Part shown: piece after piece, positions 1 through 64,000 of the stretch
Layout of the letters: each line of letters starts with the position of its first letter
Numbering within the stretch: position 1 is the first letter of the stretch
Assembly: GCA_032622095.1 (NCBI GenBank)
Contig: CP136064.1
Span: forward strand, 186,106,209-186,170,208
DNA from: Siphonodentalium dalli
Taxonomy: Eukaryota > Mollusca > Scaphopoda > Gadilida > Siphonodentaliidae
DNA length: 64,000 nt
Direction of reading: 5' to 3'
Program-made: the position numbers and the translations under genes
Notes under the pieces: model-generated
Told to the model about the DNA's origin: nothing
What the model saw: the letters and a program-made list of their open reading frames with translations, nothing else
Databases searched by the model: none

Positions 1-1660
1 ATAATGTATAAACAAACCGAGATTTCGCCACCTCGGAGTTTAAAAAGACAATAAAACAAAAGAATCCGTCCCCAAATTATTGCAGAATATAAACGATCTA
101 TATCAAAGAATTTTAAATGCAGGGACAAATTTGTGTTATCTAGTGTAAACGGGGAGAATATTACTGAAATTAGCCAAATAATAGAAACACAGGCATGTTT
201 TGGCGAACGTTAGTTGGAAAATAAAGCGTTGCCCATGAAGCTAATTATGTTGTGGTCTTGTGATCGCACGTGAACTGGATCTCCCAATCGCACAAACACA
301 AAAGATTATTATAGGATCTCAGGACTATATAGTGGAACTGTCAGCCAATTTATTGATTAAGTACCCACACATACAAGTTCTAGGGACGTGGCTAAAGGTT
401 TCCCATGGGAGTGCTCCGTCATATTTCCGGCCAATTGCACCCCATTTGAATCAAACTCACAGATTCGCAGAATTCCATTTGCACCCCCTTTTAAATAAAT
501 ATCCAACCTGACACACACTAAGACTGGAAAATTATCAAACAATGAGAACATTCCAACCTATATATGGTGTCAAATTAATGTCCAGCTAATGTTGTGTCAG
601 GCATGAAATTTCCAACTGCTGGAAATGTACCAAAGTTTAGTTTAAACATATTTATTTGTCAAATTTAGATAAGGCCAAATAAAATAGTACGTTCGTTTCC
701 GGTAACGGAGGGCAACAAATTAGGGTATATAGTAGGGAGGGTTTTTTTCTCCCATAACGCACAAGGTAATAACAGCCCTTAAATATACAGATACACTATG
801 TAATAATGTATATAGTCTATCCAGATATAATATTGTAATGAACTTGCAAGTTTTTATTTATCATATGGCCTGGCAATAACAGGAGTCATACTTCTCTTTG
901 TACATATCTCGCATATAGGAGTGGCTGTCTTGAATTTTTTGTCTTAGGGAAGCTTTCACCACACCACTACGTTCCCACATTGGACACAAAAATACTAAGT
1001 CAATACCTCTATAAAACTGATATAGACTTTATTCTAGTAGTTGAAATTATTATTTACAAATTATATTCGGGACTATTATATATGATTGACTCTTGGTATG
1101 ATCTAGTACATGCATGTATCATTAAGTAGTTATTCCATAATAACATGTTGCGTTAAAGCATGAGTTCCCTGTATGTGAACATTATTGACCTGCTTGTTGA
1201 GAATTTGTATGAAACAATCAATTGTCATATATGTCCAAAGCCATTTAATTTCTATTAATCAACGCCCCCAAACATATCAAATTGAGTTAATAAACATATT
1301 CCATACCCATCCATTCACCTTTCATTTTGGCTGGATAATATGTAACTTTGTAATCTATAAACAGAACTGATGGATATGAACAAAATGAATAGCGATCTTT
1401 AAAAAAGGCTCTTATTTTGTTATATAGTCTAAAACTACAATACTTCAGCCATACTCACTGCACTTATGATAGAGTAATATTGGCCCAGTGCTTGGTATAA
1501 CCAGTACATACAACCAGTACATATACCAGCATACTATGTACACCATGTAAATGGGTTGGATACGTCATTCATGAATATTGTTTTTTCTCTCTCATATTTT
1601 CATGTATTTAGATGTTACTATGCTTCACGTTGTCATTTTACTATTTAAGTTTCATGTCCA
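1..1660. other. Intergenic, no gene recognised
   Basis: AT-rich sequence with only short open frames and no recognisable protein motif. A stretch at about 1315-1380 resembles 5140-5200 and may be a fragment of a dispersed repeat. Nothing else could be assigned. Confidence 0.6.
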
Positions 1661-1664
1661 AACA

Positions 1665-1798
1665 GGGGCGGCATGAAGACGGCCTATCTGGCCATGCCGC
1701 TCCTGTACAATATAATCATGTTTATTTCTGAATATTTCACTGTCAGCATTATGTTTTAAATATTGTACAAAATAAACAATCAAACAATCAATCAATCA
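1665..1798 (+). repeat. Possible LINE 3' tail with AATC microsatellite
   Basis: A GC-rich hairpin (GGGCGGCATG pairing with CATGCCGCTC) is followed by AT-rich sequence, an AATAAA-like signal and a run of AATC/AAAC units. LINE 3' ends often finish with such a simple-sequence tail. No reverse transcriptase sequence lies upstream, so this would be a severely truncated copy. It could instead be an unrelated hairpin beside a microsatellite. Confidence 0.35.
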
Positions 1799-3165
1799 GT
1801 TTAAAAGACTTTGGGTTAAAGTTGCATATTTTCGAGGAATCGTGTATTTGGATGTTTGTTAGCCCACTATCCCTGGTTTTGTGTTTTGTGAGTGCGATTT
1901 TGCAAGTTAATTAGGCTAATGACTCATTGAATTGAAACCAGCAACATAAACAAATAAGAAACTAGAAGAATAAAGTCAAGTTGGGAGAATGAGATTGGTA
2001 ATTTTCAGATTGTAAATTGGGAACTTTGGGATTTTTTTATTTTGCAAATAAAAAATTTACGGGGGGCCATCTGGCGAACGGGAGGGTTACCGGAAAGTTG
2101 TATGTTATCATATGTTACAACTAAACCTCCAATTAATATGTAATAAACAACTACTACAGTTCAAAATAAATGCTGTAAATCATCCACTTATAGAGACATT
2201 TTATTATTTCCGGTAGTTGCCGGGCAACCGTTGCTAACGAGAGTCCCATCTCAATGGGGTCTATATCTGAAAATGATCAGTATCGTCCAAGGAACATATA
2301 ATATGTGCCAAGTTTCATACTATTAATTTGTGCAATTCTGACAGCAAGCGCCCTATTAATGTCACTTTTCACGATGTTTTTGTGCGATGCGCTGGTCGAA
2401 GAATGAAACTGTGTGGGAGATCGAAATTGTATTCTTGTTTATTGTAACCCGACCATGCGCGCATGTACTATATAATGTAAATCAAATACCATGGCAGATC
2501 ATCGTCCCGTCCCCAAACATATAAACCAGATCTTCTTCGTCAAGTAAATATACCAATAACGATCTGTAATTCATTCTATCCTGACATGCCGGACATTTCA
2601 ATTCAGGAATTATATCGCAAATGTTTGATCGTACACTATACCGTTTCTCATATAACTAGCTCAACTACACGTATCGGCGTTCCAAATGCAACTATTTATC
2701 GGACGCGAACTGCAAGTCACTGACTATGAAATAGGAGCACTAAAATAGTTACTTTTTTGTTGCCAAATTTACAACTGTTGAACGGGAAGCTGCCTATTAG
2801 CGTTGTTCAGTCACTCGTACATGTACGTGTAACACGAAACGTGTGTTACTATGATGTTGCTGTGTAGATGCACATGGCGCCTACAAGACTAACGGCTAGC
2901 AAAGCTTGTAAACAATAGTTTACACATAATCGGCTTCAATCAAATTAAAATATTTCCGGGTAGACCAATCGTTCATTCGGTTATAAGACGACTCGACTGG
3001 ATTGGTCCTCTTCGCTATACAAGTTTCGTATATGCTTCACGTTGAGTACAAAACTTCTAAATGGTTTGACCGTGTAAGTGTAGGCGAAATGATCACGTAA
3101 GTCAGGTGACCTATGTTGGCAATGACAACATATGTACGTTACAAGTTACACGTATACTGGCTAAT

Positions 3166-3417
3166 CACCTAGTACAAACGCTATCGCATGCCAAATGGGA
3201 TGGGATGCTGAAAAATCGCAAGCCAATTTGCGCGCGATTTAGTTTGCCGTGTCCCGCGTGACTCAGCATCGCATGCGAATATCTTATACTATGTTTCGAT
3301 TGTAAAATTCAAAGAAATGTAACTCTAACATACCCGTTATTTAGTAAAAAATCATACCAAAAGATTGACACCACAAAGAGACACGTTTCAAAAACACTAT
3401 AGGAAGACCATAGCCTG
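3166..3417. mobile_element. 252 bp insertion inside block A
   Basis: The paralogous block at about 56.4 kb passes straight through one GGCTAAT, while here two copies of GGCTAAT (3159-3165 and 3418-3424) bracket 252 bp of extra sequence. This is the expected signature of an insertion with a 7 bp (possibly 8 bp) target duplication, as hAT-like elements make. The insert has an internal inverted motif (GCTATCGCATGC with GCATCGCATGCG) but no clear terminal inverted repeat, so its class is unknown. Confidence 0.55.
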
Positions 3418-3564
3418 GGCTAATATATGAAAAATATAATAAAAGATATATCATACATTTAATACTAACCAGATATTTGCTCCTCTGTCAGCTGCTGTTC
3501 TGCCTGCCCTGCCTGCAAGAAAAGAACGGTCAAGCTTAATTAGCATATTCCAGAAAACATTTAT

Positions 3565-3785
3565 CTAGATATTCCACCAGTACAAAACCTGGGAACTTTT
3601 TTATGTTCTGATCCGTTCCGACAGGGAACTTTATAACATTGAACAAACAAGGCAGGGAATATATTTCTTTGTTAATAATCTACTTCACATTAGGGGATGG
3701 TCGCAGCCCGAGATGGCATGCTTTTCTGTGATTTTTTTTAGCTTTTTTGCAATAAACATTGAATTAATTACCCAGCAGAAATTCC
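3565..3785 (+). repeat. Half copy of the TAGATCATGCC inverted-repeat family
   Basis: Contains the CCACCAGTACAAAACCTGGG arm and the adjacent segment seen in the fuller copies at 43.2, 46.5 and 55.8 kb. The outermost TAGATCATGCC terminus is absent. The same half is shared by block A'. Confidence 0.6.
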
Positions 3786-3889
3786 ATATATAATGGTAAG
3801 CGCAAAATCGCTCACCATAGCCCTGGTAATACACCTATGACCTTGTTGTTGGAGAAATATTGATGCATGTACATGTGAATGGAGCAGAC

Positions 3890-5045
3890 ATTATGGGACA
3901 TGAAAAACTGCGGGAGGGGATGCGGGACAACATGGCACGATGTGTAAATGCGTGCACGGGATGGTCAATATCTCGAAGAATACAGCACGTAAATATGTGC
4001 AACGAAAGCTCCATATTCGCCCAACTTATATTAACCACGCTACTCACCGGACACCGGGTGTTTCAGTATTCGCCCAACAACTGACCCACCCTAAAATTGT
4101 CGAATTTTACAGCGAAAAGTAGAGCCCATAATCGTACTTGGTAATAAAATAATGCTTAGCACCTATTTCACAACAAACATATATTAATTCGAGCGAATCG
4201 GCTGTTTGTACATATATGGAGACCGATTAAGGAACAATGTGAAGGAACAATGGAAATCTGTCTTCGACATCAATGTCCCGCATTGCTGTCATAATTCACC
4301 GAGTGGGATATTTTGGCAAAAAATACACTCTTTGTGTCTAATCCTACATTTTGATACAAGATATGGCCCGTTTTATATATGGAATAATTAAGCGGAAATG
4401 GAAATTCTTATTATAACAATGTCAGTTTTTTCATCGGAGTCGATATATAGAGTTTGCGTGTTCGCCGCCTCAATAGGCGCATTAACACAGCCATGCCATG
4501 GCTAAAATGAATGAGTAGTATTCCACTGCGTCGTTTTATACCTCATAGTTTTGTTTCCTGGCACATCCGTCGAGAAATCTAAATTCTAAACATTGATGTC
4601 GAAGACTGTTTTCCATTTTTGTGGTACCTTCGCGTGGGTGGGTTAATCTGTCTATGGATGTAAAAATAGCAGCTTCGCTCAATTAAATACTTTTAGGTCG
4701 TCCAATAGCTGATATAAGCTTTATTTTAGTACCAAGTTTGCTTATGGGCATATTTTGTCGCTGTAAAATGCTATTCTACAGCTTTCCCGCAGCTTTGATG
4801 TCGACAATTTTGGGTATAGGTCTGTTGTTGGCCGAATAATGAAACATCCAATTTCTAGTGAGTGTTGGTTTTAATATGGTTGGTTGGTGCGAATATCGAG
4901 TTTTCATTCGACACCAAATCGTTCCTTCTATGTGCTATATTCTTCGAGATATCGATTGACCCTCGCAACTCAATTCTGTCCAGCAGTTTGTTATTTTGTC
5001 CCGCACCCCGTCTCGTCCCGCAGTTTGTCATGTCCCGAATTTATT
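3890..5045. repeat. Imperfect palindrome, about 1.15 kb
   Basis: The left arm from GGGACATGAAAAACTGCGGG onward is matched in reverse complement by the right arm ending in CCCGCAGTTTGTCATGTCCC. Matching continues inward through AATATCTCGAAGAATA, AAAATTGTCGA and GTCTTCGACATCAATG. Arms are roughly 500-600 bp and diverged; the turn is near 4400-4550. No transposase frame is present, so this is probably a non-autonomous fold-back element. Confidence 0.75.
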
Positions 5046-5997
5046 GACTGCATGGCTGTACCAAACATGGTCATGCTTCAAATACACGACATGAGCCCCA
5101 GCATTGTTATCTTTGCTAGTAAAATAGCCTGGTATGTTCACTTTTCATTTCGGCTGGATAATATGTAACCAATATTAGTTATTTTAACCAGAACTGACAA
5201 ATGATATATACTAACTTCATAATAGCCAAAGGTTTATGGGTCACCTTTTCATGGATTATGTCCAGTCTGGTGTGAATGACTTTTAGCTGGTGTCCACTGG
5301 AACATGAGTGATTATCCTATGAGTGAGTTGTGACCTACTAACTTGAAATAGTGTGATGGCCTGGTATAGAGTTTGATTGAAGCTTAACATTCTATAGTCA
5401 ACAAATTTCACAACACACCACAATGGCCATAGCTAACCGATACCTGCTAGCATCCACCCAGCCATGTTTGAGCAAGTTAATATATCATTTGTCAAAAACT
5501 GCTTCTAAGTAATTATTTCAAAGAACACTCAAGAAATATAATATTCTTTTTACAGTACATCATTCGTCACAGTTTTCAGTACACATTCACATATTTGATT
5601 CTTAGATATGGACTTTGATTTTCTTGGACCATTGACTGTAAATATTATTTGATTTAAATCTCTGTAAAGTTCACATTTTGTATTTCTAGCATAATCCACA
5701 ATGAAGTATACTCTTAAAATATTGCATCAATGGGCATGATTTCTGTGATTACTAATATACATGAACAGAATCCTTTATTTGGACTCTATCAAATTTTGGA
5801 AAAATTGGGTCCACAAAGACCTTGACTAATCAGTGCGGTTGAGTACTTCGCTTTACGAAATACCGAGATTCCCGATGTCGTCTGCTAAATTGCTTTTATT
5901 TTTGGAGAATTCCAATGTCCAAAGCAAAATAAAACTGCAAGATGGTATGACATAAAGTCTAAAGACGCACCACATCCTTACTATTAAATCATTCGAT
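5046..5997. other. Intergenic, no gene recognised
   Basis: AT-rich, with only very short open frames. Apart from a 60 bp similarity of 5140-5200 to 1315-1380 nothing is recognisable. Confidence 0.6.
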
Positions 5998-7512
5998 GGT
6001 AGGCCAATATTTAAAAAATCCCTTTGTATCATGTGATCCCAGTTCGAGATTTCGTAAAACGAGGAACTCAACCGCACCGATTCGTTAAGCGATGTACTCG
6101 ACCCCACGAAATATTAAGCTGGGTACTCAACCGCACGTCGCGTGATGATCGTGCATGACCCTTTCAGAATATTAACTTATTTTGTAACCTACATGTTATT
6201 GAATGGTTTATACACATCACGGGTTTTCCTCGATTCATTCAGATTAGACTGATTAGCCATACACCACGAAATAGACAACTTTAGATAAAATAAAAGTACT
6301 TATTCGTAACAGCACCAGTTTGACCTACCAGCAGAGTAGAAGTTCAGCAGGATCCACCAACATCATATCCAATTAGCAGGATCGCTTAACCGGGGGGTAA
6401 CTTACTTACCATATTCACTATACAGCGATCCTCCGGTGTAGGTTGTATTCCGTGTACAAACAATTTGAGAGTGGCCGTCACAGTGCTCTTGATGTGTACA
6501 CTTATAGTATAATGACCCCGGGTCACTAATTCATTTGAATGCTTTTAATTGCTATATATCCGGCTGACTAATAACTTTACTGTACTGCCCATAGTCACTG
6601 AATCGTCGAGATGATTCGCATCACCATTATAACCCGCCTATAGCTTACTTGACATCCGAAAGACGCAAGCGTGCAAATAGTCCCCAGAGGGTGAATTCGG
6701 CGGTGCTATCCCTCATGGCTGGCTAGCACAACATAAATTCAACCTCTGGGAACCTCATTCTGCTTAGGCTTCAACTGATAACTGCTATATATTGGATACC
6801 TAGGATCAGGTTGAATTTCACCAGTTAAAGTTGGTGATGTTCACCCATTATTCACATCGATTATGAATTTTATCTTCTGCAAATTAGGGGATGTAGAAAC
6901 TTCCCAGAGGGGAAAAAGTAACTAAAAAATGTTAATTTTAGACTATAGAAACTTTTGGACTGAAATGGTCATCAGTTGGAGAATTAGACCACTAGATGTT
7001 AGGATTTATGCAATTTTTCAGGCTAAAAAATATCTGAATGTTCTTATACCGAGAATAGAACCATGGTTTATGAATATATAGGCCTGAGCACTGAGGAGCA
7101 CAAAAGGGGGGGGGGGGTGCAAATGGCATTATGCAAAACTTGTGTTTGGTATGATTCTGACAAGGGGGGTGCAGTTGGAATTTCCCAAGGTGGACCCCCC
7201 CCCCCCCCACAACGGAGACCCTCTAGCCACGTCCCTTGCTGTGGTGGATAGCACCACTAATTTCGCCATATAGGGACCTCATGAAAATGACAGACACACT
7301 ATTTGCAGGCTTGGAAGAACGCACACTGCCCCATCACCCGGTCAACCGGTAAATACATTACTGCATGTACTATACAGTTCTACATGTAATCGGTTATTTA
7401 GTTTAACCATTGCTTTGCTAAATGAACTCTCCCATTCAGTTATAAAAGTTTACACTAGAATGGCCTATTGTTTATCTGGATGGACGATCATGAAATATAA
7501 GCAGACGACAGC
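5998..7512 (+). repeat. Duplicated block B (inverted partner at 41.36-42.64 kb)
   Basis: Matches the reverse complement of 41357-42640 over most of its length. Shared marks include the paired GGTACTCAACCGCAC / GAGTACCTCG motifs near 6060-6140 and the CAGACACACTATTTGCA motif near 7300. This copy has extra sequence at roughly 6960-7240 that includes a G run (about 7106-7118) and a C run (about 7194-7208). No coding function was recognised. Confidence 0.75.
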
Positions 7513-7739
7513 TCATACATTGTAAGGATCTGTCGATGCACATTGACATGGAAAGGCTCTGATTAAAATAGTTCTATTGAAAATCATTTATTCAACCTGA
7601 TATAAATGAAAACATAGCACAATAATAGATTCTTCAAATAATATAAATATAAACTCTTCAAATAAAAATTGACTATTCAAAAAACCATAATAAAATAAAA
7701 CACAAAGGTGTTAAAACAAACTTTAACCGATTTCAACGA

Positions 7740-8480
7740 TATTCGGTATATGGGTGTAGGATTATCTCCAGATTGGAACTGTCAAATTTGAACGATTTTC
7801 GATGAAAAACATGGCCGCCGGAAGCCATCTTGGATTTTACTCTTTGCATCACTAAATCCTTTAGCACATCCTGTATGTACAGAGCTTATCTCTCATCAGA
7901 TCATCACCAAACTTCAATATGGATCCTCGGTGTGACCTCTCGATGGCAATCGGCAAACCTCGGTGATTCCGTAGCAAATAATACGAATTATTTTCGCAAG
8001 AACGATAATCCGAGAAGTTGCGATTGCTCTCGATGGGTGCCTACCATTTCCCCCAAATTCTGTAAAAAACATGGCTGCCAGCGGCTATCTTGGATGTTAC
8101 TCTTTGTATGACTAAACCCTTTAGCACTCCTCGCGGGTCACATTTCTCATCCAATCGCTACCAAACTTCATGATGATCTTATGGGTGACCTCTAGATGGG
8201 AGCCTCATTTTTTCCCCTGAAATTCGTTTAAAATAAACATGGCCGCCATTCAAATGTGAATCCATCAGCACACCCTACAGCCCACATTTATTGGAGAAAT
8301 GTTTTGAATATTTACAGCTTATTCAGGGGGGAAATTCACGGTAAACAGCTGTATATGAATTTCTGTGCATACTATTTATCATGGATGTTAACATGGACAT
8401 GTAAATAGGAATGAGTCATTTTGAGGTCATTCGGCCAAAAAACATGGCTGCCAGCGGCCATCTTGGATTTCAAAATTTGC
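7740..8480 (+). repeat. Degenerate tandem units around AACATGGCCGCC
   Basis: Four units begin near 7803, 8067, 8233 and 8441 with AAACATGGCxGCC, mostly followed by GGCCATCTTGGAT and then ACTCTTTG or TTTAGCAC. A fifth, dispersed unit lies at 22815-22880. The 93-residue open frame at 7830-8111 is a by-product of the repeat and not a gene. Confidence 0.65.
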
Positions 8481-8956
8481 AACAAAATACAACACGATAA
8501 CTGCCTGCAGTCAGTTTACCAGTTAGAATTACATTATTTCTCTCATTCAAAGTGGTTTTGAAGCCCAACTCATTGCCAAAACACTAAAAAAACAAGCAGC
8601 ATTTTTTTTTTTAGTTGCGGAAAAAATTGCTTGTTGGTGGCTTTGACCACCCACCCACCCCGGCATACGTGCCGGAATTTTTTTTTCACCCCCCCCCCTG
8701 GCTTATTGGCAAATTATAGGTAGGAATGCTTCTATAATCGTGATACAGAATATAGATCAGATAAGATCAGGAAAACTGAGTAAAATAGACATTTGAAGCA
8801 GTTTGAAGGGCGTGCAAACTAAATCTCGAGTAGCTAAATTTGGGTGGTTAGAATATTCCAACGACTTTTATAGCATTATAAGCTACTTAAATATGCTATT
8901 TTTGCTACTTGACAAGTAGTTACAAGATGGAACGTGGATAGTTAAGCGATGTCTAT
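8481..8956. other. Intergenic with homopolymer runs
   Basis: Holds T, A and C homopolymer runs and a CACCCACCCACCCC motif near 8650. No gene or repeat family recognised. Confidence 0.55.
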
Positions 8957-8996
8957 TCGTGATTGGTTATATAACTGCACGTGACAACCTATTCAA
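8957..8996 (+). promoter_or_regulatory. Possible core promoter: CCAAT, TATA and E-box
   Basis: Within about 40 bp there is an inverted CCAAT box (ATTGG), a TATATAA stretch and a CACGTG E-box with TGAC context, ending just before an ATG in good Kozak context. The spacing is compact for a promoter because the TATA box is only about 30 bp from the ATG. This is suggestive only; chance occurrence in AT-rich sequence is possible. Confidence 0.25.
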
Positions 8997-9062
8997 ATGG
9001 CGGCTTCCCAGTCGAGTCGAGAAAAGGCACAAGTGATGTTTCTGTCAATCCAGCTAGACTAA
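8997..9062 (+). CDS. Possible short first coding exon, function unknown
   Basis: A 21-codon frame starts at an ATG with A at -3 and G at +4, begins Met-Ala-Ala-Ser-Gln and closes at a TAA at 9060-9062. The local sequence is more GC-rich than its surroundings, and MAAS-type starts are frequent in real first exons. A GT at about 9032 could be a weak donor. No downstream exon was found on the plus strand, so this may be chance. Confidence 0.2.
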   Translation: MAASQSSREKAQVMFLSIQLD

Positions 9063-9570
9063 AATTTGAAAGGCGTAAAATGTATAACTTCTGTGTGACA
9101 AGTCATGGTTATTTATAATCTTAGGTACACGCAGGACATCCGGTAACGAATTTACCAATTATTGATACGACATTTAGACGTCACCAAATTCCCAATTCAG
9201 ATTCAGAATAGTTTATTTTTGAAATTTGAATCTGTGACAAGGAGAGGTAATATATTTGCGCTCATGCCGCTTTTGTTTCTATATTGACGTATATCTATAT
9301 GTTCTGTGTTCACATTGTAGCCTACTGGTAACTGTAATCATATAAACATAATTCCACTAGATCAACTGTTCAAGTAGTTGTATAAAAAATCCGCGACAAT
9401 AGGTGAAATCAGCTACATGTATAGGGCCTACTGATTCCAGTCTGTATAATATTTATGTCCCAATGTTTCCCAAAATCATGCCAAATGGCCTCACCAGGCC
9501 AGATAGCATCCCTATGTTGATCCAATCATCGATCTATATTAAATATACGTCGATGATCCAATGTAAAGAC
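9063..9570. other. Intergenic, no gene recognised
   Basis: AT-rich sequence with no recognisable gene or repeat family. Confidence 0.55.
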
Positions 9571-9573
9571 TAA

Positions 9574-9896
9574 GTGCCACCGCACACGCTGCGATTAAAA
9601 TCGTAAGTGGGGAAAATCGCAGGAGGAAGCATCCAATGCGCATGCCCACGACAATATCGTAGCCAAATCATAGCAATCAAGCACTGTTTGATTTTACCAG
9701 GAAAATCGTGGCGTGACTTTGGCAACGCGCGCGATCGTAGCTGTCACATGATCACTGTCGCACTGGTCATGTTGTAAATACCACGAAAATCGTAGCTGCA
9801 AAGATCGCAGCACCGTAGCGTCTGCGGGCAAGCTACGATTTCTCCACCTACGATTTTCCCCACTTACGATTGTAATCGTAGCATCTGCGGTGGCAC
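9574..9896. mobile_element. PIF/Harbinger-like MITE with TAA duplication
   Basis: The 323 bp element starts GTGCCACCGCA and ends TGCGGTGGCAC, and it is flanked by TAA at 9571-9573 and 9897-9899. The terminal inverted repeats continue imperfectly through GCGATTAAAATCGTAAGTGG and its complement. A 3 bp TAA/TTA target duplication is typical of the Harbinger superfamily. The interior is rich in short CGTAGC/CGATTTTC motifs in both orientations and has no open frame, so the element is non-autonomous. Confidence 0.75.
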
Positions 9897-9913
9897 TAAA
9901 AGTAAACGGTTGT

Positions 9914-10474
9914 TTGATAGAGCTGATTTCGGTTTGATATCAAGATTGAGTCTTTCTGGGGAATTAGCAGTTATTTACACAATACAAATATACCGACATT
10001 CCGGTATAGTTGGAATCCACCAAAACAATTGGACCTCCAGTTGTAATAGGTGAAACGTGACTGAATATTGGAATTCCAAAACATAGAGTGCCATATCACA
10101 GTTTTACAAATTCTTATATACAAAGCATGAACAGGTGTGAATTAACGACGCGAGATTAGATTAACAGATTTGCATATAAAATATCCGATCACCACAATGG
10201 CATTAGCAGTTTGACAAATAAGTTATTATTAAAAGTAAAGCTTAGAATACGTGCGATGAATGGTAATTAATGAGCACATGCTTGGGCAAGAATTAACAAT
10301 TTGCATAAGAATAGCCAGCTGATTAATACAAAGAAATGTTGTAATTTAGAGAAAGCCTAATCTAACAAAGAAACGAACCTAACGCGAATACTATAGAAAC
10401 GAACCACACATCTGATAGAGTCAAATCAATGTAAATAAACAATAAAATAATTGTCCAAAATTAGCACTCTGACA
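9914..10474 (-). repeat. 3' LTR
   Basis: Direct repeat partner of 11474-12034. On the minus strand it runs from TGTCAGAG to CTATCAA. It lies directly downstream of the polypurine tract, which makes it the 3' LTR. Confidence 0.85.
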
Positions 10475-10478
10475 TCAC

Positions 10479-10488
10479 ACTCTCCTCC
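10479..10488 (-). promoter_or_regulatory. Polypurine tract
   Basis: On the minus strand GGAGGAGAGTG stands just before the TGTCAGAG start of the LTR. This is the position and composition expected for the plus-strand DNA primer of an LTR retrotransposon. Confidence 0.65.
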
Positions 10489-10552
10489 GGGTGAAATTGG
10501 TCCCACAATTTCTCTGTTTGCATGCAAAATGAATGAGTGTTAAAATAACTTT

Positions 10553-10993
10553 TCAGGTTTGTCCTTTTCTGAATGACTTGACATATTGAACTAAACGAAT
10601 GTCCTCGTTGTCTTTTTCCATCCGCTTTTGAAGGCCGCGGCGCACTGACTCGAAATCAAAGTGAGGACAATTTTCTAGCCTTTGTCGAACATATCGCCGT
10701 ACAGATTCGAAATAATTTTTTTGAGCACTACCAATGGGTGACGGTTCTGGAAGCTGATTTATGTGTAGCTGTTTTGGTACTAAACTTCCAGGTATCTTAA
10801 TCGCTGGGTAATCAGATATGTAGCACATTGCTTCAAAGTCCAAATCGTCTCTATTTACCCATGTGTTTTTAGTTGCTGGGAGTCCGCGCCATTTGATAAG
10901 GTATTGTGGTTCGTCCTTGTGCAGCCGTTTTCGAACAACTTTTTCAGTCACATTAACTGACTGGGAATGTTGAAAAGGTTTGTTGTCGGTGAT
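10553..10993 (-). CDS. Chromodomain end of a retrotransposon integrase (partial)
   Basis: This frame has no ATG and is open from a TGA at 10994-10996. It carries a chromodomain core: VVRKRLHKDEPQYLIKWRG followed by NTWV. The Tyr of QYLIKW, the Trp of KWRG and the Trp of NTW occupy the usual aromatic-cage positions. In chromoviral Ty3/Gypsy elements this module ends the integrase and helps steer insertion through chromatin. It is followed by about 80 residues of charged sequence unlike known domains. The integrase core is missing, so this is a remnant or a protein fragment of a non-autonomous element. The upstream frame overlaps it in another phase, suggesting a deletion junction near 10950-11000. 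Confidence 0.65.
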   Translation of the reverse strand: MTDNKPFQHSQSVNVTEKVVRKRLHKDEPQYLIKWRGLPATKNTWVNRDDLDFEAMCYISDYPAIKIPGSLVPKQLHINQLPEPSPIGSAQKNYFESVRRYVRQRLENCPHFDFESVRRGLQKRMEKDNEDIRLVQYVKSFRKGQT

Positions 10994-11472
10994 TCATTCT
11001 TGGGAACGATGTCGATGATTTTAGATTGGAATTGTAATGATGCCGGAAGCTGCTCCGTTGACGAATCGTGTTTCTGAACTACGGAGTCCGGTATCGTTTG
11101 GATAGCACTATTAACACTATGTGTCGATGGCGAAACCGTGATACCAATATCAGTTTTTGAAATAACTTGAGTTTGTGTACTCACAGAATCCGAAACGATC
11201 GTATCTGACTGTGTCGCAGCTACACTGGTACAATTAATTGATATCTTCTCCTTCTTTTGGATAAAATCCTCCATGCGAATTCGGTCTCTGAGTATGTTCG
11301 ATGCAGACTTACATTTTCGTGTTACCTTCTTCCAGTTGAGTGACAGCGACACGTCACCGTTCTCCGTCGTTAGGCTCCCGTCGAGTCGGTGGTTCAGAAA
11401 CTCGAACGTCTTCCGGGAACGTTGCGTTGCAGTTGGGGAAATAGCAACACTGCCTCGTGATTCTCTCACCAA
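10948..11472 (-). CDS. Leader/gag-like frame of the LTR element
   Basis: A 174-residue frame starts at a GTG right beside the 5' LTR and stops at 10948. The sequence is Ser/Thr-rich and hydrophilic in its second half (many VSxSVSTQTQ-like stretches), with a basic segment (KKVTRKCKSASN) near residue 50. No zinc knuckle or known gag fold is visible. A true ATG occurs only inside (RMEDF). It probably represents the 5' part of gag fused by deletion to the end of pol. No tRNA primer site could be assigned with confidence. Confidence 0.4.
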   Translation of the reverse strand: MVRESRGSVAISPTATQRSRKTFEFLNHRLDGSLTTENGDVSLSLNWKKVTRKCKSASNILRDRIRMEDFIQKKEKISINCTSVAATQSDTIVSDSVSTQTQVISKTDIGITVSPSTHSVNSAIQTIPDSVVQKHDSSTEQLPASLQFQSKIIDIVPKNESPTTNLFNIPSQLM

Positions 11473-11473
11473 T

Positions 11474-12034
11474 TTGATAGAGCTGATTTCGGTTTGATAT
11501 CAAGATTGAGTCTTTCTGGGGAATTAGCATTTATTTACACAATACAAATATACGGACATTCCGGTATAGTTGGAATCCACCAAAACAATTGGACCTCCAG
11601 TTGTAATAGGTGAAACGTGACTGAATATTGGAATTCCAAATCATAGAATGCCATATCACAGTTTTACAAATTCTTATATACAAAGCATGAACAGGTGTGA
11701 ATTAACGACGCGAGATTAGATTAACAGATTTGCATATAAAATATCCGATCACCACAATGGCATTAGCAGTTTGACAAATAAGTTATTATTAAAAGTAAAG
11801 CTTAGAATACGTGCGATGAATGGTAATTAATGAGCACATGCTTGGGCAAGAATTAACAAGTTGCATAATAATAGCCAGCTGATTAATACAAAGAAATGTT
11901 GTAATTTGGAGAAAGCCTAATCTAACAAAGAAACGAACCTAACGCGAATACTTTAGAAACGAACCACACATCTGATAGAGTCAAATCAATGTAAATAAAC
12001 AATGAAATAATTGTCCAAAATTAGCACTCTGACA
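11474..12034 (-). repeat. 5' LTR
   Basis: Partner of 9914-10474, the same length, differing at roughly nine positions. It carries the promoter side of the element on the minus strand. Confidence 0.85.
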
Positions 12035-12039
12035 GTTGT

Positions 12040-12632
12040 CTCAAATTTTGTTTCAACTTTGAATTTGAAATAACGTTGGCGATTGGTCCAGTTTGCTCGT
12101 TGAAGTGAACATAGAAATATTAGAATATACATTTGAGACAACATTGAAAAACTAACTTTGAACATTGGAATAATATTGGGAAGCTATCGTTGAATTTTTT
12201 GACATTCGCTCAACGTTAAAATAATATTGGAATAAAAAAGTAATTTTTTTGTTATGTTCGCTCGATATGATCAACAACATTGAATTGAAAATGGGATAAT
12301 TTTGGAAAACTAATGTTGAATATTGGGACGATCACTCGATTTTGAAATAGCATTGGAATCCTAATGTTGATTTTGTTTTATGTTCGCTCAGCGTTGAAAT
12401 AACGCTGGAGGCCTAATGTTTAATTTCTGGACATTAATTTAGCGTTGAATCGACATTGGGATTACGTTTGAAAGCTAATGTTCACTTTTGTCAAGTTTTG
12501 TGATGTTCGATCAACATTGAAATAATGTTAGAAATCTAACAGTTTAAATTTGGACAATCGTTCAACAATGAATCAATGTTGAAATAAAGTTGGAAACCTA
12601 ATGTTGAATATCGAGATGTTATCTAATGTTGA
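12040..12632. repeat. Degenerate GTTGAA minisatellite, first part
   Basis: Diverged units of about 70-80 bp repeat the themes TTCGCTCAACGTTGAAATAA, CATTGGAA and CTAATGTTGAATxTTGGGA. The array continues at 13081-13160 after an inserted MITE. There is no coding potential. Confidence 0.6.
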
Positions 12633-13080
12633 ATTAAAGGTACTCAATCCGATTCGACGGTCCCCATATCATCAGATTCCAACAACAACACCATTTTTTT
12701 AAATGCCATTTCAGTTATCAGAAACGATTAATTGCCCAAAACAATGCTTTAGAACCACAGTTAACTATAAAATTGCCCAAAACCTGTTATTTATCAAAGT
12801 TTTTTTCAACAAAATTTTATTGGTTGTCAAATATCTGACACAAAAAGCCACTCGATTTGAGAGTTATCGATCTTCATCCGCTATCTTGTCAGATAAGTTC
12901 TTCTCGCCGACAGTTTACTGGGCCACTTGTAATTAAATTACTAGATTTAAAATATCGATATCTGATTACTCCTACTGTACCTTGATGGGTGGGTTCCTCG
13001 ACTCAAGTTTAATATTTTGTACCCCCGAAGCCAATGATATTGTAATTCGTGAGCGTTAATTCGGATTGAGTACCTTTAAT
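12633..13080. mobile_element. MITE with ATTAAAGGTACTCAATCC ends
   Basis: The 448 bp element begins ATTAAAGGTACTCAATCC and ends with its exact reverse complement. The minisatellite resumes on the other side, so it inserted into that array. Because the terminus itself begins with AT/TA-rich palindromic bases, the target duplication (TA or TTA) cannot be fixed. A half copy lies at 16790-17025. Confidence 0.65.
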
Positions 13081-13160
13081 GTGGGAAACCTAACACTGAA
13101 TGTTGATACATGCTGTACGTTGAATCTAAGTTGAAATATCAATTATCATGCCCTGACCGA
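13081..13160. repeat. Degenerate GTTGAA minisatellite, second part
   Basis: Resumes the units of 12040-12632 (AAACCTAACACTGAATGTTGA, ACGTTGAATCTAAGTTGAAAT) directly after the MITE. Confidence 0.55.
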
Positions 13161-14825
13161 GACGTTGCATGCAATTTTTTTATATGCACGATTTACTTTG
13201 CATTATACACAAAACTATAGTCCATTGTAATTGTTATAAACCACTATCTGGTAGTTTGATGAAACTTTTAATTTCCGATTCGATTCCTTTATTTGGGAAC
13301 CACCGGCGGTCCATCGTACATTCCTACTTTTATATTGTTTGTATATATTTGGCTATTCATAACACTGAAATTAATCGCTATGTTCATTCTAATGAACTCA
13401 CAAATATTATAACCATAACATTGCTGAGAACTGTGATGCTAATGGTATTCAATACATTGTGCTCATTATACCCCCTGCAACAATGTTGGGGTGGTATAGT
13501 GAAATCAGCTCGTCCATCGTTCGTGTGTGGACACAAATATGTCCGGAGTTTTTCTCAGACAGTCGTTTTTTTTATCAATTTCCGTGAAACTTGGCAGAGA
13601 CATCAACCACCATGGGAACCTGAGCACCTGCGATTATGGCGTCTGTCAGACTTTTTTGGTGGAGTTATCCCCCTTTTTCGACTTTAAACATATGGGGTAC
13701 CGTTTGTGAGTTGTGTGGTAAAAAATTGCACAACATTCTCAATCTGTCAATTAAGCCATGTTCCGATAATTGGAATCGGCTGCCAATGGTCGATAATAGC
13801 CCATCGAATATTAATCGTTACTCGCAATCAAATCGATTGCCAAAATAAAAAATCTGTTATATCAAAGCGCAATATGCACGCTTTAATAAAGCGTATACAC
13901 AATACAACCATTGCATTGACTGTAGAAAACATTTACATGTATAACAGTCTTAAAAGAATCATTACTAAATTCACCCTATGAGAATCTCATTCTGAAAATG
14001 CCAGACAAATTATACTCAGGCTTGGTTAATAATAACCCACTACATTCATGAGATAATAAACAACCAGATCATTCACTTTTATATATATCATGACCAAATA
14101 ATAGTGATGGCCAGCATATTCTTCCAAAATTAATAAGCGTGCCAGCACGTTTATTTGGTACCAAAGAGTACTATTTTTTACGCACCCAATATCATCCGAT
14201 TTACATGGAAAAAATCTTGTTTGGTACGTCTGTATTATCAGTGCTATCTTCTGTAATTTTTGTGTGAACAGAACTGAAGAAATCAGTCAATTATTTCGAC
14301 ATGACAACAAGCACAATGCTGACATCTGACAGCATTACCGGAATTTCCAAAACCTACATCGTACAACACTGCCTGTTATTAGTCTCACGATCCACTGTGA
14401 GGAATGAAGAAAATTACTACACCTATGGCTGATAAACACAAGTTTTACGCAACAAAATTCATTTGATAAGATTTTCAGACAATGCCACGACATTAACCCC
14501 CGATCAAAAAATATCTTTTACCATCCGCCATATTACGGTTTTTAAAACAACTGTTTTTTCCAGATATTATTTTTATCGCCGGGAAACGCAGCACCCACAC
14601 AGAAAAATTATTTCGATTTATAGTACCGGTATTCTTGCAAAAAGAAGTCACTCAACACGACAATAAAGGCTACCCAAACAACCACATATAAAAACTGTTC
14701 AAATATAACAGATGAGCATCACGACCAGCGTATTCAGATTTGCGTCGGGGAAATAATAATGGCAATATTGAATATACAGTGTCAGCGCTCAGGTGCTTAA
14801 TAGCCAATGCAATTTCCGTCCAGGA
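13161..14825. other. Intergenic, no gene recognised
   Basis: Contains a 172-residue open frame at 13169-13687 with no domain, skewed composition and a CCGTGAAACTTGGCAGAGACA segment typical of dispersed repeats. It was not accepted as a gene. The rest is AT-rich without assignable features. Confidence 0.5.
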
Positions 14826-14829
14826 CAAA

Positions 14830-15470
14830 ACAGAAGTACATGAGAAGGTACATGTATTGCAAGTCACCCCGACTAATACGAAGGTATCACCCCCTCCCCC
14901 TGAATTGGTATTGCAAGCCACCCGACTAATACAGAAGGTAATGCTATCGCGAGGGGCCCTGATTAAAACAGAACATAATGCTATTGCAAGTCGCCATGAC
15001 TAATCAATCCCATCGACAGTAGCACAAACAAATAAAGAAGATAATCCAAAAGTGAATCACCCCATATAATACAGAAGATAATGCTATCGCGAGTCGGCCC
15101 AACTAAAACAGAAGATAATGCTATTATGAGTAGCCCTGACTAAAACAGAAGCTATTAAATTCTATTGCGAGTCTTCACGATTAATAGATAATGTAATGCT
15201 ATCACGAATAGCACAGACTAAAACAGAAGGAAATATGTTATTGTGAGTCCTCCTGATTAATACAGAAGGCAATGCCATACTGAGTCGGCCCGATTCATAC
15301 AGATTATAAAAAGTAATGCTATCACGAGAAGCCCCGACTAAAACAGAAGGTACTGGTTTCGCCCCGAATAATACATCAGGTAATGCTATATCGAGAGTCG
15401 CACTGACTAAACCAAAAGGAAATGTTTTGTGAGTCGCCCTGAAGGGAATGCTATTATGTGGTGAATTTAT
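14830..15470. repeat. Minisatellite, about 37-48 bp unit
   Basis: Around a dozen diverged units share the pattern ACAGAAGGTAATGCTAT, then CGCGAGTCGCCCTGAC, then TAAA. Open frames across it on both strands repeat the same peptides and are artefacts of the array. Confidence 0.7.
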
Positions 15471-15503
15471 GATAATGGAATAACCCACCTATACAGTACC
15501 GTA

Positions 15504-15720
15504 CAGTAATGCCCTAATTAATCGACTCCATAATCACAGCAGAATTATGGGTAACTTTTCAGGATTTAGTCGGAAATATGGCTTGCTGCCATTCATCGGA
15601 AAGCTTTCGCCGAGAGCTTTCCGATGAATGGCCGCAAGCCATATTTCCGACTAAATCCTGAAAAGTTACCCATAATTCTGCTGTGGTTATGGAGTCGATT
15701 AATTAGGGCATTAAGTACTG
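15504..15720. mobile_element. Mariner-type MITE, copy 1
   Basis: Near-perfect hairpin of 217 bp beginning CAGTAATGCCCTAATTAATC and ending with a close complement, with TA on both sides (15502-15503 and 15721-15722). A TA duplication plus CAGT ends are typical of Tc1/mariner elements. The arms meet at GAAAGCTTTCGCCGAGAGCTTTC. No transposase is encoded. Confidence 0.75.
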
Positions 15721-15722
15721 TA

Positions 15723-16595
15723 GGCCCTTACCATTTCAGCCCTACAAATACATCTTTTTCTTTTCACTTGTTGCGACATAAATTATAATTGCATTCATGT
15801 CTTCGAATATTGTGTTGTCACATATTACTTAGTAGTCATAACTGGTAATGGGCCTACCTCGAATCGATTCATCACTACCATTCCATATAGTAATGATAGT
15901 AGTATGTATATAATATACAGGGTTGTGGTGCATTTAACACACTGTATACTTATATCTGGTTCTATTTTATGGTACTATGAATACGAACATTCTGTTGCAT
16001 GAGATTATCTAAATTGTACCCTCAGACTATCACCCCATGCCATCACTATTATAAGGCACCATCACTATAAATTTTTTTAAGGTAAAATACCACCTATCTA
16101 TGATTTCAGTTGTTTTTTATTTCTCTGTTGGAATCTTCTGAGACATAGATTTTTTCAAATGGTGATATTATAGTGTTTTAATCATATGTTATGGCATAGA
16201 TTGTTATTAACCGTATATGAAGGCTCTATAAAAAAACCCAAATAATTAGTGGCTCCAAAATTAGATGGGCCTTTAAAGTCATAATGTCACAATTGCTGTT
16301 CATCTCATACCGGTCTATCCAGCTACCGGTATATTCTGCTAATCAGGATGTTATGGCACTCCAGTATTCATTATATATCACAACTGTTATAACCCATAAT
16401 GACATTAAATTGCATGGAAACAGTAATTTATGGGCTGCGTGACGTGAATATCTATTGAGAAATAACATCATAATGTAATTGCGAAAACCAATAAAAATCT
16501 AATTTTTTGTTTTAATGTATTAAGTTATTTCCTTCATAAAAGGACTTTGTGATAAAGATCCTCTCAATACTAGTTTAGAATATAGAATTAACTTT
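15723..16595. other. Intergenic, no gene recognised
   Basis: AT-rich sequence with no recognisable gene or repeat family. Confidence 0.55.
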
Positions 16596-16599
16596 TAAA

Positions 16600-16745
16600 A
16601 TAACAAAAACCTTTGGAATAGCGAATCTTCGGAACAGTGAACCTTCAGAATAGTGAACCTTTGGAATAGCGAACATTCATAATAGCTAGAGAACCTTTGA
16701 AATAGTGAACTTTCAGAATAGCAAACCTTGGAATAAAGAATGTCC
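16600..16745. repeat. Short tandem repeat, about 17-19 bp unit
   Basis: About eight units of the form GAACCTTTGGAATAGC, with changes, run in a row. The 74-residue minus-strand frame here is the translation of this array. Confidence 0.7.
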
Positions 16746-16789
16746 CCAATATGGCCTACATGTATCACTAAAGTATCATGACATTTAAC

Positions 16790-17025
16790 CGCATTACCAC
16801 TTGATTTAGAGTTATCCATCTACATCCACAATTTTGTCCAAGACCCTCCATTTGATGACGGGTGTCTGGGACACATTATTACACCTCTCGAGAAATAACA
16901 AACTTCAAAAATTTATATCTGTTCAATCGGAGCTTTGATGGGTGTGTTCCAAGACTGGATTAAAGTATTTTTACCCCCGAAGCCAAGAAATGGTATTTGA
17001 TTGTATGGAGTACCTTTAACTTACA
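16790..17025. repeat. Half copy of the 12.6-13.1 kb MITE
   Basis: Matches the right half of 12633-13080, including TTGATGGGTG, TACCCCCGAAGCCAA and the terminal GGAGTACCTTTAA. No matching left terminus was found. Confidence 0.55.
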
Positions 17026-19898
17026 TTCTATGTGGGGGAAGGATACGCAAACCGATGAATAGAGCTGTGTTTCAGGCCAAGTCGAATTTGGTCAGGGTCC
17101 AATGATATTTGACAGAGTTATGTCAATTTTTCGACTTAGAAATTTTTACATGTATTTCATGCCATAAAAGTATAGTAAATTTGATCATAATTTCAAACTA
17201 GTTGGAAGTTCGTACATATATTGTGTGACAATAGTCGCTTGTACCAAATTAAAAAAAATAACTTCCAGATAGATTTTGAGAAATTCCATTTTGAAATATA
17301 ATTTTGGCAAAACATGCGCCTGACCCATAATTGGGTCACATGGTGTGTTTTTGGTTAACCCATTGCTTGTTCACACCGGATAAAATTGTTAACCAAATTT
17401 TTTATATGCCAGTTGCAGCCCTCTTAATTCAGATTGTTTGGCTTCGGCAATCTGCTACAGCAACAGTATGCCGTGGCCCAGTTTGCTTCAGCAAAATGCT
17501 TCGACAATGCTGATTGCCGTAGCCAATTATGAAGGCTGCAGTTGTATTATGTTATTTGTCTGTCAGTCCATTTGTTCATCCATGCTAACATTTGGCAACT
17601 ATGGGGTAATTATGGTATTTTGTCCAGCCCGTCATGGTTTTTTTATTTTTAAACTTAGCTCTACTAGGGCCCTAAGAATCTGAGTTTACAGTCAAATCAA
17701 ATTTTGAATGAGGGGATGAGGTTCGCGAATCAAATCTCAATTCGAATATATACAGCTACACGTATGCGCAAAATAATTGACCCCTTTAACGTGGATGTAG
17801 GCCGGTAATTACCGTTCGTACCACCAGTAAACCACAATCAAGTGGTATTACGTCGAATAATAGCGACTGACATGTGGTATCCATCAGTAGTCTTACCACG
17901 GTAATGATTTTTAACTGCGATAACCCAGTAAATAAATGCCAAATACATTTTTTGTGACTGCAATAACGGTAAATTCAATCTAGAAATTTTTAAACTCATC
18001 CACATTTGACCTACTAGTATGCCATGTTCAATCGCAAAGTATTTAGTTCACAAATACCATATCAGGGTATCTTTATTTTCATGTTAACTAAACACCTAGT
18101 AATTCAGTTAATACATGTACATTGTTTATTCAGCATAAAAGTATATGTATGAGGTTGGTCACTGCAACATTGCAATTGCATCAACAGTGCAGCTACGATT
18201 GTCCGTGTCTTTGAATATGTCAGTGGCTTGAAAGACATCTGACATTCAATTTGGCAGGTGTAGAAAAGTCATACCCACTCGCTTTTTGAAGCCTATATTT
18301 CTGAGTTGTATTTCTATCTGTTGTTAGGAGCATACCACCATGTGTGGCCAGGCTATAATCACAGTATAAAGGGTGCAGGTCTTATATTTCGGCGAGAATC
18401 CAATTCTAGATTCTCGTAAATATTCTCGCAAATTACCCTGGATTCTCATGAAAAAGTATGTATAGATTCTCACAAAATCAGATGAAATATATGGCCTGGG
18501 GTGATTGTGTTAAATTTGACACATACTAGTACCAGTACCTGTCCATTCTGTTTTTATTGATTTAAAATGCCTGCAGCCTTATGAAACAAAAAGTTCTGGC
18601 CATAGAGGTGGCCTTGTATGCCAGAGACTGGTCTTGTCAGCCAGAGAGGCAGCACATCGAATGGTAGGTGTGGTACTACCATGTGGAATTAGCTCAGTTA
18701 AATTAACCCATAAATACCAAATGTTGGTTCATCCGTCCATATGTTCGCTTTTGGTTGATAACATTAGATAGTCTCAACTGAAGGGAATGAAATTTTGTAT
18801 GTGGGTTGTGTCCACAAATTGTAACGCAGGTAAGTCCCTTTTTGTTCAAATTCGCAATAAATTTTCATCTCTCTAGCCCAAAAATACAAGTCAAGTTTAA
18901 ATATTTGGGTTTTGACCACCAATTTTCACCAGGGATATGCCATTTGTTGGAATTGCCACGACCAAGTCTAAATCGCCTGAGATAACTTGAGCAACACTTT
19001 TGAAAAAATGTTCAACTATCACATAACATTGCACAGTGAGTTTATGTGGTCAGCCATTCAAAATGTATCCACATGGCACATATTACTAATTAGCCCCTTC
19101 TAGATTTCAGTCAATGCTCAAAGGGGCTCGAGAAACAAATGATGAATAAATTTGCCAATAATATAAAAGTCCATATAACCATTTGTACATCTCATATAAA
19201 AGTAATAATACCCTGTATCTCCTACGATATGTGCCCGATTGGGTTAACATTTTGAACATACATGTATGTGGTAAATCCAGTACATGGAGTGAGTAAATTA
19301 TCCAATTTGATTTTCTAACTTTCTTCTAAATGTCGCTTCATTTGAATTTTTGCCATTATCAAAAACAAGTCTGGAAAATGTTTGTCATTGCTCCCTATGG
19401 GAGACTCGCATATATAAGATAATGCATTGGCACAGGGTTTTTTGTAAAATTTCAAGAAGCTCCATTCATGGATGGGTTGTACAGTAAAGTCATTGAGACA
19501 ATTTTGTTTTTTGATGATCGGTTGTCCGTATCATTTCTACAACACAATTATCACCTTATATTTACTTGGCTACACAATTTTAATGTGTGATCGCCACAGA
19601 ACATTTTTTTAAGAGTACATATATATATGTCCATATTTTGCTGTGGGTGTAGAGTGTTCTCGGATAGAATAAATATACCCAAAGCAAAAACTAAGCGAGG
19701 GGCACCTAATGGTTGAGTCTGGAATATTTGGCACTTAGAACGTGGCTAGATGGTTTGGTGGGGAGGGTCGACATCTTGGTACTCCCAACTGAAGCCCCCC
19801 CCCCCCAACCCCTTGAACGACACAAACTAAGTTTGCGTAATTCAATTTGCAAAACCCCATGGGGCTTGATTTTTCTGAACTTTTCCATCACATACTAC
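17026..19898. other. Intergenic, no gene recognised
   Basis: Long AT-rich stretch with only short frames. A cluster of ATTCTCG motifs is visible near 18400-18480. No domain, RNA gene or clear repeat boundary was recognised. Confidence 0.5.
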
Positions 19899-19900
19899 TA

Positions 19901-20089
19901 CAGTAATGCCCTAATTAATGGACTCCATAACCACAGCAGGATTTAGTCGGAAATATGGCTTGTTGTCATTCATTGGAAAGCTCTCGGAGAGCTTTCTGGT
20001 GAATGGCAACAAGCCACATTCCGACTAAATCCTGAAAGTTACCAATAATTCTGCTGTGGTTACGGAGTCGATTAATTATGGCATTACTG
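19901..20089. mobile_element. Mariner-type MITE, copy 2
   Basis: Same family as 15504-15720: starts CAGTAATGCC, ends GGCATTACTG, and is flanked by TA (19899-19900 and 20090-20091). It is shorter because of small internal deletions near the left arm. Confidence 0.75.
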
Positions 20090-20091
20090 TA

Positions 20092-21465
20092 AATGGTAGC
20101 ATATTCTAAATGGATCAGTAGTCTTGTGGCCACTATCCATGCAGGGGATGAAAAGGATGGTTCGGCCCAGTATGCGAATTTATTTAGATCTGAACCTGAA
20201 AATTACAACACCTAATTGTCTGTGATATTGATGAATGCCAGGGAAATTCGCACCCCAATTTATTGTGTTTTAAAAAATTAATTAAAGGCACGTGCGGCCT
20301 TAGTTGTCGAAAATATTCATATTTGTTCCAATCACCGTAAACATAAAAACATTAAAACGCATAAAGTTTCGTTCGTATATACCATGACCATCGCCTAAAC
20401 AGCATGTTATCATAAAAACCTACTATATTTTACCTAAGCAAGAGCCTGATTGTGTTACGGAAGACAGCACAATGCGACTGGCTAATCACACACAAATGGC
20501 ATAAACGCTCTTTATTAGTTCCATATCAGGAATTCACCAACAAAGAACGCTCTTTATGTTTACCATCATAATATAAACAGACACCAGAAAAGTAACTTTT
20601 TATGCTTTTGTTTACATAACAATGATGAAACATACGACCATAACATACTGTTTATGCGATATTTCTTATTTGTATACGGACAAAGTATGACTACATTTTG
20701 ATGTTCTTTCTGTTTGTGGCGGTTTTTGACGGCTGGAAATATTTTCACAGGATACCCACCGCCAAGGCCAACCGTACATTTAACAGCTTTAACTGGCCAC
20801 TGAGAACATCACAAGACAAATAGGTCGGACGGCCCGGTGGTTCTGAATATGAAAATTGTTCATTATTAGCATCTAGACTGGCCTCAAGATGTTCAAATTG
20901 GGGGAAATTTCCAACCTGATACCCACCAAAATGTTGGAAAATTGCCAACTAATGGCCATTTGAGTCCAAAGTTTTGCAAATGAAAGGAATATATGCAAAT
21001 GTTCTAAAATAAACAAATATGTCACTAATAAATTGAACATTGGAAAATCAAACCTAATTTTGGTATAATTTCCAACTAAATGTTGTGTGAGGTTTGGCTA
21101 TAGGGGGGGGGGGGGTAAGACCCCTGCATAACCAGCCCATGTCATCACGCCCCTGTCTGGCACCCCATGACAAAGGTGTGGTCTTGCATTCACTGATGAT
21201 GAGAAATCATCAATATTAGATTTTGTTGGAAAACAGGATGGGACCACAACCCCTAGCTTGTCCATCGGGGAGATCTGCAGTAATCTGCCCGGTAGATATA
21301 ATTGGGAGATATCCTGGTGCCACCCATATTGGAAAAGATATATTTTAAAAGTAGAAAACATACAGAAATCAAGGGGACAATAAGAATGTGCTCTCATAAC
21401 CACAAAACTACATGAAAGTCATCACAATCAACTCAAATACTATATACCATATATTCGGTCTCTAA
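20092..21465. other. Intergenic with two AACGCTCTTTAT copies
   Basis: No gene recognised. Exact AACGCTCTTTAT 12-mers occur at 20504-20515 and 20546-20557. A G run of about 12 lies near 21105. Confidence 0.5.
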
Positions 21466-21469
21466 AAGC

Positions 21470-21860
21470 CCTTAAAGTGATGTGAAACACCCCGGTAGGG
21501 TGGTCAAATAGAAGTGGAGAATAATCTTGTTCAAAGTAGTTATTTTTACAAATGTTATATCTAAATTGACAACAAACACTGTCATTCTTATATACTAATT
21601 CAATGCAGTGACTGCCGATGGCGAAATAATTTTCGTTAGTTTACCGCCGATAGATGCGTCCCGATTCTAGTAGTAAATATTAACAATTTAGCCCAGTTCA
21701 GACGATGTATTCAGTGGAGTGGTACGGTAGATTTGCTTGAGATTTTCGATGTTAGTAGAATGTTACATTCCTCCAGTTGGTGTAGCACCTGCATACTAAC
21801 TTATCAGTTTCACACACCCGAACAAGTACATAATATGTCTTTAAACACACTGGACATGCG
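21470..21860 (+). repeat. Dispersed 385 bp repeat, copy 1
   Basis: Direct repeat of 35262-35645, from CTTAAAGTGATGTGAAACAC to the AACAAGTACAT segment, with substitutions but few length changes. It has no long open frame, no terminal inverted repeat and no clear poly(A). It may be a short interspersed element or an ancient duplicated fragment. Confidence 0.7.
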
Positions 21861-23460
21861 ATGTCCTTGCGCTCCTGTTGCGCAAATTCTAATATAAAAA
21901 GTGTTTTCTATTTCAGACAAAGCTCAAACATACCGGTAACATCTGACCAGACAAAACATAGAAACCGCTAAACTAATTACCAGTCAAACAAGATAACCCT
22001 TCAAAATATAAGATAACACGGCCAACCACGGCAACATACACAATGGATAAATACACTGTCAAAAGCACAGCATTTTTTTTAACGGTAAAATCTGGCATAT
22101 ACCCATAGTTATATATAAACAGGCTACGGGCATCTGACCACAGGTCATTTGCATAAAAAAATTATATAATTCTTTCATTATTTCATTCCATCAAGGTACA
22201 AGTATCTTCAAAGGATTAAGTTGAAGTTTTGGGGCTGAGTAAGATTCTAAGAGGGAAGGTGGAATATTGACTTGAGAGCATAAAATATAACAAGAAAATG
22301 ACAATCATAGCCCAAATTGCGAAAAGTTGCCAAAGTGTAAGTATAGCTACATAGGCCTAAAACAAAATTTTGTTGTTTCCAGTAACATATGGTAGAAAAG
22401 TAGGGCAGGTGGAATACAATTGTTTCATTGTTTTTTTTGGAAACGACCACAATAAGATCATATGTGGATTATGGAATATATTCATTCTGAAAAATATGCC
22501 CATGGCAGCACAAAGTATATAATGGGACACAATTGGGCTGAAAGGGCATATCGCACATGTATTGGGAGGAATAAATGAAACCTATTATTTTTAATCAAAA
22601 ATGATTGCGACATCAACCTCAGATTGAACCAGGCCTATCAGTATGGAACCACTGTAATTAAAACACTGACTGTCAGAGTAAATAATATAGATGATGACTG
22701 ATCGGCACATGTATTAAGTACTTCGATCTGAGATATTTTGCACCAACATCATAAGGATCTCCTGGGCATTATCTCTAGTTGGGAGCGAATGATAGCTTCC
22801 GAAATTTGTTAAGGAATATGGTCGCCAGTGGCCATCTTGGATTTTACTCTTTTCATGACTAAATTCATTGGCACACCCAACAAGCCACATCCCTCATCAC
22901 TCATTAACTACAACACACATAATTATTATCCTCATAGTCATACTTGAAACCATTTTAATTCAGCTCTTTCTATACTAAATATTCACTAGCTACTAGTAGT
23001 AGTTTCCTCATATTATGTTTCAACAAAATTTGAACAATTTGGAGTTTTTAAAATTACAAAGAAGTAGATGAGTTGGGTGCCAAATGGTACATGCTTACCT
23101 CCCCAGTCAAGAATCAAATTATATGGCGTGAATTTGTGTCAAGATGGCAAACACATACCCTCATTCAATCAGGTTTGAGTATTTTCAATTTATAGTGAGA
23201 AATAGTAGGAAGTGAAAATGAAAAAATAGAGTAGTTTCTATGGTGTTGAATTGAAGGGGGAATTTGAAGAGTGCGAAATGTTTGAATGTTTGACCTTTGT
23301 TATTTCCAGGAGAAAGGACACATGTGCTATATCCCTAGTTGTTCCAAAATTTAAGCTGCATGCATTTTAAAGAATGTGATCAAAGGATTGTAGACTTGTT
23401 TTTGAGTTTTCATACAGTAAGTATACATTTATACTTTACCATTGGGACAGGCACACCACC
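21861..23460. other. Intergenic, one repeat fragment
   Basis: A fragment at 22815-22880 belongs to the AACATGGCCGCC family of 7.7-8.5 kb. Otherwise no gene or repeat recognised. Confidence 0.5.
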
Positions 23461-23465
23461 GGTAG

Positions 23466-23727
23466 CTTTACATCTTTTTATACTAAATACTCATTGATGA
23501 ATAGTTCCCTTAGAAAATATACAGATAATAAGGTCAATAAACAACATCTGGTTTGTTGGAACTTATTATCTGAACATTTCCTTCTTTTAAATAACTATTT
23601 TGGCACTGATATTATCTGTTATTATGTGATGATTATTCATGAACACCCCTCCAGATTAATAACAAGGAATTCCAATGTATACTTTCATAACTGATTAGGG
23701 AAAAGACATTAGTATAGAAAGGGTTAA
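23466..23727. mobile_element. MITE of the CTATACTAAATACTC family, copy 1
   Basis: Left end has TTTATACTAAATACTCATTG and right end has AGTATAGAAAGGGTTAA, an imperfect inverted pair. The interior resembles the copies at 38.5 and 41.2 kb (for example GTTCCCTTA near the left end, TATCTGAACATT inside). No transposase. Confidence 0.55.
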
Positions 23728-23833
23728 TGCTCTGCAAATAATACTGAGTAACAACTAACAACTGACTTTCATGTCAAATCCCAAAATCATCAACAAATTC
23801 TTGGTCTACTAGCAATGGAGCAAATATATGCCT

Positions 23834-23938
23834 GAGAGCTTTCCGATGAATGGCAACAAGCCATATTTCCGACTAAATCCTGAAACGTTACCCATAATTC
23901 TGCTGTGTTTAAGGAGTCGATTAATTAGAGCATTACTG
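23834..23938. mobile_element. Mariner-type MITE, solitary right arm
   Basis: Starts at the hairpin centre (GAGAGCTTTCCGATGAATGG) and runs to the terminal CATTACTG followed by TA. The left arm is missing, so this is a one-armed remnant of the family at 15.5 and 19.9 kb. Confidence 0.7.
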
Positions 23939-23940
23939 TA

Positions 23941-25695
23941 CCACCGCAGCTCCCGTCATGAAAGGGTTAAGTTCCCTTATATTCAGAGTGTGTGTGGTCA
24001 CATTGTACTGTCAGAATAGATATTGAATTTATGTCGACAACAGATATCTGTGTAGCTATCACTTTGTCCGAATAATGATGTTCTACAATATAATTAGTAA
24101 CTACAAAACATAATTATTGATGTATTATTCTACCCATATTATAAGTTACAGATGCTTAGTGGTCGGATATGTTGTCATGTTTTTGATTCAATGTTTATTA
24201 TGTTATGCCCTGGAAACTATATACAACTTATTCTCGAAGAATATATCGTCATTAAAATTGAAAAACATTTTTGGATATATAGGCAATGATCCAGGTTTCA
24301 TGTTTGGGCACCATTTAGGTACTGTCCCGATGGCCACAGTCCTATGGCCAGAAATGGTGATGGCTTGTGGTTGGGGGAGGGGGTGAATCTGTGTATGTTC
24401 AAAAGCCTTAAAAGTATATTGTGCTATTATGTTGGTAGATTGTCATATTTTAGATAGCAAATTCTTAACCCAAAACCCAATGCACATATGACCAAAGTTA
24501 TTCCCTCCAGCCAACATTTAGCCATAATTTCTTGCAGCGTCATTTTGACACACAAAGAAATAACACCATTTGATTTGCAATGTCATTGATGCGCATTGTA
24601 AGTCATTGCGTAATTATGATAAGTGGTACTCTCAATTAACAAGACCCAAACAATTCTGTCACATATTTACTAAAGTATCTTTTATTATTCTTTTCAATAT
24701 GTCATAATATTATACTCAAGTTGTATCATCAAATTGTTCATTTTCCCAAAATTTGATTTATTATCAATGGCTTTCAATATATCAATTAACAATGATACTT
24801 ACAAAAAATAAAAAAAATAACTTCACAGTTAAGTTGGTAATATTAAGGAGTATATATATAGACTCAAATTTCCGATAAATAATGTCTCTAAATTTCATTT
24901 TTATTTGATTAATTTATTTAATTTAATTCACGCTGATGTAAATTGGTTCACACTGGCAGGGCAGAACATAAAATAATTGCTAATGGCAATGTTTAATGAG
25001 TTATTTACTATGTTTTATGTCAAAAGTTCTTGAACATTTCACATATGTGTGTGGCACATTACTTCTATTATATTAGTATGTGAATGCTCAAACAATTGTG
25101 CTTTATAAACCAAACAGATATCAATATAATTATTGATTAATAATTATTCAATTGTTAAAATCTAGCTCCTTTGTTCTACCTCGACTTTGGGCATATTTAT
25201 CCACTATTTGCAAATATCTTCTCGTGGCTAAGAGATATCTCCTCGTGATTAAGACACGACAAGATGCAATTTAAAAAAAAAATGATCAGTAAATTCATCG
25301 ATTCATATCCCACGTCAGTGACTTGTAATAACCCATACTGCCAAGATTGCACATGTTAACGATGGCACTATAACTCTTAAATTCTGAATGCAAGCACAGT
25401 TCGTTTTAGATTTGTTGATCCCGATTTGCTACTTAGTATATGCGTGACACTTCAAACCCGTATGCACCGTGCAGTGACTCCACCCCCTTCCATCACATTC
25501 AACAATATACTGTTTTAGCGTTCTATTTGGATCTCATCTAACTGGCCTGGCGGGTTTCTTCAAAAATGAGGGTAACCTTGGTTTACATAAATCTCTATTT
25601 AAGAAACCCGCGGGACCACATGCCACACTCCCTCGGGTCCGTCAAATTAAAAAGAACATACACATACCGTATGTCTGCTATATAATAAGTATCAC
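23941..25695. other. Intergenic, strongly AT-rich
   Basis: No gene or repeat family recognised. Composition becomes very AT-rich around 24.6-25.2 kb. Confidence 0.5.
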
Positions 25696-25699
25696 ATTT

Positions 25700-25875
25700 A
25701 ATCGTTGACATAACCGGAGTTGACACAATACATATTATGATGGGGTCAGCAGGAAGACGGCCACGGGCGAGGTTATGCCAACACCAGACTGAGTGCACCC
25801 CATTTGGGAGTCAGCATGATGTGGATCGTCATATACCGGTATCCATATCTTGCTGACCCTCAACTGGGCAAGTAA
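25700..25875 (+). repeat. Dispersed 160 bp repeat, copy 1
   Basis: Nearly identical to 27855-28015. It begins ACCGGAGTTGACA and ends TTGCTGACCCTCAAC. Because GTTGA/GGGTCAGCA near the start is complementary to TGCTGACCC/TCAAC near the end, it can fold back on itself, which fits a short MITE. Confidence 0.65.
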
Positions 25876-25924
25876 CTGATCTTATGCACTTGATCATTCA
25901 ATCCTATTTATGATTATTTTTCTA

Positions 25925-26225
25925 TATCCTGTATTCTTGTATTTTGAAGACCTCTGTCTGTCTGTATGTATGTCATTTATACAAATCTACGATTCTCGAC
26001 CGATCGGGACGAAACTTGGTACGTGTGTGTATTTTGACCAGGCGGTCGTCGTTGTCGTATTGGCGAGCCCGTGCGGCGCCCGCTTCGCGCATGCGCAGAC
26101 GAGATCTCGGAAACGGGTGGAGCTATCGACTTGAAATTTGGTTACCAGATCTCGTAAACGGGTGAGGCTATCGACTTGAAATTTGGTTTTTGAATAGCCT
26201 GGGCAACGTCGGGCTCATCGGCTAG
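25925..26225 (+). mobile_element. Helitron-like non-autonomous copy 1
   Basis: Begins near a CTGTCTGTCTG run and ends with a GC-rich hairpin (GCCTGGGCAACGTCGGGC), then about ten bases, then CTAG before a T. That is the classic 3' structure of helitrons. The middle contains two copies of the GGAAACGGGTG-type / ATCGACTTGAAATTTGGT segment. No Rep/helicase is present. The 5' boundary is approximate. Confidence 0.55.
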
Positions 26226-26849
26226 TCTATTATATATTTTGGGAAATCTGTCTGTCTGTCTGTGTGTTCGCGATAGACTCGAAAACGACCGAACCGATTT
26301 CGATGAAACTTGGTATGTGGGGGTACTTTCGGCCGGGGAGTGGCATGGGCCTATTAATTTGCCCGTGCGAAATGACCTTGACATCGGGTCATTTCAAGGT
26401 CAATCGCCCGAGTATCACGGGATTTCGATGAAAATTAGTGTCTGGGGATACTTTAGTATGGGTAGTATCGTAAGCCTATTCGTTTGCCCGTGCGACATGA
26501 CCTTGACCTTGAAATCGGGTCAATTCAATGTCAAATCGCGAATATTGATGGGATTTCGACGAAATTTTATACATAGGGTTACTTTTGTCCACTGTGTGTT
26601 TTGGACGGGTCAAATTGTGACCCTGACCTTGACCTTCAAAATGATCAATTCAATGTCAAATCGGGTAAAACCGGATGGATTTCGACGGGTACTTTTGTGG
26701 GGTACTTTTGTCCGGCAAGTGTTTTGGACGGGTCAAATCGTGACCCCACCTGACCTTGACCTTCAAAATGGACAATTCAAGGTCAAATCGCGCAATTCGC
26801 CAAAAAGCAGAGGGGAAACAGCCCGGACGAAGTCGGGTCCACCTGATAG
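26226..26849 (+). mobile_element. Helitron-like non-autonomous copy 2
   Basis: Starts with TC (TCTATTATATATTTTGGG) immediately after the CTAG of the previous copy. It ends with the hairpin CCCGGACGAAGTCGGG and GATAG before T. The interior has roughly 120 bp satellite units with TGACCTTGACCTT and TTCAAGGTCAAATCG, the same units as at 49.1-49.6 kb. The 223-residue frame across it is a repeat translation, not a gene. Confidence 0.6.
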
Positions 26850-27850
26850 TGTTATATATAGCTACAATGGCACTGTTTATTGTTACGTCCAATGCTTTTT
26901 TCGCATTTAATTAGATCTTTCAGCGTTTTCCCAAATAAAATTAATGTACAAAAGCATGACAAATTCTGAATATTACGGTTCGGTTATACTTAATTTTGGG
27001 AACCCAGGCTCCGGGCACCCAAACTTATTATAACGGGTCGGCATAAGGCCTAGAACCGTGTGTGATATATCATGAATCCGCTTAACAGAGGGTATACTTC
27101 CATCACTGGAAATTTCCATCTTTCCTCCATCATTCCATGAACTTCTGTGAGAATTATATCTCATGTCCAAGCTGAGCTACATTAGGCCAAAAAAGAGATA
27201 CTATGTTTCCGTACATCGACCGAACCTAAAAATAACCCGCCGACCCTAAACTTTTTATTGATATTTTGAGAAAAAGTCAAAATTTAATGCTCATAAATAT
27301 TGATGATCTTTAGTGTGCAAAACACATGTTTTCTAACATATCCCTGTGAAAAGTGACCACGAAGTGACAACTGTCTCAAAAGCCCCAGGTGTGTGTTGGG
27401 TTGTGGATTAATTGGCATACATTTTGCAATTTTAATTTCCTGAGAGTTGATCTCCTGCCTGCTTTATGTCTTGTTTTGAGACTTCTGGAACACTATCAAC
27501 AGACATGGTGGGTGTGTATCTGTATATATACATGTATATAGGTTATCACCACATATGTTAGGGGTATAGCTACTGTTTTAACAAACCAGGCATGCTCGGT
27601 GGGCATACTGGCCACCCCCAGAAAAAGGGATGTAGTTGTCACAATACAAGTACGGTATAATGGCGGTATTATTGGTAAAATTCTTATAAAAAGTTAGTGA
27701 CATGAATTTTGTACCAAGTTTATAGCAAAATTTCTAAAAAAAATGTGGTATGTGAATGATAAAAAACTTACTTAAGCATGAAGTAAGTTTAATCTTAATG
27801 TATATTTCCACTGTTAATCAAGTAATACTTTCCCCACAGCATGGGTTAGC
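26850..27850. other. Intergenic, no gene recognised
   Basis: AT-rich with no domain or clear repeat. A TATATACATGTATATA stretch lies near 27520. Confidence 0.5.
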
Positions 27851-27854
27851 ATTT

Positions 27855-28015
27855 TATGTAACCGGAGTTGACAAAATACATATTATGATGGGGTCAGCAG
27901 GAAGACAGCCACGTACGAGGTTATGCCTACACCAGGCTGAGTGCACCCCATTTGGGAGTCAGCATGATGTGGATCGTCATATATCCATATCTTGCTGACC
28001 CTCAACGGGGCAACA
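27855..28015 (+). repeat. Dispersed 160 bp repeat, copy 2
   Basis: Second copy of 25700-25875 in the same orientation about 2.15 kb downstream, differing at a handful of positions. Confidence 0.65.
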
Positions 28016-28167
28016 TCAGTCGAGGTATTTCTGCAGTTGGCTAAAAAATATCGAAATAAAATAAAAATAAAAATTCCTTATCTACCCTAATTTTTTCGCT
28101 GGCCTTAACACTTTTATTAATCTATATCATCTCTTTTGGCCCGTTATTTGCAGGTACAGTGCAGGAA

Positions 28168-28745
28168 CATGTTTGGAACTACATTGGAACTACAGAGAAT
28201 AATTCATAATATGATCCCGATCTGAGCTTCAGGTAGTGTAGTTCGATGTTCGTACTAAGAATTAAAAGTTCAGCATCATACCCACAGGTTGCATCTATGT
28301 ACATGTACCTGTGTATGTACAGCAGGAAATTCTCTAACGTGGTGACCAGGATGAAATTCATACAATGTTCCGCTTCCAGTAAGAAACCGCATCTTTTATT
28401 GATCGGAGAGTCGCGCAGCATATCCCATGTTTACGCCTGGAGCCATCAAAATAACGGAAACATGTTTGGAACTACAGAGAAGAAATTCAGCGCAAACGCC
28501 TAATGTGATCCTGAGCTTGAGTTTGATGTTCGTACTAAGAATAAAATGTTCAGCATCGTACCCACAGGTTGCATCTACGAGTATGTACATGTGTATATAC
28601 TGAAGGAAATTTTCTAATGTGCTGACCAGGATGAAAATCATACAATGTTCTGCTTCCAGTAAGAAACCGCATCTTTGATTGGTCAGACAGTCGTGCAACA
28701 TATCCCATGTTTACGTCTGGAGCCATTAGCATAACGGAAACCAAG
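28168..28745 (+). repeat. Tandem duplication, two 290 bp units
   Basis: Units 28168-28460 and 28461-28745 both start CATGTTTGGAACTACA and end near ATAACGGAAA. Shared parts include CCCACAGGTTGCATCTA and GCTTCCAGTAAGAAACCGCA. Frames on both strands repeat the same peptide twice and are not accepted as genes. Confidence 0.8.
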
Positions 28746-29076
28746 ACCGCTTCATCGTCTCTCGATGGCCGTTTCATGACATATGTTGGAGAGAGGTTTA
28801 GGAGATTTTGACATTTTCTGCGAATTTGGTATGCAGCCTAATGTATGGGATATAACTCTATTCTTTCCGGCATGTTTGACAGTGTACAATGTATTTATCT
28901 GTAGTACTGTTGCGCGCGAACAATTTATAGCGACAATGTCCTCAAGGTCATGCTATTTCTGACGTTATGGAGGTACAGTCAGAGCCGGAATATTGCGTCA
29001 TTGTTATTAGCACGTGGTTATCAGTCGAAAATGGCTGCTCGCAAAAGACTCAGGACTGAAGAAGTTATTGTTATTA
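28746..29076. other. Intergenic, no gene recognised
   Basis: No gene or repeat family recognised. Confidence 0.5.
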
Positions 29077-29435
29077 CCTCTATACTCTAATGATCGATGG
29101 GCGCCTGTGGCCCTACGTTACTTATACCTATTATGTGTGTGGGCAGTAGCCTCTATTATAGGGGCGCCTGCGGCGCATAAGATACTATGGGTGGCGGAAT
29201 GGGGTGGTGGATGGGTAACTAACCTCTATACTATAATGATCGAGGGGCGCCTGCGGCGCATAAGATACTTATACCTATTATTTATGTGGGCAGTAGCCTC
29301 TATAGGGGCGCCTGCGGCCCATAAGATACTATGGGTGGCGGGATGGGGTGGTGGGTGGATAACTAACATCTATACTCTATGATCGAGGGGCGCCTGCGGC
29401 GCATAATATACTTATACCTATTATTTATAATACAC
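29077..29435 (+). repeat. GC-rich tandem repeat, about 145 bp unit
   Basis: About 2.4 units, each with GGGCGCCTGCGGC, a GGGTGGCGGxATGGGGTGG stretch and a CTCTATAC start (29077, 29221, 29367). The 122-residue plus-strand frame translates two units and repeats its own sequence, so it is treated as a satellite artefact. Confidence 0.75.
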
Positions 29436-29579
29436 CTTTACTGGTTTTGAACAACCCTCGTCTATTGTGTCTTTTTCCAGTGGTGATAACAGGCAACTAA
29501 ATTAATAATGCTGGTGAGTTGACCATGCGTACGCCCGCGTGACCCATATAATTCACATAAATCATCGTAAAACCCAATT

Positions 29580-30035
29580 TTCCTGAAATTCAAGATGGCT
29601 GTCAAGATCACGTGACTTATAAGGGGCGGAGCAGGGTCATATGTCCCCCTGCAGGTATATATACATATGGGTATGATTATATTATATATATCTACATGTG
29701 TATTTGGAATTGTACCTATCAGGGAATATTCATGCAACAAAAGCACGAACTCAACAAAGTGCGCCATTGTATCTCATTTTGCTACAAATAGGTGGCAACT
29801 TGCATAAATCCAAGATGGACGCCAAGGTCACATGACCTACTTTATGTCCAAAGTGGGTTCATATAGGTTACTCCCGTGTACCTTACTGTTGGACATCGTA
29901 TAATTGGGTAGAAAATTAGAAAACAAACAACACACCCATTCATACCCACACAAACTGTACATATACAGGCAAATAGCCACTAATCCAAGATGGCCGCCAA
30001 TGTCACGTGACCTTGGTGGGCGTGTCCACGGCGGC
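29580..30035 (+). repeat. Three modules with CAAGATGG plus TCACGTGAC-like site
   Basis: At about 29590, 29810 and 29986 the sequence reads CAAGATGGCxG or close, then 8-10 bases later TCACGTGAC or TCACATGAC. The first part resembles a YY1 site, the second an E-box. The modules may be members of a dispersed repeat and not a regulatory array. Confidence 0.5.
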
Positions 30036-30254
30036 ATTCGACAGGGTATACCTATTTCTATATACATGTGAAGTTTCAACTAATTATATTAGAAACTGCT
30101 TGAGATATAATGTATTACCCATATATACCTGAAATACATGGATATATGTACAGGATGCGTGGCACTGGGGGTATACGTCTGTGGTGGCGGGTGGCAGCGA
30201 AAGAGTTAATGTGAATGACCAGGACTGTTGGCAGAACAAATACATGTACGCCAT

Positions 30255-30387
30255 TGTGGTGGATTGATGGTAACATGTCATGACATTGACCACTTTTAGC
30301 CTGTGTTCAACCTTGTCGCTTTGTGAATCGGTTGAACATAAACCCGAAGTTGTCAATGTCACGCCATGTTACCATCAATACACCACA
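30255..30387. mobile_element. Short hairpin MITE
   Basis: TGTGGTGGATTGATGGTAAC at the left is complementary to GTTACCATCAATACACCACA at the right except for one base. Matching continues inward through GACATTGAC / GTCAATGTC and GGTTGAAC / GTTCAACC. It has no open frame. Confidence 0.65.
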
Positions 30388-31500
30388 ACTAAACTTATAT
30401 TAATACAGGAAAGTTTTCAAAATAACATGTAATCACATATTGAATGCATACAATGTGTTCAATTTATCTCAGATTTAGAAACCTGAACAATACGTTGAAA
30501 ATGTTTGGATCTTTAATCTACAGTTAAAGGTGACATATGCAACCGGTTTGGCTAAATAATGAATTTAATTGGTTGCCACTTCGGTCAGATACGATATTTT
30601 AGAAATGCTCCTATCTAGTGATGTTTGGTGTAACATTTTTTGAGATGTTTTGAGATATGTTTCGCATTTTGAGCGAAAACTTCATGACCTAGCTATCTCC
30701 CCATATTTTGTCACATCACCGATTGAGGATAAAGCCTTCGCTGTTGATTTCTACCAACACATAGCATATTTCTGCAAAATGAAAAGTCAAATGATACATG
30801 TATTCATTCTTTTACAAAGTATATCCTATAATTCTAATTGAATACAGAGCCAATGATACGATTTGACCAGAAAAGGAAGAGTTTACGGACTGTCTCAAAA
30901 TTGTTTTCAAAATCTGATATGATCAAATAGACAATTTTGGGGCTATCCCCTATGGGGCTATGGGCCTATTGTGCGACACGGATATTCCGCATGTGAAATA
31001 GTATTCCTTGAACTCATAAAATATGGGATGGATTCTCATCTAACTGAAAAGTGTGGTAGTTACACAAACACAACCTACACTTTTCCACTTTTTGGGATCA
31101 GATGTGGGGGCCCAGATCACTCTAAAACTGTTGCATGTCACCTTGAAGAGTTTTTTTCTATTATTTCATATATTAATTTCAGTATCATCGAGATGTGTGA
31201 AGCGTGTGTATTACATAAATACAACAGTTCTAACTAAATTACACTCTTGAACAAGCTATATATGCATTAAAGATTCATGAAGAAAATATCTGGTATTTCC
31301 ATTATCCCCAAGAATCTTTACATCAATGTCAGTCAATCACAACATTTAACAGTAAAGTGATGAAGCCAATCAGTATATTGACGATTTTCATCGGCTCCAG
31401 AGTTTCTCGACACATAGCTAAAATAGCATAATAAGTTTCCTGTCATATCTGGTCACAATGCTTATTTCAGTGTTCACAAATTTGTGATTACAACTAATTT
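30388..31500. other. Intergenic, no gene recognised
   Basis: AT-rich sequence with short frames only. Confidence 0.5.
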
Positions 31501-31506
31501 AACACT

Positions 31507-31540
31507 AAGAGTCCAGAAGAGTCCAGAAGAGTCCAGAAAT
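31507..31540 (+). repeat. 10 bp tandem repeat
   Basis: AGAGTCCAGA repeated about three times without change. Confidence 0.8.
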
Positions 31541-32884
31541 TATCAATAATAGCCATCAAGGAGAATATAATTAAGTATTTCCAAGAATTTCAACAGTTAG
31601 CACCCGTTTTTCTTATTCGCCAAAATTCAAGTAACAGGAGATAACATTCTGTCAATCGTAAAACTGCGCTTTGGTGTTATACAACAGGAATTGCATGCAT
31701 AAACTATTTATAGTGGCGGTTATGTGACTTATAGTTACATGTGAATATTCAGTAGGACTGTTATGTGTAGCTTATTCCAGCCTGAGAGCCTAATTTTAAT
31801 CAGAACTGATTATACACATGTGTATCCAGGTGATATACACATGTAAAACTTGATCGTTCTTTTGTATTGACAAGACGCAACAGGTGTATCATCATGTCAT
31901 GGCTGATTGTCATCTGTATCAGTTGGTAGCACATGCATGTCATGAACATCTGATTAGAATCAGGGACATTTTCATTGACTTTATAAGCTCTTTGTAACTA
32001 TACCAGAAATAACAAATTCTGAATGCAAAACATTATGGGCGCAGTGCATGTTCAGCTGAAGTTAGATTGAGATAAAAATAATATTATTCATCCTGACCTG
32101 AGGTGTGGGGATGGAAAGATCTCACCCCGAGAGGCAGGATATTTCGGCCGATTGTCCGGACCCAATAGCTGGTCCGGAAGATGAGATTTTTCTATGCCCA
32201 CATCCCAGGTCATGGATTATTTTTCTCCCAAACCCAAGAGCCACATACTCAATGTTTTGTCTTATACCCAATTTTGGCACATTTCAGTAGTTTCATAACG
32301 GTACATCAGGGGAGAAATCTGATGTCACATTTATGATTTTATTTGATGATTTTGGTATATACTGGAAAAGCAAAGCACGATACCCACACAAGCTTGGTTA
32401 ATTGGTTTGAGTGAAATATACATGGCTAGTGAAAACGACATGGCTATGTCATCATTGTCCCTAGCATGAATTAAAACACATCTAGTCATATATTTAGACT
32501 GCCAGTCATTGTTAAATTTTCGGAATGACGTGTGGTACCATGTCATTGACCAATATGGTACTAAAGGTGTCCTCTACCTGGACCAATTACCTCGTTTGCA
32601 GCTGTTGTCCACAATACTGGGATCTCCAAGAGATCTCGCTCTACTATCAGATGTCAGATCACTGACAACAATTGAGTCGCTTGCTGGTTAGGTCGGCCCC
32701 ATTTATGTGGAAACAGTTTTCTTTTGATAATGGTGATTGGTGATGATGTTCAATTGGCCTTATACATTTACTTGTTGGCGAATCTGTACCCTGCGTAATT
32801 CATCCCCAGAGAATAGCGACACAAGGGGAGAGAGGTACGACTGTCGTCACTCCCGTGCAGCGCATCGGTGAGTTGGTTGAATGG
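31541..32884. other. Intergenic, no gene recognised
   Basis: No domain, RNA gene or repeat boundary recognised. Confidence 0.5.
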
Positions 32885-32887
32885 TTT

Positions 32888-33014
32888 TATGAGATACAAG
32901 GTTTGTTTTCGCGAGTATGATTCAGCAAATGCCAAATGGGGAACCAAGCTTTAGCAAGGTCCCCATTTGGTGAATTATATATACGAGTGAAAATAAGCCT
33001 TGTATCTCGTTAAA
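32888..33014. mobile_element. Hairpin element around GAGATACAAGG
   Basis: GAGATACAAGGTTTGTTTTCG on the left pairs imperfectly with the right end CCTTGTATCTC. The centre repeats CCAAATGGGGA and TCCCCATTTGG. Probably a small fold-back MITE; no frame. Confidence 0.6.
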
Positions 33015-33795
33015 CTATATGGGTATTAATTTTATCCATTGCCAAATTTTAAATATCATAATGAAATTATGTCAGCCTCTGTGCAATTGTTGGCAAAAAA
33101 GTATGTTTTCCTTGTAAACATTAAGGCAATTTGGTAAATAATATTTTTTTCATTGCATATAATAACTAGAGTGGTGTGTTTTACCTCAAGTGGACTACAC
33201 AAAATTATAAAATTATCTTTTGGCTAATGGCTATGCGAGGTGCGAGGGCTGTTGTGACTCTACTCAACTGAAATGGTATGAAATAGACTATAATACTATT
33301 TCGGATGCCACGCACCTGGTGTTTCGATGCTCTTAATGAATGATACGGGAGAGTGGCTCCGCCCAATGGTGAAAAGGGATACTAATCCATGCCCGCAATG
33401 TTCTCTGGGTTGAAGACTGATATCATGTCCGAATGGTGCTTACGTCTTTTTTATTGTCGGTTAAAGTTATAAAACAATATTTTGAACATGTACATGTATG
33501 TTCTTTGGAATTGTTTATAGAGTCTTGTGTAGTCCACAACCCCATATAAACGACACAACCATTAGTTCATGCACTCCCATTAGTATTGCAAAGCCAACAA
33601 AGTGAACTTTTCTGTTTATATATAAATATCTTTGAACAAATAAATATCTCTAAAATAGATCAAAATGTCCCAATACGACATTTTTTGGAATAGAATAAAG
33701 ACCCAGTATCTGGGATAAACAGCAGCTGCAATATAACTCCGGATAAAGTTACATCTATTAAGTGGATAATAAATGCTCTGTATTGCTGATTAGTA
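33015..33795. other. Intergenic, no gene recognised
   Basis: No gene recognised. A GC-richer stretch near 33300-33420 has no open domain. Confidence 0.45.
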
Positions 33796-33799
33796 GTGC

Positions 33800-34350
33800 A
33801 TCTTTAAATATTTGATGCCCACAGCATCAATTACATGATATTAACCATGCATTATTTTACTTTTGTGCAATTTTCCCCACTTCTGAACTGATAAAAAACG
33901 CTCTTTATTTGTCACATTATTTTTTTGCCCACCCCCCCCCCACTTCATTTGAGGGGCAAAGGCGCTTTTACCCGCAATTTTGCCTACATATTTTCTAATG
34001 TGATAAGGAACGCTCTTTATTGCGTCCTTAAGACGTCAACAGCATCGATGAAATGACACTGCCACAGTGTGATATAGTTGTCAATAATTTGATGCCCACA
34101 TCACCTATCCCATGACATTAACCATGCATTATTTTACATTTGTGCAATTTTCCACATATCTTTTGAACTGATAAGAAGCGCTCTTTATTGGTTATATAAT
34201 TTTTGGAAATCCCCCACCCCTTAGTCATCTGGGGGTCAAAGGCATTGTTACCCGCAATTTTTCTACATATTTTCTAATGTGACAAGGAACGCTCTTTATT
34301 GCTCATTTTGCTTCTTTAAGAGTGATTTCAACAGAATCTACGAAATGACA
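33800..34350 (+). repeat. Tandem duplication, two 280 bp units
   Basis: Both units contain TTTGATGCCCACA, ACCATGCATTATTTTAC, a C-rich run and TTTTCTAATGTGA. Each unit also carries two AACGCTCTTTAT-type motifs (33897, 34009, one-mismatch at 34179, 34288). Confidence 0.75.
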
Positions 34351-34735
34351 CTCCATTTCAGTTTATTGCTGTTTTTAAAATTTGACGACCCAGATTGCAA
34401 CCCTTTTGGGTACATTATCAATTATTTAGATAAAATAAGTTTCAGTGTCTGATGTCTGATAAGATTCCCTTGGTCAAATTTTCACGAAATTTACATTGTT
34501 TTTTTGTGTGTGTAGGCTAATGTACTTATTCCTGGTAAGAGGCCTTGTGTTGCAATTTATTTTAAGCTAAAAGCACAAATGCTCTGAACTATATATATTT
34601 GTTTATTTTGAATAAATATTGAAATTATTTTCTCCATTGTCATATTTTGTGGTCCACATGTCATTAATATCTTTAGAGGCAATATTATCCACTAAAAGTT
34701 GATTAAATAGCTACTTTGAGTGATTATATTGGACC
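34351..34735. other. Intergenic, no gene recognised
   Basis: AT-rich with no recognisable feature. Confidence 0.5.
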
Positions 34736-34739
34736 CCTT

Positions 34740-35105
34740 TGAATACCTATTAAAATAACTAGAACAACCACTCGAGGTAGAATAATTTCCCACCAATAGT
34801 AGTTATCAGATTAACTACCCGCAGGTAGCAAAAATTCCAACCACTCGAAGGTAGTAAATTTAAATACTGGGTAGTTCATATTCATCCCACTACCTAAAGT
34901 AGTTAAAATTTAGCCTACCTTTGGGTAGTTAAAATAGCCCCAAGAGGTAGTTATTTCAACCACTGAAGGTAGTTATTTTAACTACCAAAAGTATTTAATT
35001 TTTTAGCTACCCGCCAGGTAGTAAAATTAACCTCCCAAGGTAGCGGGATGAATACGAACTACCAAAAGTAGTAAAAATTAACTACTTTTGGGGTTAATTT
35101 AGCAA
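34740..35105. repeat. Array of short GGTAGT/ACTACC hairpins
   Basis: Over 365 bp there are about twenty ACTACC or GGTAGT hexamers or one-mismatch versions, alternating in orientation and separated by short AT spacers. Many adjacent pairs form small hairpins, such as AACTACCCGCAGGTAG and TAACTACCAAAAGTA. The whole stretch is also loosely self-complementary end to end. No known repeat class was recognised. Confidence 0.65.
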
Positions 35106-35261
35106 CTTTTTATTTAGTGTGTGGGTCCCTATCCCAGAATCGGAAAAATAAAAATTAGGGGGTGGTGGGTACACAGAGGGCGGAAACAAATATTTGCGCC
35201 TAGTGTCGGGATATTTTTTCCTGACCCCCCCCCCTGCTATACCTGGATATTTGCATTACTT

Positions 35262-35645
35262 AAAGTGATGTGAAACACTCCGGTAGGGTGATCAAATAGA
35301 AATGTAGATTAATCATATTCAAAGTAGGTATTTTTACAAATATTATATCCAAATTGACAATAAACATCGTCATTCTTATATATTAATTAAATGCAGTGAC
35401 TCTCGATGGCGAAATCATTTTCGTCAGTTTATCGCCGATTGATGCGTCCCGAATCGAGTAGTAAATATTTACAATTGAGCGTTGTTCAGACGATGTTTTC
35501 TGTGGAGTGGTACAGTCGATTTGCTTCAGGTTTACGATGGTGTTAGTAGAATGCTAAATTCCTTCAGTTGGCATAGCTCCTGGATACTATCTTATCAGTT
35601 TCACGTACCCGAACAAGTACATCATATTTCTTTAAAACCACTTGG
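35262..35645 (+). repeat. Dispersed 385 bp repeat, copy 2
   Basis: Direct repeat of 21470-21860. The two copies stay aligned almost without gaps through GGTATTTTTACAAATATTATAT and GATGCGTCCCGA. Confidence 0.7.
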
Positions 35646-35859
35646 CTGTTTGCGATCCAAAATATACCAAATAATATTCTCCTTTGAATTTGTTCCGGTA
35701 TCGATATAGATCGATAAATACTTGAAAGTCCAAGAAAGTATCAGAAAGACGGATTGAAGTCATAAACAAATACAAACTTTGGACACGGTGTTTGGGTCCC
35801 CAAGTGAAAAACAGCCATTTACACGGCATGCAATATAAAAGAGCGTTCCGTGTTAAAAT

Positions 35860-35926
35860 TTAAAATTGGATTTTCCGTACGTTCCTTGTGGGGTGCGTAC
35901 GGAACGTACGGAAAATCCAATTTTAA
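35860..35926. repeat. Perfect 26 bp hairpin
   Basis: TTAAAATTGGATTTTCCGTA and the following CGTTCC (35860-35885) are the exact complement of 35901-35926, with a 15 base loop. CGTACGTT-type bases recur in the loop. It could be the core of a small MITE. Confidence 0.85.
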
Positions 35927-35999
35927 AGAGCACCCCACAAGTCATGCAAACAAAACATCGCACCTCACAAGTACCCTGTGGTGCGTATGGCCGTCTGTC

Positions 36000-36320
36000 C
36001 GTCCGTCCGTTAACAATTTTGGTTTCCGATCGATAACTCCAGTTTGGATTATTTGATCTGAACCAAAGTTGGTATATGTTTTTCCCAGCTACAGATACAG
36101 ACCAAGTTCTAATATAGATTCCGTCCAAATATTTTTATATGAGTTATGGCCCTTTTTCAACTTAGAATTTGACCAATTTCATAACATTTCGGCTTCCGAT
36201 CGATAACTCCAGTTTTGATTATTTGATTTGAACCAAAGCTGGTATGTGTATTTCCCAGCTAAAACTACAGGCCAAGTTCGAATATAGGTTCTGTCTAATT
36301 ATATTTACATGAGTTACGGT
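36000..36320 (+). repeat. Two tandem 167 bp units after a CTGTCCGTCC run
   Basis: CTGTCCGTCCGTCCGT is followed by two units that both contain CCGATCGATAACTCCAGTTT, GAACCAAAG and TTTCCCAGCTA. The style resembles the 5' part of the helitron-like copies, but no CTAG terminus was seen. Confidence 0.55.
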
Positions 36321-38019
36321 CATTTTTCGACTAAGAATTTGACCGCATTTTTGGCATTGAAATTAGGGGTATATCAGATTTTCTTCAAATGTAAGCTCAA
36401 AGTATTATTTTATTTTGCGGTAGTACAATTCAAAATGGCTAAAGGGCGTATTTTGCCACGCCCTAGCGATGCTCTTGTTCCACTTACATTTTGTAGTCCC
36501 AAAGAACGTGATAACAATGAAAAATCCATTGCAGGAGACATACATGTAACCAATACGAAAACCGCTTAATTTTGAATTTGTGACGGTTCTATTCCCATTC
36601 AGTGTGTTCTACTTGGGAAATACTACATCATATGCATGAGTATTATTTGGAAAGGGTGTTGTTGTGCGGCTCCCACGACAACCTTTCTATACACCATAAT
36701 TTCGCACGCCGATCCAAAATGGCTGCAACCCAGAAAGTACGAAATTTGGCACCATGTCATTTCTTAGCTCATTCACCGTTGTAGGGTACCACACGAGAAA
36801 TTATTAGCCATATCAGCACCATCTGTGCAGCGGCCATTTTGAATCGGTGGGGTGTTGAATATGTGAAAAGGGTGTCTTGGACCCAACCATATACAAAATC
36901 CTGTATCCGAAATCGGCCAAGGGGTCGAGCAATGACATGGTGCCATATTCGCACACATCTTGGTGACGACCATTCTGGGTATGATGGGTATATGCAGGGG
37001 ATGTAAAGGGTATTGTAAAGTTTCAACCCAAGGGAGATTTTTGTCTGGTTCAAGAGGGTGCAGTGGTAAATTCCAAGGTATGTGTAGGCACCCACAATAG
37101 AGATCATCTAGCCACGACCCTGCACGAGAATTTACTTAATTAACTATATATACAGAAACAGGAACACAATGCATTTTAAATTAAATAACAAATCTTCTGA
37201 ATGGCAGTCTTGTCTGTTTACCATTTGAATTACGGGCACCATTGTTATCACGTTGATCATGTTTCTAATGTAAGTGCAAATCCCTTCAGTGAACACATGC
37301 AGGAATTGGGCAGGAATTATAGCCGGTGAAAGAACGAGAACTGTACACCATTAGTTACGCAGCAGGGAATCATAATTCAATCTCTCGATCAAATCAATAA
37401 TATTCATACTACCCCTGGGTAAGTATACTTTAAGGCCAGTGTATGTGCATCCGTGCATGTAGGCTGAATGGGTACTCATTTCGTCTAAATATGGGTGTCC
37501 TCGAAACTGAACGGACCAACCCGAAAAGTTTGCCGCACTGCGACAAATCGTTATAACGACTATATGTTTGATTTTGTAAACTGTTTACTGAAATATTTAC
37601 TGTTTGTATGGCCGTTGTGCCCTTAGAACGTCGGTGTGTGGTTACTATTCAATAACACGAGAAGCCAAATTAACATGCCAATGATGTTATATATGCCACG
37701 TTATTGTTGTTGTCCTTGCCGCCAGATTGAATCGTCCAGTCTATAATTATTAAATGCTTAAATGTACTCGAGGTGGGTTTATGGTGCACCAATAAGTTAT
37801 AAAATTATTACGACTACGCATACGATTATTCAACATTCGCGAGAGTTCAAGAAATAAATTAATAAAATTAAAATTCAATCGCAAGCTGCTAATTTAAAAT
37901 ACTGTGGTACAACTCGTTGTACATTATCAAGATCGGTTACACCAGGCGGAAACTTTTAATTTTAACTTTTAATTTTCATGTTTCCAAAATGATAATGATA
38001 ACTGGAGTCCTAAATTCAT
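36321..38019. other. Intergenic, no gene recognised
   Basis: An ATG at 36435 opens a 44-codon frame with good Kozak context (CAAAATGGCT) that ends at a TAA at 36569; no family is recognised. Around 36715-36975 the sequence is weakly self-complementary (CCAAAATGGCTGC with GCGGCCATTTTG). No other feature. Confidence 0.4.
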
Positions 38020-38176
38020 TATACTTACCATGTTGTTTTCATCGTTCGTACAGCTCGTGAATCTATTTTTGCACTAATCCATGGCTCAAATTCATTCATT
38101 TGTTGCATATATTCTGTTAGGTATAAACGGCGATGGTCCATTTAATGGCCGGATTTAGTATACAGTACCCATTTAA
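38020..38176. mobile_element. Half copy of the TTAA-ended MITE family
   Basis: Carries the right arm CCATGGCTCAAATTCATTCA ... GGATTTAGTATACAGTACCC next to TTTAA. No left arm is visible. Full copies are at 39013-39343 and 54280-54604. Confidence 0.6.
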
Positions 38177-38511
38177 GGTGGTGCCGAGGTGACAAGTTAT
38201 TGCAACCTCTCATAAACACATGTATGATTTCCTCATAGTTAGAAATTTTAAGAGCTCAATTCCGATGATTTATATGTATTGTAAACTGCACATTCTTTCT
38301 AAATTGTAACTAATGTTGTTTTTCAAAGGGAGCAAAATAATTCTAAAATATAATTTTAATCAAACTGTATACTAGTTGAGTTGTTATTAAAATCACAGAA
38401 ACAAAACAGAAAGCTAATTTGTTGTCCACTGCATTCAATTTGGTAAAGCAAATGGATTTACTTTTCAAAACTAGCTTGGAAAAGTCGTCTTGAAAGGAGT
38501 GTCCAAATTTT

Positions 38512-38943
38512 TTAAACCCTTTCTCTACTAAATACTCTTTGACGAGTAGTTCCCTTATGAAATGCCACCGACCAACGTAGTCAAATGTTTGAGGTCATGT
38601 GTGTGATTGAACGGGCAGAAACATCACTTGCGGATGTCCACTTGAACTCGAATTCTCGATTTCCCTCATAGAAACACCGTAGAGGATGTAGCGTCAAGAT
38701 CACTTCATTAGCGAGTAGTTGCCTTATGAAGTGTATATGACAATATATACGTCGTTTGTTGAACTATTATCTGAAAAATTTCCACCAATGAATATGAATC
38801 ATTCTGCTCTTAAAGTATCTGGGTTTTTTTTTCTGTCTGTCGTTTGCTTTTATTACATGAACACCCCTCCAAATGAATAATAGGTCATTACAATGTATCC
38901 TTTATAACAGGGTGGGAGATCCAGTTAGTGCAGGAAGGGTTAA
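38512..38943. mobile_element. MITE of the CTATACTAAATACTC family, copy 2
   Basis: Left end TTAAACCCTTTCTCTACTAA and right end GTGCAGGAAGGGTTAA are inverted matches. Interior motifs CGAGTAGTTCCCTTATGAA (twice) and AACACCCCTCC are shared with 23.5 kb. It appears to contain an internal partial duplication of its left arm. Confidence 0.6.
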
Positions 38944-39012
38944 TAGCATATTTTCATGAATAACAAACCAATGATTTAACCTGATAAGTGCTATAGCTTT
39001 TCGATGAATCCT

Positions 39013-39343
39013 TTAAGAGGGACTCTATCCTAAATTCGGCCATTTATGCACATGTGACCACCTCCTTTTATACTCAACAGAATACATGCAACAAATAAAT
39101 GAATTTGAGCCATGGATTAGTGCCAAATAAACTCACGTGCTCTATGAACGATGCAAATACCATGGTAATTATAATGAAAATGAATTTGATAACTACCATG
39201 TTGTTTTCATAGTTCATAGAGCACATGAGTACATTGTGTATACACTAGTCCATGCCTCAAATTCATTTGTTGCATAAAGTCTGTTGAGTATAAAAGGAGA
39301 TAGTCCCATAAATGACCTGATTTAGGGTACAGTCCCACTTTAA
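39013..39343. mobile_element. TTAA-ended MITE, full copy 1
   Basis: Inverted arms run from TTAAGAGGGACT at the left to AGTCCCACTTTAA at the right and share CTCCTTTTATACTCAACAGA with its complement and ATGCAACAAATxAATGAATT. TTAA stands at both outer edges, the target used by piggyBac elements, but the first bases are not clearly piggyBac termini. Confidence 0.65.
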
Positions 39344-41240
39344 GTTTGATTATGTATAGTTTGAATTTTTATTACGCCATCTATGGTGTTTTCTGTTATC
39401 GTGTTCTGGGGATGTCAGTGGAGACATGGAGGTTCTATTTATAGAAATGTGATTAAAAAGGTACTAGTAATTTCCGTACCAGTTAGACTTTTGCAGGATG
39501 TATGTATTCGCCGATGTATCTTCGCGGATGCCTCATTGCTGTAGTATGTAAGTTTTACGACAGCGTAATTGCTTTCGATATTTTGCTGTGAACAATGGCT
39601 GGACGACTCTTAAAAAGTTTATTGCGGGAATATAATGAATAATATAATGTTCATGTAACTTTGTTGTACCATAAAATGGGGCGACTTTGGACAGCGACGT
39701 TACTTCGGACATTATGAATATCTAAGGGTACAAACATATAACGCTTTCTTATGACACATGCTTTCATAAATCCACTTGTGTTTTACTTGTCAGCCAACCT
39801 TGACCATTTTAAATGTTGTTTGAGCTCGAATACTTTCCAATTATTACCAACGCAGTTGAAAGCTTTACTTGTTTTTTTTTAATGTACGTCAAAACTTGAC
39901 GCCCTGTTAATTGCATTAATTGAATGACATACTTAAACCAAATTATGACCGATAAACATGCATGTTCAATTATGTGGTCTAAAATGAGACAAAAAATAAA
40001 AATAAAACTTTTTGATTTTTCACATAGGAAACACCCTTTTGTGAGTCCTGAAAATTCCTCTGGGGTGATTTCGGACACTAGCCCAGAGTAAGCATCTTCC
40101 GCCACGGCGGCTAATATAGCCTATATATTATATTTCACTATAAATGAAATGTGTCCAGACTTGTAATTATGTCTAAAGAAGGTATATTTTTTAATATTCT
40201 TAAAGCCAACAGCGATGTTGCGATATTTGTTTTTATTACCCATTGGTGGTGTCCGAAATATCCCCGACAACTCAATACTGTGAACATAATGTCTTCGTTG
40301 GATTGTAGACTAAAGGTCTTATTGATAAGTATCCGGAGTGTATATTTAATCCGATTAGTATATTTTTGGTCCGCATTTAGAGGTTTTCTGGTGTGGTGAA
40401 TGAGAAACTTTCAGTGATTAGCCGCAGTTGTTATAATGATTTGAAGGATTAGTTATTTTAACGGAATTCTGAGGTGGTGCTTTCATGAAACCTTGAAGGC
40501 ATTATGATTAATTAGTCTCCATAATCGGTGGTGAATGAACCTTATCGGAAATTATTTCATAATGACTCTCGAGATGTTTGTAAATCATTCAGTGTTCAGC
40601 CGCCGTATATTGGCTTCTGTCAGTCAATTGCAGACCTCTATTTCGATAGAAATTAGAACAAATAACAAAGAAAAGATACATGCCAGCCGAAAGCAATTCT
40701 AATGTCGTATAAGAGAACCGAGACAATAACAGTTTATTGTATTTGCCGCGAGCTGGTAGCACGTCAACATAATACCATGTCAATCGTCAAGGCGTTTGTC
40801 ATTTTGTTGGCAATGGGTGTTTGAATATATCCAATAATATATTGGTGTATCAATGCAATGGCCGTTGCATGTTTGGCTATGAACCTTTCAACCCTTTGTG
40901 AGCACATCATACGTGGCGGATGTGTGTACATATTTCATAATTATTATGACTTTCGTTTGGCACGTCCGATTTAAAAAATGTGTTCATATGCTTTCTCACG
41001 AAGCACATACTATACACATATAGACAAAAATTACATATAATCAACTATATATATAGCCATTACCTATATAGACAATTTTCACAATCACTAGATTAAAGTT
41101 CCAATATACTTTATATAATTATGCGTAATAATATGATCTAGATGGCGCTTACATTTCTGACTATGGTTTTCTTGTTAATATTATTGTGTTTCTGAGAAAA
41201 ATTCGCCATGACCATCAGTGTAGAAATTAACCCCGTGCCC
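39344..41240. other. Intergenic, no accepted gene
   Basis: A minus-strand frame at 39809-40105 starts with a GTG and reads AEDAYSGLVSEITPEEFSG before becoming hydrophobic. It has no ATG and no recognised domain, so it was not accepted. The remainder is AT-rich. Confidence 0.45.
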
Positions 41241-41244
41241 CACC

Positions 41245-41463
41245 TTAATTCGTTCTATGCTAAATACTCATTGATGAGTCTAAAGAAATGTTTTGATCGT
41301 TTGTTGAACTTATTATCTGAACATTAAATTTTAGGAATCCTTACAATGCATGATATGTCGTCTGCTTATATTTCCTGATCGTCCATCCAGATAAACAATA
41401 GGCCATTCTAGTGTAGACTTTTATAACTGAATGGGAGAGTTCATTTAGCAAAGCAAATGTTAA
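41245..41463. mobile_element. MITE of the CTATACTAAATACTC family, copy 3
   Basis: Left end TTCTATGCTAAATACTCATT and right end CATTTAGCAAAGCAAATGTTAA form a weak inverted pair. Its right half overlaps the start of block B' and is shared with block B near 7430-7500. Confidence 0.5.
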
Positions 41464-42640
41464 AATAAATAACCGATTACATGTAGAACTGTATAGTACA
41501 TGCAGTAATGTATTTACCGATGGACTGGATGGTGGGGCAGTGTGTGTCCTTCCAAGCCTGCAAATAGTGTGTCTGTCATTTGCAGAATAAGGTCCATAGA
41601 GGGTAATTTAGTGATGCTATCCCGCATTGCGGGCTAGCATAATCAAATTCACCTCTTGGGACCACATTCGGCTAAGGCCTATCTTCTAGGAAGTATCTAT
41701 AGTCTTAGAATAAAATTGTATTTAGTTACTTTTTCCCTTCTGTGGAGATTCTACATTCCCTAATTTGCAGAAGATAAAATGCATAATCGAGGTGACTAAT
41801 GTGTAAAAATCACTAACTTTAACTGGGGAAATTTAACCTGATCCTAGGTATCCCATAGTATTTGAAACCTAAGCAGAATGAGGTTTCCAGAGGGTGAATT
41901 TGGTTATGCTAGCCCGCCATGCGGGATAGCATCACTGAATTCACCATCTGGGGACCTCATTCTGCAAATGACAGACACACTATTTGCACGCCTGCGTCCT
42001 TCGGATGTCAACTAACTAGGCGGTTTATGGTGGCAAGACGAATCATCTAGACGATTCGGTGACTATGGACAGTACTTTAAAGTTATTAGTCAAGCGGATA
42101 TTTAGAAATTAAAAGCATTCAAATGAGTTAGTGATCCGGGTCATTATACTATAAGTGTACACAAGATCACTGTGACGGGCCAGTCTCAATTTGTTTGTAC
42201 ACGGAATACAACCTACACCGGAGGATCGCTATATAGTGAACATGGTAAGTAAGTTACCCCGGTTAAGGGGTCCTGCTAATTGGCTATGATGTTGGTGGAT
42301 CCTGCTGAACTTCTATTCTGCTGGTAGGTCAAACCGGTGCTGTTAAGAATAAGTACCTCTATTTTATCTAAAGTTATCTTTTTCGTGGTGTGTGGCTAAT
42401 CTGAATGAATCGAGGAAACAGGTGATGTGTATATACCATTCAATAACATGTAGGTTACAAAATAAGTTAATAATGCTGAAGGGGTCTCTATCATCACGCG
42501 ACGTGCGGTTGAGTACCCAGCTTAATATTTCGTGGGGTCGAGTACCTCGCTTAACGAATCAGTGCGGTTGAGTACCTCGTTTAACGAAATCTCGAACTGG
42601 CCGGGGTCACATGATACAAAGGGATTTTATTATATTGGCT
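41357..42640 (-). repeat. Duplicated block B' (inverted partner of block B)
   Basis: Reverse complement of 5998-7512, including the GTCTGCTTATATTTC end, the TTTGCAGAAT fold-back core and the GGTTGAGTACC pair near 42510-42580. No coding capacity. Confidence 0.75.
41566..41998. mobile_element. Fold-back element inside block B'
   Basis: The left arm (TGCAAATAGTGTGTCTGTCA, TGCAGAAT, then GAGGGTAATTTAGTGATG and the GCGGGCTAGCAT palindrome) is the complement of the right arm ending in GACAGACACACTATTTGCA. Arms are about 150 bp. The diverged equivalent in block B lies around 6666-7320. Non-autonomous. Confidence 0.7.
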
Positions 42641-42695
42641 TAAAACCCACCGGCTCTTATCTGGCATAACGCTCAAGCGTTTTGATCGCATGAGC
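42641..42695. other. Short spacer
   Basis: Contains the small palindrome ACGCTCAAGCGT and nothing else of note. Confidence 0.5.
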
Positions 42696-42699
42696 ATTA

Positions 42700-42785
42700 T
42701 TTTAACGCCCACGGTCATTTTTTTTAAGAATGCCCGTGGGCATTATTTTTTAAGAATGCCCGTGGGCATTATTTTTTAAGAATAC
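42700..42785. repeat. Three units of a 27 bp palindromic repeat
   Basis: AATGCCCGTGGGCATT, a perfect 16 bp palindrome, followed by ATTTTTTAAG occurs twice without change, with a diverged unit on the left. Each unit could form a small cruciform or bind a dimeric protein. Confidence 0.8.
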
Positions 42786-43245
42786 GCGAGGGATTAAATC
42801 GACTGAGGGACGTCATAGAGTGGCTCCTCCCCCACTCATGTAAGTTGGCGCCAAGAGCGTGCACGTCGGCGAGCTGCGTTAAATATCGGAACAGTTAATT
42901 TGTTTGATCTAATTAAAACTCACAAATATTTGGCGATTTTGATTTTATATTGCCAAAAAATTAAATAAAAATTTCTTCAAAATTTGATACAAAAACACCA
43001 CCAGATATTTGGACTAACTATTTAGAAAAGTCCGCAGAAGGCTAAAACACATATAGATAACATCTAAATACGTCCCCAAGTCGGTCAAATAAAAACAAAA
43101 CCGTTTAACACAGATTTGAACTATATACATGACTTATTGAACGAGAAAGTGCTCACATGGTTTTAGTTTTAATACAATGGTAAAAACTAAGAAAAAATAA
43201 AACATTTCCAGTATCAAATTGAAACAGGACAGTCTATATCCATGT
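42786..43245. other. Intergenic with a GC-rich patch
   Basis: 42800-42880 has GACGTCAT, a CTCCTCCCCCACTC stretch and GGCGCC, unlike the AT-rich surroundings. It may be promoter-like, but no adjoining start codon or exon was recognised. Confidence 0.4.
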
Positions 43246-43248
43246 GTG

Positions 43249-43711
43249 TAGATCGTGTCATGCATATCTACTCTGGCTTCTCCTAGAGATCATACTCCAC
43301 CAGTTCAAAACATGGGAACTTGTTGTTGCTCTGACAGGGAAGTTTTATAACATTGTAAAAAAATGCAGGTAATATAATGCTCAGTTATACCTGTTCCGTA
43401 TAACATTGTATTTTACAGCAGGTAAAGGTCCCAACTCGAGATTGCATGGTTTGGGGGACTTGAATGAATCGATTTTACTATGCGTCGCTTGGAATTTCAT
43501 GGATGTTGGCTCACAAAGCTACACAAATCTTGCAATCTCGAGCTGGGAATTTATTGTTAAGGAACAAGTATTAACACAGAAATATATTTCCTGCGTGGTT
43601 TGTTCAATGTTCAACCCCGTCAGAAGATAATAGAAAAGGTTCCCAGGGTTTGAACATATGGAAAATTATATCTACGGGTGTAGCCAGAGTAAATATTCAT
43701 GGCATGATCTA
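43249..43711. mobile_element. TAGATCATGCC family, copy at 43.2 kb
   Basis: Begins TAGATCGTGTCATGC and ends GGCATGATCTA. Inside the ends are CTACTCTGGCT / AGCCAGAGTA and CCACCAGTTCAAAACATGGG / CCCAGGGTTTGAACAT. Interior halves are also loosely complementary. No transposase. Confidence 0.7.
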
Positions 43712-44353
43712 ACATGTGTGCCGAGCTTGAACATTTTAGGGTGAAAATTAAAGGTACGTAAGGCGTTCGCATTAGTCTGTAAAATCATTATCACCAAGAG
43801 AAAATGTTGAACAATGTATTGGTTTTGTTCTTATGTTGATTGTCGATAAGGCATGGATAACGTGATCATGCGTTTTTTTTTTACTTTTCTTGAAGCACGA
43901 GTCGTTTTACAATCAATACAATCTCTTTGGTAAATGATCAACAAAACCTAGATTCAAGCAATATTTGGTGATAAAATGACTGTCAATGTTACAGTACTGT
44001 TCACATAAGTATGCAAAATGCATGGGGAGTGTCGCTGTTGAACACCAGCGATCCAGTTAAAACGAGGTTTTGGTGTTTGAAAAAAAAATTGTGTCAACAT
44101 TTACTCACTGCGAAAACCCCATGTTTAATGCTGGCATACCACCTTCCATTATTAACTGAATGTACTGAGCAATAAAATAAACCTTTTTTTGCATGTTGAT
44201 ATAAAAAAGCGGTTACCCGAATGAAACACTTATGCAAATACGTTGTGCAGGTTCTCTTCAAATTATTTTTATCTTAGAATTTACAAACAGCATTTACAAA
44301 CAGGATGGCGTGTCAGCAACCGATTGAACTACCGATTGAACATACAGTGTAGC
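43712..44353. other. Intergenic (possible intron or 3' flank of the recombinase gene)
   Basis: No repeat or domain recognised. If the recombinase pieces upstream on the minus strand form one gene, its 3' end would lie here. Confidence 0.4.
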
Positions 44354-44488
44354 CTACATAACGTGAATGAACGCGGACGTTGCCGTGGACCTGTGTCCGG
44401 TTGTCTCTGCGATCAACTGTTCATCCACGTTACCCCGATACATTCTGGTCGCGGCTGCACTCCGGAGAGAATGATTGGTGTAACATCC
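44354..44488 (-). CDS. Tyrosine recombinase catalytic segment, Crypton type
   Basis: The minus-strand frame reads TNHSLRSAAATRMYRGNVD, then EQLIAETTGHRST. This is box II of tyrosine recombinases: the HxxR catalytic pair (HSLR) and, about 30 residues later, the GH of GHRS. The NHSLR...DEQLI..TGHRS form is characteristic of Crypton transposons and the proteins derived from them (ZMYM2/3/4, QRICH1, KIAA1958). The enzyme class cuts and joins DNA through a tyrosine; the nucleophilic Tyr should follow GHRS but is not seen, and the frame leaves the family pattern and stops 10 codons later. A stop codon lies just upstream, at an AG that could be a weak acceptor. The segment is either one exon or a decayed copy. 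Confidence 0.7.
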   Translation of the reverse strand, partial: GCYTNHSLRSAAATRMYRGNVDEQLIAETTGHRSTATSAFIHVM

Positions 44489-44732
44489 TTATAGGCCTGC
44501 CTCGGTGCACACCTTAGATTTCATAGTGTTAAGCTCATTTTTGCCAATTGGTTGCTTGGAGAACCATACATCTGTTTTCGGATACAGTATAGGTCTCAAG
44601 TAGAAGGAATTGCAGGTCCAATCTTTAGGGCTGAATAAAAATAAAAAAATAAAAAAAATTAACAGACATGATTTTGTGATATTTTCTTAGCTAATCAGCC
44701 AGACAAATGTGGACTGTTTCCATTTTGTTAAC
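44489..44732. other. Spacer beside recombinase segment
   Basis: No match to the missing recombinase box I was found. It ends with an A-rich stretch near 44640. Confidence 0.45.
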
Positions 44733-44735
44733 TTA

Positions 44736-45145
44736 GGGTACGTTTATACGCTGGCAAGTGTGCATCGTATGTTTTGCAGGCATTCCGTCATAGAAAACCA
44801 CATGGTGACAGAATATGAACGGAAATATGTACATAACATGCATCTTTACCAAAACTAACGACATGAGAAGTAAATTTTATGTAGTTCCACTTGAAACGGT
44901 GTTACTGGCATTTGCCGTCAAATGCCTGTTTGATTGATTCTTGCTAATGCATACTGTTTACAGGCAAATTCCGGTAGCAACGATACAGGTGGAACTACAG
45001 AGAGTTTAATTATCATGTAGTTAGATGTGGTATACAGATGCATTTTATATGCAAGTTTCCGTTCATATTCTGGCGCCATATCGTTTTCTACGACGAAATT
45101 ACTACAAAACATACCGTGCAAACTTGCCAGTGTGTGAACGTACCC
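44736..45145. mobile_element. Harbinger-like MITE with TTA duplication
   Basis: The 410 bp element starts GGGTACGTTTATACGCTGGC and ends with the near complement, flanked by TTA at 44733-44735 and 45146-45148. Arms extend about 190 bp, through GAATATGAACGGAAA and GTAGTTCCAC. If the recombinase pieces are one gene, it sits in an intron of it. Confidence 0.75.
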
Positions 45146-45148
45146 TTA

Positions 45149-45780
45149 CACCATGACAGCTATGCCATTATAACATTCATCAACTTTTTTTGCTCCGGTG
45201 ATTAAAATATATAATTATGTACTGAAAAATTGTTAAAGTACATCTAACGTCACAAGCTGTCTGCGCACCTGTATGTATAAAGTTATTTTTCTCCCCCAAA
45301 TATCGTGAGCGCGCATTGTACATCACGACCAATAAATACGATTCAATGAATGACCTTTAACCAGGTGAGGTAATTTGATTCCGCATGTGATTAATCAAAC
45401 ACTGTCGTCCAATTCGCCTGTCGACAATAAGGTGTGTTCAATTCACTGATTGTTTAATATATTTTGTCGTGATTGACAAGCACGTGTGAATTTAAGGCGT
45501 GGTTATTTTACACATTGTTGACAATATTTTACGCACATTACTACATACTGAGTACAAGTTGGATTTTAAAAGGAGAAATCAAGTGACAACGTTGATGGGG
45601 GTATGGAAATGGTACATTTTTATCAGGCGGGTCCTCATTGAATGGAACTTGTTCCATAACGAATTGGTTTGTGTATATTTTAATTTTCTATTGATTTTCC
45701 CTAAATAAATTCCCAAAATAAATGTATAGCAACACATTTTAATTTAAATATAGCATGCCATGGTTAATGATACGTATGTA
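45149..45780. other. Intergenic, no gene recognised
   Basis: AT-rich with short frames only. Confidence 0.5.
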
Positions 45781-45873
45781 TTAGTCTTCAGAAACTACTT
45801 CGTATATTACTTTTTCTTCGCAGATTTGCATAGAAATGTCCTGTCAAAATTAGTCACTTGATCTCCATCTTGT

Positions 45874-45904
<31 letters not shown>
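45874..45904 (+). repeat. G homopolymer of 31
   Basis: An uninterrupted run of 31 G between inverted copies of the TCACTTGA / CAAGTGA motif. Long G runs can form quadruplexes and are error-prone in sequencing, so the exact length is uncertain. Confidence 0.8.
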
Positions 45905-45906
<2 letters not shown>

Positions 45907-46505
45907 AGTGACAAATTCTGAATGGGGATATCCATTCAAATCTCCGCAGCAAAAGTTGGAAGTTTCAAATATTTCTGGGCGTGACTTTGTGCGGTATTGA
46001 AAACAATACATATGTAGCTGTCGGGTTGGCTTGTAATATATTCATTAGAAAGTTGGTGTATATTTTTATATTTTTATATTGATTTTTTAAAACTAGGTCA
46101 AGTGTTGTAATTCCAGTAACTAATTCTCAGAAATTAATTTATAGCAAAAATTGGCAATTTACCAAGCGCAGCCGCCAGTTAAATGTTTATGTCTGTTTAA
46201 TGATATGGCCGGTTTGGTGCCCAGACAACTGCTTCATATATAACTATTGTTGCGGAGATTTGCATGGAAATACCCATTCAAAATTGGTCACTTGACCTCC
46301 CCTTAATGTGTTATTGAGAAAACAATATAGGTGTTTATCTGGCGGGTCCGCTTGGAACTTGCGCCATTATAATTTGGGTGCATCTATTTTTGAATTTTAT
46401 ATTGATTTTTCAAAGTAGATCAAGTGTTGTATTTTAATATAAAATTCTCGAAAATAAAATTAAAGGACAATCTTATAAATTACCAAACGCACCGCACCCA
46501 TCAGC

Positions 46506-47028
46506 TAGATCATGGCTAGATCAATCGCGACTCTGGCTGACGCCCGTAGAGATCATATTCCACCAGTACAAAACCTGGAACTTTTCGAAGTTTTGACAGG
46601 GAACCTTATAAGTTTGAAAAAGTAACACTGGGAATATATTTCTTATTTATTACCTGTTCCTTAATAATGTACTTCACTGCAGGTGAATGTCCCAACTTGA
46701 AATTTCACGATTTAAGTGACTTTGTGAGTGATTTTGATTTTCGTCGCTTACAATTATATGGAATTACTGGGTAATTAAATCAATGTTTATGGCCCACAAA
46801 AGTCACAGAAAAGCATTCAATCTCGAGCTGGGACCACCCCCTAATATGAAGTAGATTATGGAGGAACATGTATTAACAAACAGCTGTTTTCCTTGCCGTA
46901 ATTGTTCAATGTTACAAAGTTCCCATCAGTCAGAACGGGTTAGAACATAAAAAGGTTACCAGGTTTTGTACTGGTGGAATATGATCTCTACGGGCGTTAG
47001 CCAGATTAGAAATCCACGGCATGATCTA
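46506..47028. mobile_element. TAGATCATGCC family, copy at 46.5 kb
   Basis: Starts TAGATCATGGC and ends GGCATGATCTA. Subterminal arms GCCCGTAGAGATCATATTCC and CCAGTACAAAACCTGG are matched by complements at the right. This is the clearest full copy (523 bp) of the family. No frame. Confidence 0.75.
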
Positions 47029-47299
47029 ACGTAACATATTATGACTGTTCAATGATATACCTTCTTTGGTTCCCGGACAACTGCTTCAAACATATATTTT
47101 GTCCCGGAGATTTAAATGGAAATCTCCATTAGAAATTGGTCACTTACCTCCCACTTAACTTGTGCGAACATTAGTTTATTTATTAAGGAAAGGCACTGGT
47201 TGTACAATTTGGCCTACACATTACAAAAGGACCCTTCCTTGTTTCCAAGTCGCGACAATTGCTCCATACAACAAAGAATATAATTCAACAAAATAATGT

Positions 47300-47689
47300 A
47301 CTTAAGAAGGCGCCCCATTCGTGAATTTTCAAGAAAATCTCAATTTCAAACTATCAGTTTGAAGGAAAAATTCATTGTCCCTTATAACCAATGCTATATG
47401 CTAACAATTATTTACCCTCACAACATGAGAGATATTTTTTCGAACTATGTAAAAATAATGAGGTTTAACAAAACAGAATGTTTGAGGCATAGGTAGGTCG
47501 ATAGAGTTTGACAGGAAATATTTGCAAAAAAACACTGAATTATCTAGACTATGAACCCAACTATAGAGTAACATGCTCAGTCTACCATCTGAAATCATGA
47601 CTGCCTGCGTGAAAATAATTTTCCCCTTCAAATTGATAGTTTGAAATTGAGATGTTTTGGTAATTCACGAATGAGGCGCATCCTTAAGT
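47300..47689. mobile_element. MITE with CACTTAAG ends
   Basis: ACTTAAGAAGGCGCCCCATTC at the left is complementary, with a few changes, to GAATGAGGCGCATCCTTAAGT at the right. Pairing extends through AATTTCAAACTATCA and TGATAGTTTGAAATT. About 390 bp, no transposase. Confidence 0.7.
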
Positions 47690-48331
47690 GACTCATTCGT
47701 TATCTCATTTTCAAATTGAGCAGTGTCCATAATTAATGGGGAGGTCAAGTGACCAATTTTGAATAGGGATTTCCATGCAAAGCTGCGGAACAATTGTTAC
47801 AGAGTTGCACATATTTCTGAGTGTGACTTGGTATGGTATTGGAAACAACAGGTATATGTCTGTCGAGTCCGCTCGGAACTTGTCAAGTGACCAATTTTTA
47901 ATGGGGATTTCCATGCAAATCTCAGGAGCAAAAGTTATGTATGAAGCAGTTGTTCTGGAATCAAAGCAGGCATATCATTGAACAGTCATAACATTTAACT
48001 GGCAGATGCGCTAGTTAAATAATAAAATTTGGCAATAAATACATTTTTGAGAATTCTTTTCTGTAATTACCATCACATGATCTACATTTGAAAAATCAAT
48101 ATAAAATTCAAATATAAGTACACCAACATTATATAATGGAACAAATTCCAAGCTGACCCGCCAGAAAACTAACTGCTGTTTCCAATACCACATCAAGTCA
48201 CACTCAGAAGTATGTACAACTCTAACAGTCTAACTATTGCTTCGCAGATTTGCATGGAAATCCCCATTCAAAATGGATCACTTGACCTCCCCTTAATTCA
48301 GTATGCATAAAATTGGATACTTACCAGTGGT

Positions 48332-48882
48332 TTACGTAAGCTTCGAAAATCCTGACGGGACATCTCTCGGTAGAATCTGCCCTTTCATAGGCATCACAGG
48401 TTTTCCTTGTAATTTCCCTATGTTCCCATGATCCTCGGATTCGAATTCTATAACGTTGGCCCTCTTTGGCGTTGTTCCGATTCCCGCTGCTGCACGTTCC
48501 TTCATCGTGACACCAAGAGTGTCTTGTAGTTGTTTAAAGTAGGTGTCTGTTAGCAGTTTATAGTCCTTTCCTTTGACGGCCATGTGACTTTGGATGGACA
48601 TAAAACTTTCATATAAACAATTGCCGGGGAACTCTGAACCGTCCTCCTTTTGTACCTCGCAAACGAAGCGAGCGAGCGAGTAGGACAGCTCACCCATAGA
48701 CATCTCCAGAAGAACAGGACGAATAATACTAAGTTGGTCACCAGAATTTTTGGCAAGCACATTGCGGTTTTCCCGCCATTGTTCAAATAAGTTGATCGCC
48801 CATCTCTGTTTGCTTAGTGTGCTTTTGGACAATCGTTTTGTACCGGCGCTCGTGATCATTAACGCCACCGGTGTACTCTGTC
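48332..48882 (-). CDS. Crypton-type recombinase, N-terminal domain exon
   Basis: From a probable acceptor (TTTTCAAG at 48883-48890, or CAG at 48878-48880) the frame gives about 180 residues. They include KQRWAINLFEQWRENRN, LSYSLARFVCEVQKEDGSEF, PGNCLYESFMSIQSHM, QLQDTLGVTMKERAAAG and IGTTPKRAN. This is the helical N-terminal domain shared by Crypton recombinases and their derivatives (QRICH1, ZMYM2-4, KIAA1958), which precedes the catalytic domain. The family pattern fades after EFESEDHGNIGKL and the frame stops at 48332, near a GTAAAC that could be a donor. The open frame extends upstream into helitron satellite, but those residues are not part of the gene. It could be a live transposon, a domesticated gene or a remnant. 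The catalytic box II lies 3.8 kb downstream on the same strand. Confidence 0.7.
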
Positions 48883-49079
48883 CTTGAAAATATAATAACC
48901 ACTGGTCCAATGGGGGGTTATGGGGGATTAGGTCGATGTAAAAGTAAAAATGGGTCGCTTTAAAAGCTGTAGTCTTACCCCGAATGCTCAATAAAATAGT
49001 CCGACACAGATTAGCACATGTGCTGATATTGATAATAACTACACCGTTTGGAAAGCATGCGACCGTGTGGTAATCAAAG
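48883..49079. other. Probable intron sequence
   Basis: Lies between the helitron-like array and the recombinase exon. It contains the pyrimidine-poor acceptor region on the minus strand and no family match. Confidence 0.4.
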
Positions 49080-49647
49080 ATGGATTTCGACGAAATTTGA
49101 TACTTAGGGGTACTTTTGTCCGGGGAGTGTTTTGGACGGGTCAAATCGTGACCCCGACCTGACCTTGACCTTTAAAACAGTCAATTCAAAGTCAAATCGG
49201 GTAAAGCGGACGGATTTCGACGAAATTTGATACCTAGGGTTATTTTTGTCCGGAAAGTGTTTTGGACGGGTCAAATGGTGACCCGACCTGACCTTGACCT
49301 TCAAAATGGTCAATTCAAGGTCAAATCGGGTAAAACGGACGGATTTCGACGAAATTTTATACCTAGGGTTACCTTTGTCCGGGGAGTGTTTTGGACGGGT
49401 AAAATCGTGACCCCCACCTGACCTTGACCTTCAAAATTGTCAATTCAAGGTCAAATCGGGTAAAACGGACGGATTTCGACGAAATTTGATACCTAGGGAT
49501 ACTTTTCTCCGGGGAGTGTTTTGGACGGGTCAAATCATGACCCCGACCTGACCTTGACTTTCAAAATAGTCAATTCAAGGTCAAATCGCGCCTTTCGCTG
49601 GAAAGGAGATGGGAAATAGCCTGGACGATGTCGGGCCCACCAGCTAG
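49080..49647 (+). mobile_element. Helitron-like satellite copy with CTAG end
   Basis: Four to five units of about 121 bp contain GGATTTCGACGAAATTTGAT, GTGTTTTGGACGGGTCAAAT, CCTGACCTTGACCTTC and TCAATTCAAGGTCAAATCG. The copy ends with the hairpin GCCTGGACGATGTCGGGC and then CTAG before T, the helitron 3' structure. No TC-type 5' end was found, so it is 5'-truncated or joined to other sequence. It lies in the probable intron upstream of the recombinase exon. Confidence 0.65.
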
Positions 49648-49955
49648 TGTAATAAAAAGCGAGACAGCTTAATTGGAGAATGTAATGTATAACACGAGAA
49701 ACGGGAAAACTTGATATGTGGAAGTATCCAAATTTCCCACATGGAATTTGAAAGCTCGTTATACTTCAATGTTTTAACATTGAAGGATATTGTAATTCTT
49801 CTGGCTTTTATTCTTCTTTTTATTATTATTATTCCGATAACATGCTTATATCTCAGGAACGACTGGACCGATTCACCTGCTGTTTTCGGCTTCAGTATAT
49901 AACTTTGGAATATCTGGTAAAATAGCCTATTGAGAATTTCGTCCGACCTTGACCT
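49648..49955. other. Spacer, no gene recognised
   Basis: AT-rich; a TTATTATTATTATTCC microsatellite is present near 49820. Confidence 0.45.
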
Positions 49956-49961
49956 TCGGAG

Positions 49962-50940
49962 TTATCGCCATTTTCTTGATTTTTGGGTTTTTTTTCGCGC
50001 CACTAAAACGACTTGCAAAATCTAGGTTTGAGTTCTTATATCGTCAAAACGGCTTTGCCAATTTATTTGAATTTTCGGACCTCCATAGCCATTGAGCATA
50101 GGCAGTCGAGGAACTAACAGGAAATTTTGTATGACCTTGACCTTAGGAAACAACGCTCTTTATATGTTTTATTGTTGTTAGCGTATCTCCTCCAAAACGG
50201 CTTGAGATACGGAATCCAGAAGGGCTTGAGATATTGTGTTGGGATTTTTTGCATTATGTGCATCAACGTCTGCGTTCTATAATGATATATACAGTTTACG
50301 GATTTCTCTTCCGGTTTGGGAGCACGGGCGTGTGGGTATGCATCTCAAAACTATTTTGGCGCAGATTTTGATGAAATTTGGTGGATATAATCTTTAGTTG
50401 CCGCTGATCACTATTCCGCTCGAATTTGTTTAATCGGACTTAATCTTCTGGGGTTATGGCTGCTTTAAAACCTGATTTTTTGGGGTTTTCGCACCACCAG
50501 AATGACTTGCAAAATGTAAAATCGAGGTTTATTTCTTATATCGTCGAAACGGCTTGGCCAATTGATTTGTATTTTTGTACCCGCATAGCCATTGAGCATA
50601 TACGCAGTCGATGCACTGATAGGGAATTTCGTCTGTCTTTGACCTTAGAAAAGAACGCTCTTCATATGTTTTATTATTGTTAACGTATCTTCTCCGAAAC
50701 GGCTTGAGATATCGAGTTCGGACTTTTTTCATTATTTGCATCTGTATGTGTGTTATAAAATACGCTCTTTATATGGAATCCAGAACGGCTTGAGATATTG
50801 AGTTGGGACTTTTTGCATTATGTGCATCAAACTCTGCGTTCCATAATGATATATATATATATAGGTTACGGATTTCACTTCCGATTTGGGAGAACTGGCG
50901 TGTGGGTATGTATCTCAATATGTTTTTGGTGTATATTTTG
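49962..50940 (+). repeat. Tandem duplication, two units of about 490 bp
   Basis: Units start near 49962 and 50453. Shared parts include GACTTGCAAAAT, CATAGCCATTGAGCATA, TATGTTTTATT and ACGGCTTGAGATA. Within and after the second unit the GTTACGGATTTC...TTCCG...GTGTGGGTATG segment repeats. Variants of AACGCTCTTTAT occur in each unit. Confidence 0.7.
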
Positions 50941-51232
50941 ATGAAATTTGGTTGGCAGAATCTGTGGTTGCCGATTATTACTATGATCTATAGTATCACC
51001 ATACTCATATGTCTCTGCTGACAACATACGCTTTATCAGATGACACAATTTTCCGTCATTGGCGAACATTGAAGTATCGAAATTGCCGTGCAATTTCAGT
51101 TTCATTCTAGTTTATATTATAATTATATTATAATTTATATTTATGGCTAATAATATGATCTTGGTGGCGTTATCATTTCTGACTATGGTTTTCTTGTTTC
51201 ATCTGACACCGGCTGTCTGAATCGTTGGGGTT
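50941..51232. other. Spacer, no gene recognised
   Basis: AT-rich. A segment near 51140-51200 (AATATGATCT...GGCG...ACTATGGTTTTCTTG) resembles 41130-41175. No gene. Confidence 0.45.
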
Positions 51233-51382
51233 TTAATATAGCACATGGTTTGCTTTCCTGTACATGTGTAGTACCCGCAACAGACTGTAGAGGCATGGAT
51301 GGCGGGTTTCCACTGGTTGTTGTGTGGCTGATTCTGCGGCTTCCAACGCTTTAATTAATTCTTGGTCGATGCTGTTATTTGG
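51233..51382 (-). CDS. N-terminal coding exon, 3' part after insertion
   Basis: Continues the frame of 53869-53994 across the fold-back element. After the duplicated ProAsnAsn codons it reads SIDQELIKALEAAESATQQ and then PVETRHPC, staying open to a TAA at 51233. Where the exon really ends is not clear; candidate donors are weak (for example GTACTA after CGG near 51275). The acidic, helical character and the position 2.4 kb upstream of the recombinase N-terminal domain on the same strand suggest that it is the beginning of that gene. No family match was recognised in this part itself. Confidence 0.45.
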   Translation of the reverse strand, partial: PNNSIDQELIKALEAAESATQQPVETRHPCLYSLLRVLHMYRKANHVLY

Positions 51383-53868
51383 GGGTGTGTCTTTTTACCG
51401 GATTCCGGATCCCGGATTTCGACCCGGATTTAGGTGTCTTTTTACCGGATTTCGATTCGGATTCGGGTATGAATTTCATGCTTGTTTTATCACACATTTA
51501 ACCCATTAACAGCCGTTTCTGACACGCGGAAACTGGTTAGGAGGTGAGATTAAACCAGTATAGGGTTGTCGTGCTCATTCAACCCGATTAATCGTATTTA
51601 AAGGTACATATCGTGCCCGGATCAGCATACTTCTTATTTTTTCATATAGACACGGAGGTTGGATTGATTTTACGTGATCATGATGGCATTTAAGGGAACA
51701 CACCATGTCCGGATCCGAATTAATTATCTCGTAATTATTGATCATATTTAAAGGTAGATATCATGTCCGGATCCGGTTTTTTTCTATCGCTTTTTTTCCA
51801 TATAAATTATCGTCTTTTTGATATATTAAATGTCACGTGGAACAAAGTTATAAGTTGATTTTGAGACGTTATACTAGGCTGTTGGATTGATTTCACGGAA
51901 TGATTATCGCATTTAAAGGTATACACACCATGTGCGGAACCGAATTAATTTCCACGTATTTACTGATAATATTTAAAGGTACAGATTATGCCCGGATCCG
52001 GATTTTTCTTCTTATAAAGTAATGCTTATTTAATACAATAAATGTAAACTGAGTCGCGTGGAACTAGGTTATAGATGTTGATGTTTAGATCAGATCATTC
52101 CCGGATTCGGATACGAATAGTTCTTTTCTATTTCATATAAATAGTCAAGTATTTAATACATTAAATGGCAGATGAACCACGCGGAACTCAGTTTATTTGG
52201 AATCGGTGAACATGGCGCTTGGATTGATTTCACGCGAGAATGAGCCCATTTAAAGACAAACTTTATGCCCGGATCTGGATCCGGATTTTATGTGTCTTTT
52301 TCTAATTTCGACCCGAACCCTGATCTCAATTTTATGTTTATTATAACCCATGTTTAACACATTAAAAGACATTTCAGACCCAGAAAACATGACACAGGTT
52401 GCGTTTAACAGTAATATCATTGGGATTGAAATAAATTGACTTGCTTTTGTGAAGATTTTTTGTTCTCCAGCCCACAAAAAAACCTGGTGCAGTTTAAATG
52501 GTTTATTGTTTTAGTTCGATTATAAACGATTATATTTGTGATACTAGTTATATTTAAGCCGGTTTAAGTGAGATAGATGTACGACTTGTATTAACGTTTT
52601 ATGTCACGACGCCCGAATCGCTTAATACAAGTCGTACATCTATCTCACTTAAACCGGCTTAAATATCGAATTTACAATAGTAATACTACTAGTATCACAA
52701 ATATAATAGTTTATAATCGAACTAAACCAATGAACCATTTAAACTGCACCAGGTTTTTTTGTGGGCTGGAGAACAAAAAATCTTCACAAAAGCAAGTAAA
52801 TTTATTTCAATCCCAATGATATTACTGTTAAACGCAACCTGTGCCATGTTTTCGCGGGTCTGAAATGTCTTTTAATGTGTTAAACATGGGTTATAATAAA
52901 CATAAAATTGAGATCAGGGTTCGGGTCGAAATTAGAAAAAGACACATAAAATCCGGATCCAGATCCGGGCATAAAGTTTGTCTGTAAATGGGCTCATTCT
53001 CGCGTGAAATCAATCCAAGCGCCATGTTCAACGTTTCCAAATAAACTGAGTTCCGCGTGGCTCAGCTGCCATTTAATGTATTAAATACTTGACTATTTAT
53101 ATGAAATAGAAAAGAACTATTCGTATTCGAATCCGGGAATGATCTGATCTAAACATCAACATCTATAACCTAGTTCCACGCGACTCAGTTTACATTTATT
53201 GTATTAAATAAGCATTACTTTATAAGAAGAAAAATCCGGATCCGGGCATAATCTGTACCTTTAAATATTATCAGTAAATACGTGGAAATTAATTAATTCG
53301 GTTCCGCACATGGTGTGTACCTTTAAATGCGATAATCATTCCGTGAAATCAATCCAACAGCCTAGTATAACGTCTCAAAATCAACTTATAACTTTGTTCC
53401 ACGTGACATTTAATATATCAAAAAGACGATAATTTATATGGAAAAAAAGAGAGCGAAAAAAACCGGATCCGGACATGATATCTACCTTTAAATATGATCA
53501 ATAATTACGAGATAATTAATTCGGATCCGGACATGGTGTGTTCCCTTAAATGCCATCATGATCACGTAAAATCAATCCAACCGCCGTGTCTATATGAAAA
53601 ATAAGAAGTATGCTGATCCGGGCACGATATGTACCTTTAAATACGATTAATCGGGTTGAATGAGCACGACAGCCCTATATTGGTTTAATCTCACCTCCTA
53701 ACCAGTTTCCGCGTGTCAGAAACGGATTTTAATGGGTTAAATGTGTGATAAAACAAGCATGAAATTCATACAAGAATCCGGGTCGAAATCCGGTAAAAAG
53801 ACACCTAAATCCGGGTCGAAATCCGGGATCCGGAATCCGGAATCCGGTAAAAAGACACACCCCTACCC
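51383..53868. mobile_element. 2.5 kb fold-back transposon with 1.2 kb arms
   Basis: The left arm (51383-52594) is the near-complete reverse complement of the right arm (52622-53868), leaving a 27 base turn. GTTATTTGG is present directly outside both ends (51374-51382 and 53869-53877). The ends read GGGTGTGTCTTTTTACCGG at the left and, in complement, GGGTAGGGGTGTGTC at the right. An alternative reading, TAGGGGTG ends with an imperfect 8 bp duplication, would fit hAT elements. No transposase is encoded. Both arms repeat an ATTTAAAGGTA ... CCGGATCCGG unit about seven times. The element interrupts an open coding exon on the minus strand. Confidence 0.85.
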
Positions 53869-53994
53869 GTTATTTGGTCCGTAGTCCTCTTCGAGCGCCA
53901 ACATCACGTCGTGTAGCAACTCCTGTGTAGTAATGGCAGAGGACGCCGAACTCAATCCGTCTCCATTGTCCTCCATATACCGCGATTGGGTCAT
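53869..53994 (-). CDS. N-terminal coding exon, 5' part before insertion
   Basis: An ATG at 53992-53994 opens a frame of 42 codons (MTQSRYMEDNGDGL, then LSSASSAITTQELLHDVML and EEDYGPNN) that reaches exactly the target duplication. An in-frame TAA lies five codons upstream, so this ATG is a credible start. GC content is higher than in the surroundings. The frame is continuous with 51233-51382 if the 2.5 kb element and one copy of the duplication are left out. As it stands, translation would enter the element and stop at a TAG within a few codons. Function unknown; probably the N-terminus of the Crypton-type protein. Confidence 0.5.
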
Positions 53995-54279
53995 AGTCGA
54001 TTTAAATTAATCTTCGGACTCCATAGTCAAACAGACCAAACTTCAAATAATATGAAAAATCAATTGACAGCTCCGCGGGTTCGACATTAAAGCGCCCGTG
54101 CGTAACTTTGATTTGGATATTCACAATAATAGCTATGATGTTGGTGGGTTCTGCTGATTTAGATATGATATTAAGAAAATGTACCGTCATTGTTTCTATA
54201 TTTATTTGTCATGTTCCCGATGTAAACTGATGGGCTGTTCTGAGTTATTTGAGAAAAAGCTAGTGTATGTATGGCATAT
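53995..54279. other. 5' flank of the coding exon
   Basis: May hold the promoter or 5' untranslated region of the minus-strand gene; no clear TATA or initiator was recognised. Confidence 0.35.
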
Positions 54280-54604
54280 TTAAAGGAATACTGCATGTAT
54301 ACTAGATCGGGCCATTTATATGACCATCTCCTTTTATACTCAACAGAATATATGCAACAAATGAATGAATTTGAGCCACGACATTAGTACAAAATACACT
54401 CATGTGATCTACGAAAGATACCAAACAACATGGTAATTATAATGAAAATGAATTAATGACTGGAGTCATTATAATTAAAACACGATTGTATTTTGCACTA
54501 ATCCATGGTTCAAATTCATTCATTTGTTGCATATATTCTGTTGAGTATAAAAGGAGATGATCCCATAAATGTCCGGATTCAGTGTACATTATTTACCCCT
54601 TCAA
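54280..54604. mobile_element. TTAA-ended MITE, full copy 2
   Basis: Inverted arms contain CATCTCCTTTTATACTCAAC and its complement and ATGCAACAAATGAATGAATT and its complement, as at 39013-39343. The outer TTAA is intact at the left and altered at the right. Confidence 0.6.
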
Positions 54605-55264
54605 GAACATATATATATTTTTTTTTAAATGCTTTAATTTATATGAATGCGATTTTTTGTTGCAAAACAATGGAAATAGCATTTCGATTATGGTCGGTTT
54701 GCAAACACCATCACAGCCATGTTAAAAATACATGAAACAATATATATTCTTGAATATTTTATGGAGATAATGACGTTTTCTCAATTCGTTGAGAATAGCC
54801 AAAGGCCGCGGAAATTAGAACTGCATGGAGGATATATAAGAACGGTACATTATCTTAACAACACCCGTTTTTGCCACTCAATCATAGCACGTAAGTAGGA
54901 CCAACCAACATCATAGCAAATTAGCAGGACTATTCAACTATAGTGGGTGATTAGTCTGAGACACGAGTCTGATGTCTATGCCTTGTGTACGTTGGCACAC
55001 GCGGTTAGTGATTTATAAACAGGGAAACTGACACACAATATATCATTTACTTGAACTAACTTCCAAGCCCAGAAAAAGACAACCATCAAATCGAAATAAC
55101 AACAGCTTTGTTTACGTGAATATGTAACAATTTCATACAATCTCAACGGCTCGGCCATTTCCGCTTTCACACAGCTGTTTCCATGGAAATTCTCCAATAA
55201 ATAGACACCAATCACACCATATAACTTTAATCGTGCAATTTTAAGTTTGGACCTTCATCGACAG
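54605..55264. other. Intergenic, no gene recognised
   Basis: 54880-54960 (CCAACATCATAGCAAATTAG and neighbours) resembles part of block B near 6355-6385. No gene. Confidence 0.45.
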
Positions 55265-55433
55265 TGAATTACACCACTTAGGAACAATAAATAACTAAGA
55301 AATATATTCCCAGCGTTACTTTTTGAACTTTATAAGGTTCCCTGTCAAAACTTCAAAAAGTTCCCAGGTAATGTATTGGTGGAATGTGATTTCAACGGAC
55401 GTTAGCCAGAGAAGAGATTGTTGGCATGATCTA
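55265..55433. mobile_element. TAGATCATGCC family, half copy
   Basis: Right arm only: ACTTTATAAGGTTCCCTGTC, then AAAAGTTCCCAGGT, GTTAGCCAGAGAAG and terminal GGCATGATCTA. Confidence 0.6.
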
Positions 55434-55813
55434 TATGAGCGTCCATGCATTAGTTTTCAAAAGTAGAAGTTAATAAACAGCGCTCTAAATTCTGGTCGTT
55501 TTTTGTACTGGTTTTCAACGTGGAACTGATGGCAACATTTGTGGAATTTCTCAATACATGTGCCATGCATTTTAAAAATGATGGTGCTTGTAAATATACA
55601 TGTATTTCCTCTTTTCTTTTGTGTTAAACTGAAAATTATATCAGGAAAGCTTGATCAATTTGGTGCCAAACCACTGCTAATCTGAAGCCGATTACATGCA
55701 TTTACGGAACGTGTTATTTAAGAAATTATAATTACATCTTATTGCAATGTAGATGGATAACGTATATAGTTTCCTCTACGTGGGTGATTGGTCTGTGTTA
55801 ATATGATACATAT
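55434..55813. other. Spacer, no gene recognised
   Basis: No feature assigned. Confidence 0.45.
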
Positions 55814-56275
55814 TAGATCATGCCACGAATCTCTACTCTGGCTGACGCTCGCATAGAGGTAATAAAACCTGGGCACTTTTTGAAGTTTTTACAGGAAACT
55901 TTAAAAAGACGAAAACTAACGCGGGAAATATATACCTTAGTTACTACCTGTACCGTATAATAATAGGCGAAGGTCCTACCTTAAAAGTACACGATTTAAG
56001 TGACTTTGTGAGCGATTTTGCGCTTACAATTTCATGTATACACATAATTTCTACTGGTTAATTAATTAATTCAATGTTTATTGGAATATATAGGCTCACA
56101 AAATCACAGAAAAGCATGCCACACCAGGCTGCAACCACCCCCTAATGTGAAGTAGATTATTGTGGAACAAGTATTAACAGAGAAATATATCCCCTACCTT
56201 GTTTGTTCAATGTTATAAAGTTGATCAAAACATCAAAAAGTTTCCAGGTTTTGTACTGGTGGAATATCCAGATAA
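55814..56275. mobile_element. TAGATCATGCC family, copy at 55.8 kb
   Basis: Starts TAGATCATGCCACGAATC with CTACTCTGGCTGACGC following. The right arm has CCAGGTTTTGTACTGGTGGA but lacks the outer TAGATC end. Its right half is shared with block A (3565-3785). Confidence 0.6.
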
Positions 56276-57125
56276 ATATATGCTGGGATATGCTAATTAA
56301 ACTTGACCTTTCTCTTCTCGCAGGCAGGACAGGAAGAACAGACTCTGACAGATGAGCAAATAGCTGGTTAGTATTATATGTATGATATATCTCCGAAACA
56401 CAATATTTTTCAAATATTAGCCAATACGTATAACTTGTAACGTACATATGTTGTCATTGCCAACGTAGGTCTCCTGACTTACGTGGCCATTTCGCCTACA
56501 CGTACACGGTCAAAGCGTTTGGAAGTTTTGTACCAAAACGTGAAGCATATACGAAACTTTTAGCGAAGAGGACCAATCCAGTCTAGTCGTCTTATAACCT
56601 AATCAGCGATTGGCCTACCCATAAATTTTTTAATTTGATTGAAGCCGATTAAGCGTGTTAACTATTATTTACTGTAGGTTTGGCGCCGTAAAATATCTGA
56701 CTTTTCGCGTGCACATGCGCATTTTCATAGCAACACCATAGTAACACACGTTACAGGTTACATGTACATATACGTGTGACTGAACAACGCTGATAGGCAG
56801 GTTCCCGTTCAAAAGTGTTTTTTTTTTTGCCAAAAAACTTCAGTAATTTCGTGGTTCCATTTCAGTCAGTCACTTAGAGTTCGCGTCCGATAAATAGTTG
56901 CATTTGGAACGCCGATACATGTAGTTGAGTCATGACAAACGTATTGTGTACGATCAGACATATGCGATATAATGCATGAATTGAAATATCTGGCATGTCA
57001 GGATAGATTGAATTAATGATCGTTATTGGTATATTTGCTTGACGAAAAAGATCTGGTTTATATGTTTGGGGACGGGACGATGATCTGCCATGGCATGTGA
57101 TTAACATTATATAGTAAATACGCGC
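56040..57125 (-). repeat. Duplicated block A', first part
   Basis: Reverse complement of about 2450-3785, lacking the 252 bp insertion present there. The LINE interrupts the block after 57125. Confidence 0.8.
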
Positions 57126-57138
57126 CTGTTCGGGTTAC
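57126..57138. repeat. LINE target-site duplication, left copy
   Basis: CTGTTCGGGTTAC, identical to 59200-59212. The paralogous block A has a single equivalent (GTAACCCGACCAT at 2444-2456). Confidence 0.9.
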
Positions 57139-59199
57139 TTTAAACATATTTTAATGTATTTAGAAACAAAATATACATAGGGATCAGGGCACAAGTTACA
57201 AAACTTACAAACTTGCCCCTCTCCTAATACAATCATGGAACATACATAAAAATACATAGCAGATATAGCAAACTGTTTATAAAGAAGAGTGCAGAGTGTG
57301 TGTGCTGCGGATGTCGGGTTTCCATCTGTATTCCAATCTCGGTTATGAAGAAAACGCTAGAACTCAGTGAGTTGAAAGATGAATAGCGAAATTTACCATA
57401 CATGGGTTTGTTCAAAACGCTCTGTTTTAGCTATAAAAGATTGAGTAATGCGGAAAAGAGTAGTGTTCTTTTGATTTGATATACCTTTTACCCCATATAA
57501 GAAATGATTTGCTTCTAATGATTGAAAGCCATTAATACTTAAATTTCGGTAAAAGTCAATTCTCTGATCTACAAATAAAGGGCAAACATGAAAATAGTGA
57601 TTGGCGTCTTCAATGTCTAAGTTACAGGGGCATATAGGCGAATCTGATATGTGATTATCAAACATATCCGAACGGAGATCACTACACTGATTCCGAATTT
57701 TACAGTGTATTGTATTAATTTTCCTTTTTCCTGTATAAAAATAAGAGGGTGGTTTTATTATTGGATCTATAATCCCTAAATTGGCTTTGAAATCGGAAAT
57801 AGAGGTTGCATTGATTACATACACAGGTAATTTGTTCCATTCCAGAACAACAGATGGGAGAAATGACTGTTTAAAATGCTCAGTGTTAGCGAAATAGGAA
57901 TAAAATTTATTTGGAAATCTAAGATTATAATCCGATCGTTCTCTGGAGCGTGCCGGTAGGAGATATGTCAGATACAAAGGGGCGTCTTCATTGATAATTC
58001 TGTAAATTGCTTGCAAATGGCGATGTTGCCTACGCCTGTGTAGTGTCCGCCAACCTACCTCAAGCCATAACTTGTTAAGTGATACTGAACGATTTAGGCC
58101 GGTTACGATTCTAGCGGCGTCTTTATGTATTCGGTCGAGTTTTTCCAATAAGTAATCGGGTGCTGAATCCCATACGACGTCAGCATAATCCAAAATAGGA
58201 AGGATATACGCATTGTAAATTTTTTCGAGTGTCTTTCTATCCAGTTCGTTTTTAAATTTCCTCAATTGTGATAGTCTAGAGGCAGCTTTGTTTGCTGTGT
58301 ATTCTATTTGTTTGTTCCATTTTAAGTTTGATTGAAATTCAAGGCCAAGGTGCTTATGCGATTCGTTAAATGAAATAGTTTCGTCCTGGAATATTAAATC
58401 TGGGGAATTATCTTGAGGCACGAATGAGAAGGATATTGCCTTGGTTTTCTTGGGATTGAACGAAACTAACCAGTTGTCTGCCCATAGACTGACCCTTTTG
58501 AGGTCCTCATTTAGTTCTGATTGTAGGATGTTAAGATTGAAGTGAGAAGCTGTGAGACATGTGTCATCAGCATACATTCTAACAGTTGATGTGAGGTTAT
58601 CTGGTATGTCATTAATGTATATTAAAAATAGGAAAGGCCCAAGGATAGATCCTTGGGGAACACCCGCTGTGATGGTTTCAAAATCAGAATAAGTGTTATT
58701 GATTCGGACCCTTTGCTTCCTGTTAGTGAGATAGTCCTCCAGCCATTTAGAAAGCGACCCTGTTATCCCATACGCGGTAGTTTTGGCAATCAACCCTCTG
58801 TGCCAGACTCTCTCGAAGGCTTTAGAGATATCACAAAATACTGAACAAGTGTATAGGCCTTTGTCGAGTGTCTGACACAGCTGGTGATAAAGATCAATCA
58901 TTTGGAATGTAGTGCTGTGTTTCGGAACGAAACCCGACTGATTTTGAAATAGGAGTTTATTCTCATCGAAAAAGGACGAGATTCTCTTTAGAACTAACTT
59001 TTCAAGAATTTTACCCAGGCATGGTAGAAGGGAAATTGGTCGGTAATTAGCGCTATCTGCGGAATCTCCATTTTTAAAAATAGGAATCACATTGGCTTTC
59101 TTCCACTGTGATGGGAACTTTCCCGTTTGTAGAGATTTTTTAAAAATTAAGAAAAGAGGGTGGGCTATAGCGTTAGCCGTGCCGTGGAGCATTTTTGGA
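57139..59199 (-). mobile_element. 5'-truncated LINE retrotransposon
   Basis: A 2,061 bp insertion between 13 bp duplications inside block A'. It encodes reverse transcriptase and a C-terminal Cys/His region, followed by about 254 bp of 3' untranslated sequence that ends ATTAAAATATGTTTAAA without a long poly(A). The endonuclease domain and the 5' end are missing, as is usual after incomplete reverse transcription. The domain order and motifs suit the CR1/Jockey side of LINEs; the exact clade cannot be fixed by eye. Confidence 0.9.
57393..59199 (-). CDS. LINE reverse transcriptase, 5'-truncated ORF2
   Basis: About 600 residues are open without a stop. Visible reverse transcriptase motifs, numbered from the ATG at 59243: NYRPISLLP (66-74), FCDISKAFERVWH with the catalytic Asp (136-148), AGVPQGSILGP (193-203) and YADD, the catalytic pair (224-227). 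The thumb and connection follow, then a CPC...H...C motif (538-554) of the type found at the C-terminus of many non-LTR elements. The protein would copy its own RNA at a nicked target. The longest open frame starts outside the element: the first 14 codons come from block A' and the target duplication. An intact frame suggests a young insertion, but without endonuclease and promoter it is not expected to move on its own. Confidence 0.92.
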
Positions 59200-59212
59200 C
59201 TGTTCGGGTTAC
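59200..59212. repeat. LINE target-site duplication, right copy
   Basis: CTGTTCGGGTTAC, exact partner of 57126-57138. Confidence 0.9.
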
Positions 59213-59600
59213 AATAAACAAGAATACAATTTCGATCTTCCACATAGTTTCATCGTACGACCAGTGCCTCGCACACACACGCACACACACACACACACCC
59301 TCACACCCTCTCACACACACATCGTGCAACGTGACATTAATAGGGCGCTTTCTGTCATATTTGCACAAGTTGTGAAAAAAAGTATGAAACTTGGCACATA
59401 TGTTCCTTGGACGATCCTGATCATTTTCAGATATAGACCCCATCGAGATGGGTCTTTCGTTAGCAAAGGTTGCTGGGCAACTACCCAAAATAATAAAATG
59501 TCTCTACATGTATGTGGATGGTTTACAACATTTAATTCGAACAGTAGTAGTTTCTAATTGCATATTGGAGGTTAAGTTGTGACACATGATAACATACAAT
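59213..59600 (-). repeat. Duplicated block A', second part
   Basis: Reverse complement of about 2094-2443, resuming right after the LINE. A CA-rich microsatellite has grown within this copy. Short frames on both strands here are repeat translations. Confidence 0.75.
59269..59325 (+). repeat. CA microsatellite
   Basis: Imperfect CACACA run with CCCTC interruptions; block A has only a short remnant at the same place. Confidence 0.85.
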
Positions 59601-60183
59601 GGGTTGTGACATCATTTTATACCCGAACAAGAAAATGTATTTTTGTTACTCTTCTCGGTGATATTTTGAGGCATTCTCGGTGACGTTTCGGGACCAAACT
59701 GCACAACAAGTTAGTCTACATGACAATGAACACACTATATGCAGTATCAGTATCACTGAGAAGAATAAAACAAATGCATGTTCTTGTTCGTTGTGTATAA
59801 GGATATATAGTTACTATGGATAACAGGTGGTAACTATGGATAACAGGTGGTAATCCGACAATTGCTAGGGATCCACCCTCCAATTTATTTAACCTCCACT
59901 CTACATAGCTTTACTTTTTCCTATGCAAAGCAATATCGTGCATAAGTGAAGTGGTCATTGTAAATATATGTCTTAAATGCTTTTTTTCCTCTGTTCTCAT
60001 TAAACTGTAATCCATCAGTTCATTAATCTTCTCATCATGCTCTGTATCTCTTCCTCTTACTTAATCTTGTCTTCCATTTCTCACTGACCATAATATCCAA
60101 TCTCTAATCTGTTCTTTTCTGAGAAGATGGCTCCATATAAGCATCTGATGATTGTTGCATCATATCCTCTTGCTCCCTTCTAG
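59601..60183. other. Intergenic, no gene recognised
   Basis: A direct repeat of GGTAACTATGGATAACAGGT occurs near 59830. Otherwise nothing assigned. Confidence 0.5.
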
Positions 60184-60886
60184 TCTACTATATATTTTGA
60201 GACTTCCGTATATTTATATATGTGTGTATAGGCTTTATAGACTCGAAAACGGCTCCACCGATTGAGCTCAAACTTCCTATCTAAGTAAAAAGCCACGGAC
60301 AGTGTCGTCGCATTGCTTTGAGGAGCTCCGAGCACTCACCCCCCCCCTGTCACCGTCCTTGGCAGGGAGTGGTTAACGCAATAACGCTCCTTAATTTTCC
60401 ATATTTGGTTTTGTTAACCGAATAACGCTCTTTATTGCCTTCGGTTTTCGCCTACGGCTGTTTGCGATCTAATTTTCCATATTTGGTTTTGTTAACGGAA
60501 TAACGCTTTTATTGCCTTGTGTTTTCGCCTACGGCTGTTTGCAAGCTTTCAGGAAATTATCTGTTCTCCGCATTCTGCGACATGTCGAGCGGTCAGTAAT
60601 TATCCAGGTGGGGATGTGGAGTCGAGATTGCTTTGTTAGCTCAATCGGTGCGCTCAACACGGGACGGGGAATACTTGAAACGGGTACCCGCATACGTGGA
60701 ATATTTTTGTCGGGTCAGTTTGTCCACCCGACGTGACCTTGACCTTGAAACGGGTACCCGCAAATGATATTTCGGGCATCAGCATGCTGTCGGCGTGCAT
60801 GTACGGGATTACCTTGAAAAAAATATAATTAATGGATCGACCAAATCCATGGGTCGAATGCCGCCAGTGGCGGGCTAATCTGCTAG
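60184..60886 (+). mobile_element. Helitron-like non-autonomous copy 3
   Basis: Starts TCTACTATATATTTTGAGAC, similar to the start of the copy at 26226. It ends with the hairpin CCGCCAGTGGCGG, about ten bases, then CTAG before T. The interior has GACTCGAAAACGGCTCCACC, two 77 bp repeats with AATAACGCT...TTTATTGCCTT, and GACGTGACCTTGACCTTGA. No replication or helicase protein is encoded. This is the best-bounded helitron-like copy. Confidence 0.65.
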
Positions 60887-61319
60887 TCTTATATACATGT
60901 GTCTTGTTTCATAATTATATGTTTTTGGGAAGAAATAGATATTGTTTAAACCAATATATAATAAATCTTCACTGGTATTAACACAATGTAAGTCACTAAA
61001 CGTCTGGCAGAACTACTTAGTGCTACGTGTATTGCCATGGAGTCGATAGTTAGCGTTTCCATCGCACATACATGCATGGTCCCCTTTAGTAATGGTTGCT
61101 AGGCAACTACAACCCAGTAAAATAATCCAGTCTTTGCATGCTAAAGCTTATGGTGTAAATATGTGAGTGACAATCTGTGTTCATATTTACAAAATTATGA
61201 ATATATCAGGTAAAACACATTTTTGTTCAGCTGATTCCAATGCAGATGATTGGACTTAGATTTATCATTTATGTATGCCCGATGAGTCACGACATGGCCA
61301 AAGATTGATCTTGTATACA
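60887..61319. other. Intergenic, no gene recognised
   Basis: AATGGTTGCTAGGCAACTAC near 61090 resembles the start of block A (2220) and 59465. No gene. Confidence 0.45.
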
Positions 61320-61650
61320 TATTGGCCACACCCATGGCCATATAGCAACTCAAGCTACACATACCCCATTCCTGACCAGAGTTATCCTAGTTGTGCATAT
61401 TACACAATTCGCCAATGGCAATAAAACCATTCTATATAAACCAATACACCGCACACTCGGCCATTCATACACTCCATGATTGAATATACACCTCACCCAT
61501 GGCAAGCATACACCACAGTTATGACCATACAGTCACCACTTGCATACATGCTTACTCCACCATTGGCCATACGGCCACTCCGTGTATACCTATTCGTCAC
61601 ACCCATGGCCATATAGCCACTCAATATATACATATATCACATGAAAACCA
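61320..61650 (+). repeat. Minisatellite, about 40-45 bp unit, first array
   Basis: Diverged units of the form CACACCCATGGCCATATAG, then CCACTCxATATATAC. The 86-residue plus-strand frame is a translation of this array. Confidence 0.65.
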
Positions 61651-62035
61651 TATTATATCATTAAAAAGCCAGTATATATTTTATTATCTCTCACTAGTGG
61701 CGAATAAGCGCGGGTTTCCCGCCAACTTGGCAGCGCGCAAACAAATGACTTTACAATGAATCAGACGGATTAATACTACGTCGTAATGTCGCACATGGCA
61801 ACAACACCAGACAATGCAAAATGATTCGTTGCACTAACCAAAATAGACACAAAAAACAAAGAGTCAAATTGAGGGACTATATTTTCCGTCAGAAGCTCGA
61901 GCCCGCCATACTGTCGCATACGGTTGTGAAGCGTCTCAGCCAACAATGGAAATGTATGCATTTTTAAGCTTCTGTTAAGGATTTTGATTTGTTAAAAAAA
62001 CATAAAGGTCTGTTTATTCATGTGATGTACAAGAT
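61651..62035. other. Spacer, no gene recognised
   Basis: Holds a GC-richer patch (61700-61740) but no recognised exon or repeat. Confidence 0.45.
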
Positions 62036-62040
62036 CTTCA

Positions 62041-62165
62041 ACTCGTTATGTTGGGATATTAAGATATTATGAAACTCGTTTGATAAATTTGATTCACAAC
62101 GAGTCGTTGTGAATCAAATTTATAAAACGAGTTTCATAAAATCTTGTATCCCAACATAACGAGTT
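62041..62165. repeat. 60 bp-arm hairpin with 5 base loop
   Basis: The arm from ACTCGTTATGTTGGGATA to GATTCACAAC is complementary, with only a few changes, to the arm from GTTGTGAATC to CCAACATAACGAGT. The loop is GAGTC. It sits between the two minisatellite arrays. Possible MITE or extruding cruciform. Confidence 0.8.
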
Positions 62166-62179
62166 TGAGATCGTCTATG

Positions 62180-62440
62180 TGCACCCTGACCATATATTCA
62201 CTCCAGGTATACTTATACACATCACCATTGAATGGATATACTAATAACCCTCACACATGGTCATTTGTACACTGCATATGTACCTCACCCATGACAATTC
62301 GGCCACTCGATGTATACTCATAAACCCCATCCATGACCATATATCTACTCATATACTCCCTGGATATATATACACCCAACTTTGACAATATATCAGCAAC
62401 AGAAAAATCATATACATGCATATACATCCATACCACAATG
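62180..62440 (+). repeat. Minisatellite, second array
   Basis: Same unit family as 61320-61650 (CACCCATGACxATxxxGCCACTC with ATATAC), resumed beyond the hairpin. It may be one array split by the hairpin element. Confidence 0.6.
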
Positions 62441-62515
62441 GCAGAAATGCTGTGAGAATTGACACCAATGTTCGATATAATATAATAAATAACGCATGTC
62501 TTGACTATATATACT

Positions 62516-62580
62516 CAAATAGTGGTATTCGAGCAGGAAGAGTTCCTCAGACTATTCCTTCTCGATGACCACTATTTTGG
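62516..62580. repeat. Hairpin around CAAATAGTGGT
   Basis: CAAATAGTGGTATTCGAGCA and GGAA pair imperfectly with TTCC, TTCTCGATGACCACTATTTTG. About 25 bp arms. Confidence 0.65.
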
Positions 62581-62926
62581 CATAGTCAACCCAGTTAAGC
62601 CATTGATTATCTATATACAATTGTGTACAATTTACTAAACATATTATACTAAACAGTTCAACACCGGATTAGTATGGTGTTGGGATAAAATCTTACCCAA
62701 CGGAATTTAGAGTGCACCAGTTTCATTTTGTCCAACATACCTATTTTATAAAGTGGCAATTGGGGCATAGAAGTTACACGTTTGAAACTCACCGTCAAGT
62801 CAATACGGATGGCAAGATAAGTCATCTCTCGATAAAACAAACTAAATAGCGTGACGTACATCGTGGATAATGTGTGTTTCCCGTGATTGGCATTAGCCGT
62901 TTGGACGGGAACTCGTAGTTCGCAAC
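62581..62926. other. Spacer, no gene recognised
   Basis: No feature assigned; it would be the 3' flank of the possible exon at 62927. Confidence 0.4.
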
Positions 62927-63192
62927 CTATCGAACGGATGTTCCATGATAGAACAACAGACAGTCGATTGTTGGAGCCGTTTCATAACAAACATCTGTCA
63001 CAACTTCCGCATAATCAACTATTTCCGATAAGTCAGGGTTAATGGACGAGAGACTGGACATAGAAGCTCGAGTCCGAAGGGCGAGATCTTCCAGTTTCCG
63101 AATGTCCAATCGCGAGTCCATTAACTTACTTAAAACAGTGTTTTGTAATATACAAGGATGAACTACTTTCACGCCGATGAACTGTTCCGATA
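62927..63192 (-). CDS. Possible terminal coding exon, function unknown
   Basis: On the minus strand a good acceptor (CTCATTTATTCAG) is followed by an open frame of about 88 codons that ends at a TAG. The peptide is well balanced and has the look of real protein: VVHPCILQNTVLSKLMDSRL, DIRKLEDLALRTRASMSS, NPDLSEIVDYAEVVTDVCYE. It is likely helical. No family was recognised and the upstream exons would lie outside the window or in the E-box region to the right. It could also be a transposon fragment. Confidence 0.35.
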
Positions 63193-63390
63193 CAACTGAA
63201 TAAATGAGACATATTTCTACGTTTTATGTATAAAATAGTCCTCGACTGAGAACAGAACAACATCCATTGTCACGGTACGTGTTAGTGGAAGTTGTATGTG
63301 CTCTCTGTCGTGAACACACATGTATAGGCATATATCCCTTACAACTCTATTCGAAACCAAACGTCGATGTATGCAAACATATCTATATAT
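63193..63390. other. Spacer, no gene recognised
   Basis: No feature assigned. Confidence 0.4.
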
Positions 63391-63480
63391 ACAAGAGTGG
63401 GATATGTTTGTCCGTCCGTCCGTCTGTCCAGATTTTTCTCCCCGATCCATAGACTGATTTCAACCAAATTTGGTTTAATT
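63391..63480 (+). repeat. Helitron-like 5' fragment
   Basis: TCTATATATACAAGAGTGGG followed by TGTCCGTCCGTCCGTCTGTCC and a CATAGACTGATTTCAACCAA-type segment resembles the starts of the helitron-like copies. No 3' hairpin follows, so it is a fragment at most. Confidence 0.35.
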
Positions 63481-63515
63481 ATTTAATTATTTAATTAATT
63501 TAATTAATTTAATAT
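63478..63515. repeat. TTAATTAAT low-complexity tract
   Basis: AT-only tandem tract of TTAATTATT/TTAATTAAT units. Confidence 0.85.
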
Positions 63516-63684
63516 AAAGGAATACGGTCCTGAAAAAACAATATTATTTTCTTTCAATATACCGATAATATATATATAAAATGTCCATTGGGCGCATATA
63601 ATCTAATATTCGGCCGCCAATCGTTATTTTTATAACGATTAAAAAAAATTCCGAAGTTAGCCGAAGATTTTGTTTTAGACGAAG

Positions 63685-63755
63685 TCACATGATCATCAGC
63701 CCGATCACGTGATTGTCACATGTAAACAGAAGCATAGCACGTGATCGATCACGTG
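63685..63755. promoter_or_regulatory. Cluster of E-boxes
   Basis: Within 70 bp there are three CACGTG sites (each in a TCACGTGA, GCACGTGA or TCACGTGG context) and two CACATG sites, with GATCGATC and CCGATCACGTG between. The following 100 bp is richer in CpG than the window average. This fits a promoter or enhancer bound by basic helix-loop-helix factors, possibly of a gene beyond the right edge. Confidence 0.4.
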
Positions 63756-64000
63756 GTAACTCATTGACAACGCATAGATGCGCGACGGCGGTATTTTAAG
63801 TTTGCATGTAGTCGATCGCGACCTTTGAAGATTGTCGCGTTATCACACTGCGAATGAAAAACTTAGCCGAAAACATCGCCTTTCTCGTAATTAAATGTCT
63901 TTATCGTGTTATTATTACTATTATTATATGTATCGCGATGTGTTGTTACTATAAAGCCATGCCCGTATATTATTCAGTTTTGCGCGCATTTATCTATATA
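63756..64000. other. CpG-richer right edge
   Basis: CGCGACGGCGG and GATCGCGACC motifs stand out from the AT-rich background. No exon could be defined before the window ends. Confidence 0.4.

Follow-up and report, generated by a model that had tools for sequence, protein, structure and literature searches.

The window analyzed here, a 64,000-nucleotide stretch of DNA from Siphonodentalium dalli, very probably contains a nested insertion, in which a fold-back element lies within a broken copy of a Crypton-like transposon and was in place before a local duplication of the region. According to the mechanism that we propose, a non-autonomous Mutator-like fold-back would have inserted by cut-and-paste through a 9-bp staggered cut, and its target would have been one copy of a multi-copy Crypton-like tyrosine-recombinase transposon. 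The fold-back and its host would then have been duplicated as a pair, as part of a segment that aligns in pieces over ~26 kb, to an inverted position 1.39 Mb away, and the two duplicates would have gathered separate lesions since the duplication. These are ordinary nested transposons and, as far as we know, they settle no open question. The locus cleanly combines paralogs that have the empty site, a 9-bp duplication and a local duplication that came later, and it could help to date and define a fold-back family of the S. dalli genome.

The fold-back element and the frame across its site

The features of the window are located as follows.

44369..44632, minus strand: phage-integrase-like C-terminal remnant, located by tblastn with the C-terminal frame of L021 (a paralog on C5)
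48321..48871, minus strand: body of the putative Crypton-like copy, QRICH1 and then the remaining DUF3504 (Pfam and paralog comparison)
48872..51196, no strand: second insertion, ~2.3 kb, edges approximate
51197..51373, minus strand: coding stretch past the insertion site, carrying a 1-nt deletion absent from L017 (the duplicate of the region) and L011-L016 (six diverged loci)
51374..51382, no strand: left target-site duplication, GTTATTTGG, 9 bp, from the sequence
51383..53868, no strand: fold-back element, 2,486 bp, non-autonomous, arms of ~1.16 kb
53869..53877, no strand: right target-site duplication, GTTATTTGG, 9 bp, from the sequence
53878..54134, minus strand: 5' part of the putative Crypton-like copy, with an upstream Met at 54024, the ATG at 53994 and the codons up to the insertion site

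GTTATTTGG is present on both sides of the element with 2,486 bp between, which bears out the fold-back element and the flanking duplication that an earlier note on this DNA described. The inverted-repeat arms are internally repetitive and exhibit 24 differences over 1,162 aligned positions; because one of the arms entered this comparison with 30 additional bases, ~30 of the 36 gap positions are artefactual. The left end of the element is 5'-GGGTGTGTCTTTTTACCGG, six extra bases are found at the right end, and no ORF of at least 100 aa is present in the element (51383-53868). A separate short inverted repeat, whose 84-bp arms are 89% complementary and spaced by 127 bases, is located at 54295-54589, and a stretch that resembles it occurs at ~38.0-38.2 kb.

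On the minus strand, the repeat reads CCAAATAAC and supplies codons 40-42 (P-N-N) from the ATG at 53994, in agreement with the earlier description of Pro-Asn-Asn and of a duplication reached at codon 42. The frame as sequenced continues with Gly at codon 43 and stops at codon 44, inside the element, also as described. Removal of the element and one repeat leaves the minus-strand frame open for 46 more codons before a stop. The claim of more than 40 codons in the same phase across the joined site therefore stands for the open frame, but only the first 23 of these codons follow the family frame. At 23 codons beyond the repeat, one A is missing from the window, which reads AC-CCG compared with ACACCG in L011-L016 and L017, and the remaining 23 codons are out of frame. 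The joined frame is beyond chance because other places in the genome have the same sequence and lack the element. The case also illustrates how a frame that is open once the site is emptied can be misread: the target here is most likely a transposon relic.

The conserved frame starts 10 codons upstream of the ATG at 53994 and places MESEDEFKST before MTQ. Its codon 6 is TAA in the window and L017 and Glu in five other copies (L018, two in L019, L020 and L021). The upstream start is MESEDEFKSTMT in L018 and L020, MESDDEFKSTMT in L021 and TTG, LESDDEFKSTMT, in both L019 copies.

Could the element be spliced out as an intron? The minus-strand sites GG/GTAGGG and AACAG/ would join P-N-N-G to I-D-Q-E-L, and this computed join keeps the phase. 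However, the acceptor displays no clear pyrimidine tract by eye, splicing gains just ~23 in-frame codons ahead of the frameshift, and the upstream stop, the frameshift, the 2.3-kb insertion and the DUF3504 deletion persist in the spliced product. We consider such splicing very improbable, and the earlier suggestion of an intron or an alternative N-terminus of a working gene is not supported, given these four lesions. A host-gene exon was likewise set aside as a candidate on the same lesions and on the recombinase domains of the copy. It is scarcely credible that the fold-back ends serve as splice sites in a mobile intron-like manner and that the locus makes a short N-terminal Crypton recombinase peptide despite its lesions; if true, such a peptide could, for instance, regulate Crypton copies that are still living.

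Identity and decay of the host sequence

What is the sequence that the fold-back interrupts? In the frames of L021, Pfam recognizes DUF3504 (PF12012, 1.4e-18), QRICH1 (PF25561, 2.1e-17) and Phage_integrase (PF00589, 2.2e-11), and hence the tyrosine recombinase coding region (DUF3504/Phage_integrase) that marks a Crypton. By eye, the L021 frames also seem to keep HSLR, GHR and Tyr motifs, candidate members of the catalytic tetrad R-H-R-Y of Cryptons. Pfam finds QRICH1 in the window copy (E 3.8e-15, ~48500-48811, in the frame 48332-49144), and the DUF3504 and integrase remnants of the window were found by tblastn. The integrase remnant has TSAF where L021 has IRTY and contains an in-frame stop. 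At the other end, the homology to the fetched paralogs ends at ~54134.

Relatives of these frames are found both among proteins and throughout the genome. According to precomputed annotation, DUF3504 is present in 58 of 59 protein relatives and all three domains are present in 32; where an organism is named for a relative, it is a sea star, a mussel or one of two gastropods. The only solved relative that was found is QRICH1 (9hjt; E 3.3e-8). In the genome, at least 120 related matches are present, many in long open frames and with near-equal scores; the best 118 of 979 candidates were scored, with several per locus in places. The N-terminal frame of L021 (105 aa) gives nothing significant against the 59 relatives by phmmer (best E 0.17) and one weak match by BLASTP (P0009, E 0.019 in this small set), and thus the homology on the N-terminal side rests on the paralogs in the genome.

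PMC3212892 traces DUF3504 to Crypton recombinases and records animal Cryptons from six phyla, Mollusca among them. We name the host a Crypton-like transposon on the basis of its recombinase domains, its protein relatives, its genome copies and this reported origin of DUF3504. Most likely, the host sequence represents a dead copy of such a transposon; it is not a demonstrated host gene. Thus, the earlier proposal of a split coding exon is retained as far as the formerly coding stretch is concerned and is given up for the gene. The copy number, domains and relatives of the subfamily suggest that it was mobile. Like animal Cryptons (CryptonA) and DUF3504 descendants, the family has DUF3504 and phage-integrase domains, and like Cryptons, it has many related copies per genome, some degraded and some open; the difference is that the window copy is broken by a stop, indels, two insertions and a DUF3504 deletion.

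The main rival to the Crypton-like transposon identity is that the host belongs to a domesticated DUF3504 gene family (KIAA1958/ZMYM/QRICH1-like), enlarged by duplication, of which the window copy would be a pseudogene. The closest named proteins are ZMYM2-like, ZMYM3-like and KIAA1958-like, and the tandem copies on C8 and C9 could represent segmental spread. However, the C-terminal frame of L021 matches Phage_integrase and keeps the three motifs (by eye), whereas most of the tetrad is reportedly missing from domesticated genes (PMC3212892). Moreover, the abundance of genome-wide matches with long open frames and near-equal scores also argues against an expanded gene family. We regard this reading as unlikely and favor a Crypton-like transposon. 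More distant Crypton-like families, with 525-aa and ~659-aa open frames and many near-equal copies, are found at C5:72.82-72.83 Mb and in other places and are possibly still active.

The window copy has been damaged at several points besides the fold-back site. The 2.3-kb insertion is common to the window and L017 and is absent from 4/4 paralogs compared (L018-L021). The part of it that adjoins 51197 is a high-copy repeat of ~70 bases, and its two edges have CCGGTG plus scattered bases in common. The DUF3504 deletion of the window and L017 removes ~0.2 kb at ~48424-48435 (net size of 188 to 214 bases, judged from the L018-L021 coordinates) and shifts the frame beyond. We infer the order of the fold-back insertion relative to these other common lesions. 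Each duplicate also has lesions of its own: L017 retains the A that is missing from the window and has two extra bases a little further on. The N-terminal frame breaks before QRICH1 in all seven copies examined (the window, L017, L018, two in L019, L020 and L021), and this set thus includes no intact member of the closest Crypton subfamily; therefore, this subfamily looks old. The QRICH1 stretch is open, with no stop, in the window and L017, and the C5 copy has an open body of 343 aa. These open stretches speak against complete decay.

Empty sites, the duplicate and the age of the insertion

When the left flank (51133-51383) was compared with the genome, at least 41 matches were obtained, for which the best 40 of 576 candidates were scored, and 32 of them span only the first 65-80 bases or so, which constitute a high-copy repeat. 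Nine places match the flank further, namely the window, a near-identical place at C4:187.55 Mb and seven diverged places at C4:215.03 Mb, C9 (two), C8 (three) and C5. At six diverged loci, L011-L016, the sequences that flank the element adjoin each other and the element is missing. The locus at C4:215.03 Mb (L011) is a clean empty site with a single 9-bp repeat and identities of 93.5% and 91.7% on the two sides, L012-L016 have small indels near the empty site, and the C5 copy (L021) is also without the fold-back element. The uninterrupted site, which the earlier note expected in a related species, is thus present in paralogs within the genome. Between the window and L011, 29 of 440 positions differ, and in the remaining five paralogs the number rises to 59 or 60, out of 432 to 440, as counted in an alignment whose emptied window row omits the flank base 53878.

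The near-identical place (L017) is a duplicate in inverted orientation, located on the same chromosome at a distance of 1.39 Mb, and carries the fold-back element at the same base as the window. It aligns to the window in one piece from 46929 to 56833, with identities of 99.42% in the 5' flank, 99.56% in the element and 99.05% in the 3' flank. Further duplicate pieces with 98.1 to 98.9% identity extend to 36966 and 63518, giving ~26 kb overall. Given the arm differences, the divergence from L011 and the common site in L017, the insertion most likely occurred after the split from an L011-like copy and before the local duplication.

These observations bear on a recent null allele, in which a working host gene would be interrupted in one individual or population only, as the earlier note had suggested. 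The coding-like flanks, which are in phase, and the existence of uninterrupted paralogs would fit such an allele. However, the 99% identical duplicate carries the insertion at the same base, 17 of the 24 arm differences are common to both duplicates, and so are three other lesions (the stop, the 2.3-kb insertion and the DUF3504 deletion). Even a second haplotype put in the wrong position would mean that the element is present in both haplotypes; on either reading of the duplicate, segmental duplication or misplaced haplotype, more than one copy has the insertion. The insertion most likely predates the duplication and is therefore not a recent null allele, for which we see hardly any chance, and we retain the nested insertion that is older than the duplication.

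A non-LTR-type retroelement is found at 57126-59212 between 13-bp repeats, GTAACCCGAACAG. It contains RVT_1 (E 3e-35) in a minus-strand ORF at 57393-59243 and is probably 5'-truncated, given that the ORF starts in the flank. The duplicate (L030 ~9,700) has an empty site for this retroelement, which is thus probably younger than the duplication.

The fold-back family in the genome

The fold-back element belongs to a dispersed family. The genome (2.2 Gb, nine contigs) was searched with a 101-base element end, and all 40 scored candidates (the best 40 of 539 first-look candidates) match and are spread over all nine contigs; among these 40 matches are the two ends of a single element as well as the window and its duplicate. 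Direct repeats of 9-11 bases are found at 8/8 independent loci with both ends read (the window and L022-L028), the best repeats being 9, 9, 9, 9, 10, 11, 9 and 9 bases long, where more than one boundary is possible in L023, L025 and L026, L028 fits 8 or 9, and additional bases are found at one fold-back end in the window and L022. Both ends were also read in L017, which as the duplicate of the window stands outside the eight loci; L029, whose right outer end was not found, was left out of the count, and L001-L008 provided one end only. With the left end fixed at GGGTGTGTC, the repeat is 9 bases long in 7/8 loci and 7 in L023, and the right end starts with ACCC in L024-L027, is one base off in L022 and L028 and is six off in the window.

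The repeat length and architecture suggest that the family is likely Mutator-type and would have been moved by a Mutator-type transposase, since the 8-10-bp (typically 9-bp) target duplication of this type is found across copies at 8/8 loci. Most fold-backs are seemingly Mutator members, and Tetris, a fold-back of Drosophila virilis, generates 8-10-bp target duplications, as stated in PMC4079207. The family here resembles Tetris, as portrayed there, in its long, internally repetitive inverted arms and in its lack of evident coding capacity, and its 9-bp target duplications compare with the 8-10-bp ones of Tetris. Tm1 of root-knot nematodes (PMC3169594) is another of the closest fold-back systems. 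In this comparison with Tetris and Tm1, which concerns architecture, the family described here differs in its ends, GGGTGTGTC.

The end motifs are spaced by 2.2 to 4.0 kb across the family copies. The bodies of L022-L028 and the window contain a single ORF of more than 100 aa, and no transposase was found in them. This ORF, 388 aa long and located inside the fold-back copy L023, is reverse transcriptase-like by eye and probably represents a nested retroelement.
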